From assembly GCA_028703105.1 (NCBI GenBank), contig JAQVNN010000006.1, forward strand, positions 1-54,716: DNA of 54,716 bases, in the 5' to 3' direction. The notes beneath the pieces were generated by a model. That model saw nothing but the letters and a program-made list of their open reading frames with translations, did not search any database and was not told where the DNA came from. The stretch comes from Paludibacter sp. GTDB lineage: Bacteria > Bacteroidota > Bacteroidia > Bacteroidales > Paludibacteraceae. The position numbers and the translations under genes were made by a program. Below, piece by piece: positions 1-54,716 of the stretch; position 1 is the first letter of the stretch, and the number at the start of each line of letters is the position of its first letter.

Positions 1-97
1 AAAAAAATGAAGTTTTTGCGCAGACTCCCGTTAGGCTCAATTGCAGAAAAAAGGTCATACTATCCTAAATCAGAGATTAATTGTTTATTTTTGTTTC

Positions 98-1105
98 ATG
101 AATATACCAGATCATACATATGAAAATCAGTTTGGGGAAATTCTTGAATTGATAAAATCGACACGACAACGTGTATTGAAAGCTGTTAACACAGAACTCA
201 TTGATTTAAATTGGGACATTGGAAAATTCATCTCAGAGAATTGTGCCCATAATAATTGGGGAGAAAGCACAGTTGAAAAGATGTCAAAGTTTATTATTGA
301 ACAAGAGCCTGATATTAAAGGTTTTTCTCCTCAGAACCTGTGGAGGATGAAGCAATTCTACGAGACATATTGTCAGGACGAAATTCTCGCACCACTGGTG
401 AGAGAAATTGGTTGGTCAAATAATTTGCTTATTCTATCTCGAACAAAAGATAGAAATGAAAAGGAGTTTTACATTCGTTTAACTATCAAAGAAAACTATT
501 CAAAACGAGAACTTGAAAGACAACTTGAAAGTGGTTTTTATGAACGAACTATGCTTTCCGGGAAAAGTATATCTCCTGCACTAAAAGAAATTCACCCAAA
601 TATTAAAAACGTATTCAAAGATAACTATATTCTTGAGTTTTTGAATTTACCACACAAATACTCGGAAAAGGAATTCCAAAAAGCAATCATATCAAATCTG
701 AAAGACTTCATTTTAGAATTTGGAAAAGATTTTTCATTTCTTGGCGAAGAGTATCCAATTCAAGTAGGGAACGAGGATTATCACATAGACCTTTTGTTTT
801 TCCATCGGGAGTTGCAATGTTTGGTTGCAATCGAACTGAAAATTGGAGCATTCAAGCCTGAGTATCTTGGGAAAATGGAATTCTATCTTGAAGCACTTGA
901 CAGAAAACTAAAAAAGAAACATGAAAATCCTAGTGTCGGGATAATATTGTGTAAATCGAAAGACAAAAATGTTGTTGAAATTTCATTGAGTAGAAGTTTA
1001 TCACCAACTTTAATTAGTGATTATCAAACAAAACTTATTGACAAAGAATTATTAAGTCTTAAATTGAAAGAATTCTTTGATACTGAAGATGAGAGAAGCA
1101 ACTGA
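98..1105 (+). CDS. DUF1016 / PDDEXK nuclease-domain protein (YhcG-like)
   Basis: ORF 41..1105; likely start at MNIPDHTYENQ (98). N-terminal DUF1016-like 'LNWDIGKFI...GESTVEKMSKFI', 'GFSPQNLWRMKQFY', 'LSRTKDRNEKEFYI'; C-terminal 'DYHIDLLFFHRELQCLVAIELKIG' nuclease-like core. Confidence 0.85.
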   Translation: MNIPDHTYENQFGEILELIKSTRQRVLKAVNTELIDLNWDIGKFISENCAHNNWGESTVEKMSKFIIEQEPDIKGFSPQNLWRMKQFYETYCQDEILAPLVREIGWSNNLLILSRTKDRNEKEFYIRLTIKENYSKRELERQLESGFYERTMLSGKSISPALKEIHPNIKNVFKDNYILEFLNLPHKYSEKEFQKAIISNLKDFILEFGKDFSFLGEEYPIQVGNEDYHIDLLFFHRELQCLVAIELKIGAFKPEYLGKMEFYLEALDRKLKKKHENPSVGIILCKSKDKNVVEISLSRSLSPTLISDYQTKLIDKELLSLKLKEFFDTEDERSN

Positions 1106-1107
1106 GC

Positions 1108-1163
1108 CTAATCGAGTAGCCTGCCCCGCCAGTCTTAACTGACGGGGCAGGCTACTCGATTAG
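1108..1163. repeat. 56-nt palindrome / stem-loop (21-bp perfect arms) between convergent genes
   Basis: ctaatcgagtagcctgccccg-c-cagt-ctta-actg-a-cggggcaggctactcgattag; perfect 21-nt outer arms, one mismatch, 4-bp inner stem, 4-nt loop. Confidence 0.9.
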
Positions 1164-1181
1164 CGCTTGGTTGTTTGTTTG

Positions 1182-1499
1182 TCAGTCAACAAATGTTTCT
1201 TTTATTACAGATTTAACCTCTTGAATCTCGTTTTTAGTCAAAACACCAAGTGTTTTTATAATTCTAACTTTATCTATTGTTCTGATTTGATCTATGGCAA
1301 TCCAACCCGTTTTTCCATTATGCTTTACCTCCACCCTGGTTGGATATTTTCGGGAAGTTGTGGTCATGGGACTAACAACCAATGTTTGAAGATGGTGATT
1401 TATTTCATTAGGTGAGACGATTACACATGGTCGGGTCTTTTGAATCTCACTTCCTACTGTCGGATCCAAATTAACTAATACGATGTCATACTGATTCAT
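1182..1499 (-). CDS. mazF: MazF/PemK-type endoribonuclease toxin
   Basis: MNQYDIVLVNLDPTVGSEIQKTRPCVIVSPNEIN...VVSPMTTTSRKYPTRV; overlaps upstream antitoxin by 4 bp. Confidence 0.92.
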   Translation of the reverse strand: MNQYDIVLVNLDPTVGSEIQKTRPCVIVSPNEINHHLQTLVVSPMTTTSRKYPTRVEVKHNGKTGWIAIDQIRTIDKVRIIKTLGVLTKNEIQEVKSVIKETFVD

Positions 1500-1741
1500 T
1501 GCCAGTTCTCCATATTTTCATCATCGAAAACATCTCCAATCAACAACTTATCATCTCCATTCTCATGCATCTTTTTAAACTTCAAATCCCATCCTTTTCG
1601 AGGCTCTGCCACTGGTTTGATTATGATTTGACTCTTTTCAAGAATTAATTCAACTTTATCCTTGATTTGGTATTTTTCCAATAAAGTTTTGCTTAACCTA
1701 AAACCCCTTGAATTCCCTATTTTTATTATTGATATTTCCAT
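1496..1741 (-). CDS. mazE: MazE/AbrB-type antitoxin
   Basis: MEISIIKIGNSRGFRLSKTLLEKYQIKDKVELILEKSQIIIKP: AbrB/MazE swapped-hairpin signature; directly upstream of mazF. Confidence 0.9.
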   Translation of the reverse strand: MEISIIKIGNSRGFRLSKTLLEKYQIKDKVELILEKSQIIIKPVAEPRKGWDLKFKKMHENGDDKLLIGDVFDDENMENWQ

Positions 1742-1766
1742 AATCTTTCTTTTATTAATGTAAGCA

Positions 1767-1774
1767 CAAAGTTA
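1767..1774 (-). promoter_or_regulatory. Bacteroidetes -7 element (TAACTTTG on minus strand) for mazEF
   Basis: CAAAGTTA on + strand = TAACTTTG; overlaps a short dyad gttat...ataac at 1771-1790. Confidence 0.4.
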
Positions 1775-1939
1775 TCACATTTTTTATAACAAACAAATAT
1801 ATTATGATTTTTTATTAATAGAATATTTTTCATTAGTGTCCGGTAAAGATAAAAACAAATAGCGAAAAAAGAGGGAACTTCCGAAGAATACGGGACTCCC
1901 CAATGTTAGGACAATTTTAGCAGCATGTTAAGATATCTT

Positions 1940-2572
1940 TTAGGCCGCAAAGTGATAGACTTGCTTTGGTGTCTGATAATCCAATGATTGATGTAACCGT
2001 TCGTTGTTATAGAACCTAAAATAATCATTCAATCCTTTCCACAAAATTAATCCATTTTCGTACACATTCAAATACACGTTTTCATATTTTACGCTTCGCC
2101 ATAATCTTTCGACGAAAACATTATCTAAAACGCGACCCTTTCCATCCATCGAAATTTTTATTTCGTTATTATTCAGCTCGTTAATAAACACATCGCTTGT
2201 AAACTGACCTCCTTGATCGGTGTTGAAAATTTCCGGCTTCCCATGCGTTTCAATTGCTTCTTTAAGCACTTCGGCACACCACTCGGCTGTCATGTTATTG
2301 GATAATGACCAATGAATAACATATCTACTGTGTAGGTCTATAATGGCTGTCAGATACATAAATTCCTTTTTCATTGGGATGTAGGTTATATCCATTGCCC
2401 AAACCTGATTACACCTCACGATCTCCAGATTTCTTAGAAGATAGGGGTATTTATAATGCGTTTTGTTGCTGGTAGTAGTTTTGGGCTCTCTGAAGATTGT
2501 TCGCCAATTCACCAACTTCATTAAACGCCTTACACGCTTTACATTAACAGGATAACCTGCCAATCGAAGCAA
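1940..2572 (-). pseudogene. IS3-family transposase OrfB (rve integrase core), N-terminally truncated
   Basis: LRLAGYPVNVKRVRRLMKLVNW...VWAMDITYIPMKKEFMYLTAIIDLHSRYVIHWSLS...NTDQGGQFTSDVF...DNVFVERLWRSVKYE; DDE core present but upstream part missing. Confidence 0.88.
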
Positions 2573-2730
2573 GGCTGCAAGTCGGAGAACCCCATAGAAT
2601 AGGTAGATAGTTGAGTGGGCGTAAGTTCATACTTCTTGGCTAAACTTTCTAATGTTTCACGCTCTTTCAATGAGTCTAAAACCACTTTTGATTTGAATTC
2701 TTTACTAAATTTTCTCCTTGTTGTTGACAT
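2539..2730 (-). pseudogene. IS3-family transposase OrfA (HTH), C-terminally truncated
   Basis: MSTTRRKFSKEFKSKVVLDSLKERETLESLAKKYELTPTQLST is OrfA-like; it then runs out of frame into OrfB sequence. Confidence 0.85.
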
Positions 2731-2847
2731 AAAATTTTTGGTTTAAAGATAATACAATTCTATCTTAACTTTATGCCCAGGTTTTGGGGAATGTCTTAGA
2801 TAAACGATTGATAAATTACCAATTCATAAATTAATCCAATTTTTTTT

Positions 2848-2855
2848 TATCTTTG
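2848..2855 (+). promoter_or_regulatory. Bacteroidetes -7 element TATCTTTG
   Basis: TATCTTTG 20 bp upstream of ATG at 2875. Confidence 0.5.
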
Positions 2856-2874
2856 TCCCGAAAAACCCTACGAT

Positions 2875-3825
2875 ATGCAGCAGAAATTTACATCTTCCAG
2901 CAAAATGAATGATCTGATCAAAGAGGATACTTCTTTGCTGTTAACCATGACGCGGTTTGGTTTTTCGTTGGGATTTGGCGACAAAACGGTGAAGGAAGTC
3001 TGCATGGAAAAGAAGGTAGATGAGAAAACTTTTCTGGCGGTTATTAATTTTATTTCTAACGGATACAAAGAGGAAAACATCAACCACGAAATTATTTCAA
3101 TCGATGCAGTCATTCTTTATCTGCGCAATGCCCATGACTTCTTTCTCGACTTCAAACTGCCGCTTATCCGCAAAAAACTGATTGAGGCTATTGATAGTTG
3201 TGTACAGGAACAACCTTACCGAAAAATGATCATGAAATTTTACGATGACTATGTGGCTGAAGTTCAGAAACACATGGATTATGAAAATGAGACTGTTTTT
3301 CCGTATGTTTTAAGTCTGCTCGAGGGCAAGAAAAATCCGCGGTACAACATCGCCGTATTTGAAAAAAACCATGAGAATATCGACTCGAAACTATCTGATC
3401 TGAAGAATATTCTCATTAAATATTTCCCGGCACAACAGCCCAATTATTTGCTAAATGAGGTGTTGTTTGATCTTTCAGCTTGTGAAAAGGACCTTGAGAA
3501 ACATAACCGGGTAGAGGATCATTTCTTTGTTCCCATTACTGAAACCCTGGAGAAAAAGTTGAGTACAGCAGTAAAAGAGGAGCCAACGGCAGCGGAAAAA
3601 GTCGACAACCTGACTGAAAGAGAGAAAGAAATCTTAGTCAGCGTGGTAAAGGGACTTACCAACAAAGAAATTGCAAATAAGCTTTTTTTGTCAACACATA
3701 CCGTTATCTCGCACCGCCGGAATATAACCCGCAAATTAGAGATACACAGCACAGCCGGATTAACCATATATGCTATTGTAAACAAACTGGTTACTCTTGA
3801 CGAAATAAAATCAGTAATTGAATAA
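2875..3825 (+). CDS. RIC/YtfE-like diiron (hemerythrin) sensor domain fused to LuxR-type HTH
   Basis: Ligand pattern H (AHDFF), HxxxE (HMDYE), H (NHEN), HxxxE (HNRVE) as in RIC/YtfE; C-terminus LTEREKEILVSVVKGLTNKEIANKLFLSTHTVISHRRNITRKLEIHS = LuxR HTH. Confidence 0.85.
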   Translation: MQQKFTSSSKMNDLIKEDTSLLLTMTRFGFSLGFGDKTVKEVCMEKKVDEKTFLAVINFISNGYKEENINHEIISIDAVILYLRNAHDFFLDFKLPLIRKKLIEAIDSCVQEQPYRKMIMKFYDDYVAEVQKHMDYENETVFPYVLSLLEGKKNPRYNIAVFEKNHENIDSKLSDLKNILIKYFPAQQPNYLLNEVLFDLSACEKDLEKHNRVEDHFFVPITETLEKKLSTAVKEEPTAAEKVDNLTEREKEILVSVVKGLTNKEIANKLFLSTHTVISHRRNITRKLEIHSTAGLTIYAIVNKLVTLDEIKSVIE

Positions 3826-3870
3826 CGTGGATTTTAGTTATTTGTATGTAACATATTAACTCCAACCTGG

Positions 3871-6204
3871 ATGCATAACAAACACATCAAAACCTGGATG
3901 TTTTATTTTTTGATGATAACTTCATTTATCATCTTGACGTACTGGTTGTTTAAAAATGCAGAGAAATTTGCCGAATATGTACCACCAGATCTGAAAGAAG
4001 CCAGCTCTGTCATAACCAGTAATTATGATTCTTTTATAAATTCCCTCTCCCACAACCTGACAGAACCTGTCGCCCTACTTTTGATGCAAATCATCTCCAT
4101 CTTGTTTGTATCCAGAATTGCGGGATGGTTCTTTATTAAAATCGGTCAGCCGACTGTTATCGGTGAAATTCTTGCGGGAATTTTGCTGGGTCCTTCTCTG
4201 TTGGGGCACTTCTACCCTGATGCATACAATTTTTTATTCGCTCCTGAATCACTGGGTAATCTCTATATTCTTAGCCAGGTCGGACTAGTGCTCTTTATGT
4301 TTGTTATCGGCATGGAACTTAACCTGAGCCTGCTCCGGAATAAAATGGGCACGACCTACGTCATTAGTCATGCCAGCATCCTTTTTCCTTACTTCTTGGG
4401 GATGTTGTTTGCGTATTTTGTGTACGAAGAATTTGCTGCTGGACAAACTGATTTTCTATCGTTTGCCCTGTTCATTGGCATTTCAATGAGCATAACTGCT
4501 TTTCCTGTACTAGCCAGAATCGTACAGGAGAAAGGTATGACCAAAACACATATCGGACAAATCTCGATTATCTCTGCTGCATTCAACGATGTAACTGCCT
4601 GGTGCATCCTGGCTGCAGTCATCGCAATAACCAAAACCGGAAGTTTTATCAGTTCATTATACACAATCGGACTTTCCATTCTCTATATTTTGTTCATGTT
4701 GTATGTTATTCGTCCGTTTATGAAAAAAATTGGTAAAATATACAGCAACAACGAGGTGTTAAATAAAAGTGTCATTGCATTTATATTTTTATTTTTGACG
4801 TTTTCGGCTTTTACCACCCAGTTAATCGGCATTCATGCCTTGTTTGGTGCTTTCCTGGCCGGAGTAATCATGCCTGAACTTCCTAAATTCAGAAAAATTG
4901 TCGTCGATAAAATCGAAGATGTAGCCCTGACTTTATTGCTTCCATTATTCTTTGTTTATACTGGATTACGTACAGAAATCGGGTTACTTAACACACCTCA
5001 TCTATGGGGAATAACCGCCGCTATGGTTTTGTTTGCAATAGCAGGCAAATTTATAGGAGCAGGCTTTTCAGCAAAACTGATGGGAGAAAACTGGCGCGAC
5101 AGCCTTTCTGTGGGTATCCTGATGAACACCCGCGGTCTGATGGAAATCGTGGTTTTGAATATCGGGTATGAAATGGGCATTCTTCCTAAACCCGTTTTCG
5201 TGATGCTGGTGTTGATGGCATTGGTTACAACTTTTATGACAACGCCGATGTTGTCGCTTATTCAGAAGGTATTCCCGGTAAAAAATCAGGAAGAAGAGTA
5301 TCATAAACAGCAGGCTCAGGGTATTTTTAAGGTATTGATAGCACTTGGTAATCCCGAAAACGGGAAATCATTGCTGCATGTAGCAAGGCATGTGTTGGAT
5401 GGAGTGAAAAACAGCCTATCGGTTACAGTTCTGCACATAACACCGGGGTCGAATACAAATCCTTTGTACAGCGAAGAATTTGCAAACGAAAGTTTTATCG
5501 GAATTAATACTGAAGCTAAAAAACTTAATATCCCGATTCAGAATGATTATAAAATCACCGATAACATTGAATCGGGTGTTGTGAAGACAACAAATTATGA
5601 TAATTATGATTTCTTACTTGTTGGAGCCGGATTGTCTCTTTCAGGCATTGAGTTTACCAAACATAAACCCAACATCAAAACTTCCGAATGGGTAAACAGG
5701 TTGATAAGGCGTGTATCAAAATCTCAGGAGATTTTTTATCCCGGCTCACTGATAAAAGATAAAACACGGTATTTTGTTGAGCAAAGTCAGTGTAGTGTAG
5801 GTATCTTTGTAAATCGTAACTTCAGCGGAATCTCAACTGTCCTGGTCATACTTCAAGAAAAAACAGATGATTTTCTTATTCGCTATGCGCACCGTTTATT
5901 GAAGAATGACCCGAAAATACAGGTAACTTTCCACGATGAAAACAAACTCCTGACTACTGAAGACTCTTTCATAGAACCATACAAAGAGTTTGTAAAACAT
6001 TATCCGGATGCACTGAAGATAAGTAAATCGAAAAACGGAAATGGAAATTTCCAAAGATACAGTTTCATGTTGATAAGTTATCAAAGCTGGATCAGGATCA
6101 CAGAAAGTGACAGCAACAAACTCAACAACATTCCCTCAACACTCATCATCAACAAGAAGGAAAGTCGTTTTAGCCGGTCAGCCAAAGGAAAACACAAAAA
6201 TTAA
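3871..6204 (+). CDS. CPA2-family cation/proton antiporter with cytosolic C-terminal region (possibly USP-like)
   Basis: IGQPTVIGEILAGILLGPSLLG, ITAFPVLARIVQEKGMTKT, LFGAFLAGVIMPE, NTRGLMEIVVLNIGYEMG; C-terminal FKVLIALGNPENGKSLLHVARHV. Confidence 0.88.
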   Translation: MHNKHIKTWMFYFLMITSFIILTYWLFKNAEKFAEYVPPDLKEASSVITSNYDSFINSLSHNLTEPVALLLMQIISILFVSRIAGWFFIKIGQPTVIGEILAGILLGPSLLGHFYPDAYNFLFAPESLGNLYILSQVGLVLFMFVIGMELNLSLLRNKMGTTYVISHASILFPYFLGMLFAYFVYEEFAAGQTDFLSFALFIGISMSITAFPVLARIVQEKGMTKTHIGQISIISAAFNDVTAWCILAAVIAITKTGSFISSLYTIGLSILYILFMLYVIRPFMKKIGKIYSNNEVLNKSVIAFIFLFLTFSAFTTQLIGIHALFGAFLAGVIMPELPKFRKIVVDKIEDVALTLLLPLFFVYTGLRTEIGLLNTPHLWGITAAMVLFAIAGKFIGAGFSAKLMGENWRDSLSVGILMNTRGLMEIVVLNIGYEMGILPKPVFVMLVLMALVTTFMTTPMLSLIQKVFPVKNQEEEYHKQQAQGIFKVLIALGNPENGKSLLHVARHVLDGVKNSLSVTVLHITPGSNTNPLYSEEFANESFIGINTEAKKLNIPIQNDYKITDNIESGVVKTTNYDNYDFLLVGAGLSLSGIEFTKHKPNIKTSEWVNRLIRRVSKSQEIFYPGSLIKDKTRYFVEQSQCSVGIFVNRNFSGISTVLVILQEKTDDFLIRYAHRLLKNDPKIQVTFHDENKLLTTEDSFIEPYKEFVKHYPDALKISKSKNGNGNFQRYSFMLISYQSWIRITESDSNKLNNIPSTLIINKKESRFSRSAKGKHKN

Positions 6205-8004
6205 TCATGGGGCAGAAGACGAACCGACCTCCTTGTCTTCAGATTTCTTATTAGGTGGAGCACCAGGCTCTTCCCTGTTTCTGAAAGAAAATTTTGGTCT
6301 TTCTTCATCAGGGAAACGTAAAAAGACTTCCTCTTTTGTGAGTGGACGATGGGTTTCGAGCCAGAAGAAATTAGTCAAATAGATGAATTCATCGGTGAGT
6401 TTATTCATCGGATGAAACTCTCCACTCGAAGAAGGAGTTAAAACAATCCGGTCTATTTTCTTATCCTTGAAATGAATCACCACGAAGCTGCTCTCAGTGC
6501 GGTTGGCGCCAATAAGGGTACTGTCCGACTCTTCCCGGATGAAATAAATCGTTTCTGCATTCCCATTGACATCCACACGGCGGATTTGACTACTGTCGAG
6601 ATGGGCAATGATATCCTTCCCAGAAATCTGATTGAAGTAGAGTGAGTCCATTAATTCGGTTACCATGGCCGACTGTTGCAGCTCAACCTGATAAACCTCC
6701 TGATTCTTCGACAAAATGCTGATTTTTTCACTTGAATACTGCTGACTCTCCTGCCAGATAACCGGTTTATTCATCAGGTGCATGATAGAGTCCCGCGAAG
6801 AATAAACGAGTGAATCGGCCAGTCCCTGAATATCTTCCCTGAAGAACCGTACATTCCGCCAGGCTTTGGCTTCATTATAAACAGAGTCTTTGAAAGTCAT
6901 CAGGGTATCCGCATGAACATACAAATGTTTTTCATTCGACCAGTCAACCAGCAACGCAGAATCAGTAGCGACTCCCAGCTCCTTATCTTCATTATAATAC
7001 ACGTAATTCCCATACAAAGTTGATTTCTGAACCGTATCCTTGAGGATAGCCTGACCAAAAACTTCCCCATATTTTACGGCCTTATCATAAAAAATGGTAT
7101 CGCCAGTAATTGATTTTCCTTCTTTGTTAATAAGGGAAGAACGATTCAGCAACATAGATCGCTCCGATTGAGTATTATACCAACCTTTATTGGTATATAT
7201 GTCTGTTTTATCCTGATAAACAATATGTGTTTCTCCAACCAAATTCGCGATATGGGATTTCGTATTGTACGTCAGCGTATCCGCATTCATCACAAAATTC
7301 TCATTTACCAATTTTACTTTATCGCTGAACAGGGCGTCTTCAGTTCTTGTTGAATACTGTCCCCAGACAGAAGTGAGGGTGTTTTCAGGATCCACAATTT
7401 TGCCTCCGGTGAAATAATAAGCGAGCTGGGTAGTTCTGTCATAATTCAGGCTATCGGTAGTGAGTGTTGTATTTCTATTTACCAGACGTGCATTACCTCT
7501 CAAGCGAACTAATTTTAGATTTCCATCATAATACAATTTATCGCCATACACGAAAAGGGTATCTCCCTGCACAATTTTCACATTGCTAAAGGCATCCATC
7601 GAATTGGAATTCCGATAGAAATAAGCACTATCACAGGTCATGACAGCGTCATCATGACGAAACCTCACATTTCCATTCAGGATCTGCACGTCGGGTTTTA
7701 AAAGTTGGTCGAATGAAATAAGATCGGCATTCTCTAGATAAATAATCTTAGCCGTTTTCTGATCAAAGGGCGTTCGTATAGGAGCCACCGGCAGAGGAGG
7801 ATCCAGTTTCTTTCCCCTGGCGTCCTTGCGGACAGGCATTGTTTTTTTGCCCTGGTCAGAAGATGGCCTGACTTCCCGTCTTTCCTCCAGGATGTCTTTC
7901 CTCAACTGTTTGTGTTGTATTTGTGCTGTTACATTCAAAAACGACAATGACACAAAACAAGCAATAAACAAAAACCTTACATTCCGGTATTTCATGAAAA
8001 CCAC
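6205..8004 (-). CDS. OstA/LptA-like organic solvent tolerance family protein
   Basis: Repeated OstA-type motifs: PDVQILNGNVRFRHDDAVMTCDSAYFYRNSNSMDAFSNVKIVQGDTLFVYGDKLYYDG. Confidence 0.85.
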   Translation of the reverse strand: MVFMKYRNVRFLFIACFVSLSFLNVTAQIQHKQLRKDILEERREVRPSSDQGKKTMPVRKDARGKKLDPPLPVAPIRTPFDQKTAKIIYLENADLISFDQLLKPDVQILNGNVRFRHDDAVMTCDSAYFYRNSNSMDAFSNVKIVQGDTLFVYGDKLYYDGNLKLVRLRGNARLVNRNTTLTTDSLNYDRTTQLAYYFTGGKIVDPENTLTSVWGQYSTRTEDALFSDKVKLVNENFVMNADTLTYNTKSHIANLVGETHIVYQDKTDIYTNKGWYNTQSERSMLLNRSSLINKEGKSITGDTIFYDKAVKYGEVFGQAILKDTVQKSTLYGNYVYYNEDKELGVATDSALLVDWSNEKHLYVHADTLMTFKDSVYNEAKAWRNVRFFREDIQGLADSLVYSSRDSIMHLMNKPVIWQESQQYSSEKISILSKNQEVYQVELQQSAMVTELMDSLYFNQISGKDIIAHLDSSQIRRVDVNGNAETIYFIREESDSTLIGANRTESSFVVIHFKDKKIDRIVLTPSSSGEFHPMNKLTDEFIYLTNFFWLETHRPLTKEEVFLRFPDEERPKFSFRNREEPGAPPNKKSEDKEVGSSSAP

Positions 8005-8007
8005 CCT

Positions 8008-9366
8008 TTATTTTTTACTCCATCCCGGATACTTAAAGTTGCAGTTTTGCCAGGCAGGATCAATGCTGATATAGGTCTCTCTCTGCTTTTTGGCAATCCA
8101 TTCTTTCAGGAACTGTTCTTTCTTCGTTTCCTCGTAAAAGTTTTTAAGCAACTGATAATCGTCCATCAAATTGGCTTTATGAATATCAACTTTTGACTTA
8201 ACCTTCACAACGGCAACAACTTCTTTGTTAGAAGCTGGATCAATCATCGTAAACGGTTTTGAAATTTCAGCAACGTTCATTCCATAAACCACTTTAGCAA
8301 CTTCCTGAGGCAAATCCTGATATTCAAATTTAGATGTGCCTGTTCGCTGGTTAAGCATCAGTCCGGCATTCATAGCAGAATTTTTATCCTGCGAGAAATA
8401 CATTACACCCTGTTCAAAGGTCATCTTACCGCTCCTTATCACGTTGCTTACAGAGTCGAGTTTGTGCATAGCTTTCTGTTTATCTGTGAGCGAAACCTTT
8501 GGTTTCATCAGGATGTGGCGGCAATTGATCCGGTCACCACGTTTTTCAATCAACTGAATAATATGAAACCCGAATTCAGATTCCACAACACGTGAAACCC
8601 TTTTGGGGTCAGTCAGATTAAAAGCCACGTTAGCAAATTCCGGTACCAGCTGACCTTTGCCCATGAAACCAAGTTCACCCCCTCTTTTGGCACTTTCTGT
8701 GTCTTCAGAATACAGGCGGGCAAGTATTGAAAAGTCGGTCGTCCCACTATTCACCCTTTCCGCGTATTCTCTCAGCCGTTCTTTCACAGCCTCAATCTCT
8801 TCCTGTGGCACCGGAGGCTGAAAGCTGATGATCTGCAATTCAACCTGTGCAGGAACAGTTGGAATGCTGTCTTCCGACAGGGAATTATAGAATCGCCTTA
8901 CATCGGCAGGAGTAGATTTGATGTTTTCCACCAATTTTTGCTGCATCTGCTGGATAATCATTTGCTCCCTGACCATGGTGCGCATATCTTCGCGAAGTGC
9001 AAGCATGCTTTTTCCGAAATACTCTTCGAGTTTTTCTTTTGACCCAATCTGAGAAATAAAATAATTCATCCGCATCTCCACCTGATTCATCACAGTTCCT
9101 TCATTTACCTCGATACTATCCAGTTCCGCCTGGTGCAGATAAAGTTTCTGGATCGCAATTTGCTCGGGGATAACACAGTAAGGATCCCCATCAATGGTAA
9201 CCCCTTCGTACTGAGCCCTGATTCGTTGTTCTTCAACTTCAGATCTCAATATTGACTCGTCACCTACTATCCAGATAATCTCATCGATAATATTCGTCTG
9301 AGCCGAGGTGTTTATGAAAGACAAACCTAAAAATACGGTTAAAAAAACGATGAATCTTGTGTGCAT
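8008..9366 (-). CDS. surA: SurA-like periplasmic peptidylprolyl isomerase (parvulin)
   Basis: SurA_N-like N-terminus; rotamase core SEDTESAKRGGELGFMGKGQLVPEFANVAFNL...VVESEFGFHIIQLIEKRGDRINCRHIL. Confidence 0.87.
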   Translation of the reverse strand: MHTRFIVFLTVFLGLSFINTSAQTNIIDEIIWIVGDESILRSEVEEQRIRAQYEGVTIDGDPYCVIPEQIAIQKLYLHQAELDSIEVNEGTVMNQVEMRMNYFISQIGSKEKLEEYFGKSMLALREDMRTMVREQMIIQQMQQKLVENIKSTPADVRRFYNSLSEDSIPTVPAQVELQIISFQPPVPQEEIEAVKERLREYAERVNSGTTDFSILARLYSEDTESAKRGGELGFMGKGQLVPEFANVAFNLTDPKRVSRVVESEFGFHIIQLIEKRGDRINCRHILMKPKVSLTDKQKAMHKLDSVSNVIRSGKMTFEQGVMYFSQDKNSAMNAGLMLNQRTGTSKFEYQDLPQEVAKVVYGMNVAEISKPFTMIDPASNKEVVAVVKVKSKVDIHKANLMDDYQLLKNFYEETKKEQFLKEWIAKKQRETYISIDPAWQNCNFKYPGWSKK

Positions 9367-9413
9367 GTTAATGATTTTAATCCGGGCAACCCTTCACTAT
9401 AAGTCCGGGAATT

Positions 9414-10286
9414 TTATTTGTTAAAAAAAGTTACAGTTCCATTCTGAATTGCATCCTGGTATAATTCATCTTCGAAATTTACTATAAAATCCGATTTCAA
9501 TTTATTCAGAATGATGTTGGATATCTTTTCTTTAGCAGTCTCAAATGGTTCTATCTGTCCCACTCTCTTTACAGAATCGACATTCAACATATAATGCTTC
9601 AGGCTGTCGGAGACCTCAACATACTTCCCTGTACCCAACGTTTCATTCAAATTTGGAGATTGAACCGGCATTTTTTTGAGAATTTCATTTAGGGGCATCC
9701 AACGATCAGCGAAATAATCATAACTCAACCCATGTTGTAAACTGTATTTTTCAATTTGCTCCAGGGATTTGTTATCACCCGATTGTACCCAATGTCGTAC
9801 ATCATTCAATTTGGGGGCTCCAACCGGAAGCACAAGCAGGATTCCTTTCAACATATCTTCACGCAGGACAAACTGTTCGCTGAAATTTTGATAAAATGTG
9901 AACAATTCTTCATCTGATGGTTGCTGAGGCAAACGTTGTTGTAACAGGTTTTGCTGATACTGATGAATAGTAAGAGACTTCCTGTAATCATCTAGCAACC
10001 TTTCTATTTCAGCTTTATTTGTCACGTTACGTTTAGCATGTTCATAAAGCAACACATCCGTTACCCATTTACGGATGTAGCCATCGGCAATTTGTATGCT
10101 GTCAGCACCGGTAATATTGGGAGGAATAATCCCCTGCACCTGATCCAGATACAAAAATTTTCCCTCCACTTCCAATAAGGGAATACGGGTCTGATCAGGA
10201 GATTTAACATCACATCCAATCAATGACCCGAATATTAACACCAGCAATAAATGCCTGAAAATACGCATGAGAGAGCTTATAAGCAA
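9414..10286 (-). CDS. SurA-like lipoprotein lacking a recognisable rotamase domain
   Basis: Lipobox LIFGSLIGC; SurA_N-like helices; lies between two PPIase genes; no GGxLG/FGxHI rotamase motifs. Confidence 0.65.
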   Translation of the reverse strand: MLISSLMRIFRHLLLVLIFGSLIGCDVKSPDQTRIPLLEVEGKFLYLDQVQGIIPPNITGADSIQIADGYIRKWVTDVLLYEHAKRNVTNKAEIERLLDDYRKSLTIHQYQQNLLQQRLPQQPSDEELFTFYQNFSEQFVLREDMLKGILLVLPVGAPKLNDVRHWVQSGDNKSLEQIEKYSLQHGLSYDYFADRWMPLNEILKKMPVQSPNLNETLGTGKYVEVSDSLKHYMLNVDSVKRVGQIEPFETAKEKISNIILNKLKSDFIVNFEDELYQDAIQNGTVTFFNK

Positions 10287-12233
10287 TTAATTTTTCTGAA
10301 CCGTTTTCAATACTTTTTGATTGATCTTTACCGGATATTTTTCCCGCAAGGTATTGATCCATTCCTTTTCAAGAAATTCCTGATAATCGGCCGTAACCAA
10401 TCCGCGTACATCCGTATAATCTTCGGGAGTATAATTCAGCAGAGTACCCGGAACAAACACATAAGGGTATTTAGCATCTTTCTCCACTGCTCCGGGAGAG
10501 TTAAAAACATAGTGATCGACAAATTTGTTATCACCCTCCACATACAAACCTTTATCGATTTTAATATTAACCACACTGTCATTGAGCTGACGGAGGAATT
10601 TGTCTATTGAGTCTTTCGGCTGAACCGAGACAATTTCATTTGCCTTTTTCCAGACGTCTTCCGTTTTACACTGAATTACCCTTCCTTTGAAATGTGGTTT
10701 ATCCCAGGAATATTTCTGTTTATTTCTTTTAAAGAAGGCTACCAATCCGGCTGTATCCTTGGATGCTTTTTCCCAAACCTCGTTGTTGCTTACTTCAAAC
10801 AGCAGGATACCATCATGATATTCCTGCATCAGCAAACGGAAATCATCATACTTCTTTTCGAGCTGAGTATTCTCATAAGCCAGCAATTCTTTTTCAATAA
10901 AAGCATTCAGTTTTTGATCGATAATTTCTTTAGCAGAAGATTTTTCGCTTGCCTGGTTTTTCTTCAAATACGCAAGAAAATCTTCCTGTTTATATTTTTT
11001 CCGGGCAAAAGAGAACATCGTTTTTTTCAGTTTTGCAGCATCCGCATCAGCAAGAAAAGCAGAATCAGTAAGCAATCTGTCTTGCAATAGGGCATAAAAA
11101 TCTTCTGTTTGTGTTCCTTTATTGATTTTAAGTTTGTACTCTTTTTTCAGTTTTTCCACAAAAGCTTGCTGGCCTTTTTGTGCTCTTTCATCTCTTTTTA
11201 CCAGACGTTCGATATCCGCTTTTTTATTTTCAAATGACGGAATTGGTTTAGTATCTAATAATTTGATGATGTGCCACCCATAAGCCGATTGCACAGGCTC
11301 ACTGATATCTCCCGTATTTTTCAGGGCAAAAGCCGCCTGTTCAAATTCAGCTACCATTCTTCCCGTGCCAAACCAGGGCAATTCTCCATTTCTTGCTGCA
11401 GAACCCCGGTCTTCAGAATGAGCCGAAGCAATTTGTCCGAAATCAGCCCCGTTTTTTACAAGTTGATACAATGAGTCTATTTGATTTTTAGCTCTTGTAT
11501 TACCTGCATCATCACCCTGAGAAGTAAATTTCATGATATGTGAAACCAACACCTCTCCGGGAGAAAACCTTCGGTTATGTACTTTTATCACGTGATAGCC
11601 AAAAGCGGAACGAACAGGTTTTGAAATGGTACCCACCGGTGTATTAAAAGCCATCGTTTCGAAAGGATACACCGTACGGAAACCTGTAATCCATCCGATA
11701 TAACCACCATTATCCTCAACCGACTGATCTTCTGATGTTTCTTTAGCAACGGTAGGGAAGTCTTCTTTTTCGAGTCTTTTCAACACCTCCTGAATTTTAT
11801 TCCAGGCTTTCAGGGTATCCGCCGGAGCTGCATTTTGCTGAACACGAACAAGAATATGACTCACCTCAATATCTTCTTTCATCCTTTCATATGCTTCTTT
11901 CAACAGGCTTTCTTCGACTCTTGAATCGGTAAGATAGGGTTTGGTCAACTGATCCCGATAACCACTCAACTCATTTATAAAGGATTTTGTTGTATCAATT
12001 CCCTGCGATTTAGCTTCTTCAACTTTAAGTTTAAAGTTCACGAAAAGATCAACATATTCTTCCAGCGTTTTTTTATCCAGGGCGTTATTCGAGTTATTCT
12101 TGTTATAAATATATTCAAACTCGGATTTTAGAACCGGTTTGCCATTAATAGTCATCAAAACTGGGTCTTTTCCCTTTGCCATGACAGAACCCGAAATCAA
12201 TAAAACGGACAATGAAACAAATAGTGCCTTCAT
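10287..12233 (-). CDS. Two-rotamase-domain peptidylprolyl isomerase (PpiD/SurA-like)
   Basis: Two parvulin motifs: DQSVEDNGGYIGWITGFRTVYPFE...SAFGYHVIKV and DRGSAARNGELPWFGTGRMVAEFEQAAF...SAYGWHIIKL. Confidence 0.87.
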   Translation of the reverse strand: MKALFVSLSVLLISGSVMAKGKDPVLMTINGKPVLKSEFEYIYNKNNSNNALDKKTLEEYVDLFVNFKLKVEEAKSQGIDTTKSFINELSGYRDQLTKPYLTDSRVEESLLKEAYERMKEDIEVSHILVRVQQNAAPADTLKAWNKIQEVLKRLEKEDFPTVAKETSEDQSVEDNGGYIGWITGFRTVYPFETMAFNTPVGTISKPVRSAFGYHVIKVHNRRFSPGEVLVSHIMKFTSQGDDAGNTRAKNQIDSLYQLVKNGADFGQIASAHSEDRGSAARNGELPWFGTGRMVAEFEQAAFALKNTGDISEPVQSAYGWHIIKLLDTKPIPSFENKKADIERLVKRDERAQKGQQAFVEKLKKEYKLKINKGTQTEDFYALLQDRLLTDSAFLADADAAKLKKTMFSFARKKYKQEDFLAYLKKNQASEKSSAKEIIDQKLNAFIEKELLAYENTQLEKKYDDFRLLMQEYHDGILLFEVSNNEVWEKASKDTAGLVAFFKRNKQKYSWDKPHFKGRVIQCKTEDVWKKANEIVSVQPKDSIDKFLRQLNDSVVNIKIDKGLYVEGDNKFVDHYVFNSPGAVEKDAKYPYVFVPGTLLNYTPEDYTDVRGLVTADYQEFLEKEWINTLREKYPVKINQKVLKTVQKN

Positions 12234-12339
12234 AAATATTAAATAAATTGATTAATTAACATGTTGAGATTGCGAACCTAAGCATTTTAACGCAAACAAT
12301 TTATATATGTTGTAAATTGATTATTTTTTTTAAGCTTTT

Positions 12340-13983
<1,644 letters not shown>

Positions 13984-14007
13984 TTATTACGAGAAACAAT
14001 AAAAGGA

Positions 14008-16251
14008 CTACAACTGCAATCTCTTTGTAGAATTAACTTCCTTTATCTTGTTGATATTTTTACGCAGGTTTTCGATTTCCTGTTTGTCGTGAACATTGAT
14101 ATGAAACAAGCCAACAAAAATTCCGGCGTGTGTTTCAATATTGATTTTACTGATGTTCACCCCGTACTGTTCAGAAATTACATGCAGGATTTCCACAAGG
14201 ACTCCCTTTTTATCGATTCCTTTGATTTCTATAACCTCATCAAAACTAAGTCCTTTGTGAACTGCCCATTTTGCAGAGATGATATTCTGCCCAAAATTTG
14301 ATTTTAATTTAGCCGCAACGGAACACTGACGTTTATGCAGCATGACAATTTCATTCTCATCAACATAACCCAACACATCATCTCCGGGTATAGGTTTACA
14401 GCAATCAGCAAATTTGTAAGTCTTACCGGCGCTCTCTTCGGTAAGTATAAAAGTTTTTTTTCTGTCAACTCGTGTTGCCGGGACCAATTCAGGTTCAACG
14501 ACCTTGTGCTTGTCTCCGGTACTTACAAAAGGAATTTTAATGTATTTAGAAAACACACTCTGCGATTTAGGCTTGAATATCACTTTCTGAATGTCTTCCA
14601 GATTCAAATTTCCTTTACCCGCCTGTAAATACAACGCATTACGCGAACTAAACTTATAATGATTGAGGATTTTGACATAATTATCATTCTCAGGAGGCAG
14701 GTTGATTTCGGCAAGTGCCTTCTCAATCCTTTTCTGACCTTCTGCTATTTCTGCTTTTTCTTCTCTTCTGAAAATTGCCCTTAATTTGGCTTTTGCCCTG
14801 GCGGTGGTCACATAATCAATCCATTCCAGTTGGGGGACTTGTTTGCGGGAGGTCAGAATTTCCACCTGGTCGCCACTTTGCAGGGTATGACTCAGTGGCA
14901 CTAATTTATGGTTTACTTTTGCTCCAATACAATGTTCTCCCAAATCGGAGTGCAGGGCAAATGCAAAATCAAGCGCAGTGGAACCCTGTGGTATGGTTTT
15001 GATGTCACCTTTCGGCGTAAATACAAAAATTTCGGAAGCAAAAAGATTCAGTTTGAAGGTGTCAATAAAATCGATAGCGTTGGGTTCCGGGTTTTCCAAT
15101 AACTCCTTAATGGTTTTCATCCATTTATCGAGCTCCGATTCATCGTTTTCTCCTGTTTTGTATTTCCAGTGTGCAGCAAGGCCTTTTTCCGCAATATCAT
15201 TCATTCTTTCACTGCGTATCTGAATTTCAACCCATCTTCCTCCCGGAGCCATAACCGTTACATGAAGTGCTTCATATCCGTTTGCCTTAGGATTGCTAAC
15301 CCAGTCACGGATTCTTTCAGGATGAGGTTTATATAATTCAGTAATAGCAGAATAAATCATCCAGCACTGATCTTTTTCTGTTAAACCTTCCTTTGGAGTA
15401 AAGACAATACGCAGAGCCATAATATCATACACATCTTCGAAGGATATGTTGTGAGTTGTCATCTTTTTCCAAATGGAATAAACTGTTTTTATTCTGGCTT
15501 TATAGCGAAATTCCCATCCCAGTTCTTTCAATTTGCGCGTGATCGGTTCGGTAAATTCTTTATAAAAGATGTTGCGGGCAATTTCATCACTGGCCAGTTT
15601 TTTTTCGATCAAGGCGTACGTTTCCGGATGTTCATATTTAAAACTCAGGTTTTCAAGTTCATTCTTTATTCGGAAAAGTCCGAGGCGATGTGCAAGGGGA
15701 GCATAGATATACTGCGTTTCTCCTGTGATTTTATATTGTTTGGCAGGAGGCAGGGATCCCAGGGTGCGCATATTATGAAGGCGGTCGGCAATTTTAATTA
15801 GGATAACCCGAATATCTTCCGACATGGTAAGCACGAGTTTCCTGAAGTTTTCAGCCTGCGCGGATGCATGTTCAGCAAATACACCTCCTGATATTTTGGT
15901 AAGACCTTCGACAATCTGAGCAATCTTGGGTCCAAAAAGATTATTGATATCTTCTACCGTATAATCAGTATCTTCTACTACATCGTGTAACAGGGCAGAA
16001 CAAATGGAAGTTGACCCCATGCCTATCTCGCTTGATACAATGCGTGCTACCGCGAGCGGATGCATGATATACGGCTCTCCGGAACGCCGGCGGATACCTT
16101 TGTGTGCAGCCTTGGCAAAATTAAACGCTTTGGTGATCAGTTCAACTTTCTTACGGTGGGATGAATTCAGGTAATCATTCAACAACGCATCAAACTCCTG
16201 TTGGACTAATTCTTCTTCAGACACACTAAAATTTGTTGAATGTGTGGACAT
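14008..16251 (-). CDS. RelA/SpoT family (p)ppGpp synthetase/hydrolase
   Basis: HD domain (HPLAVARIV, LLHDVVEDTDYT), synthetase (NPKANGYEALHVTV), TGS (GSTALDFAFALHSDLG), ACT C-terminus. Confidence 0.96.
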   Translation of the reverse strand: MSTHSTNFSVSEEELVQQEFDALLNDYLNSSHRKKVELITKAFNFAKAAHKGIRRRSGEPYIMHPLAVARIVSSEIGMGSTSICSALLHDVVEDTDYTVEDINNLFGPKIAQIVEGLTKISGGVFAEHASAQAENFRKLVLTMSEDIRVILIKIADRLHNMRTLGSLPPAKQYKITGETQYIYAPLAHRLGLFRIKNELENLSFKYEHPETYALIEKKLASDEIARNIFYKEFTEPITRKLKELGWEFRYKARIKTVYSIWKKMTTHNISFEDVYDIMALRIVFTPKEGLTEKDQCWMIYSAITELYKPHPERIRDWVSNPKANGYEALHVTVMAPGGRWVEIQIRSERMNDIAEKGLAAHWKYKTGENDESELDKWMKTIKELLENPEPNAIDFIDTFKLNLFASEIFVFTPKGDIKTIPQGSTALDFAFALHSDLGEHCIGAKVNHKLVPLSHTLQSGDQVEILTSRKQVPQLEWIDYVTTARAKAKLRAIFRREEKAEIAEGQKRIEKALAEINLPPENDNYVKILNHYKFSSRNALYLQAGKGNLNLEDIQKVIFKPKSQSVFSKYIKIPFVSTGDKHKVVEPELVPATRVDRKKTFILTEESAGKTYKFADCCKPIPGDDVLGYVDENEIVMLHKRQCSVAAKLKSNFGQNIISAKWAVHKGLSFDEVIEIKGIDKKGVLVEILHVISEQYGVNISKINIETHAGIFVGLFHINVHDKQEIENLRKNINKIKEVNSTKRLQL

Positions 16252-16273
16252 ATAAAATCAGCAGATAAAAAAT

Positions 16274-17479
16274 TTAATACCCTGTTAAAAACAACCCAAT
16301 ATCGTTGGCATTTAATCCGAAGTAAGATGCAATCAGCCGGTTGACCAACACGCCACCATAAATGTAAGCGCCGTTGCGGAAACCGGAACTTTCAGCAATG
16401 GCCCGCCTCACGCTACCAGAGTTTCCGACTTTCACCAGCATGGGAGCGAAAATATTACTCAATGCCATGGAGCTAGTGCGACCGACCCGGGCAGAAATAT
16501 TAGGCACGCAATAATGGATAATCCCATATTTCTCGAAAACCGGTTTCTCAATCGTACGGCAGGTGGAAGTTTCAAAACAGCCTCCCTGATCCACGCTTAA
16601 ATCAATGATAATGGCTCCGGGTTTCATCGTTTTAACCAACTCTTCGGATACCATGAATCGTTCAGACCCATTGATGTATCGTAAATTTCCGATTACGGCA
16701 TCAGCAGTGGTTAGTGCTTTAAATAACACGGCCGGATGAATGACTGAAGTGAAAACCTGCTGACCCAGATAATGCTGAATTTTTCTGAGCTTATTGATAT
16801 CATGGTCGAAAATTTTCACCTGAGCACCCAAAGCCAGGGCAGAACGGGCAGCAACTGAACCGGCCAAACCGGCTCCCAGAATCAACACTTCAGTGGGAGA
16901 AACTCCTGCTATACCACCCAGCAAAATTCCTTTTCCACCGGAAGCATTACTCATCAGTTCAGAGGCAACCGCGATCGCTGTGTTTCCTTCGATTTCTGCT
17001 ATCGTATTAACAACGGGGAAAGCCTTTTGTTCATCTTTAATCAACTCATAAGCCACGGCATTCAATTTCTTCGACATCATCATTTTGATGCTTTCAGCTG
17101 TTAAATTGGACAACTGAAGCATGGAAAAGATGGATTTGCCGTTTTTCATCAAAGATAACTCGTCGATGGTGGGTGGGGCAATTTTCAGAACAATGTCAGC
17201 GCTGAAAACTTCCGCTTCGCTTTCGACAATGACTGCGCCTGCTTCACTATACTGTAAATCCGTATAATACATGGGTAATCCGGCTCCGCGTTGCACTACG
17301 ACTTTGTGCCCTTCTTCCACCACGATGGCAACTCCTTCGGGCGTCAGTCCCAGCCTGGTTTCAGCCTGTGCATTTTCACATGGGATTCCTATCGACAGCC
17401 GCCGGGGTTGTCGAACAATCTCCCGGAGCAACGACTCTTCGGGGAAAAGCACCTTTTGCGAACTCGGATCTTGTCTCAT
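16274..17479 (-). CDS. ald: Alanine dehydrogenase
   Basis: GIPCENAQAETRLGLTPEGVAIVVEEGHKVVVQRGAGLPM; ILGAGLAGSVAARSALALGAQVKIFD; IDLSVDQGGCFETS. Confidence 0.92.
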   Translation of the reverse strand: MRQDPSSQKVLFPEESLLREIVRQPRRLSIGIPCENAQAETRLGLTPEGVAIVVEEGHKVVVQRGAGLPMYYTDLQYSEAGAVIVESEAEVFSADIVLKIAPPTIDELSLMKNGKSIFSMLQLSNLTAESIKMMMSKKLNAVAYELIKDEQKAFPVVNTIAEIEGNTAIAVASELMSNASGGKGILLGGIAGVSPTEVLILGAGLAGSVAARSALALGAQVKIFDHDINKLRKIQHYLGQQVFTSVIHPAVLFKALTTADAVIGNLRYINGSERFMVSEELVKTMKPGAIIIDLSVDQGGCFETSTCRTIEKPVFEKYGIIHYCVPNISARVGRTSSMALSNIFAPMLVKVGNSGSVRRAIAESSGFRNGAYIYGGVLVNRLIASYFGLNANDIGLFLTGY

Positions 17480-17608
17480 AGGAGTTGGTTTTTGAATGGA
17501 CTACAAAACTAACTGCAATTGTTGAGAATTGCAAGAGGGAGAGATTTATTTTTTATTTTGCTGTAAAACATACTCCATAATTCCCCCCAGATCTCGAGCA
17601 AAGAAATT

Positions 17609-20560
17609 TCACAAAGCTTGGTGAGATATTGTGCCCGGACTAATCAAATTCATATCTACCAATTCAAAATCGACGCTTTGGCCGTGTATTAAGGTAACAG
17701 TTATTTTTGTATTGTCACCAATATTTTCAAGCTGTACATTTTCGTTATTGAAAGCAAGCATCCATTTTCCTTTAAATAAAATTTCTTTTGTTTTTTTTCT
17801 GCTTGGTGATGGCGATGTAAACGAAGTGTCTCCTGTATTGATATCAGGATCGCCAACACTCGCTTTTATCCTGTTTTCTACATCTGTTTGCAGCATAACG
17901 ATTGTTTCTGCAGTAGCAGATGCGATGAACCTATCTTCCGAAGAAGAATATGCATCAAACAACGCGTAGCCTGTTACCTTCTCGATAATATCTTCTACAA
18001 TATGAGCTTTAGGCGAGTGTTGATGAATAATATACGATTTTCGGGTTAGATTTTCTTTTTCTTTTTCTGATGGTTGAATGATTATTTGATATTCATATTT
18101 TGCATTATCAGGCGCAGTTCCGTGATCGAGATAAGCAGATGCGAATTTCCCTTTTGTTGCTGCTTTTGTTTTATTGTGTTTTGACGACTGTTCTTGTTTT
18201 AACACAACTACTTTTTGTCCCGATTCGATTCGGTAATAATTTCCTGTCAAATCTGATAGCAAAACTGCATTTTCAGCTCCGGTAGTAAACTCATCATTTA
18301 GTGGAAACGTTGTAACGACCGAACCGTTCAAATACAAACCGTCATTTTCAGCACTCAAAGACTGTTGAAATAATGTAGTTTCTGTCGGATAAGAAGTGTT
18401 CGAATTAGTAATACCGCTCCCTAAACAAACAATCCTGTTCCCTACACAAAAAGCTGATTTTCGGGCAACGAAGCTTGGAGTAAAGTTGGCGAAATTTGCT
18501 TCTTTTAGTTTTATAACAAACATTCCATATTTTTGCCTCAACGAAGAAGTCCCTGCAAATGTCTCCGGAGAACGTGCCATAAGAGTCCCTTTCAACGGAG
18601 ACTCCAACTTATCTATCGGCAAATGGATGGTAGTTGTTCCGGGAATCCGGTTCCAATCCCATCCTGATTCAGTAAAACCGCTATTAGCTTCAGAAGGCTC
18701 AGACGCCGGATTTGCTAAAATCTGAATCAGGCCATAACTCAAATATCGACCGTAACGATTATCTGCCACATATATTTCCGAGCCCCACACCCATTTATTC
18801 ATTCCTTTCAGACTTACCATCCAGTTGTTGTCGCGAAAAACGCCAAAACAACCGTAATTGTAGTTATAAAATCCGTTGGGAGGAAGTGCCGGTTCAATGC
18901 CCATATTCAAGAACTGATTTTTATATGTTGCATCGGTTCCCAAACGCAGGTAATCGGCAGCCAAATCGGTATCCACCGGTTCAGCAGATAAGGCCAAATT
19001 TGCAAAAGTCCTTGCTGTTTCCGCGTTCAATCTGCCATTGAATGGGTGGCGTCCGCATGAAGCTAATCCCCAATCCAAGGTATTGGAATAATTACGAGCC
19101 GACTGTAATGCAAATTTTAAAATATCTTTTGCTTCCTTTTCTATGCCAAATTGAGTACCGTTGGTTAGTTGCAAAACTTCCCCGATGGAATTATAGCCCG
19201 GCACGGAGTAAGCAGGATAGTGTCCCCCGTGGTGAAAAGCTGTTCCGTCCACCTTAATTCCTCCGTTACTCCCCGAAGTAAAACATAACGAACCGCTTAA
19301 CCACCTCATATAACATTGAACTGCCCGAAACCTTTCTGCACCATCATACATTAAAGCACAGCATAAACGCGGTATCAAAAGAGTATTCCATGAGTCGGTA
19401 ATCTCATCGCGCAACACATCGTATGGCTGACGGGTTTCCTGCAATCCACTCCAATACGTCGCCATTTTACGTGTTTCGTCCCAAATGCCTCCTTCTTTTA
19501 ACGCGTCTTTCATCCACAATAAAACAGGAAATAAACTTCTGATCTCGTAGCCATAATGGTGATTTGTCCCCATGGCGCTTCCAAACGCAAATCCCTGATC
19601 CATAGCATAACGCATCACATCCACAAATGCTGTTTTCATCCGTTTGTCGTTATCGACATACCATCCTCGCGCCAATTGATCCAATAAAATAATCAATTCT
19701 TTTACGGTAAAATCTCCACTGTCTTTTACCGGCTCGTATGAATAGACAAGAGGTGCTCCCGTTATTACTCCATCTTTTATCCCGATTTTCAACGTATTAG
19801 AGACCTTATTTACTAATTCATTTCTTACAGAAACAGTTAAACCACTTCCTTTGTTAGCCTCTTTTATACTTTGGACCATTTGATTCAATTCCGATTCTGT
19901 AGCTCCATCTACATTGCCGGCAAGCGGTTTGTCGTACTTTAACTGTTCCCATTCCCACAAACGTCCCCAATGCCACATTTCGCGTTTCAAAAAACGGTTA
20001 TTTTTTGGTATTTGGGCGTCGGGGGCAGTTTGCACATTTACATTCGTAATAAAATGGCATCTATCCAAAAAGATTCTTCCTTTTTCTATTCCTTCCGGCG
20101 AAGCAATCTCTATATAAGTAATATTTTCTTTTACGGGATTAGTCCCAGAAGGCGTCCACATATTTTTGAATGTTATCCAACAAGCCCGCCACCCGACTTC
20201 ACTGAGGTTATAATCAAAATGATATTTAATCTCACCTTGCGCATTTTTAAATAAGAATTTCAATGGCTTCGATATGCTTTTCTCATTATAGATCCACAAG
20301 GTGATTCCTCCATGCGAAAAGCTGTTTACTGCTTTCTGAATAGCGGCAGTTTCGTTGATGCGTAAAACGGAACTCCCCTCCCATTCCCATGCCAGAGAGC
20401 GGGTTCCATCTTTATATCGTAGCGTAGAAACAGAGGCGGTACCATTATTATCAGCAACAATTGAAACAGGCAAGTTTTCCGATTCAAAAGTCAACTGCGC
20501 TGAAAGAGAACCGAGACAAAATGCTTGTAAAAAAAAGGTGAGTTTAAGTAGTTTCATCAT
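17609..20560 (-). CDS. PL8 lyase, chondroitin-ABC-lyase-like (no T9SS C-terminal domain seen)
   Basis: Signal peptide MMKLLKLTFFLQAFCLGSLSAQ; Lyase_N-like LAWEWEGSSVLRI; DGTAFHHGGHYPAY, GRHPFN, WGSEIYVADNRYGRYLSYG, SGWDWNRIPGTTTIHLP match PL8 chondroitinase motifs. Confidence 0.87.
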   Translation of the reverse strand: MMKLLKLTFFLQAFCLGSLSAQLTFESENLPVSIVADNNGTASVSTLRYKDGTRSLAWEWEGSSVLRINETAAIQKAVNSFSHGGITLWIYNEKSISKPLKFLFKNAQGEIKYHFDYNLSEVGWRACWITFKNMWTPSGTNPVKENITYIEIASPEGIEKGRIFLDRCHFITNVNVQTAPDAQIPKNNRFLKREMWHWGRLWEWEQLKYDKPLAGNVDGATESELNQMVQSIKEANKGSGLTVSVRNELVNKVSNTLKIGIKDGVITGAPLVYSYEPVKDSGDFTVKELIILLDQLARGWYVDNDKRMKTAFVDVMRYAMDQGFAFGSAMGTNHHYGYEIRSLFPVLLWMKDALKEGGIWDETRKMATYWSGLQETRQPYDVLRDEITDSWNTLLIPRLCCALMYDGAERFRAVQCYMRWLSGSLCFTSGSNGGIKVDGTAFHHGGHYPAYSVPGYNSIGEVLQLTNGTQFGIEKEAKDILKFALQSARNYSNTLDWGLASCGRHPFNGRLNAETARTFANLALSAEPVDTDLAADYLRLGTDATYKNQFLNMGIEPALPPNGFYNYNYGCFGVFRDNNWMVSLKGMNKWVWGSEIYVADNRYGRYLSYGLIQILANPASEPSEANSGFTESGWDWNRIPGTTTIHLPIDKLESPLKGTLMARSPETFAGTSSLRQKYGMFVIKLKEANFANFTPSFVARKSAFCVGNRIVCLGSGITNSNTSYPTETTLFQQSLSAENDGLYLNGSVVTTFPLNDEFTTGAENAVLLSDLTGNYYRIESGQKVVVLKQEQSSKHNKTKAATKGKFASAYLDHGTAPDNAKYEYQIIIQPSEKEKENLTRKSYIIHQHSPKAHIVEDIIEKVTGYALFDAYSSSEDRFIASATAETIVMLQTDVENRIKASVGDPDINTGDTSFTSPSPSRKKTKEILFKGKWMLAFNNENVQLENIGDNTKITVTLIHGQSVDFELVDMNLISPGTISHQAL

Positions 20561-20574
20561 TTATATATATTTTT

Positions 20575-23500
20575 TCAGACAAAGATTTTGAACATCTTAC
20601 TTCTGCTTCCATCCGAAACACTCAGAAAATATATGTTCTGTTTAAGTTTCTGTTTATCGATTAACAGAGAATCATTTGTTGTGGTAAATGAATTTATGAC
20701 ACTTCCATTCAGCGAAAATAACTTTATGCTTTTCCCCTTCATCTCCTTTTCTGTAAAACATAACAAAACACCTTCTTTTGTGTTATGTATTGTAATCCAA
20801 TCGGAAACAGTCTGTTCTTTTGCTGAAGTATCATCAAGCGTGCCTAAAGTGAAATATACCGGCATGCCTTCTTCCAATGTAAGGGTTATCTGCGTTTCAT
20901 CCTTGTTTACCGAAGTAACTTCAACTCCTTCCGTAGCCGTAAGAATCTTCCATGTTCCGCGTATGGTTAATGTCGTTGTCGTAGCTGTAGCCAAAAATCC
21001 AAAATTGGCATTAGTTACAGGGCGCAGATTGGGATTACAAACAGAGAAATGCAACCGTGTTTTTTCCTGTTCATTTCTAACGGTCATTAAATGCTCTGTT
21101 GTTGTCGATTTCACATGACCAAACGGAATATTATCTACTCCTTTAAAAAACACATATCCAATCATATTTGTTTGTTTATGGCTCACGGCGTGCATTTCGT
21201 TTGTTTGGCTCTCTACCGTATATACATTTCCGCCATCATCTCCAAAACTGGCTACCAACTCTTGCATAGCAGTTTTCGTAGTATTGGGTATCATCGCAAA
21301 ATGATAACTTTTATTTGCTGGTTTTACTCCATGAGAAATATATGCTTTTGCAGCCATTGCCGTAGTAGTAGGATTATCTACATCTTCTCCCGTTTCCTTC
21401 GGGGTAATCTGATTTTCATATTTAACAATCAGTTGATCATTCCCTTTCGGGATGTAATACCCTGTGCCTATTGGAGTTAAAATCCAGTTGTTTATAGTGG
21501 ACAATGGATTTTGTGTCGTATTTTCAGATAGGACATTACCATTAATAATCAAATCAGAGAAATAGGCAGATTTTATTTCCTGAAACAAATTGGTAGCCGT
21601 ATTCATTTCGGCGGAATAGTTTCCAACGGCAGAAATATCTGTTCCTAAACACACAAATAAAGAATCGAAAGTAAATACGGATTTTTTAAATTTTAAATTT
21701 GTCGGTGTAAAACGCTGACTTCCCCAACTATCCCCTTGGACAAAATCGGTTGCAAAAACTCCGCAATTTCCAGCTGCTAACGATCCTGAGAAATTCGTTC
21801 CTGCTGCTTTTTGGTCAAACCGGTCTGCTACATTTTTATTCGGCATCATTTCTTTCCAGGAATTATAATGTACTGTTGTTGTCCCCGGAACTACATTCCA
21901 ATCCCAACCCCCACTTCCCGTTGTGGTCGGTATCCCCGAACGGGCATAATCGCCTGTATATACAACTTCCAATGTCCCGTGGCTTTGATAACGACCGAAA
22001 CGATTTTGTTGTTTGTAAATCTCGGCTCCCCAAAAATAAGAAGTCGGAGCACGCATAGCAACCACCCAATTCCCTTTTCGGGCAATCCCGCTCGGACTGT
22101 AATTAAATTGATAATATCCGTCAAAATCCTTATATGCCACATTATATTTGTCCGACATGAAAAAGTAATTATATGCGGCGGCAAGCTCTTCGTCCATACC
22201 TCCTAAAATCCCTTTGCTCGCTTCAATTAAACCTTCAATTCTGTCGGCATTAACCTGAACATTAATCCCTCCGCGCACGTAAGGATTCCGTCCGGACAAA
22301 GAGTTTGCCCAGAAATGATTTTTATTTCCTTCTTTCTTATTTGCCATTTTGTATGTAGCCATTACCGCATCACGAAAACGAAGATAAGAAGGAGCGTTCA
22401 TGTTGAATGAAGTCCCACGTAAATGGTAAACATATAATGCCCAAGTCGAATAACTATACATATAGTTGTTGTAATGTGTCCAATGGTGAAACCCTGTTCC
22501 GTCTATCTTTATCATATCCGAATTGCCCGGCACTACTTCTGCATGACGCTCCAAATAACGTTTTAGGGCTTTTAGTTCTCTTACCGCAACTGCGTCGTCG
22601 GGTTGCAACACAGCATAACCATACATGTGAGGAATATAGTTGTAAATCAAGTCACTGTTAAATTCTTTCAAATATTGATTCGATGGATAATAAACAGTTC
22701 CATATTCCGATAACCATCGAGCCAATTTCAACATTTCTATTTTACGTTCATTATCTGGCAAATAAGGCACCAGATTTAATATTGCCGCGGGGATATACCG
22801 CGCATCGGAATAAGAGCTAGAAGAAATACGCAAACTTACTCCCTCCGCAAATCCCTGTTCAAACATATGATCTACCATATTGATAAACAATACACTGTCC
22901 GACGGACTTGCATTTATACGTCCCGCAAGGGTCTGCAAAGCATCTAAAATATTTTTTACAACAGAAAGATTTAGCGCATCCAACGAACAATCCAACACAT
23001 TACCTTTTACAGTTTTATCGTCATTTCTAATTATATTATAACTTCTAACCACGTTTCTTGCCGTCAATATATTAAGATTAGAACTAAGCGTACGGGGGAG
23101 ACGTTCCCTGAGCACATTCAATTCTTCTATCTCTTTAGCTGACGGAGCAACCACAGGAATATCCACAGGATTTCCATATTGGTTTAACGAAAGATTATCT
23201 TTCGAAAACTGGTTTTTATCCATGACCCACAGATAACCAAAGTTTTTGTTTACGGGATTATTGTTAAAATTTACATTGTCGAAATACAATTTCCTCGCTT
23301 TATTTTCAGTGGGTTTTAGCGTAAACCGCACCTTACTTAAGGCAAAAAAATTTCTTTTTGAATATTCGGCATAAGTACGGATCAATTCGCGCCAACCTTT
23401 AAAATTTATCTGTACATTAGCCGTTCGTTGTATGTTATTACTGGCGTCTAAGAATTCAATAACTAAATGATCATTCGTAATTTCGGGAGAACGGAGGAAC

Positions 23501-23751
23501 ATCAAAAGACATCGACCATCTGTATTGAAAGTTTGTGTTGACACAGTTAATACGCTTTCACCCGGGACTGTTTCCCAGCATAACGATTGTGTTCCCTCTT
23601 TGTAATGATTAGTTGTTAATGTTAGTTGTCCTTGCTGTGTTTGCCAATCGGCAGGAACGTGAGTATCCTCAAATATAAAAGAAGTGGACTGAGCTGTTAA
23701 CGACGATAAAGAAAATAATAAAATTAAGATAGAAATAACGTTTTTCATCAA
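20575..23751 (-). CDS. PL8 lyase, chondroitin-ABC-lyase-like, with T9SS-type C-terminal sorting domain
   Basis: Signal peptide MMKNVISILILLFSLSSLTAQ; DGTGFHHWTHYNNY, SGRNPYVRGG, WGAEIYKQQNRFGRYQSHG, GGWDWNVVPGTTTVHY; C-terminus KLFSLNGSVINSF...LKQNIYFLSVSDGSRSKMFKIFV. Confidence 0.86.
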   Translation of the reverse strand: MMKNVISILILLFSLSSLTAQSTSFIFEDTHVPADWQTQQGQLTLTTNHYKEGTQSLCWETVPGESVLTVSTQTFNTDGRCLLMFLRSPEITNDHLVIEFLDASNNIQRTANVQINFKGWRELIRTYAEYSKRNFFALSKVRFTLKPTENKARKLYFDNVNFNNNPVNKNFGYLWVMDKNQFSKDNLSLNQYGNPVDIPVVAPSAKEIEELNVLRERLPRTLSSNLNILTARNVVRSYNIIRNDDKTVKGNVLDCSLDALNLSVVKNILDALQTLAGRINASPSDSVLFINMVDHMFEQGFAEGVSLRISSSSYSDARYIPAAILNLVPYLPDNERKIEMLKLARWLSEYGTVYYPSNQYLKEFNSDLIYNYIPHMYGYAVLQPDDAVAVRELKALKRYLERHAEVVPGNSDMIKIDGTGFHHWTHYNNYMYSYSTWALYVYHLRGTSFNMNAPSYLRFRDAVMATYKMANKKEGNKNHFWANSLSGRNPYVRGGINVQVNADRIEGLIEASKGILGGMDEELAAAYNYFFMSDKYNVAYKDFDGYYQFNYSPSGIARKGNWVVAMRAPTSYFWGAEIYKQQNRFGRYQSHGTLEVVYTGDYARSGIPTTTGSGGWDWNVVPGTTTVHYNSWKEMMPNKNVADRFDQKAAGTNFSGSLAAGNCGVFATDFVQGDSWGSQRFTPTNLKFKKSVFTFDSLFVCLGTDISAVGNYSAEMNTATNLFQEIKSAYFSDLIINGNVLSENTTQNPLSTINNWILTPIGTGYYIPKGNDQLIVKYENQITPKETGEDVDNPTTTAMAAKAYISHGVKPANKSYHFAMIPNTTKTAMQELVASFGDDGGNVYTVESQTNEMHAVSHKQTNMIGYVFFKGVDNIPFGHVKSTTTEHLMTVRNEQEKTRLHFSVCNPNLRPVTNANFGFLATATTTTLTIRGTWKILTATEGVEVTSVNKDETQITLTLEEGMPVYFTLGTLDDTSAKEQTVSDWITIHNTKEGVLLCFTEKEMKGKSIKLFSLNGSVINSFTTTNDSLLIDKQKLKQNIYFLSVSDGSRSKMFKIFV

Positions 23752-23775
23752 TCGGATGATTTTGAGAAGTTAGTT

Positions 23776-23799
23776 GGGGCTGTCCAGAAAGACAGCCCC
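23776..23799. promoter_or_regulatory. Intercistronic stem-loop between susD and PL8 gene
   Basis: ggggctgtc-cagaaa-gacagcccc, perfect 9-bp GC-rich stem; no T-tract on the transcribed strand. Confidence 0.6.
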
Positions 23800-23813
23800 G
23801 GAATATGAAAAAA

Positions 23814-25418
23814 TTAATAACCAGGATTGTTTTTCCAACCACACAAATCAACTTCTTTTATTGGCAAAGGTAAATAGCGGTTGTTTATATTATCTAAGTT
23901 TCCGGCAGCAATAACACGGGGATTGAGATTTGCTTCTTTTACTCTTTCGGTACGAACCAATTCAAACCAACGCTTAAATTCGGCAAAAAATTCCCAACCA
24001 CGTTCATCCCATACCACCTTTTCAAAAACCTCCATGGAGAGTCCTGTTTGTACATCGCCATTAGCGGGCTTGGATATAATTCCGTCGGAATCGTCGGCCA
24101 TTACTTTATTGATCTTTCTATTTGCCGGATTATCCAACGGTAACTTGGGATTTGTTTCTGTGAATTTTTCTCGATAAGCCCGCCTCCGAAGATCATTAAT
24201 AAATCCTTCGGAAATGGTATTCGGACCACCATCCGCACGGTTCTGGGCTTCTGCGTAAATCAGCAACACGTCTGCATAACGATAAATAGGTGTAATACCT
24301 CCTGTCTGGGCAGAAGTAATTCCATAATCTCTGTATTTATCAATAGCTGCTGACTGTTTCAGTATGGTATAAGACCTGAAAGAGCTTTTCCGGTATTTAA
24401 TTCCTGCTCTGAAAGCATAAGCCGACACGAAATTAAAATCCCTGCGCTTATCAGCCGGATGATTTTCAAAGAAAGTAGAGTCAGCTAAATAGTCCTGCCA
24501 CGAAGTCCCGTTTTCAATCAACGAAACATAAGAAATACCATAGTTACTGGCAGTTTTTCCCAACACAGAATGGTTCAACGCAAAAATATGTTCTTCGTTA
24601 CTGCTTTTAATTGAATCTGCCCATAATTCTCCATAATCGGACACCAACTTATACTTGCCCACGACTTCATAAGCTTTATCTTTGGCTAAAGCATATTTAT
24701 CGGTTTGTTTCAATGGCCATCCCGCCATATTTAAATAAACGTCGGCCAAACATACTTTAGCTGCGTATTTACTGGCTGTAGAATTGTTGCTTTTTCGTCC
24801 GTAATTATCCATATTCTCTTCTGCAAATAACAGGTCAGGAATAATTATTTTTTCATAAATATCAATAACCTGATTTCTTCCGATAGATTTATTACCAAAA
24901 ATATCCTGAGACGAGGTAGGGTCAGTAATAGCAGGCACATCGCCAAAAAGACGGACTAAATTGAAATAAGCGAATGCTCTCATAAAACGTGCTTCGGCCA
25001 GGTATTTTTTTCTGACATCATACGATTCAGTATCGCTTAACTCGATTCCTTTAATCATTTCATTCGCACCTTGTATTACCTTATAAAAACACTTATACAG
25101 TTCTGTTACGTCCTTTTCGCTTACGGTAGCATCAAACCGCAATTCGTCGCTTATAACTAATCGCGGATCCGCTTTGGTTAATTGACCGGCTATAATATCG
25201 TCGGCACGAAGGTTTGCCCACTGCAGACGACAATTGTACCCGTAATTATTATACCAAAGGGCATTATACAATGCGTCGGCCAAGTTCTCCATCTTAGTCT
25301 TATCATACAGCATGTTCTCCGGAGTTACAAAACTCTTTGGTTCTTGCAACAAATCCACACAGCCAGATAATAATACGATTAAAGCGCTTAGTACTATGTT
25401 TCTTATCCTTGAATTCAT
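23814..25418 (-). CDS. SusD/RagB family nutrient-binding outer-membrane lipoprotein
   Basis: SPII-like MNSRIRNIVLSALIVLLSGCVDL; KYLAEARFMRAFAYFNLVRLFGDVPAI; YRYADVLLIYAEAQNR; WDERGWEFFAEFKRWFELVR. Confidence 0.95.
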   Translation of the reverse strand: MNSRIRNIVLSALIVLLSGCVDLLQEPKSFVTPENMLYDKTKMENLADALYNALWYNNYGYNCRLQWANLRADDIIAGQLTKADPRLVISDELRFDATVSEKDVTELYKCFYKVIQGANEMIKGIELSDTESYDVRKKYLAEARFMRAFAYFNLVRLFGDVPAITDPTSSQDIFGNKSIGRNQVIDIYEKIIIPDLLFAEENMDNYGRKSNNSTASKYAAKVCLADVYLNMAGWPLKQTDKYALAKDKAYEVVGKYKLVSDYGELWADSIKSSNEEHIFALNHSVLGKTASNYGISYVSLIENGTSWQDYLADSTFFENHPADKRRDFNFVSAYAFRAGIKYRKSSFRSYTILKQSAAIDKYRDYGITSAQTGGITPIYRYADVLLIYAEAQNRADGGPNTISEGFINDLRRRAYREKFTETNPKLPLDNPANRKINKVMADDSDGIISKPANGDVQTGLSMEVFEKVVWDERGWEFFAEFKRWFELVRTERVKEANLNPRVIAAGNLDNINNRYLPLPIKEVDLCGWKNNPGY

Positions 25419-25433
25419 AACTTTAGTTTATTT

Positions 25434-28400
25434 TTAAAATGCAACATTAATTCCCATCAAATAATTTCTTCCATTCGGATAATATCCGTAGTCGATACCC
25501 GGCTTAAGCGGGTCTTTCAGGGTAACTTCCGGGTCGATACCGCTGTACTCGGTAATCAAGATGGGATTTTGAACTGATACATAAATCCGGCATTTGCTCA
25601 AATGTAATTTTTGCAATAGCGATTGCGGGAGCGAATATCCGGCTGTTAAACTTTTAATTTTTATAAAATCACCCTTTTCCACAAATTGGCTTGAACTTGT
25701 TTTGAAATTCGGGGTTTTGACAAAACCTCTGATATTGGTGTTTTCATTATCCGGTCTCCACCTGTTTAACCATGCCGGATCGGGCGATAAGCTTTTCAAT
25801 CGCTCCTGGGCGGTAAAATTATAAATATCAAACCCGTGATAGCCTATAACAAAAACTGCAATGTCAAAATTCTTTATATTAAACGTATTAGTCCATCCCC
25901 AGTTAAAAGTGGGTTGTCCATTGCCTATTATGGTTTGATCTTCCGCCGTAATATTGTTACCCACACTTTGGTCCAGATTAGCATATTTATACGAACCTGC
26001 TTCCGTTCCAGCCGGAGCATCAGCTAATTCAGAGGTTTTCCATACTCCTAATGATTCATAACCGTATATGGTACCTACCCTTTCATTTAAAATATAGCGA
26101 TAGAAGAGATCTTCAAAAGTCGTCCCTAAGGTTATATATTTCTTGTCGTCAGCTAATTTTTCGATAGTAGTGACATTATTCGACAAGGTCAAATTAGTGT
26201 TCCAGCTAAATGTTTTAGAAACATATGGGTCTGCTCCCAATGTAACTTCAACCCCTTTATTGAGTATATGTGCCGAATTTACAAATTTTTTCGGGAAACC
26301 GGTATACAAAGGATTATCAATCTCCAATAAGACATCTTTACTCAATTTCTGATATACATCTATAGTTGCTGTTAACCTATTATTGAAGAAGCCCAGATCG
26401 AGTCCTCCATTGAATTGATTAGACCGTTCCCAACGTAAATTTGGTTCACCTAACCGCTTCTGAGATAGTATCAGTTTTTGATCAGCGTCACGTTTGGCTT
26501 CGTATTCGGTATAAGCATAATAAGCCGGAACTGCCTGGTTACCTGTTTCCCCGTAACCTAAACGAATTTTACACTGATCAAGGAAATTAATGTTTTCCAT
26601 AAACGACTCTTGCTTGACATCCCATGCGATGGCAGCCGACGTAAAGTTTTCCCACCAATTTTGTTTGGCTAAACGGGAAGACCCGTCACGTCTTACAGAC
26701 GCTGTAAGCATGTAACGGTTAAACAAGACGTAGTTAATACGGGCTAATCCGGACAACATGGTATTGGTAGAACTTTCGGACGATGCCGTTACTTGTTGTA
26801 AAAATGCCAGATTGTTATGACCTACATCTTCCGAACTCAAACCGGTTCCGTTTCCTTTAAGTAAGAAATGGTCAAACTTCTGTTGTTCAAACACCAATGT
26901 TGCATTAATACGATGGTTCTCGTTAAATTCTTTTACATAAGACAAGATATTACTATTTATCCAACTGCTGCCTGTGGTAGTGTTAGCTCCTGCGTCGGTA
27001 ACACCGTTTTGCCATGCGGCATAACTTTTAGGTCCATTGGTATTCAATCCCAACGAGTTTGAAAAAGAAAACCCTTGTAACATTCTGAACACAAGACCTT
27101 TAAAAAGAGTTACATCAACATATCCTTGCATAAATGAATTGGTAGCATAACCGTCTCTGTTTACCTCCTTAATATGTCCAATAGGATTGTATTGTGGTCC
27201 TATCAGACTTTTATTGTTATAATTACCATCAGCATCTTGCGGTTGGATCGTATTTGGATAAATTAAAGATTCGATAAGCACTCCGCGGTATTGTGAAAAA
27301 CGAGGTCCCTGACTTTTTGCATAATCCCCCCAAATGTTTATGCCTGCTTTTAACCATTTAAATACTTCGGTATCTACTTTTAAACGGTAATTTACCCGGT
27401 CGCTCCACGAACTTTTTACTATTCCTTCATCTTTATTATAGCTTCCTGAAAACAGGAATTTAGTACTTTCATTACCTCCGGAAATCGACAATTCGTGAAC
27501 CTGCTGTAATGCCATCGAATTAAAAATATTTCCAATATAATCGTATCCGGCTGTACCATTGTCAAATGCAGTTAATTCGTCGTTAGTATATTCGGGGAAG
27601 CTGGCAGGAGCACCTACAGCGGCCATTTCGGTACGGAAATCATTTGCCAGACGGGCAAATTGACCGGGAGAGAGCATCGACGGTAACTTATAAGGAGTTT
27701 TTAAATTCACATAGCCGCTATAATCAACTTTTGTTTTTCCTTTTTCAGGATTTTTAGTTGTGACCAAAATAACTCCATTGGCAGCACGCGAACCATACAC
27801 AGCTGTAGCAGAAGCATCTTTCAACACTTCAATGGACAAAATGTCAGACGGATTCAACGAGTTTAAGCTTCCTCCCATAAAACCATCGATAACTACCAAC
27901 GGGCCAACATCAGCCGAAAAAGAATTGATACCACGAATCCGGATGGTAGCAGAGGAATTAGGAGCGCCAGATGAAGAGATAATACTTACACCAGCCAAAC
28001 GTCCTTGTATCGCATCCGTAACATTAGCCACAGGCATTGTTTTTACGGCATCTCCTACTTTTACAGACGATACCGAACCGGTTAAATCGCTTTTACGTTG
28101 TACACCATAACCTACCACCACTACTTCTTCCAATGCTTTGGCATTTTCTTGCAATACAATCGTTAATTGTTTCTGATCATTAACGGCAATTACTTGTGTA
28201 ATATAACCAATGTAAGATATTTTCAATTTATCCTGTGGCGTACATTCCAATGAAAACTCACCCATTACATTCGTAATTGTACCTCTTGTAGTACCTTCCA
28301 CCTGCACACTTGCCCCGATCAGAGGTTCATTGTTTTTATCAAGAACCGTTCCCGATACATTCCCTGTTTGTGAGTAAAGATAATTGACACAGAGAAACAG

Positions 28401-28451
28401 CATACATAGCGCACACCAAAAGTTCGTTGTTTTTTTTCGACTATGTTTCAT
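25434..28451 (-). CDS. SusC/RagA TonB-linked outer-membrane protein
   Basis: GNVSGTVLDKNNEPLIGASVQVEGTTRGTITNVMGEFSL (carboxypeptidase-D-like); EEVVVVGYGVQRKSDLTGSVSSV (TonB box); plug and barrel motifs. Confidence 0.96.
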   Translation of the reverse strand: MKHSRKKTTNFWCALCMLFLCVNYLYSQTGNVSGTVLDKNNEPLIGASVQVEGTTRGTITNVMGEFSLECTPQDKLKISYIGYITQVIAVNDQKQLTIVLQENAKALEEVVVVGYGVQRKSDLTGSVSSVKVGDAVKTMPVANVTDAIQGRLAGVSIISSSGAPNSSATIRIRGINSFSADVGPLVVIDGFMGGSLNSLNPSDILSIEVLKDASATAVYGSRAANGVILVTTKNPEKGKTKVDYSGYVNLKTPYKLPSMLSPGQFARLANDFRTEMAAVGAPASFPEYTNDELTAFDNGTAGYDYIGNIFNSMALQQVHELSISGGNESTKFLFSGSYNKDEGIVKSSWSDRVNYRLKVDTEVFKWLKAGINIWGDYAKSQGPRFSQYRGVLIESLIYPNTIQPQDADGNYNNKSLIGPQYNPIGHIKEVNRDGYATNSFMQGYVDVTLFKGLVFRMLQGFSFSNSLGLNTNGPKSYAAWQNGVTDAGANTTTGSSWINSNILSYVKEFNENHRINATLVFEQQKFDHFLLKGNGTGLSSEDVGHNNLAFLQQVTASSESSTNTMLSGLARINYVLFNRYMLTASVRRDGSSRLAKQNWWENFTSAAIAWDVKQESFMENINFLDQCKIRLGYGETGNQAVPAYYAYTEYEAKRDADQKLILSQKRLGEPNLRWERSNQFNGGLDLGFFNNRLTATIDVYQKLSKDVLLEIDNPLYTGFPKKFVNSAHILNKGVEVTLGADPYVSKTFSWNTNLTLSNNVTTIEKLADDKKYITLGTTFEDLFYRYILNERVGTIYGYESLGVWKTSELADAPAGTEAGSYKYANLDQSVGNNITAEDQTIIGNGQPTFNWGWTNTFNIKNFDIAVFVIGYHGFDIYNFTAQERLKSLSPDPAWLNRWRPDNENTNIRGFVKTPNFKTSSSQFVEKGDFIKIKSLTAGYSLPQSLLQKLHLSKCRIYVSVQNPILITEYSGIDPEVTLKDPLKPGIDYGYYPNGRNYLMGINVAF

Positions 28452-28588
28452 ACTTAATTGTAAATTGTTTAATTTTTAATTGCAATATGAAATTCGCATG
28501 CTGATTTTCTCGTGTTGCAAGAGATTTTTTCATGCCCATTTCACAGTGTTGATTAAAAGGTAACGTCAAACGTTTTTCCCACAGAAAT

Positions 28589-28625
28589 AATTGTTCGCAC
28601 TGATTTATCTTCAGTGCGAACAATT
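28589..28625 (-). terminator. Strong hairpin between beta-helix gene and susC (terminator or attenuator)
   Basis: aattgttcgcactga-tttatct-tcagtgcgaacaatt, perfect 15-bp stem, 16 bp downstream of the beta-helix stop. Confidence 0.6.
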
Positions 28626-28640
28626 TTAATGTAATTTTGA

Positions 28641-30509
28641 TTAAATGTTTATTTTAAAAGTGTTGTATTCTCCTGATTTAGAAGACACTTTGACAATATA
28701 TAATCCTGCATGTTTCACATTCAATGTATTCAGTCCCAAATTTATTTTAGATTGAATTTGTAACACGCCACGCATATCGTAAACATCTACAATAGCGTCT
28801 TCATTACTTACCACTTTCAATTGTCTGCCTTCACTATAAACATAACAGAAGTCATCTGCTTTCGCCGTGCGTACACTGCTGACTTTTTCTTCGTAAGCCC
28901 CTGCATTAATGGTTGTTCCGGTTAATCTCGGATTTCCTGCCAAGTCTTTAGTAAAATAAGCATCAAACCATGTCTGAGGATATGCAAGCCCTCCTTCTCC
29001 CAAGAGAGAAACAGTTCCTATCCCTTTGGCAACAGAAGTTGCAGATAAGGAAAAGTCGGCATTTTTGATTGCTGTAATATCGCCTGCACCCACAAAATTG
29101 GTGGGAGCTACAAAACCAGCATTGGTAAACAATACGTTGTCGCTTATATCCTCACTTGGAGGTAATGTTACTTCTTTACTATTTGCATTGTTTAGATACA
29201 ACGCAAATGTTCCCTCTGTTAACATAACAGGAGCATCTTCGTACTGAGTAGTTCCTTCGTTATATGCGCGGTTGTCAGAGAAAATATTATTGAAAATAAT
29301 CGGCGCATTGGGGGCATACATGTTGCCTGTATTGTTGGCCACTGTGTTATTAAAGAAAAGAGGTTCTACAAGATACAAAAGTCCGGAGTTACTGCTATTG
29401 TTTACAATGAGATTATTGAATATATTTCCTTGTTCAGGCTTGGTAAACACAACAAATATAGCCGACTGACCTGTAACTTCACTGGCCTTTTCAATTCTAT
29501 TGTTACGTATAATATTGTTGTATATATTAACAATTCCTCCACCGTTAATCATTACAGAAGCTGCACCATTACCTCTATATATATTGTTTTCAAACAAACA
29601 TTCGGTAACAACCGCCTCACGTTTTTTTTGTCCATGGTTCACCTGTACGCCTGCAGAAAAATATTTAGTAGGATCATAAGGATCTGGAAGGGCTATATCA
29701 TTAGATAGAAAACTACAGCCTTTTACTATAATCGTAGGCGTTGCATCTGCCGGATCACCGGTATTGTAAATTGAAAATGGTAAGGAAGAAGTTGCATTTT
29801 TGAACGTACAGTTTATGGCGTGCATTGTTTCTCTCACCTCGTCCTTTGCTGCTCCACCCACACTACGCATGTAAAGACCGTTTTTACAGCCATCAAACAA
29901 GGAGTTTTCCACTTTACCTCCATCTTCGAAATATAGTACGGAATTATTGTCTGCGCAATTGATAAACGCGCAATTACTTACAACATGGCATTCTTTCAGA
30001 TAAATTAAACGGCTTTTATTCGCATCATAGTCTCTAAAAGTCAGACCATCAATTACAGCGCTTGTTGTAAAAATATCTGTTTTAACTGCGCGGTCGAAAA
30101 GACGCAACGGAGTTGTTCCGTCCTTTTTTAATCCTCCCAAAATAACCGTTTGATTTTTAAACGCCCAAGGTTCTGTATCAGGCTTAATGCGTTCACGGTC
30201 TTCCTTTTTTGTTTCTGTACCGGCAAAACTTCCATAAATACTTACTCCTTCAGCCATCCATACTCCCGCTTCGCCGCCTGATGTGGCTCCGGGTGCAAAA
30301 TGAGAGGTTAATGTGTATTCACCGCCCTTCAGCCAAATTTCATCTCCTTTTAGAGCTTTATCCATAGCTACCTGCGGGTCTTTTACCGCATTAGCCCAAC
30401 TATCTCCCGCATTCCCGTCATTCCCGCTTGGGGATACATAAAGAACTTTTGCATTTGTACTCGAAAGTACAAATAACGTACATAATACTACTGTAATTAA
30501 TTTTTTCAT
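28641..30509 (-). CDS. Secreted right-handed parallel beta-helix (polysaccharide-lyase-like) protein with T9SS-type C-terminal domain
   Basis: KVLYVSPSGNDGNAGDSWANAVKDPQVAMDKALKGDEIWLKGGEYTL; repeated N-rich coils (IYNNIIRNNRIE, NLIVNNSSNSGLL); C-terminus VDVYDMRGVLQIQSKINLGLNTLNVKHAGLYIVKV. Confidence 0.8.
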   Translation of the reverse strand: MKKLITVVLCTLFVLSSTNAKVLYVSPSGNDGNAGDSWANAVKDPQVAMDKALKGDEIWLKGGEYTLTSHFAPGATSGGEAGVWMAEGVSIYGSFAGTETKKEDRERIKPDTEPWAFKNQTVILGGLKKDGTTPLRLFDRAVKTDIFTTSAVIDGLTFRDYDANKSRLIYLKECHVVSNCAFINCADNNSVLYFEDGGKVENSLFDGCKNGLYMRSVGGAAKDEVRETMHAINCTFKNATSSLPFSIYNTGDPADATPTIIVKGCSFLSNDIALPDPYDPTKYFSAGVQVNHGQKKREAVVTECLFENNIYRGNGAASVMINGGGIVNIYNNIIRNNRIEKASEVTGQSAIFVVFTKPEQGNIFNNLIVNNSSNSGLLYLVEPLFFNNTVANNTGNMYAPNAPIIFNNIFSDNRAYNEGTTQYEDAPVMLTEGTFALYLNNANSKEVTLPPSEDISDNVLFTNAGFVAPTNFVGAGDITAIKNADFSLSATSVAKGIGTVSLLGEGGLAYPQTWFDAYFTKDLAGNPRLTGTTINAGAYEEKVSSVRTAKADDFCYVYSEGRQLKVVSNEDAIVDVYDMRGVLQIQSKINLGLNTLNVKHAGLYIVKVSSKSGEYNTFKINI

Positions 30510-30796
30510 AACTCATTTAATTTTAATTGTTTAACTATTGTTTTATAACATTCAATCCAATATTAGCTAATTAAACTCCTTTTGAAAGCGTGAGCGCAAT
30601 GTTTTTAGCAGTAATTGTGTTGTTACCACACACTACCGGCAACATTTAATATCATAATGCTGGTTTTTTCTATCTCTTGAGGGTTATTACTCCATGCTCC
30701 GAACAAAGCATTCAATTTTACATACCATGTTGTAACAAAAAGAATATTCTTTTCATTTTCTCACTTTTCCATTTTTAAGATTAACAACTGTTCGTA

Positions 30797-30804
30797 CAAA
30801 GATA
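30797..30804 (-). promoter_or_regulatory. Candidate PUL promoter -7 element (TATCTTTG)
   Basis: CAAAGATA on + strand, implying a ~285-nt leader before the beta-helix ATG. Confidence 0.35.
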
Positions 30805-31252
30805 ACCCATATATAAACTTAATATAGTATAAAAAAATACGAATAATGGTACTCTATCGTTCGTTTAAAAATATAAAACGTTTTTCAACCTATGCTATGT
30901 AAAGAAAGTAAGTTTTTTAAAATGACAACGCATAAATTAATACATAAAAACGGAATATTTAGTTTACGCGCCATAAAACAAATATGCTGAACCAAATCAT
31001 TCCTATTCTGAATAATTTTATCCCCACTCCCGATTTGTTTTTTAATCTTTACAACCTTCTGAAAGAAAATTTCAGGAATAAGCTATTCCTTATTATAAAC
31101 AACATAGTTGAGCACGCAAGAGAAACGTGATACAGAGAAACTTGCTCAAACAGAAAAGATTTCTATAATTGTACAATATGTTTTCAACATACCGGCATTT
31201 TTAATTCCTTTTTAAGAAACTATTCCACACATTTCTTATACCTTTGCAAGGA

Positions 31253-32521
31253 ATGAAGGAAGAAGCCTTAGCCAAATTGCAAATCCTCGCTGAATCAGCC
31301 AAATACGATGTATCCTGTGCTTCCAGCGGCACTACACGCAAGAGTAAAGCGGGTGGTATCGGGAGTACTGCGGGCTGGGGCATCTGCCATAGTTTTACTG
31401 AAGACGGAAGGTGTGTTTCCCTGCTGAAAATTATGCTGACCAACTATTGCATTTACGATTGCGCCTATTGCATCAACCGGCGAAGCAACGACATCCGCAG
31501 GGCTACTTTTTCGGTGGATGAACTGGTTGAACTGACCATTGAATTTTACCGCAGAAATTACATCGAGGGACTTTTCCTCAGTTCGGGCGTAATTAATAAT
31601 CCTGATTATACCATGGAGCGAATGGTTCGGGTAATTAAAGAATTGCGCACCACCCACCGTTTCAATGGTTACATCCACATGAAAAGCATTCCGGGATGCA
31701 GTCAGCAACTCGTGCACGAAGCCGGTTTGTACGCCGACCGCTTGAGTGTCAACATCGAAATCCCGACAGAAAAGAATCTGAAATTGCTGGCTCCTGAAAA
31801 AAACCACGAAAGCGTCTTTAAACCCATGCAATTTATTCAGCAGGGGATGATTGAAAATGCCGAAGAGAGAAAGAAATCGCGCTATGTGCAACGTTTTGTG
31901 CCGGCGGGACAAAGTACGCAAATGATTGTCGGAGCCACAGATGAAAGCGACAAGCAGATTTTGAAAACCTCTGATTTTTTGTATAATCAGCCAGGAATGA
32001 AACGGGTATATTATTCGGGTTTTATTCCGGTCAACAGTTACGATAGCCGGCTTCCGGCACTAAAACAACCGCCGCTGGTTCGCGAAAATCGCCTGTATCA
32101 GGCCGATTGGCTGTTGCGTTTTTACGAGTTCAAGGTAGATGAGATTGTGGATGACAAGCATCCCGATTTGGATCTTGAAATAGACCCGAAACTTTCGTGG
32201 GCATTGCGTCATCCGGAATTTTTCCCTGTGGATATTAACAAAGCTGAATATCGCGATTTGCTCCGAGTGCCTGGTATTGGAGTCAAATCAGCTAAATTGA
32301 TCGTGGTTTCACGCCGATATACCCGACTGAATGCCCAGGATTTGAAGAAAATCGGTATTGTCATGAAAAAAGCGCAGTATTTCATTACCTGTAATGAGTT
32401 ATCCGGATTAAATACGGTAAGCGATACATCTCCGGAATATGTGCGTAGTTTGCTGGTGCCCAAAAAGAAAGGTCAGAAGCAGCCCGATTTGCATCAAATG
32501 TCCCTGATTTTTCCTGAATAA
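31253..32521 (+). CDS. Putative DNA modification/repair radical SAM protein (rSAM_link_UDG family) with C-terminal HhH
   Basis: CIYDCAYC = CxxxCxxC cluster motif after KIMLTNY; C-terminal HhH LLRVPGIGVKSAKLIVVSRR. Likely ATG at 31253 (track starts at TTG 31244). Confidence 0.88.
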   Translation: MKEEALAKLQILAESAKYDVSCASSGTTRKSKAGGIGSTAGWGICHSFTEDGRCVSLLKIMLTNYCIYDCAYCINRRSNDIRRATFSVDELVELTIEFYRRNYIEGLFLSSGVINNPDYTMERMVRVIKELRTTHRFNGYIHMKSIPGCSQQLVHEAGLYADRLSVNIEIPTEKNLKLLAPEKNHESVFKPMQFIQQGMIENAEERKKSRYVQRFVPAGQSTQMIVGATDESDKQILKTSDFLYNQPGMKRVYYSGFIPVNSYDSRLPALKQPPLVRENRLYQADWLLRFYEFKVDEIVDDKHPDLDLEIDPKLSWALRHPEFFPVDINKAEYRDLLRVPGIGVKSAKLIVVSRRYTRLNAQDLKKIGIVMKKAQYFITCNELSGLNTVSDTSPEYVRSLLVPKKKGQKQPDLHQMSLIFPE

Positions 32522-32525
32522 GCCT

Positions 32526-33287
32526 ATGATTGTATTTCGTTACGATAAAACTTTTGAGGGATTGCTCACGGCAGTTTTCGACGCTTATAACCGCAATACA
32601 TTTCCGGTAAAATTACTGTCATCCGACGAAATTGAACTTTTGTTTGTGGATGCCTGTCACACTGTGATCACCGATCCGAAAAAATCCGGTCGTGTCTGGA
32701 AGGGTTTGGAGAAAAGGATGATGCCTGTCACCCGCAATATGCTTACTTATGTCTGGTTGTCTGAAATTTCCGGTTGCGACGAGACTGTGTTCAGGTATAT
32801 AAGAAAGGTGTTCGATAGTAAAACTTCCATAGAAATGAATTTTGCGGATGATGATGTATTGCAGGTTCGCAACATCGCTCAAAAAGTGAACAGAGAAAAA
32901 CTGCGGGTGATTGAATTTGTGCGTTTTCAGAAAACAGCTGATGGTATTTTCTTTGCACCGATAGCACCTGAGCACAACGTGCTGCCTCTTACCCTGGAGC
33001 ATTTTACCGACCGCTTTGCTGATCAGCAGTGGATTATTTATGATACCAAACGCGATTATGGCTATTTTTATAACCTCAAAGAAACAACAGAAATAACATT
33101 AGACAGTGATACACTGATTTTGGAAGGTAAAGTGAATGAGGAGTTACTGGATCCTAACGAACAATTATTCCAGCGCATGTGGAAAAGTTATTTCAGGTCG
33201 ATGGCTATCAAAGAAAGAATTAATCCTAAACTGCACAGGCAACATTTACCTGTAAGATTTTGGAAATATCTGACTGAAAAACAATAA
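32526..33287 (+). CDS. DUF4130 (SAM_7_link_chp-type) probable DNA metabolism protein
   Basis: IVFRYDKTFEGLLTAVFDAY...LRVIEFVRFQKTADGIFFAPIAPEHNVLPLTLEHFTDRFADQQWIIYDTKRDYGYFYN; 4 bp downstream of the radical SAM gene. Confidence 0.87.
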   Translation: MIVFRYDKTFEGLLTAVFDAYNRNTFPVKLLSSDEIELLFVDACHTVITDPKKSGRVWKGLEKRMMPVTRNMLTYVWLSEISGCDETVFRYIRKVFDSKTSIEMNFADDDVLQVRNIAQKVNREKLRVIEFVRFQKTADGIFFAPIAPEHNVLPLTLEHFTDRFADQQWIIYDTKRDYGYFYNLKETTEITLDSDTLILEGKVNEELLDPNEQLFQRMWKSYFRSMAIKERINPKLHRQHLPVRFWKYLTEKQ

Positions 33288-33317
33288 AACGGGGTGATTT
33301 TGAAAGCACCCCGTTTT
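33286..33317. terminator. Bidirectional terminator between convergent DUF4130 and ric genes
   Basis: aaaacggggtg-attttgaaag-caccccgtttt, 11-bp perfect stem with A/T flanks. Confidence 0.8.
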
Positions 33318-33335
33318 ACAACTAACAAATTTATT

Positions 33336-34058
33336 TTACAGCAAACTTTTCTCTAACTCTATAGCCTTAGGGAAAAGAATATTGTTCTCGAGGTGAATGT
33401 GCATGTGCAAATCTTCCTCGAATTCTTTCAACAGAGCAAGTGTAACCCGGTAGGTATTGCAGGCATCAAAAGGAGGAGTATAGTTATCCGTCAGCTTGTC
33501 AATTGTACGTAATTTTTCACCGCCAGCATCATGTTCGGTATGTAATTCATCTATCAAATCCTGAATAGTACCAAACGAAGGTTGATTATAGGTCTCCTCT
33601 GAATCCTCCACCTGTACCATTTTTTTAATCGCAGGAAATAACATTAACTCCTCTTTTTTCATGTGTTTGGTCATATTTCCGGCAACAGCATAAAACAATT
33701 GTTCTACCTCGATAAGTTCCGGATGACGTTCTCCGTGTACTCTTGCCACTTTTTCCATGAAAGGAGTAATTTCCTGAATTCTTGTTGTTACATACCGGTG
33801 ATGTTTCTTCTCAATGTAATCGGCCAATAAGTCCAATGGCCACGATCTGTAGTCGGTTCCTGTGTTGTCATTCGACTGAATCGCCTGTTGTAATTGTGCA
33901 ATTAGTTGGTTACTGTCAATTTCTTTTCCTGCACAGGCATCTGCAATACTCTGGTTGCCATTGCAGCAAAAATCGATTCCATAACGTTTGAAAATGGGTG
34001 CTGTACGGTAGTCTAATGCTACCAGCTGACCAATGTTGTTGTTTTGTGTAATGTTCAT
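33336..34058 (-). CDS. ric: Iron-sulfur cluster repair diiron protein (RIC/YtfE/ScdA)
   Basis: ScdA_N-like IFKRYGIDFCCNGNQSIADAC; ligands KKHH, HMKKE, EHD, HIHLE. Confidence 0.93.
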   Translation of the reverse strand: MNITQNNNIGQLVALDYRTAPIFKRYGIDFCCNGNQSIADACAGKEIDSNQLIAQLQQAIQSNDNTGTDYRSWPLDLLADYIEKKHHRYVTTRIQEITPFMEKVARVHGERHPELIEVEQLFYAVAGNMTKHMKKEELMLFPAIKKMVQVEDSEETYNQPSFGTIQDLIDELHTEHDAGGEKLRTIDKLTDNYTPPFDACNTYRVTLALLKEFEEDLHMHIHLENNILFPKAIELEKSLL

Positions 34059-34123
34059 AATCTTTATTTTTTATCAGCCACAAACCGTGACCTACTTGTT
34101 TATCTGTTTGTTGTATTAATTTG

Positions 34124-34149
34124 TATTTCGGATAAATTTGTCTTAAATA
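34124..34149. promoter_or_regulatory. Candidate Rrf2 operator B (rrf2-ric intergenic)
   Basis: TATTTCGGATAAATTTGTCTTAAATA; 21/26 identical to the site at 34635-34660. Confidence 0.5.
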
Positions 34150-34163
34150 AAAAGAAAATTTTT

Positions 34164-34598
34164 TCAACGTACTAAAATTGCTTCACCTGATTGAAGTTTG
34201 GTTGCTAAATCAAATAAACTGGTGGTTTCCAGCATGGTTTTTAATTCTGATCTGACTTTAGCAAACTCGTTGTGTATCGGACAGGGCTTTTCTTTGCTAC
34301 ATTCGCTCAGACCTAAACCACAACCATTGTAAACCGAATCACCATCAATTGCAAAAACGATGTCACTTATTTTGATTTGTTTCATCATTTTCGCATTTAT
34401 TTCAAAACCGCCATAAGGACCGGTCAGTGAATTCACAATGCCCTGCTTGTTTAATGTGCCCAGAATTTTTGCTGTGTAGGCTTCCGGGGAACCGGTGTGT
34501 TTAGCAACGTCGCCTATTTTCACCCGTTTATTTTCGAGTGACTGAGTGGCAATGTAAATCATTGCTTTGATGGCATGTTCGCAGGCTTTTGAAAACAT
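34164..34598 (-). CDS. Rrf2 family transcriptional regulator with Cys cluster
   Basis: ACEHAIKAMIYIATQS...VKIGDVAKHTGSPEAYTAKILGTLNKQGIVNSLTGPYGGFEI; CGLGLSECSKEKPCPIH. Confidence 0.92.
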   Translation of the reverse strand: MFSKACEHAIKAMIYIATQSLENKRVKIGDVAKHTGSPEAYTAKILGTLNKQGIVNSLTGPYGGFEINAKMMKQIKISDIVFAIDGDSVYNGCGLGLSECSKEKPCPIHNEFAKVRSELKTMLETTSLFDLATKLQSGEAILVR

Positions 34599-34616
34599 TT
34601 TGTTTTTATTTTACTG

Positions 34617-34624
34617 CAAATATA
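34617..34624 (-). promoter_or_regulatory. Bacteroidetes -7 element (TATATTTG) for rrf2
   Basis: CAAATATA on + strand, 19 bp upstream of the rrf2 ATG. Confidence 0.5.
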
Positions 34625-34634
34625 TGAACTTTTT

Positions 34635-34660
34635 TATTTCCGACAAAATTATCGTAAATA
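34635..34660. promoter_or_regulatory. Candidate Rrf2 operator A (rrf2 promoter)
   Basis: TATTTCCGA-CAAAATTA-TCGTAAATA; 9-bp arms with 8/9 complementarity; overlaps the expected -33 region. Confidence 0.5.
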
Positions 34661-34800
34661 AAATTATGATTGATTATATTTCATTCATATTATAATATTT
34701 CGAAAGAGAAGGTAAAATATTAACTGGTACTTAGCATAAATGACAATCATTTAATGTGGCTTTACATTCAATTTGTGTTGAAAAACTCACACTTTTTTTG

Positions 34801-34808
34801 TAGCTTTG
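34801..34808 (+). promoter_or_regulatory. Bacteroidetes -7 element TAGCTTTG for purH
   Basis: TAGCTTTG with an upstream TTG (gtgttgaaaaactc); 28 bp before the ATG at 34836. Confidence 0.5.
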
Positions 34809-34835
34809 CGAACTAAAATTCACAATCCCCATAAA

Positions 34836-36356
34836 ATGAATAAAAAAAGAATAAAAAAAGCATTAATCTCTGTTTATCACAAAGATAAGCTAGATCTGAT
34901 TATCCAAAAACTGCATGAAGAAGGCGTTGAATTTATATCGACCGGCGGTACGCAATCTTTTATTGAGTCGTTAAACATTCCGTGTGAAGCGGTGGAAGAT
35001 TTGACAGGATACCCGTCAATTTTGGGTGGCAGGGTTAAAACATTGCATCCGAAGGTGTTCGGAGGGATTCTCGCGAGACGCGAACTGGCCCAGGATAATG
35101 AACAACTGAATGCTTATGAAATTCCGGAAATCGACCTGGTGATTGTGGATTTATATCCTTTCGAAGCAACAGTAGCTGCAGGTGCTGATGAACCAACCGT
35201 GATCGAGAAAATTGATATTGGTGGAATTTCCCTGATTCGTGCGGCAGCTAAAAACTTCAAAGATGTCGTGATTGTTGCCTCTCAGGAACAATATGAACCG
35301 CTGTTAAACCTGATTCAGGAAAACGGAGCTGAAACAACGCTTGAGGAACGTCGCTGGTTTGCAAAAGAGGCATTTGCGGTTTCGTCGGGTTATGATTCAG
35401 CAATTTTCAATTATTTCGATGGGGAAGAGGAGTCGGCTTTCCGTCAGGCTGAAAATAATGCAAAGGTGTTGCGCTACGGAGAAAATCCGCATCAACGCGG
35501 GATTTTCTTCGGAAAATTCGAAGATATGTTCGAACAACTTCAGGGCAAAGAGATTTCATACAACAACCTGTTGGATATCGATGCGGCGGTTAACCTCATC
35601 AACGATTTCGAAGACATTACTTTTGCCATCCTCAAACACAATAATGCTTGTGGAATTGCTTCCCGTCCATCTCTTGTGGATGCCTGGAATGATGCGTTGG
35701 CCGGCGATCCGGTTTCAGCTTTCGGCGGGGTGTTGGTAACCAATGCCATCATCGATAAAGCAACAGCTGAAGAAATCAATAAAATCTTTTTTGAGGTGAT
35801 CATTGCTCCGGATTATGATCTGGAAGCGCTTGAAATTCTTTCTCAAAAGAAAAACAGGATTATCCTGATCCTGAAAGATAGTAAAATCAAAGCAAAACAA
35901 TTCCGCTCTTTGCTGAATGGCGTGCTGATGCAGGATAAAGACCTGAAAACAGAAACACCGGAAGAACTGAAGGTGGTTACAGACAAAACACCTACCGAAC
36001 AGGAAATTGAAGATCTGCTATTTGCAAACAAAATAGTAAAACATACCAAGTCCAACGCCATCGTACTGGCAAAAAACAAACAAATGTGTGCCAGTGGCGT
36101 CGGACAAACTTCCCGAGTGGATGCGCTTGAGCAAGCTATCGAGAAAGCAGCTAATTTCAATTTCGACCTGAATGGCGCTGTGATGGCATCAGACGCTTTC
36201 TTCCCCTTTCCGGATTGTGTTGAGATAGCAGCTAAAGCAGGTATTTCAGCAGTTATCCAACCCGGCGGTTCCATCAAGGACCAGGATTCCGTTGACTCCT
36301 GCAACAACAACGGGCTTTCAATGGTAACAACAGGATTCAGACACTTTAAACATTAA
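34836..36356 (+). CDS. purH: Bifunctional AICAR transformylase/IMP cyclohydrolase
   Basis: KKALISVYHKDKLDLIIQKLHEEGVEFISTGGTQSFIE; GGRVKTLHPKVFGGIL; LRYGENPHQRG; DAFFPFPDCVEIAAKAGISAVIQPGGSIKDQDSVD. Confidence 0.96.
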   Translation: MNKKRIKKALISVYHKDKLDLIIQKLHEEGVEFISTGGTQSFIESLNIPCEAVEDLTGYPSILGGRVKTLHPKVFGGILARRELAQDNEQLNAYEIPEIDLVIVDLYPFEATVAAGADEPTVIEKIDIGGISLIRAAAKNFKDVVIVASQEQYEPLLNLIQENGAETTLEERRWFAKEAFAVSSGYDSAIFNYFDGEEESAFRQAENNAKVLRYGENPHQRGIFFGKFEDMFEQLQGKEISYNNLLDIDAAVNLINDFEDITFAILKHNNACGIASRPSLVDAWNDALAGDPVSAFGGVLVTNAIIDKATAEEINKIFFEVIIAPDYDLEALEILSQKKNRIILILKDSKIKAKQFRSLLNGVLMQDKDLKTETPEELKVVTDKTPTEQEIEDLLFANKIVKHTKSNAIVLAKNKQMCASGVGQTSRVDALEQAIEKAANFNFDLNGAVMASDAFFPFPDCVEIAAKAGISAVIQPGGSIKDQDSVDSCNNNGLSMVTTGFRHFKH

Positions 36357-36362
36357 TAACAT

Positions 36363-37382
36363 ATGGGACTTTTTTCATTCACCCAGGAAATTGCTATTGA
36401 CTTAGGAACAGCTAATACCATCATCATACACAACGATAAAATTGTGATTGATGAACCTTCTGTAGTAGCATTAGACCGGCGTACCGATAAATTAATCGCG
36501 ATTGGAGAGAAAGCACGTCAGATGCAGGGAAAAGAAAATGAAGGTATCCGTACCGTGCGTCCTTTGCGTGACGGTGTAATTGCAGATTTCTATGCTGCAG
36601 AACTGATGATTCGCGGCATGATCAAGATGATTCCTTCAAAAAACTATCTTTTCACTCCTTCACTGAAAATGGTGGTTTGTATCCCTTCAGGAAGTACGGA
36701 AGTGGAAATTCGTGCGGTACGCGACTCTTCCGAACATGCCGGTGGACGCGAAGTATATATGATTTACGAACCTATGGCGGCAGCTATTGGTATTGGTATT
36801 GATGTGGAATCTCCTACCGGCTGTATGATTGTGGACATCGGCGGTGGAACAACTGAAATTGCGGTAATCTCGCTGGGTGGTATCGTTTCCAATAAATCCA
36901 TCCGCATTGCCGGCGATGATCTGACTATGGACATCGTTGAATACATGGGACGGATGCACAACATCAAGGTGGGAGAAAGAACAGCCGAATTAATTAAAAT
37001 CAACGTAGGCGCTGCATTAACCGACCTGGAAGATGCTCCGGAAGATTACATTGTGCGCGGTCCGAACCGTATGACTGCCCTTCCGATGGAAGTGCCGGTG
37101 TCTTATCAGGAAATTGCCCACTGCCTCGAAAAATCCATATCTAAGATTGAAGCAGCGATTCTGAGTGCATTGGAACAAACACCTCCTGAATTGTATGCCG
37201 ATATCGTGGAAAAAGGAATTTATCTTGCCGGCGGTGGCGCTTTGCTGCGCGGTCTCGATAAACGTCTGACCGACAAATTGAATATCCAGTTTCATATTGC
37301 CGAAGATCCACTCAGGGCCGTTGCCCGTGGAACCGGGATTGCCCTGAAGAATGTGGATAAATTCAGTTTCCTGATTCGCTAA
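36363..37382 (+). CDS. mreB: Rod shape-determining protein MreB
   Basis: IAIDLGTANTIIIHNDKIVIDEPSVVALD; MIVDIGGGTTEIAVISLGGIV; YLAGGGALLRGLDKRL. Confidence 0.97.
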   Translation: MGLFSFTQEIAIDLGTANTIIIHNDKIVIDEPSVVALDRRTDKLIAIGEKARQMQGKENEGIRTVRPLRDGVIADFYAAELMIRGMIKMIPSKNYLFTPSLKMVVCIPSGSTEVEIRAVRDSSEHAGGREVYMIYEPMAAAIGIGIDVESPTGCMIVDIGGGTTEIAVISLGGIVSNKSIRIAGDDLTMDIVEYMGRMHNIKVGERTAELIKINVGAALTDLEDAPEDYIVRGPNRMTALPMEVPVSYQEIAHCLEKSISKIEAAILSALEQTPPELYADIVEKGIYLAGGGALLRGLDKRLTDKLNIQFHIAEDPLRAVARGTGIALKNVDKFSFLIR

Positions 37383-37394
37383 TGATTATTCCTT

Positions 37395-37441
37395 CGGGTA
37401 TGCTGAACCAACACGAGTTGATGCATACCCGTTGACTTATC
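37395..37441 (+). promoter_or_regulatory. Nested stem-loop in mreB-mreC gap
   Basis: cgggtatgc ... caac-acga-gttg ... gcatacccg; 9-bp outer and 4-bp inner stems. Confidence 0.5.
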
Positions 37442-37444
37442 ACC

Positions 37445-38287
37445 ATGAAGAAACTCTTTGCTTTTTTAATCAAATACAGCATCGTGATATTATTCCTTTT
37501 CCTGGAAATGTTCGCGTTCAGTATGATCGTTAGAAATAACGGGTATCAGCAAAGTGTGTTTTTTTCATCAAGTAATACTTTGCTGGCATCGTTGTATTCC
37601 GTCAGCAATTCAGTAATCGAGTATTTCTACTTAAAATCAACCAACGAGGGACTCGCATCCGAAAATACAGCCTTGAAGAATCAGGTAGTGGAACTTCAAA
37701 ACCAACTGGATGCACTACATCCATACATACCGGATACAGGCAATATAAAAATCAGTCCGGACAAAGAAATCAGGTTTATTCAGGCCAAAGTAATCAACAA
37801 CTCGACCAACAAACTGCTGAATTTTATCACCTTGAATAAAGGTACCAGAGACGGGATAAAACCCGATATGGGTGTTATCAACGAAGAGGGCGTTGTTGGT
37901 GTTGTTTCAACTGTTTCTGAGAAATTTGCAGTTGTCATCCCGGTAATTAATCCGAAAATTCAAATCAACAGTAAATTTTTACGCAATAATTATTCCGGTC
38001 CTGTTCACTGGGAAGGTCATAATTTCCGCTATGCAAATCTGAATGACATCGCCCGCCACGTAGTATTCTCGCTCGGAGACACTATCGTTACGAGCGGTTA
38101 TTCTCAATCATTTCCAGAAGGAATACTTGTAGGAACGGTTGATGATTTCAAAATCAGTGACAGTGATGCCTATTATTACATAAAAGTAAAGCTGGGTGTA
38201 AACTTCAGAACACTCACCCATGTAAAAGTCATCGATTACCTGAATTATCAGGAACAGCAAAATCTTGAAAAAACAATGCAGGAATGA
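37445..38287 (+). CDS. mreC: Rod shape-determining protein MreC
   Basis: Position after mreB; TM segment, coiled coil, then NFITLNKGTRDGIKPDMGVINEEGVVGVVSTVSEKFAVVIPVINP. Confidence 0.95.
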   Translation: MKKLFAFLIKYSIVILFLFLEMFAFSMIVRNNGYQQSVFFSSSNTLLASLYSVSNSVIEYFYLKSTNEGLASENTALKNQVVELQNQLDALHPYIPDTGNIKISPDKEIRFIQAKVINNSTNKLLNFITLNKGTRDGIKPDMGVINEEGVVGVVSTVSEKFAVVIPVINPKIQINSKFLRNNYSGPVHWEGHNFRYANLNDIARHVVFSLGDTIVTSGYSQSFPEGILVGTVDDFKISDSDAYYYIKVKLGVNFRTLTHVKVIDYLNYQEQQNLEKTMQE

Positions 38288-38781
38288 TTATTTTTTTACA
38301 GAACATAGTGCGGTTTATCCTTTTAGTCCTGGTACAGGTGTTTGTATTAAACAACATCCGTTTGCTGGGCTATATCAACCCGTACATCTATATTCTGTTC
38401 ATTCTTGTGTTGCCGGTGAAATTTTCACGGGCATTGAGCATGCTTCTTGCCTTTATCCTGGGTCTGATTATCGACTTATTCTCGAATACCCCGGGCATGC
38501 ATACCTTTGCAACAGTGCTGGTAGCATTTCTCAGAAATCCGGTTATCAACATCTTTACGACAATAGAAGAAGGAGCAAATCCCGAACCTTCATTTTACAC
38601 TTTTGGCGTTTCTGCTTTCATTAAATACATCATAACCCTGGTTTTAATTCACCATACGGCCTTTTTCTTCTTAGAAATTTTTACCTTTGTAGGCATTGGA
38701 CAAACCCTCCTGAGAATTATCCTGAATACCTTGATCACATCAGTCATCTTATTCGGAATTAATTCTTTTAAAAAGAAATAG
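38284..38781 (+). CDS. mreD: Rod shape-determining protein MreD
   Basis: Small multi-TM protein overlapping mreC by 4 bp; NPYIYILFILVLPVKFSRALSMLLAFILGLIIDLFSNTPGMHTFATV. Confidence 0.92.
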   Translation: MIIFLQNIVRFILLVLVQVFVLNNIRLLGYINPYIYILFILVLPVKFSRALSMLLAFILGLIIDLFSNTPGMHTFATVLVAFLRNPVINIFTTIEEGANPEPSFYTFGVSAFIKYIITLVLIHHTAFFFLEIFTFVGIGQTLLRIILNTLITSVILFGINSFKKK

Positions 38782-38783
38782 TT

Positions 38784-40619
38784 ATGATAAACGATACACT
38801 TCAGAACCGAAGATGGGTCATTGCAGGAATCTTTTCGGCATTCGTTCTATTGTATATTATTCAACTCTTTTCGCTGCAAATAGTCGAAACCAAATATAAA
38901 ACCGGCGCAGAGAGTAATGCCTTGCTCAAAAAAACAATTTTCCCTCCACGGGGATTGATTTACGACCGGAACAACACCTTACTCGTGTATAATAAACCGG
39001 CTTATGATATCATGCTGATTATGCGCGAAATACAGGATATTGACACCCTGGATTTCTGCCGATCATTGAACATCCCCACCTCCTTTTTTATTAAAAGAAT
39101 CGCCGAAATCAAGGACAAACGGAAAAATATCGGATATTCGAGCTATACGCCACAACTTTTCATGACCCAACTCAATTCTGAAGATATAGCTACTTTTCAG
39201 CAAAACATGTATAAATATTCCGGATTTTTTCTGCAAAACCGTACCCTGAGGGAATATACCTATCCAAATGCCGCACATATTTTCGGAAGTATTGGAGAAG
39301 TTTCGTGGAACGATATCGAAAAAGATACTTATTACAAACAAGGAGATTATGCCGGACGTGATGGAGTCGAACATACGTACGAAAAAACTTTACGTGGGAA
39401 AAAAGGAGTTGAAATTCTGTTGAGAGACTCAAGAGGAAGAATCAAAGGGAAATACCGCGATGGAGAAATGGATGAAGCGCCAATTGCGGGGTCGAATCTG
39501 ATGCTGACCATCGACATAAACCTGCAAAAAATCGGAGAAGAACTGCTGAATGGTAAGATAGGGAGCGCCGTTGCCATTGAACCTAAAACAGGTGAGATCT
39601 TGGCCATGGTGACTAATCCAACTTACGACCCATCGATTTTGGTCGGGAGGTCTCGTTCGGCGAATTATGCAAGTCTTGTGAGAGATCCGGCCAAACCTCT
39701 TATGAACAGAGCGACTCAGGCTATTTACTCGCCGGGTTCGACTTTTAAACCCTTTCAGGCATTAGTTTGCTTAGAACTTGGCGGCATCACCGAACGAACC
39801 TTATTCGGATGTAACGGAAAAAACTCTTCTCCTATCAAATGTACACACAATCATGGTTCACCTGTTACCCTGCTGAATGCCATCGAACAAAGTTGCAATC
39901 CCTATTTCTGGCAGGCATTCCGTTCTACCCTCGAAAAAGAGGGCTATGGTGAAAAAAATGCTATTTTTAAAAAGAACTATCAGGACTGGGTGGATGCCAT
40001 GTATAGCTTTGGATTCGGACACCGGTTTGAGGATAGCGATGTGTATGAGCAATCGCGCGGAAATATCCCGACCCAAAACTATTTTAACCGCTACTTCGGA
40101 GAAACCGGCTGGCGTGCTATTACGATTCGCTCTTTATCAATCGGTCAGGGGGAAGTGCTGGTTACGCCCTTGCAACTTGCTAACGCCATGGCTACCGTTG
40201 CCAATAATGGCTACTACATTACCCCACATCTAAATAAAAGTGATACCATGTTATTGAGAAAGCACGAAACGGTCGTGGACAAAACACATTTTCCGATAGT
40301 AAATGAAGGTATGTGGCGTGTTTTCGAATATGGAACCGGACGATATTTTAAAATCGATAGCCTGAGCATGTGCGGTAAAACAGGAACCGTTCAGAACCCT
40401 CACGGTAAAGACCATTCTTTGTTCGTGGGTTTTGCTCCCCGTGAAAATCCTGTAATCGCGATTGCTGTAGTAGTGGAAAATGCCGGTTTCGGAGCTACCT
40501 GGGCAGCACCAATTGCAAGTTTGATGATGGAACAATATATTTACAGAAAAATTGAACGTAAAGAACTTTTCGACAGAATATCAACAACAGTATTAAATCC
40601 AAATGTCAAAAAGAGATAG
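38784..40619 (+). CDS. mrdA: Penicillin-binding protein 2
   Basis: PPRGLIYDRNNTLLVYNKPAYD; SPGSTFKPFQ (SxxK); CGKTGTVQNPHGKDHSLFVGFAP (KTG). Confidence 0.96.
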   Translation: MINDTLQNRRWVIAGIFSAFVLLYIIQLFSLQIVETKYKTGAESNALLKKTIFPPRGLIYDRNNTLLVYNKPAYDIMLIMREIQDIDTLDFCRSLNIPTSFFIKRIAEIKDKRKNIGYSSYTPQLFMTQLNSEDIATFQQNMYKYSGFFLQNRTLREYTYPNAAHIFGSIGEVSWNDIEKDTYYKQGDYAGRDGVEHTYEKTLRGKKGVEILLRDSRGRIKGKYRDGEMDEAPIAGSNLMLTIDINLQKIGEELLNGKIGSAVAIEPKTGEILAMVTNPTYDPSILVGRSRSANYASLVRDPAKPLMNRATQAIYSPGSTFKPFQALVCLELGGITERTLFGCNGKNSSPIKCTHNHGSPVTLLNAIEQSCNPYFWQAFRSTLEKEGYGEKNAIFKKNYQDWVDAMYSFGFGHRFEDSDVYEQSRGNIPTQNYFNRYFGETGWRAITIRSLSIGQGEVLVTPLQLANAMATVANNGYYITPHLNKSDTMLLRKHETVVDKTHFPIVNEGMWRVFEYGTGRYFKIDSLSMCGKTGTVQNPHGKDHSLFVGFAPRENPVIAIAVVVENAGFGATWAAPIASLMMEQYIYRKIERKELFDRISTTVLNPNVKKR

Positions 40620-42060
40620 CATACAATACGCGCCTGATTGGACAACTGTGTTCTACTTCTTCCTCTTGGTTACCATGGGATGGATTAGCATATACGGAGC
40701 AAGCTATGACTTTGAATTTGAGGGCAGTATTTTTGATTTCGAGCAACGTGCAGGGAAACAGTTTATCTGGATTCTTACTGCTTTTGCGTTAGGAGGTGCG
40801 ATTCTACTTCTCGACCACCGCATTTTCAATTATTTTGCCTATATTATTTATACCACTGTGATTCTTTTGTTGATAGTCACCATTTTCATTGCTCCGGAAA
40901 TCAAAGGATCTCGTTCGTGGCTGGTGTTAGGACCGGTTAGTTTTCAACCCGCAGAATTGGCAAAAATGGCTACAGCTTTGGCTCTCGCGAAATTCATGAG
41001 CCGATATAACTTCAAAATCAAAACCTGGCGTGATTTAATTCCACTGGCTTTCTTTATTATGCTTCCGTTTGTATTAATTATCTTGCAAAAAGAAACTGGT
41101 TCTGCTCTGGTATTTGCTGCTTTCCTCCTAATGTTGTACAGGGAAGGCATGAAAGGAATTGTACTGCTACTTGTGACACTGGCCGTCGTGCTTTTCGTTG
41201 TAGTCATCCGTTTCAGCATTTCACCTATTACCGAAGGCGGAGGAACGTGGGGAATGGTACTGGCCATGGGAATTCTCCTCCTGATTCAGGTTGTGTATGC
41301 CTTTTTCTATACCCGTCATCGAAAAGAAGCCCTCATTTTATTAAGTGGAACAACCCTATTCGCATTCACATCAGTCGTTATGAACAAGTGGTTCGTCATC
41401 AATTATGATTATGTAGCCTTAGCGATTGCGGGAGCATCCGGGATATACTGGTTGTTCATCGAATTATTCAAAAGATACCGGAAATACCTGTTACTGGCGC
41501 TGGTGACAATTGTTTCTATTGGTTTCAGCTATACCGCCGACCAACTCTTCAACCGGATACTTGAACCCCACCAACAAGTCCGCATCAAAGTGTTGCTGAA
41601 CATGGAAGACGACCCGGCAGGAGCAGGCTACAATGTGAATCAGTCGAAAATTGCCATTGGATCCGGCGGCTTTTTCGGTAAAGGTTTTCTGAACGGAACG
41701 CAAACCAAACTAAAATATGTACCTGAACAGGATACCGACTTTATTTTCTGTACCGTCGGTGAAGAACACGGATTTCTCGGATCCGTATTCGTATTAATAA
41801 TTTATTGGTTATTGCTGATGCGTATCCTGAAAATTGCCGAAAGACAACGCGAATCCTTTCACCGGATTTATGCTTATTGTGTGGCCAGTATACTCTTTTT
41901 TCACTTGATGATTAATGTAGGCATGGTATTGGGCCTGATGCCCGTAATCGGCATCCCATTGCCATTTTTTAGCTATGGGGGATCTTCGTTATGGGGTTTT
42001 ACAATTATGTTGTTTATTTTGTTGAGAATGGATGCTTCGAGACTGGAGAGGGGCAGGTAA
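40603..42060 (+). CDS. rodA: Rod shape-determining protein RodA (SEDS)
   Basis: GSRSWLVLGPVSFQPAELAKMATALALAKFMS; QDTDFIFCTVGEEHGFLGS; MPVIGIPLPFFSYGGSSLWGFT. Confidence 0.96.
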   Translation: MSKRDSIQYAPDWTTVFYFFLLVTMGWISIYGASYDFEFEGSIFDFEQRAGKQFIWILTAFALGGAILLLDHRIFNYFAYIIYTTVILLLIVTIFIAPEIKGSRSWLVLGPVSFQPAELAKMATALALAKFMSRYNFKIKTWRDLIPLAFFIMLPFVLIILQKETGSALVFAAFLLMLYREGMKGIVLLLVTLAVVLFVVVIRFSISPITEGGGTWGMVLAMGILLLIQVVYAFFYTRHRKEALILLSGTTLFAFTSVVMNKWFVINYDYVALAIAGASGIYWLFIELFKRYRKYLLLALVTIVSIGFSYTADQLFNRILEPHQQVRIKVLLNMEDDPAGAGYNVNQSKIAIGSGGFFGKGFLNGTQTKLKYVPEQDTDFIFCTVGEEHGFLGSVFVLIIYWLLLMRILKIAERQRESFHRIYAYCVASILFFHLMINVGMVLGLMPVIGIPLPFFSYGGSSLWGFTIMLFILLRMDASRLERGR

Positions 42061-42148
42061 TCATTATGAGCTGTTTAAAAAAAACACCAGCATCCGGATT
42101 AGACCGCATACTGGTACTTGATTGAAAAATACATAAATCGTCTTTCGA

Positions 42149-44203
42149 CTACATCAGTTCAACGCTTCTCTTCACAAAATTGGCAAGCGCTTCACCTTTC
42201 AGCATGTTGTTGGCTAACAAAGCCAGATCAATCAGCTGACGAATTTGTTTGTTGCCTGAAGCATATTCCCTCAGGATATCGTCTTTCTTGTCTTTCAACA
42301 AACTAATCTGATCGGTTAATGCATCCAGGTCCGTTTTTTCTTCAGCAGGAATTTCTTCAGCTTTCTTGTCTTTGTGACGCTCTTTCAATGCTTTTTGTTT
42401 TTCTTCAACGACTGAAAGTTCGTCATATACAGGTGTTATATTTTCTTTGACTGAAGTTTCTTCATCATTCAAAATTTGATTAACCAGCGGGTGACCTGTA
42501 TTCACAACTAAATTGTAACTGTCGGGCATCTCTCCATAGAAATTCATCATGCCTCCCTGCAAAGCCGACATTTCTTTCATCCTGCGCATAAATTCATTCT
42601 GCGTGACGAACACGGGATTGGCAGTTTCTGACAATTGTTCAAATGAAACAATGAACTCGATTTTTTCCATCGCCGGTAATTGCGATTTGAAGATGGTAAT
42701 CAATTCATCTTTTTGTTTATCGGTCAGCGATACTTTTGCAACATCTTCTTTCTGAATAAGTTTTTCGATTGTATCGCTATCCACACGGACAAATCTGGTT
42801 TTTTCGAATTTCTGTTCGAGCTGGCTAACTGCATGTACATCCAGTTGACCGTCCATAATCAACACATCATATCCTTTGTCTTTAGCGTGTTGAATATAGC
42901 TGTATTGCTCTTCTTTATTGGTTGTGTAAAGATAAATGAGGTCTCCATTTTTATCTTTCTGATTTTCTTTAACTAAGTCTTTATATTCTTCAAAGGTGAA
43001 ATACTTACCATCCACATTCTTCAACAAAGCAAATTTCTCTGCTTTTTCATAGAATTTCTCATCGCTCAGCATCCCGTATTGAATGAAGATCTTCAAGTCG
43101 TCCCATTTATTTTCAAATTGTTCACGATCCGATTTGAATATTTCCGCCAGTCGATCGGCCACTTTTTTGGTAATGTGACTTGAAATCTTTTTCACATTGG
43201 CATCACTTTGCAGATAACTTCTCGATACGTTCAATGGAATATCGGGAGAATCGATAACTCCATGCAGCAGGGTCAGGTAATCCGGAACGATGTTTTCCAC
43301 ATGATCCGTCACAAAAACCTGGTTGCAATATAATTGAATCTTATTACGTTGCAGTTCGATGTTATTTTTGATTTTCGGGAAATAAAGGATACCTGTCAGG
43401 TTAAAGGGATAATCCACATTCAGGTGGATGTGGAAGAGTGGATCTTCGCTGAAAGGAAACAAATCTCGGTAAAATTGCGTGTAATCTTCGTCCTTTAAAT
43501 CAGCCGGTTTTTTCGTCCACGCCGGAGCAGTATTGTTGATAACATTGTCTTCTTCGGTTTCAACTTCTTTTCCGTCTTTCCATTCTTTTTTCTTACCAAA
43601 AACGATTTCAACCGGCAGAAATTTGCAATATTTCGTCAATAATTCTTTAATTTTTGACTCTTCCAGAAACTCTTTGTTATCATCGTCAATATGTAGAACG
43701 ATGTCGGTTCCGCGGTCGGATTTGATTGTATCTTCAAGCGTATATTCCGGATCTCCTTTACATGACCAGTGCTGTGCCACAGTATCTTCCTTATATGATT
43801 GAGTGAAGATTTCCACTTTTTTTGACACCATAAAAGAAGAATAAAAACCCAGTCCGAAGTGCCCGATAATAGCTTGCGCATCCTTTTTGTATTTCTCAAC
43901 AAATTCTTCAGCGCCTGAAAAAGCAATCTGGTTGATGTATTTCTCAATTTCTTCACCAGTCATACCAATACCCCTGTCGGAAATAGTCAGCGTACCTTTC
44001 TTTTTATCTGCTGAAACATAAACCTTTAATTCGCCCAGCTCTCCTTTAAACTCCCCTACCGAAGCCAGGGTTTTCAGTTTTTGGGTTGCATCCACGGCAT
44101 TGGATACCAATTCACGTAAGAAAATCTCGTGATCGCTGTATAAGAACTTTTTGATGACGGGGAAAATATTATCACTCGTTACCCCAATGTTTCCTTTTGA
44201 CAT
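42149..44203 (-). CDS. htpG: Chaperone HtpG (Hsp90)
   Basis: LRELVSNAVDATQKLKTLA; ISDRGIGMTGEEIEKYINQIAFSGAEEFVEKYK; GHFGLGFYSSFMVS. Confidence 0.98.
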   Translation of the reverse strand: MSKGNIGVTSDNIFPVIKKFLYSDHEIFLRELVSNAVDATQKLKTLASVGEFKGELGELKVYVSADKKKGTLTISDRGIGMTGEEIEKYINQIAFSGAEEFVEKYKKDAQAIIGHFGLGFYSSFMVSKKVEIFTQSYKEDTVAQHWSCKGDPEYTLEDTIKSDRGTDIVLHIDDDNKEFLEESKIKELLTKYCKFLPVEIVFGKKKEWKDGKEVETEEDNVINNTAPAWTKKPADLKDEDYTQFYRDLFPFSEDPLFHIHLNVDYPFNLTGILYFPKIKNNIELQRNKIQLYCNQVFVTDHVENIVPDYLTLLHGVIDSPDIPLNVSRSYLQSDANVKKISSHITKKVADRLAEIFKSDREQFENKWDDLKIFIQYGMLSDEKFYEKAEKFALLKNVDGKYFTFEEYKDLVKENQKDKNGDLIYLYTTNKEEQYSYIQHAKDKGYDVLIMDGQLDVHAVSQLEQKFEKTRFVRVDSDTIEKLIQKEDVAKVSLTDKQKDELITIFKSQLPAMEKIEFIVSFEQLSETANPVFVTQNEFMRRMKEMSALQGGMMNFYGEMPDSYNLVVNTGHPLVNQILNDEETSVKENITPVYDELSVVEEKQKALKERHKDKKAEEIPAEEKTDLDALTDQISLLKDKKDDILREYASGNKQIRQLIDLALLANNMLKGEALANFVKRSVELM

Positions 44204-44241
44204 ATATGTATGATTTAGTTTTATGATTTGCTCCCGGCATA

Positions 44242-44284
44242 TGTCAAAAAAAATGCCATCGACGACACAGCTGTCATTTTGGCA
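44242..44284 (-). promoter_or_regulatory. htpG upstream regulatory region: sigma-54-like TGGCA-N7-TTG and dyad-rich block
   Basis: Minus strand TGGCATTTTTTTTGACA (44258..44242) preceded by GACAgctgTGTC (44264-44275 dyad) nested in ATGCC...GGCAT. Confidence 0.35.
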
Positions 44285-44330
44285 TATTGAATATGATTAT
44301 TTGTAATTATATTTATTTGGTGTAATTATT

Positions 44331-44660
44331 TTAATCATTTAATAGATTTTCAATTTCTAACTTCAATTTAGGTAAATGATTAGTTACTATTCCCCAAATA
44401 ATAACATCATCAACTTTGTCATATCCATGAATAACCCAATTTCTCGTATCGATTACTTGTCTGGCATTTTCAATCTTTATGTCAGTAGATATTTTTCATA
44501 AGTTTGCTCATTGCTTCACCAATTATTTCTATCTCACGTTCAACTCCACGGCGTAGTAGTTTATTTTTTTGAAACTCTAAGAAATCTCTCTTTTCTCCTA
44601 AATAGTCATGAATTGACTCAATAGAAGTCATTATATCAAACAGGTATTTTTTAGTTTCCA
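44331..44660 (-). pseudogene. hepT: HepT-like HEPN toxin (DUF86), frameshifted
   Basis: Frame 1: KYLFDIMTSIESIHDYLGEKRDFLEFQKNKLLRRGVEREIEIIGEAMSKLMKNIY*; shifted frame: STDIKIENARQVIDTRNWVIHGYDKVDDVIIWGIVTNHLPKLKLEIENLLND*; RNWVIH = Rx4H motif. Confidence 0.75.
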
Positions 44661-44980
44661 GATTTATATATTAATTCTTTAGACGCGTTTATGCTTTCTA
44701 TGAAATATGGGTTTGATAAAGTTCTTTCTGTTACGATGTCAATCTCTCGTTGCAGTAAATCTCTTAACTTGTAATGGAGGGAAAAGTAGTTGTTAGTATA
44801 ATCATCAACACTCAAATCATCAGGAAATGATATCAAGAAATCAATATCGCTGTCATTACGGAACTTATCAGACACAACAGATCCAAATGCATAAAGCCTT
44901 TTTACTCCATACATACGACAAATTTGCCTAATCGCATCCTTTTTATTTTCTAATATATTTTGCATGACTTTTGGAAACAA
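44651..44980 (-). CDS. mntA: MntA-like minimal nucleotidyltransferase (HepT antitoxin family)
   Basis: YGVKRLYAFGSVVSDKFRNDSDIDFLISFPD (GS-x10-DxD) and REIDIVTERTL; directly upstream of the hepT remnant. Confidence 0.88.
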   Translation of the reverse strand: MFPKVMQNILENKKDAIRQICRMYGVKRLYAFGSVVSDKFRNDSDIDFLISFPDDLSVDDYTNNYFSLHYKLRDLLQREIDIVTERTLSNPYFIESINASKELIYKSGN

Positions 44981-45112
44981 AAATATAATTTTTTTATGCT
45001 AATTAAAATTATATGCTAAATTTTACACTTATTTTTGAGCTTTTGCTACATAAATTTCCCCTAATAAATTGTAACACTTTCTATAAAAAACAAACATGTC
45101 GCAACATTTTTA

Positions 45113-45120
45113 TACTTTTG
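45113..45120 (+). promoter_or_regulatory. Bacteroidetes -7 element TACTTTTG for mnmG
   Basis: TACTTTTG 33 bp upstream of the mnmG ATG. Confidence 0.45.
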
Positions 45121-45153
45121 CAGGTTAAATATAAGATACACAGATTTAATTGA

Positions 45154-47028
45154 ATGGACTTTAAATACGACATAATTGTAATCGGAGCCGGACATGCCGG
45201 AAATGAAGCTGCTTGTGCTGCTGCCAATATGGGTTCTAAGACTTTGCTTATCACGATGGACATGAACAAAATCGGACAGATGAGTTGTAATCCTGCAGTG
45301 GGAGGAATAGCTAAAGGGCAGATTGTCAGAGAAATAGACGCATTAGGTGGACAAATGGGTATTGTTACCGACCACAGTGCCATCCAGTTCCGCATGCTCA
45401 ATCGCTCGAAAGGTCCTGCCATGTGGAGCCCACGTTCGCAAAGTGACCGAAATCAGTTTATACAGGAATGGATTAAAACGGTTACCAACACACCTAATTT
45501 ATCAATCTGGCAAGATACGGTTAAACAGTTAACCGTTGAAAATGGAGAAGTTACTGGCGTAATTACATCATTGGGAATCCAGATGAAAGCCAAAGCAGTA
45601 ATTCTGACTGCCGGGACATTCTTAAGTGGATTATTACACATCGGCAAAAATCAAATTACCGGTGGCAGAATTTCCGAACCAGCATCTTTCGGCATTACAG
45701 AACAACTCAAATCATTGGGTTTTACAACCGACCGCATGAAAACGGGTACCCCTTGTCGCATTGATGGCAGAACGATTGATTTCAGCAAAACAGCCGAACA
45801 AAATGGTGAAAACGATTTTCATAAATTTTCTTTTCTGGAAGATGTGAAACGGGAATTGAAGCAAATGAGCTGTTGGATTACCTACACCAACGAAACTACG
45901 CACGAGAAACTGCGTGAAGGTTTAGCCGATTCTCCTTTGTACAACGGTCAGATTCAAAGTATCGGTCCGCGTTATTGTCCAAGCATTGAAACCAAAATTG
46001 TTACTTTTGCCGATAAATTATCTCATCAACTCTTTCTGGAACCGGAAGGCGTTGATTCACATGAATATTATCTCAACGGATTTTCATCCTCACTACCTTA
46101 TGACGTGCAAATCAGGGCCTTACACACCATACCGGGACTTGAAAATGCCCAGATTTTCCGTCCGGGTTATGCCATTGAATACGATTTCTTTGATCCGACC
46201 CAATTGAAACATACACTGGAAACCAAGCTGATCAAAAACCTCTTTTTCGCTGGACAAATAAACGGCACAACCGGATATGAAGAAGCTGGTGGTCAGGGAC
46301 TTATAGCCGGAATAAATGCACATATCAATTGTCATGGTGGTAATTCATTCACCCTGGGTCGTAATGAAGCCTATATCGGAGTATTGATTGATGATTTGGT
46401 GACTAAAGGTGTGGATGAGCCTTACCGAATGTTTACTTCCCGTGCCGAATACCGGCTTATCCTGCGTCAGGATGATGCTGACATGCGTTTGACCGAAAAA
46501 GGAGCGGCAATTGGATTGGCTAAATCAGACCGGATTAGTCAATTAAAATACAAAAAAGAAGAACAAGCAAAATTAATTACGTTCGTTAAAGATTACTCCG
46601 TCAAACCACAACATGTAAATGCATTTCTGAACTCTGTTAATTCTGCTGAACTAAAACACGGCTGTCGTCTGCATGATTTGATTCTTCGTCCGCAATTCGG
46701 CATCAACGAACTGGGCACCGCCGTTCCTGCTTTACAAGCAAAATTAGATCTCATCTTGAACAGAAAAGAAGAAATCATTGAATCAGCAGAGGTTATTATT
46801 AAATATGAGGGCTACATAGAACGAGAAAAACTGATTGCCGAAAAACTCCAGCGGTTAGAAAATATTCCGCTAAAGGGAAGGGTTGATTATAACAGCGTAC
46901 AATCACTTTCAACAGAAGCTCGCCATAAATTAATCAAAATTGATCCCGATACCATTGGTCATGCAAGCAGAATTCCGGGCATTTCGCCCAGTGATGTAAA
47001 TGTTTTGTTGGTATTGCTGGGAAGATAA
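45154..47028 (+). CDS. mnmG: tRNA uridine-5-carboxymethylaminomethyl modification enzyme MnmG (GidA)
   Basis: DIIVIGAGHAGNEAACAAANMGSKTLLITMDMNKIGQMSCNPAVGGIAKGQIVREIDALGG; FFAGQINGTTGYEEAGGQGLIAGINA. Confidence 0.97.
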   Translation: MDFKYDIIVIGAGHAGNEAACAAANMGSKTLLITMDMNKIGQMSCNPAVGGIAKGQIVREIDALGGQMGIVTDHSAIQFRMLNRSKGPAMWSPRSQSDRNQFIQEWIKTVTNTPNLSIWQDTVKQLTVENGEVTGVITSLGIQMKAKAVILTAGTFLSGLLHIGKNQITGGRISEPASFGITEQLKSLGFTTDRMKTGTPCRIDGRTIDFSKTAEQNGENDFHKFSFLEDVKRELKQMSCWITYTNETTHEKLREGLADSPLYNGQIQSIGPRYCPSIETKIVTFADKLSHQLFLEPEGVDSHEYYLNGFSSSLPYDVQIRALHTIPGLENAQIFRPGYAIEYDFFDPTQLKHTLETKLIKNLFFAGQINGTTGYEEAGGQGLIAGINAHINCHGGNSFTLGRNEAYIGVLIDDLVTKGVDEPYRMFTSRAEYRLILRQDDADMRLTEKGAAIGLAKSDRISQLKYKKEEQAKLITFVKDYSVKPQHVNAFLNSVNSAELKHGCRLHDLILRPQFGINELGTAVPALQAKLDLILNRKEEIIESAEVIIKYEGYIEREKLIAEKLQRLENIPLKGRVDYNSVQSLSTEARHKLIKIDPDTIGHASRIPGISPSDVNVLLVLLGR

Positions 47029-47033
47029 CGCGT

Positions 47034-47049
47034 TGTTTCACGTGGAACA
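47034..47049. promoter_or_regulatory. parS-like ParB-binding site
   Basis: TGTTTCACGTGGAACA; fits the degenerate parS 16-mer tGTTNCACGTGNAACa; 5 bp after the mnmG stop. Confidence 0.7.
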
Positions 47050-47085
47050 AATTAAACAAGAATTTAATAAATCATCGGAAATAGT

Positions 47086-48921
47086 ATGTCATCCTCCTAC
47101 CAAAAATTAAAACCACAGATACAATCTCTACCCGAAAAACCAGGGGTTTATCAATATTTTAATTCCAAAGGAGAAATTATATACATAGGTAAAGCTAAAA
47201 ATCTAAAGAAGAGGGTATCATCTTACTTCAACAAAGTACATGATATTGGTAAAACGAATGTATTGGTCAAAAACATTGCTTCATTAAAATACATCGTAGT
47301 TAACTCTGAAGAAGATGCTTTGTTGCTTGAAAACAATCTGATCAAGGAATTTCAACCGAGGTATAATGTCATGCTCAAAGATGGTAAAACCTATCCGAGC
47401 ATTTGTATAACAAACGAACCATTCCCGCGTATTTTTAAAACCAGAAATATAATTAAAAATGGTTCCCGGTATTATGGTCCGTATAGTTCAAATTATGCCA
47501 TTAACACCTTAGTTGATTTTATTCATGAAATTTTTCCTATCAGAACATGTAAATATTATCTGAGCAAAGAGAATATTCAAAATAAAAAATTTAAGGTCTG
47601 TCTGCAGTATCATATTCATAAATGTAATGGTGGGTGTGAAGGAAAAGAAACAGCAGAAGAATATTTAAAACATATTGAAGCAGTAGAAAAAATTATCAAG
47701 GGCGATGCAAATGAATTGAGCAAAATGTTGCACGATGAAATGAAAAGATTGGCAGCAGAATTTAAATATGAAGAGGCGCATTTGATAAAAATCAAATACG
47801 ACTTATTAGAAAATTATAAAGCCAAGTCAATCATTTCAAATACAGTTCTCGATGAAACCGATATATTCGGATATGACGAAGATGAAAATGCCAGCTATAT
47901 CAATATGCTGCGCGTTTCAAAAGGTTCCATCATCATGGGCTATAACATCGAGTATAAAAAGCGAACAGACGAAAGAAAAGAGGAATTATTGGCGCTCGCC
48001 ATCATCGAATTGAGAAATAAATTCCAGAGTTCATCGAAAGAAATTATTGTTCCATTTGATATTGAGTTTCCTATTCAGGGTGTAACCATTACCATACCAC
48101 AAAAGGGAGATAAGAAAAAATTACTCGATTTGTCTATTCAAAATGTAAAACAATATAAGTTCGACAAATTAAAACAAGCAGAGAAACTAAACCCGGAGCA
48201 GAGAAGCACATTGGTATTGAAAAATATGCAAGAGAAACTGCAACTCAAAAAGATGCCCATGCATATTGAGTGTATCGACAATTCCAATATTTCAGGAACC
48301 AATGCCGTGGCTGCCTGTGTCGTGTTTAAAAAAGGAAAGCCATCAAAAAAAGACTACCGAAAATACATCATTAAAACCGTTGAAGGTCCGGATGATTATG
48401 CTTCGATGAAAGAAGTTGTTTATCGACGCTATTCCCGGATGTTGAAAGAAGAATCTCCCCTACCCGATCTTATTTTGACCGATGGCGGATTAGGTCAAAT
48501 GGAAATTGTTAGGCAAGTAATTGAGGATGAGCTAAATATAAATATTCCTATCGCCGGATTGGTAAAAAACAAACAACATAAAACAAATGAAGTACTCTTT
48601 GGTTTTCCTGCAAAATCGATTGGATTAAAACCTAATGAGTTGTTATTCAAATTATTAGCAAATATCCAGGAGGAAGTACATCGCTTTGCAATCACCTTTC
48701 ACCGTGAAAAACGGAGTAAGGCACAAACTACTTCTGAACTGGATGAAATCAAGGGGATCGGGGAAAAAACAAAAACTGAGTTGATAAATCACTTCAAAAG
48801 CATCAAACGACTCCGGAATGCAGAAATTTCGGAAATTGAAAAAATCATAGGAAAACACAGAGCGTCAGTCGTTTATAATCATTTTAATGTCAATTTGAGC
48901 ACTCAAGAATCGAATAAATAA
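47086..48921 (+). CDS. uvrC: Excinuclease ABC subunit C
   Basis: LPEKPGVYQYFNSKGEIIYIGKAKNLKKRVSSYF (GIY-YIG); MHIECIDNSNISGTNAVAACVVFKKGKPSKKDYRKY; DLILTDGGLGQ. Confidence 0.97.
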   Translation: MSSSYQKLKPQIQSLPEKPGVYQYFNSKGEIIYIGKAKNLKKRVSSYFNKVHDIGKTNVLVKNIASLKYIVVNSEEDALLLENNLIKEFQPRYNVMLKDGKTYPSICITNEPFPRIFKTRNIIKNGSRYYGPYSSNYAINTLVDFIHEIFPIRTCKYYLSKENIQNKKFKVCLQYHIHKCNGGCEGKETAEEYLKHIEAVEKIIKGDANELSKMLHDEMKRLAAEFKYEEAHLIKIKYDLLENYKAKSIISNTVLDETDIFGYDEDENASYINMLRVSKGSIIMGYNIEYKKRTDERKEELLALAIIELRNKFQSSSKEIIVPFDIEFPIQGVTITIPQKGDKKKLLDLSIQNVKQYKFDKLKQAEKLNPEQRSTLVLKNMQEKLQLKKMPMHIECIDNSNISGTNAVAACVVFKKGKPSKKDYRKYIIKTVEGPDDYASMKEVVYRRYSRMLKEESPLPDLILTDGGLGQMEIVRQVIEDELNINIPIAGLVKNKQHKTNEVLFGFPAKSIGLKPNELLFKLLANIQEEVHRFAITFHREKRSKAQTTSELDEIKGIGEKTKTELINHFKSIKRLRNAEISEIEKIIGKHRASVVYNHFNVNLSTQESNK

Positions 48922-49017
48922 TTTTCCCAGTAAATTTGTACTGAAAAATGTTAGTATAAACAACAAAAATACGGGTAAAAATACTTTTATCTCTAAATGT
49001 GATTAATGTGGTTCAAA

Positions 49018-49437
49018 ATGTCAGTTGTAATAAAAATAGAAAATCTTAAGAAAATCCATCAGGCGGCAAAGTCATTCATTGAGAAAATGGATGATGCAAA
49101 AGTCTATGCATTTAATGGTAACATGGGTGCCGGCAAAACAACATTCATCAAAGCGATCTGCGAAGAACTGGGTGTCGATCAAATTGTGAACTCCCCTACT
49201 TTCTCAATCGTGAATGAATATGAAACGGCTGAAGGAAAAATTATTTACCATTTCGATTGCTACCGGATCAACAAAATTCAGGAAGCACTTGATCTTGGAG
49301 CTGAAGAATATTTGTATTCGGGAAATTATTGTTTCATCGAATGGTCGGAAAATATTGCTCCTCTCCTGCCCGATTCATTAATCAAAGTGAACATAACCGA
49401 ACAATCCGACGGATCAAGATTGGTTGAAATAAAATAA
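49018..49437 (+). CDS. tsaE: tRNA threonylcarbamoyladenosine biosynthesis ATPase TsaE
   Basis: VYAFNGNMGAGKTTFIKAICEELGVDQIVNSPTFSIVNEYE; FHFDCYRI-like YHFDCYRINKIQEALDLGAEEYL; FIEWSENI. Confidence 0.95.
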   Translation: MSVVIKIENLKKIHQAAKSFIEKMDDAKVYAFNGNMGAGKTTFIKAICEELGVDQIVNSPTFSIVNEYETAEGKIIYHFDCYRINKIQEALDLGAEEYLYSGNYCFIEWSENIAPLLPDSLIKVNITEQSDGSRLVEIK

Positions 49438-49455
49438 CTTTCAAAAAACCTCAAC

Positions 49456-49620
49456 ATGAAAAAGAAGAAAAACAAGGAAATTCTCGAAATCATCAAAGCC
49501 GCTAGGAAACAAAGTCGTGAAGAAGAAATTAAATTACATGGTAAACCGATTAAGCAGACGAAAATTGTTCAATCGAAGAAAGTTTATAACCGTAAAAAAC
49601 AGAAAAATAATATTCATTAG
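49456..49620 (+). CDS. Small basic 54-aa protein (below the track cutoff)
   Basis: MKKKKNKEILEIIKAARKQSREEEIKLHGKPIKQTKIVQSKKVYNRKKQKNNIH*; 18 bp after the tsaE stop; low-complexity but coherent ORF. Confidence 0.6.
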   Translation: MKKKKNKEILEIIKAARKQSREEEIKLHGKPIKQTKIVQSKKVYNRKKQKNNIH

Positions 49621-49624
49621 AAAC

Positions 49625-49657
49625 ATACCTGTCAGGTTTTGAAAACCTGACAGGTAT
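49625..49657. repeat. 33-nt perfect palindrome, copy 1
   Basis: atacctgtcaggtttt-g-aaaacctgacaggtat; 16-bp arms; second copy at 53463-53495. Confidence 0.95.
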
Positions 49658-50687
49658 AATAATCACAAAGCTGTACAGAATCAATAATCCCGAATAACTC
49701 TTCCAGAGTTTCTGCCCGCAACATCTCGATACGTGTATCTTTAAAATTGGGTATTCCTTTGAAAACCGGTGTAGCAGCCAACTGTCTGCGACTGTGAATA
49801 ATTCCCTTTAAACGCTGATTATAAACACTTTCTATGGGTGTTTTATCATCAATATCAAGCCATCTTACAGAAGCTATAACGTGTTCTTTCAAGACTTCTT
49901 TCTGTTCTTCGAAAGATAATAATGATTTCACATCGCCGGTTTTGAAATAATGTTTCACTTCAGCAAAAAACCAGGGACGACCAATTGAACCCCTACCAAT
50001 CATCACAGCATCAACCCCATACTTATTAAAACATTCCAGAGCTCTTTCCGGTGTTGTTACATCGCCGTTACCGATAATTGGAATTTTCATGCGGGGATTG
50101 TTTTTTACCTGTCCGATTAATTCCCAATCAGCATCCCCTTTGTACATCTGCGAACGCGTTCTTCCGTGTATTGTCAGCGCCTGAATACCGCAATCCTGCA
50201 ACTGTTCAGCTAAGTCCAGAATAATTTTACTGTCATCGTCCCAACCCAGGCGGGTTTTAACTGTTACAGGTAATTTAACCGCATTTACCACATCTGTTGT
50301 AATTTTTAGCATGCGGGGAATATCCCTTAATAGACCGGCTCCGGCACACTTTCCATCTCCTTTGCCGGCAACCTTTTTAACCGGACACCCAAAATTGATG
50401 TCAATTAAATCCGGTTTTGCTTTCTCCGCAATTTGTGCTGCTTCAACCATCGAATCAGGATCATGGCCGTAAATCTGAATGGCAATGGGACGTTCTTCAG
50501 GATATATAGTTAGCTTTTGTTGCGTACGATTCACATTGCGAATCAATGCTTCGGAAGAGACAAACTCCGTGTAAAGCATATCAGCACCATATCGCTTACA
50601 TAGCAGTCGAAACGCAGGATCGGTAACGTCCTCCATCGGAGCTAAAAACAAGGGTTTATCCGGAAATTTTATGTTGGCAATTTTCAT
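49632..50687 (-). CDS. dusB: tRNA-dihydrouridine synthase (DusB-type)
   Basis: LFLAPMEDVTDPAFRLLCKRYGADMLYTEFV; INFGCPVKKVAGKGDGKCAGAGLLRD; LTIHGRTRSQMYKGDADW. Start at 50687 or 50696. Confidence 0.95.
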   Translation of the reverse strand: MKIANIKFPDKPLFLAPMEDVTDPAFRLLCKRYGADMLYTEFVSSEALIRNVNRTQQKLTIYPEERPIAIQIYGHDPDSMVEAAQIAEKAKPDLIDINFGCPVKKVAGKGDGKCAGAGLLRDIPRMLKITTDVVNAVKLPVTVKTRLGWDDDSKIILDLAEQLQDCGIQALTIHGRTRSQMYKGDADWELIGQVKNNPRMKIPIIGNGDVTTPERALECFNKYGVDAVMIGRGSIGRPWFFAEVKHYFKTGDVKSLLSFEEQKEVLKEHVIASVRWLDIDDKTPIESVYNQRLKGIIHSRRQLAATPVFKGIPNFKDTRIEMLRAETLEELFGIIDSVQLCDYYTCQVFKT

Positions 50688-50688
50688 A

Positions 50689-51225
50689 TTAATCATGATT
50701 CTTAAATCCTATTCTTCGCCTGTCTTTTTGTTCGATTTCTATCTTGTCTTTTTGTAGCAAATAGTTAATTGCTTCGGTAATATCAGTAAATTGTTGGTTG
50801 TATCTTGCTTCCAACTGACGAAGTTTATCAGATAATTCTTTGTAATTCATGGCAAATTCTTTCAAAGCAATAAATGCCTCAACAATAATAATATTCATTT
50901 GAATAGCCTTTTCACTCCTCAAAACACTTGCAAGCATCGTAACACCGTGTTCGGTAAAAGCAAAGGGTGTAATTCCAATATTTCGTTTTCGCTGATTATA
51001 TGCGGTCGCAATTTGCGACCGCATATAATCCCACTCTTCCTGCGTCAATCGAAACATAAATTTTGGAGGAAATCGTTCACTATTTCTACGTACTGCTTCG
51101 TTAATTCGCTTTGTTTCAACTTCGTATATTTCTGCGAGGTCAAAATCAAACATTACTTTTTGTCCACGAATTTCGTAGATTTTATTTTCAATTAATTGAA
51201 CTTGAATAACAGATGTATTTTCCAT
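50689..51225 (-). CDS. ORF6N domain-containing protein
   Basis: KIYEIRGQKVMFDFDLAEIYEVETKRINEAVRRNSERFPPKFMFRLTQEEWDYMRSQIAT...PFAFTEHGVTMLASVLRSEKAIQMNI; likely start MENTSVIQ at 51225. Confidence 0.9.
   Translation of the reverse strand: MENTSVIQVQLIENKIYEIRGQKVMFDFDLAEIYEVETKRINEAVRRNSERFPPKFMFRLTQEEWDYMRSQIATAYNQRKRNIGITPFAFTEHGVTMLASVLRSEKAIQMNIIIVEAFIALKEFAMNYKELSDKLRQLEARYNQQFTDITEAINYLLQKDKIEIEQKDRRRIGFKNHD
50994..51030. repeat. 37-nt perfect palindrome inside the ORF6N coding sequence
   Basis: gattatatgcggtcgcaa-t-ttgcgaccgcatataatc; 18-bp perfect arms. Confidence 0.95.
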
Positions 51226-51334
51226 TTTTTGGTTAGATTTTAGAACGACAAATATATGGATTATTGCACAATCTAACAAAAGATATTACTTTCGTGAAAT
51301 CAAAAGATGTTCTAAATTTCACTAATAAAAAACA

Positions 51335-52207
51335 ATGACAAAAAGAATAAATTTGTTTTTCTTTTTAATAAATTTATATGTGTTTTGTTTCCCACAGGAT
51401 GTAAAATATGCACCAGCCTGGTTCGGACCAAATGCCAACCCTGTACCTGAATTTATGGATGCAACTATTGTGGAAAAATCAACCATTCAGTTGATGGCTG
51501 ATTACTATTTTGGTTTTGGAGATCAAACTAAGAATGGATACTTTAAAATTGACATCCCTCTCCTACCCGGCCGTGTGTCTTTTAAAATATGGTCAAGCAT
51601 TTTGGAACATTATCAGGTTACTGATGAAATTAGTTTAGCACGTGAAATGAATGGCAATACAACCGGCAAAGCGAATGGTGATTTTTACGTACAAACCCGA
51701 ATTTCCCTGTTGAAGGAAGATGTCCGTAAACCCGCTTTAATACTCAATTCAACTATCAAGACTGCTTCGGGAACAAATTTTACCGGAAGACGTTATTTTG
51801 ATACGCCCGGTTACTATTTTGATGTGGAAGCAGGTAAATCATTTCATTTAAATAATCAATTTTTGAATGAAATTCGGCTGGTTGGAAATTTTGGTTTTCT
51901 ATGTTGGGAAACAACCAACAGTACACAAAATGATGCTCCCATCTATGGTGGAAAAATAATATTAGGTAATCAAAAATGGAAATGGGAAAATACAATATCG
52001 GGTTATTGGGGATGGATGCACACACATCCACTATACGGTAATGACTATGGGGATGCACCACTTGTTTACGCGACAAAATTCACGTTTAAATTAAATAAAA
52101 TAGATTACTTTGCTCAATATCAATATGGTATAAAAGATTATCCATACCATCAAATCAGATTGGGAGCAAGTTTCAGTATTGATAAATTAACACCGCATTA
52201 TAAATAA
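51335..52207 (+). CDS. Putative outer-membrane beta-barrel protein of unknown function
   Basis: Signal peptide MTKRINLFFFLINLYVFCFPQ; alternating aromatic strands (KIDYFAQYQYGIKDYPYHQIRLGASFSI) at the C-terminus. Confidence 0.55.
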   Translation: MTKRINLFFFLINLYVFCFPQDVKYAPAWFGPNANPVPEFMDATIVEKSTIQLMADYYFGFGDQTKNGYFKIDIPLLPGRVSFKIWSSILEHYQVTDEISLAREMNGNTTGKANGDFYVQTRISLLKEDVRKPALILNSTIKTASGTNFTGRRYFDTPGYYFDVEAGKSFHLNNQFLNEIRLVGNFGFLCWETTNSTQNDAPIYGGKIILGNQKWKWENTISGYWGWMHTHPLYGNDYGDAPLVYATKFTFKLNKIDYFAQYQYGIKDYPYHQIRLGASFSIDKLTPHYK

Positions 52208-52210
52208 CTG

Positions 52211-53452
52211 ATGAAACGAGAAGAAATTGAAATAATGGCACCGGCAGGTTCCTGGGAAAGTCTGGCAGCTGCCATACAAGCGGGAGCCGACTCTGTATAT
52301 TTTGGTATTGAAAAACTCAATATGCGAAGTAAATCCAGCAATAATTTTACCACAGAGGATTTACGAAAAATAGTTGCTGTTTGTAAAGAAAACAATATCA
52401 AATCTTACTTGACCGTCAATACCATTTTATATGACAATGACATTAATTTGATGCGTGAAATCATTGATACGGCAAAAGAAGTTGAAGTTTCTGCTATTAT
52501 TGCTTCTGATGTGGCAGCCATGATGTATGCCAATTCAATCGGAGTAGAAGTGCATCTATCTACCCAGTTGAATATTTCCAATGCTGAATCGCTGAAATTT
52601 TATGCTCAGTTTGCTGATGTAGTAGTTCTCGCCAGAGAACTAAATATGAAACAGGTATCAGCAATTTACCAAAGCATTCTCAAAGAAAATATCCGGGGTA
52701 AAAAAGGAGATTTAATCAGGATAGAAATGTTTTGTCACGGTGCCTTGTGTATGGCAGTTTCCGGTAAATGTTACCTCAGTTTACATGAGAAAAATTTATC
52801 GGCAAACAGAGGTGCCTGTAACCAGATTTGTCGCAGGGGCTACATAGTCAAAGATAAAGACTCAGAAATAGAACTGGAAATTGATAATGAATACATCATG
52901 TCACCAAAAGATTTGAAAACCATTCATTTTATGGATGTTATGCTTCAATCAGGTGTCAGGGTATTTAAAATTGAAGGAAGGGCACGCGGTCCGGAATATG
53001 TAAAAACAGTGGTTTCCTGTTACCGTGAAGCCGTTGAATCCTGTTTAGATGACACGTTCACTCCAAATAAAATTGAAGACTGGAATAAGCGTCTGAGTAA
53101 GGTTTTCAACCGTGGTTTTTGGGATGGTTATTATTTAGGTCAAAGATTAGGAGAATGGAGTGCCAATTATGGTTCCGAAGCTACCCATAAAAAAGTATAT
53201 ATTGGTAAAGTAACCAATTATTTCAGTAAACTGGAAGTTGCCGAAATTCTGGTTGAAGCGCAACATATTGCTGTTGGCGATGAAATGATGATTACCGGAG
53301 AAACAACTGGTGTTTATGAAGATACCATTGAAGAAATACGTGTAGAACTAAAACCGGTTGAAAAAGCTGTAAAAGGAAATTATTTTTCTGTAAAAACAAA
53401 GGAATTGGTTAGACGGAATGATAAGGTTTATAAAATTATACCTGCAAAATAA
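52211..53452 (+). CDS. U32 family peptidase (TrhP/YegQ-like tRNA hydroxylation family)
   Basis: IMAPAGSWESLAAAIQAGADSVYFGIEKLNMR; EMFCHGALCMAVSGKCYLSLHEKNLSANRGACNQICRR; VFKIEGRARGPEYVKTVVSCYREAV. Confidence 0.92.
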   Translation: MKREEIEIMAPAGSWESLAAAIQAGADSVYFGIEKLNMRSKSSNNFTTEDLRKIVAVCKENNIKSYLTVNTILYDNDINLMREIIDTAKEVEVSAIIASDVAAMMYANSIGVEVHLSTQLNISNAESLKFYAQFADVVVLARELNMKQVSAIYQSILKENIRGKKGDLIRIEMFCHGALCMAVSGKCYLSLHEKNLSANRGACNQICRRGYIVKDKDSEIELEIDNEYIMSPKDLKTIHFMDVMLQSGVRVFKIEGRARGPEYVKTVVSCYREAVESCLDDTFTPNKIEDWNKRLSKVFNRGFWDGYYLGQRLGEWSANYGSEATHKKVYIGKVTNYFSKLEVAEILVEAQHIAVGDEMMITGETTGVYEDTIEEIRVELKPVEKAVKGNYFSVKTKELVRRNDKVYKIIPAK

Positions 53453-53462
53453 TACTATCCAA

Positions 53463-53495
53463 ATACCTGTCAGGTTTTAAAAACCTGACAGGTAT
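53463..53495. repeat. 33-nt perfect palindrome, copy 2
   Basis: atacctgtcaggtttt-a-aaaacctgacaggtat; identical to copy 1 except for the central base. Confidence 0.95.
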
Positions 53496-53509
53496 ATTTT
53501 AAATGATTA

Positions 53510-54445
53510 TTAAGACATTTCCAGCATCCTCAAAATAGGCTTCACTGCTTTTACCCTGATTGCTTCTTCAATAATAATTTCAGGACTTTCATTTTTCAAA
53601 CACAAATACAATTTCTCCAATGTGTTCAAACGCATGAAATTACATTCATTGCAGGCACAGGTACTATCGTTTGGAGGTACAGGAATAAATGTTTTATCCG
53701 GATTTTTTTTCTGCATTTCATGCAATATCCCCGATTCGGTAGCAACTAAAAATTTATTTTTATCAGAATTAATGGTATAATTTAATAATGCCTGCGTTGA
53801 ACCAATAAAATCAGCCATTAATAAGAGTGGTTTCTTACATTCAGGATGAGCTATTATATCAGCATCTGGATGTTCAGCTTTTAATTTCACCAACTTTTCA
53901 ACAGAAAATTGCTCGTGTACATGACAGGCTCCGTCCCATAATAACATATTCCTACCTGTTACACTGTTAATATAATTTCCCAGGTTTCTGTCCGGACCAA
54001 AAATTATTTTCTCATCTTTGGGCAGTTGATCAATAATCTTTTTGGCGTTGGTTGAAGTCACAACCACATCTGTCAATGCTTTTACAGCAGCTGTAGTATT
54101 TACATAAGTCACAACCGTATGATCAGGATGCTCTTTGACAAATTTCTCAAAATCATCAGCCGGACAACTGTCGGCCAAAGAACAACCCGCTTCCAGATCG
54201 GGTACCAGTACTTTTTTATGAGGAGATAAAATTTTAGCTGTTTCACCCATGAAATGAACGCCACACAATACAATAATATCCGCTTCAGTTTTAGCAGCCC
54301 ATTGTGCCAAAGCTAAACTATCACCAATCTGATCAGCTATATCCTGAATATCACCCATTTGGTAATAATGAGCCATAATAACAGTATTCTTTTCTTTTTT
54401 AAGTCTGTTAATTTCTTTGATGAGTTCCGACTTATCCATTTTCAA
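53510..54445 (-). CDS. nadA: Quinolinate synthase A
   Basis: [94 protein letters not shown]. Confidence 0.97.
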
Positions 54446-54647
54446 ACAATTATTATTATAATATTTTTTATTTCAAAAATTTTAATTGATAATGATAATA
54501 GGCTGTTAGTTTGGTTGAAACTTTTTTTATGAAAATATTGCACAATTCATTATTCAATTAAGATGTAAATATATGAACAAATAAATTTCAAAAATAAGAT
54601 TGAAAATTAAGCTTGTATAAACTTTTTCAACATCTTGTTAATAGCGG

Positions 54648-54655
54648 CAAAGTTA
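54648..54655 (-). promoter_or_regulatory. Candidate -7 element (TAACTTTG) for nadA
   Basis: CAAAGTTA on + strand; implies a ~195-nt leader before the nadA ATG. Confidence 0.35.
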
Positions 54656-54716
54656 GTAAGTTTTTATAAACCGAAGTGTTAGTAATAGTGAAAACAGCGT
54701 TTAAATAATGGTTAAC

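Follow-up and report, generated by a model that had tools for sequence, protein, structure and literature searches.

The Bacteroidales are major gut and oral bacteria. Their iron sensing is poorly understood, and the available text of PMC10434189 lists among iron-starvation genes, without a mechanism, an operon encoding a hemerythrin-domain protein and the LuxR-type regulator CdhR (PG1236-37 in P. gingivalis, BT0519-20 in B. thetaiotaomicron). According to that text, iron depletion induces the operon 2-7x in P. gingivalis and 16-20x in B. thetaiotaomicron, CdhR acts as a regulator of hmuYR, though its mechanism is unclear, and Prevotella intermedia carries a fused form, PIN17_RS10465. Thus, the fusion itself is already known. 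In the portion of PMC10434189 available to us, we found no operator or feoAB link, and no iron sensor is named. In a literature search confined to papers free of subscription, the text accessible described neither the operator reported below, nor its link to feoAB, nor the loss of the receiver, and the locus tags PG1236-37 and BT0519-20 led to no paper besides PMC10434189.

We analysed a window, by which we mean a whole stretch of 54,716 nucleotides from Paludibacter sp. (contig JAQVNN010000006.1), in which one gene encodes a diiron protein joined in a single chain to a LuxR-type helix-turn-helix, or HTH (Table 1). By the architecture described in the available text of PMC10434189, this gene belongs to the hemerythrin-CdhR operon family, since it shares with the PG1236-37 type a hemerythrin-domain protein coupled to a LuxR-type regulator, whether as operon partners or as a fusion. 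It differs from that type in lacking the receiver-like domain that lies between the diiron part and the HTH in the two-gene relatives. A single diiron-LuxR protein was found in the window's genome.

Table 1. Features of the regulator gene and its promoter, in window coordinates.
Feature	Coordinates	Strand	Basis
Conserved block AGATAAACGATTGA...CAATTC.TAAA.TAATCC upstream of the -7 box	2797..2836	+	window/L004 alignment
Bacteroidetes-type -7 promoter box TATCTTTG	2848..2855	+	sequence; conserved in L004
Fused RIC-like diiron / LuxR-HTH regulator, 316 aa	2875..3825	+	ORF list, Pfam, TIGR03652, AF2
ScdA_N-like N-terminal helices, residues 11-60	2905..3054	+	AF2, relatives' alignment, profile comparison
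Predicted hemerythrin-like four-helix bundle, residues 76-234	3100..3576	+	Pfam, AF2 helices, ligands
Disordered linker, residues 235-243	3577..3603	+	pLDDT <50
LuxR/NarL-type helix-turn-helix, residues 244-300	3604..3774	+	GerE, Foldseek

Pfam placed a Hemerythrin domain at residues 103-220 (E 2.7e-9, above the curated cut-off) and a GerE/LuxR HTH at the C-terminal end (E 9.9e-19, 67.2 bits against a cut-off of 23.5), bearing out the appended HTH of the preliminary description. The RIC family model TIGR03652 (FeS_repair_RIC) matched residues 35-218 with an E-value of 2.8e-13, but at 50.1 bits against a cut-off of 204.7, below the family threshold. A likeness to the bona fide RIC at 33336-34058 of the window, noticed earlier by eye, was confirmed by profile comparison, in which the two proteins aligned end to end over 214 columns (E 6e-13). 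The AlphaFold2 model (13 rows, mean pLDDT 86) predicted helices at 76-109, 113-149, 169-183 and 191-234, followed by a five-helix HTH. A Foldseek search of the PDB with this model ranked YtfE first, and then ScdA and the DNA-binding domains of the NarL-family proteins LiaR and VraR, which superposed on the HTH at 1.2-1.9 A. All of these matches had a probability of 1.00, yet their E-values ran from 0.007 upward, none being below 0.001.

The protein shares with the RIC family (YtfE, ScdA, DnrN) six diiron ligands, a predicted four-helix bundle and a remotely ScdA_N-like N-terminus; it differs in its fused HTH and in the absence of the CC pair. Because Pfam ScdA_N gave no match to the protein, the N-terminal likeness must be called remote. 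The preliminary description was right that the CC pair is missing, and off by one place in setting 'LG' opposite it: in the profile alignment with the window's RIC, G33-F34 take that position. Residues 33-34 are mostly G and F among the relatives, which lack the CC pair throughout.

In E. coli YtfE the ligands are H84, H129, E133, H160, H204 and E208, E125 is the iron-exit glutamate, and loss of E159 leads to faster iron release (PMC8117158, available text). The ligands of the window protein, H87, H133xxxE137, H166 and H210xxxE214, match the six of YtfE one for one, and all six are invariant in the 94 relatives aligned. C43 is likewise C in each of the 93 relatives that cover its position. The equivalent of E125 (E129) is E in 83/94 relatives, and the equivalent of E159 in just 20/94, a pattern that suits a labile iron site, judging from the alignment. 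The preliminary description had staked its reading on a predicted four-helix bundle and on conserved ligands; both were found, and together with the HTH they support a RIC-like scaffold turned transcription regulator.

An HMM of the diiron part matched 277 of 394 Bacteroidales genomes, and outside the order, in an even sampling of the phylum, the family appeared in just 6 of 118. The named Bacteroidales relatives (L006-L010) are unfused. In the split layout, a RIC-like ORF is directly followed, usually with overlapping frames, by an ORF that carries a receiver-like domain and a LuxR HTH. We examined 94 loci, 79 split and 15 fused; these numbers are not a frequency, because long frames were chosen on purpose and fused loci are thus over-sampled. 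The disordered linker of the window protein falls at the spot where the two-gene relatives (L006-L010 and the 79 split loci) have their gene boundary and receiver-like domain.

The receiver-like domain of the split relatives is a pseudo-receiver. At the phospho-acceptor position it has N in 61/79 and D in 8/79, its acidic pair is mostly E-P, and the Pfam receiver model scored below its cut-off in the three split examples scanned. The receiver fold is still predicted, and it matched NarL-family response regulators with E-values down to 5.6e-10. The domain presumably serves as a docking face for the sensor. The window protein shares its HTH with NarL, LiaR and VraR, and its relatives share the NarL-like inverted-heptamer operator; unlike those response regulators, it has no receiver domain, and hence no phospho-acceptor Asp, and the receiver of its relatives has no phospho-acceptor.

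The receiver-like domain is absent from all 15 fused loci. In a tree of the diiron part plus HTH, the fused rows needed 5 changes, at least 3 of them forced by well-supported branches. In particular, the window protein and L004 nest with the split L039 of the same family, and the fused L073 is sister to the split L106. A single fused clade was rejected (AU p 0.00095). Because the fused rows do not form one clade, we conclude that fusion with receiver loss occurred more than once; parsimony points to the two-gene arrangement as the probable ancestral state.

Upstream of many diiron-LuxR operons lies a NarL-like operator, AATACCTAnnnnTAGGTATT in its symmetric form and AATACCTAnnnATrGkGATTG as observed, with inverted heptamers (TACC...GGTA) about an even centre. 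It was first seen by eye, after which a matrix was trained on self promoters only and applied at a threshold of 14 bits. Enumeration of exact dyads upstream of the operons returned AT-rich dyads only, barely above shuffles; it missed the operator because the operator is an imperfect dyad. Among self promoters, 34/92 exceeded 14 bits (99th percentile of shuffles, 10.3). The dyad is present at the regulator's own promoter in split and fused lineages alike, the fused L067, L068 and L070-L072 having retained it.

Promoters of feoAB stood outside the training set. The operator was found upstream of feoAB in 39/62 genomes with the regulator versus 1/41 without (Fisher p 4e-11; shuffles 1/515), and in 24/36 versus 1/30 after collapsing to families (p 3.6e-8). 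Here 'with' and 'without' were decided by an HMM hit, in a set that includes many fragmentary assemblies. The remaining 23/62 feoAB promoters in regulator-bearing genomes had no site at 14 bits. Genome-wide, operator counts were clearly above a reversed-pattern control only in genomes with the regulator (1.69 versus 0.49, compared to 0.66 versus 0.41 without). Both the operator and its link to feoAB are new here. The link between operator and regulator is a correlation, from which we infer that this HTH binds the operator.

In 18/34 self promoters and 28/39 feoAB promoters, exactly 31 bp separate the dyad centre from the Bacteroidetes -7 box, TAnnTTTG, downstream of it, and a spacing of 30 occurs in 4 more (background 0.4%). 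A spacing of 31 bp puts the dyad near -42/-43, with its right half-site over the -33 element. This is the class II activator position, as in lux boxes, and we conclude that the operator is placed for activation.

Operator and -7 box together, taken as a 47-bp pattern and searched in 12 genomes, led to Plug proteins of TonB receptors, to FeoAB and flavodoxin, and to the regulator operon itself; genes for FecR, for an ECF sigma factor and for a TetR regulator also lie downstream of it. One strict match, L276, looks like chance. In the window's own genome, feoAB has a 26.5-bit site, TCTACCTAATAATGGGGATTGT, 120 bp upstream of the gene, and the distance from the site centre to its -7 box is 32 bp. 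A site at a TonB receptor of this genome (C23:4097) has no -7 box at 31 bp and is merely suggestive. Own-genome matches to the pattern at 3 mismatches were mostly noise (11 versus 5 in the control), and the hit at C21:3945 falls within a coding frame. Inside the window, the best operator site reached 13.4 bits, no better than shuffles.

Several loci show related genes side by side. The FeoAB gene adjoins the diiron-LuxR operon in seven (L007, L088, L094, L098, L107, L111 and L115), and a flavodoxin gene lies divergently beside it in L128, L036 and L044. BT0517 (FldA) lies near BT0519-0520, in agreement with these flavodoxin neighbours. In one genome (G260; L131/L292), the regulator operon and a gene for an outer-membrane porin-like protein diverge from a promoter region that holds a second operator. 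In another (G166), an exact operator plus -7 box stands before a gene for an alpha/beta-hydrolase and is flanked on its opposite side by a small ferredoxin-like ORF of the 4Fe-4S type (L268). This genome also has an operator with its -7 box at 31 bp directly before an enolase gene (L291), which is unexpected for an iron regulon and may be chance.

We consider it probable that the window protein is an iron-responsive activator, in which a diiron iron sensor switches on iron uptake. The RIC-like four-helix domain would read the iron supply. Under iron scarcity the diiron site would be empty, and the LuxR/NarL-type HTH dimer could then bind the dyad, centred about 31 bp before the -7 box, and bring RNA polymerase to feoAB and to further genes of iron acquisition and iron sparing; iron filling the site would stop activation. 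In most Bacteroidales, sensor and HTH protein are the products of separate adjacent genes, presumably docked through the receiver-like domain, and in the window's lineage, and independently elsewhere, that domain was lost and the HTH fused straight to the sensor.

Against an iron sensor stand the 23/62 feoAB promoters without a site and the window gene's own promoter, where no canonical site was found. RIC relatives respond to NO and oxidants, which also counts against it, and hemerythrin sites react with O2. The diiron site might instead sense O2, NO or redox state and control iron genes because oxidants and NO destroy iron centres, a signal close to the O2/NO/Fe-S stress of the preliminary description. 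In the available texts, a PG_0686 mutant shows raised cdhR expression, with H2O2 as well as under anaerobic conditions (PMC10101095), and cdhR is named an NO-resistance gene (PMC11728304). However, the operator stands at feoAB, TonB receptors, flavodoxin and FecI/FecR, genes of iron uptake and iron sparing, iron depletion is what induces the operon in published work (PMC10434189, available text), and the frequent E125 and scarce E159 equivalents suit a labile iron site. We regard an O2 or NO sensor as unlikely and favour iron as the signal, with the apo form as the probable activator.

The available text of PMC6460266 describes feoAB of B. fragilis as iron-regulated in a Fur-dependent manner, and the motif is tied to the diiron regulator by correlation, so the dyad could belong to Fur or another NarL-type protein, with the diiron operon merely one target. 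FUR-family proteins, however, are present in 33/37 genomes checked among those without the regulator, yet a feoAB site occurs in just 1/41; the site does not follow Fur. Moreover, the even-centred, NarL-like TACC...GGTA dyad precedes the regulator gene itself, in split as well as fused lineages. Ownership by another regulator is, in our judgement, quite improbable. Compared to Fur, an iron-responsive activator of the kind we favour would share control of feoAB and TonB receptors, while being an unrelated protein and, by inference, an activator, whereas Fur is an iron-loaded repressor. It is very improbable that the diiron part is still an iron donor or nitrite reductase of the RIC kind, which the HTH merely tethers or regulates: the six ligands and the E125 equivalent, which are kept, speak for it, but the protein has no CC pair, scores far below the RIC cut-off, and shares its genome with a bona fide RIC.

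Returning to iron-responsive activation, we incline to the view that a RIC-derived diiron protein is in wide use among Bacteroidales as an intracellular iron sensor, and that a LuxR-type partner lets it activate feoAB, TonB receptors and flavodoxin directly, in addition to Fur or in its place. The receiver of that partner would then be a dead domain kept for docking, deleted more than once on fusion. We know of no earlier hemerythrin-type transcription factor for iron in bacteria, and this one, if true, would be the first: a kind of iron sensor new to bacteria and different from their usual ones, made from a repair-protein scaffold reused as a switch. The natural series from two genes to a fusion without receiver would then show which part carries the signal, and the operator and target list make the iron-sensing question directly testable in B. 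thetaiotaomicron. It would also be a bacterial parallel to FBXL5 and plant BRUTUS, in which a hemerythrin-type domain reads iron and adjusts iron uptake (PMC12022348, PMC6381054, available text), a likeness of function, with ubiquitin ligation as the eukaryotic output and transcription as the one proposed here.

The preliminary description had offered the gene itself and the adjacent antiporter as targets, and neither is favoured. The gene's own promoter gave a best matrix score of 3.0 bits, too low for a canonical operator. The conserved block upstream of its -7 box holds a GATTG-N9-CAATTC dyad, also conserved in L004, which is possibly a diverged, non-canonical operator and, on the evidence of this alignment, the only candidate for self-control here. 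The antiporter is not a conserved partner: of the relatives, only L004 and L005, both Paludibacter, have it downstream of the regulator gene, and none of the operators found adjoins it.

Just upstream of the regulator, at 1940-2572 on the minus strand, lies an ORF for an IS-type transposase with an integrase core (rve), and similarity to L004 resumes at 2797, where the conserved promoter block starts. Elsewhere in the window, at 33336-34598 on the minus strand, a gene for an Rrf2-family regulator is immediately followed by the bona fide RIC, which TIGR03652 scores above its cut-off. RIC and an Rrf2-family regulator are a usual NO/Fe-S stress pair.
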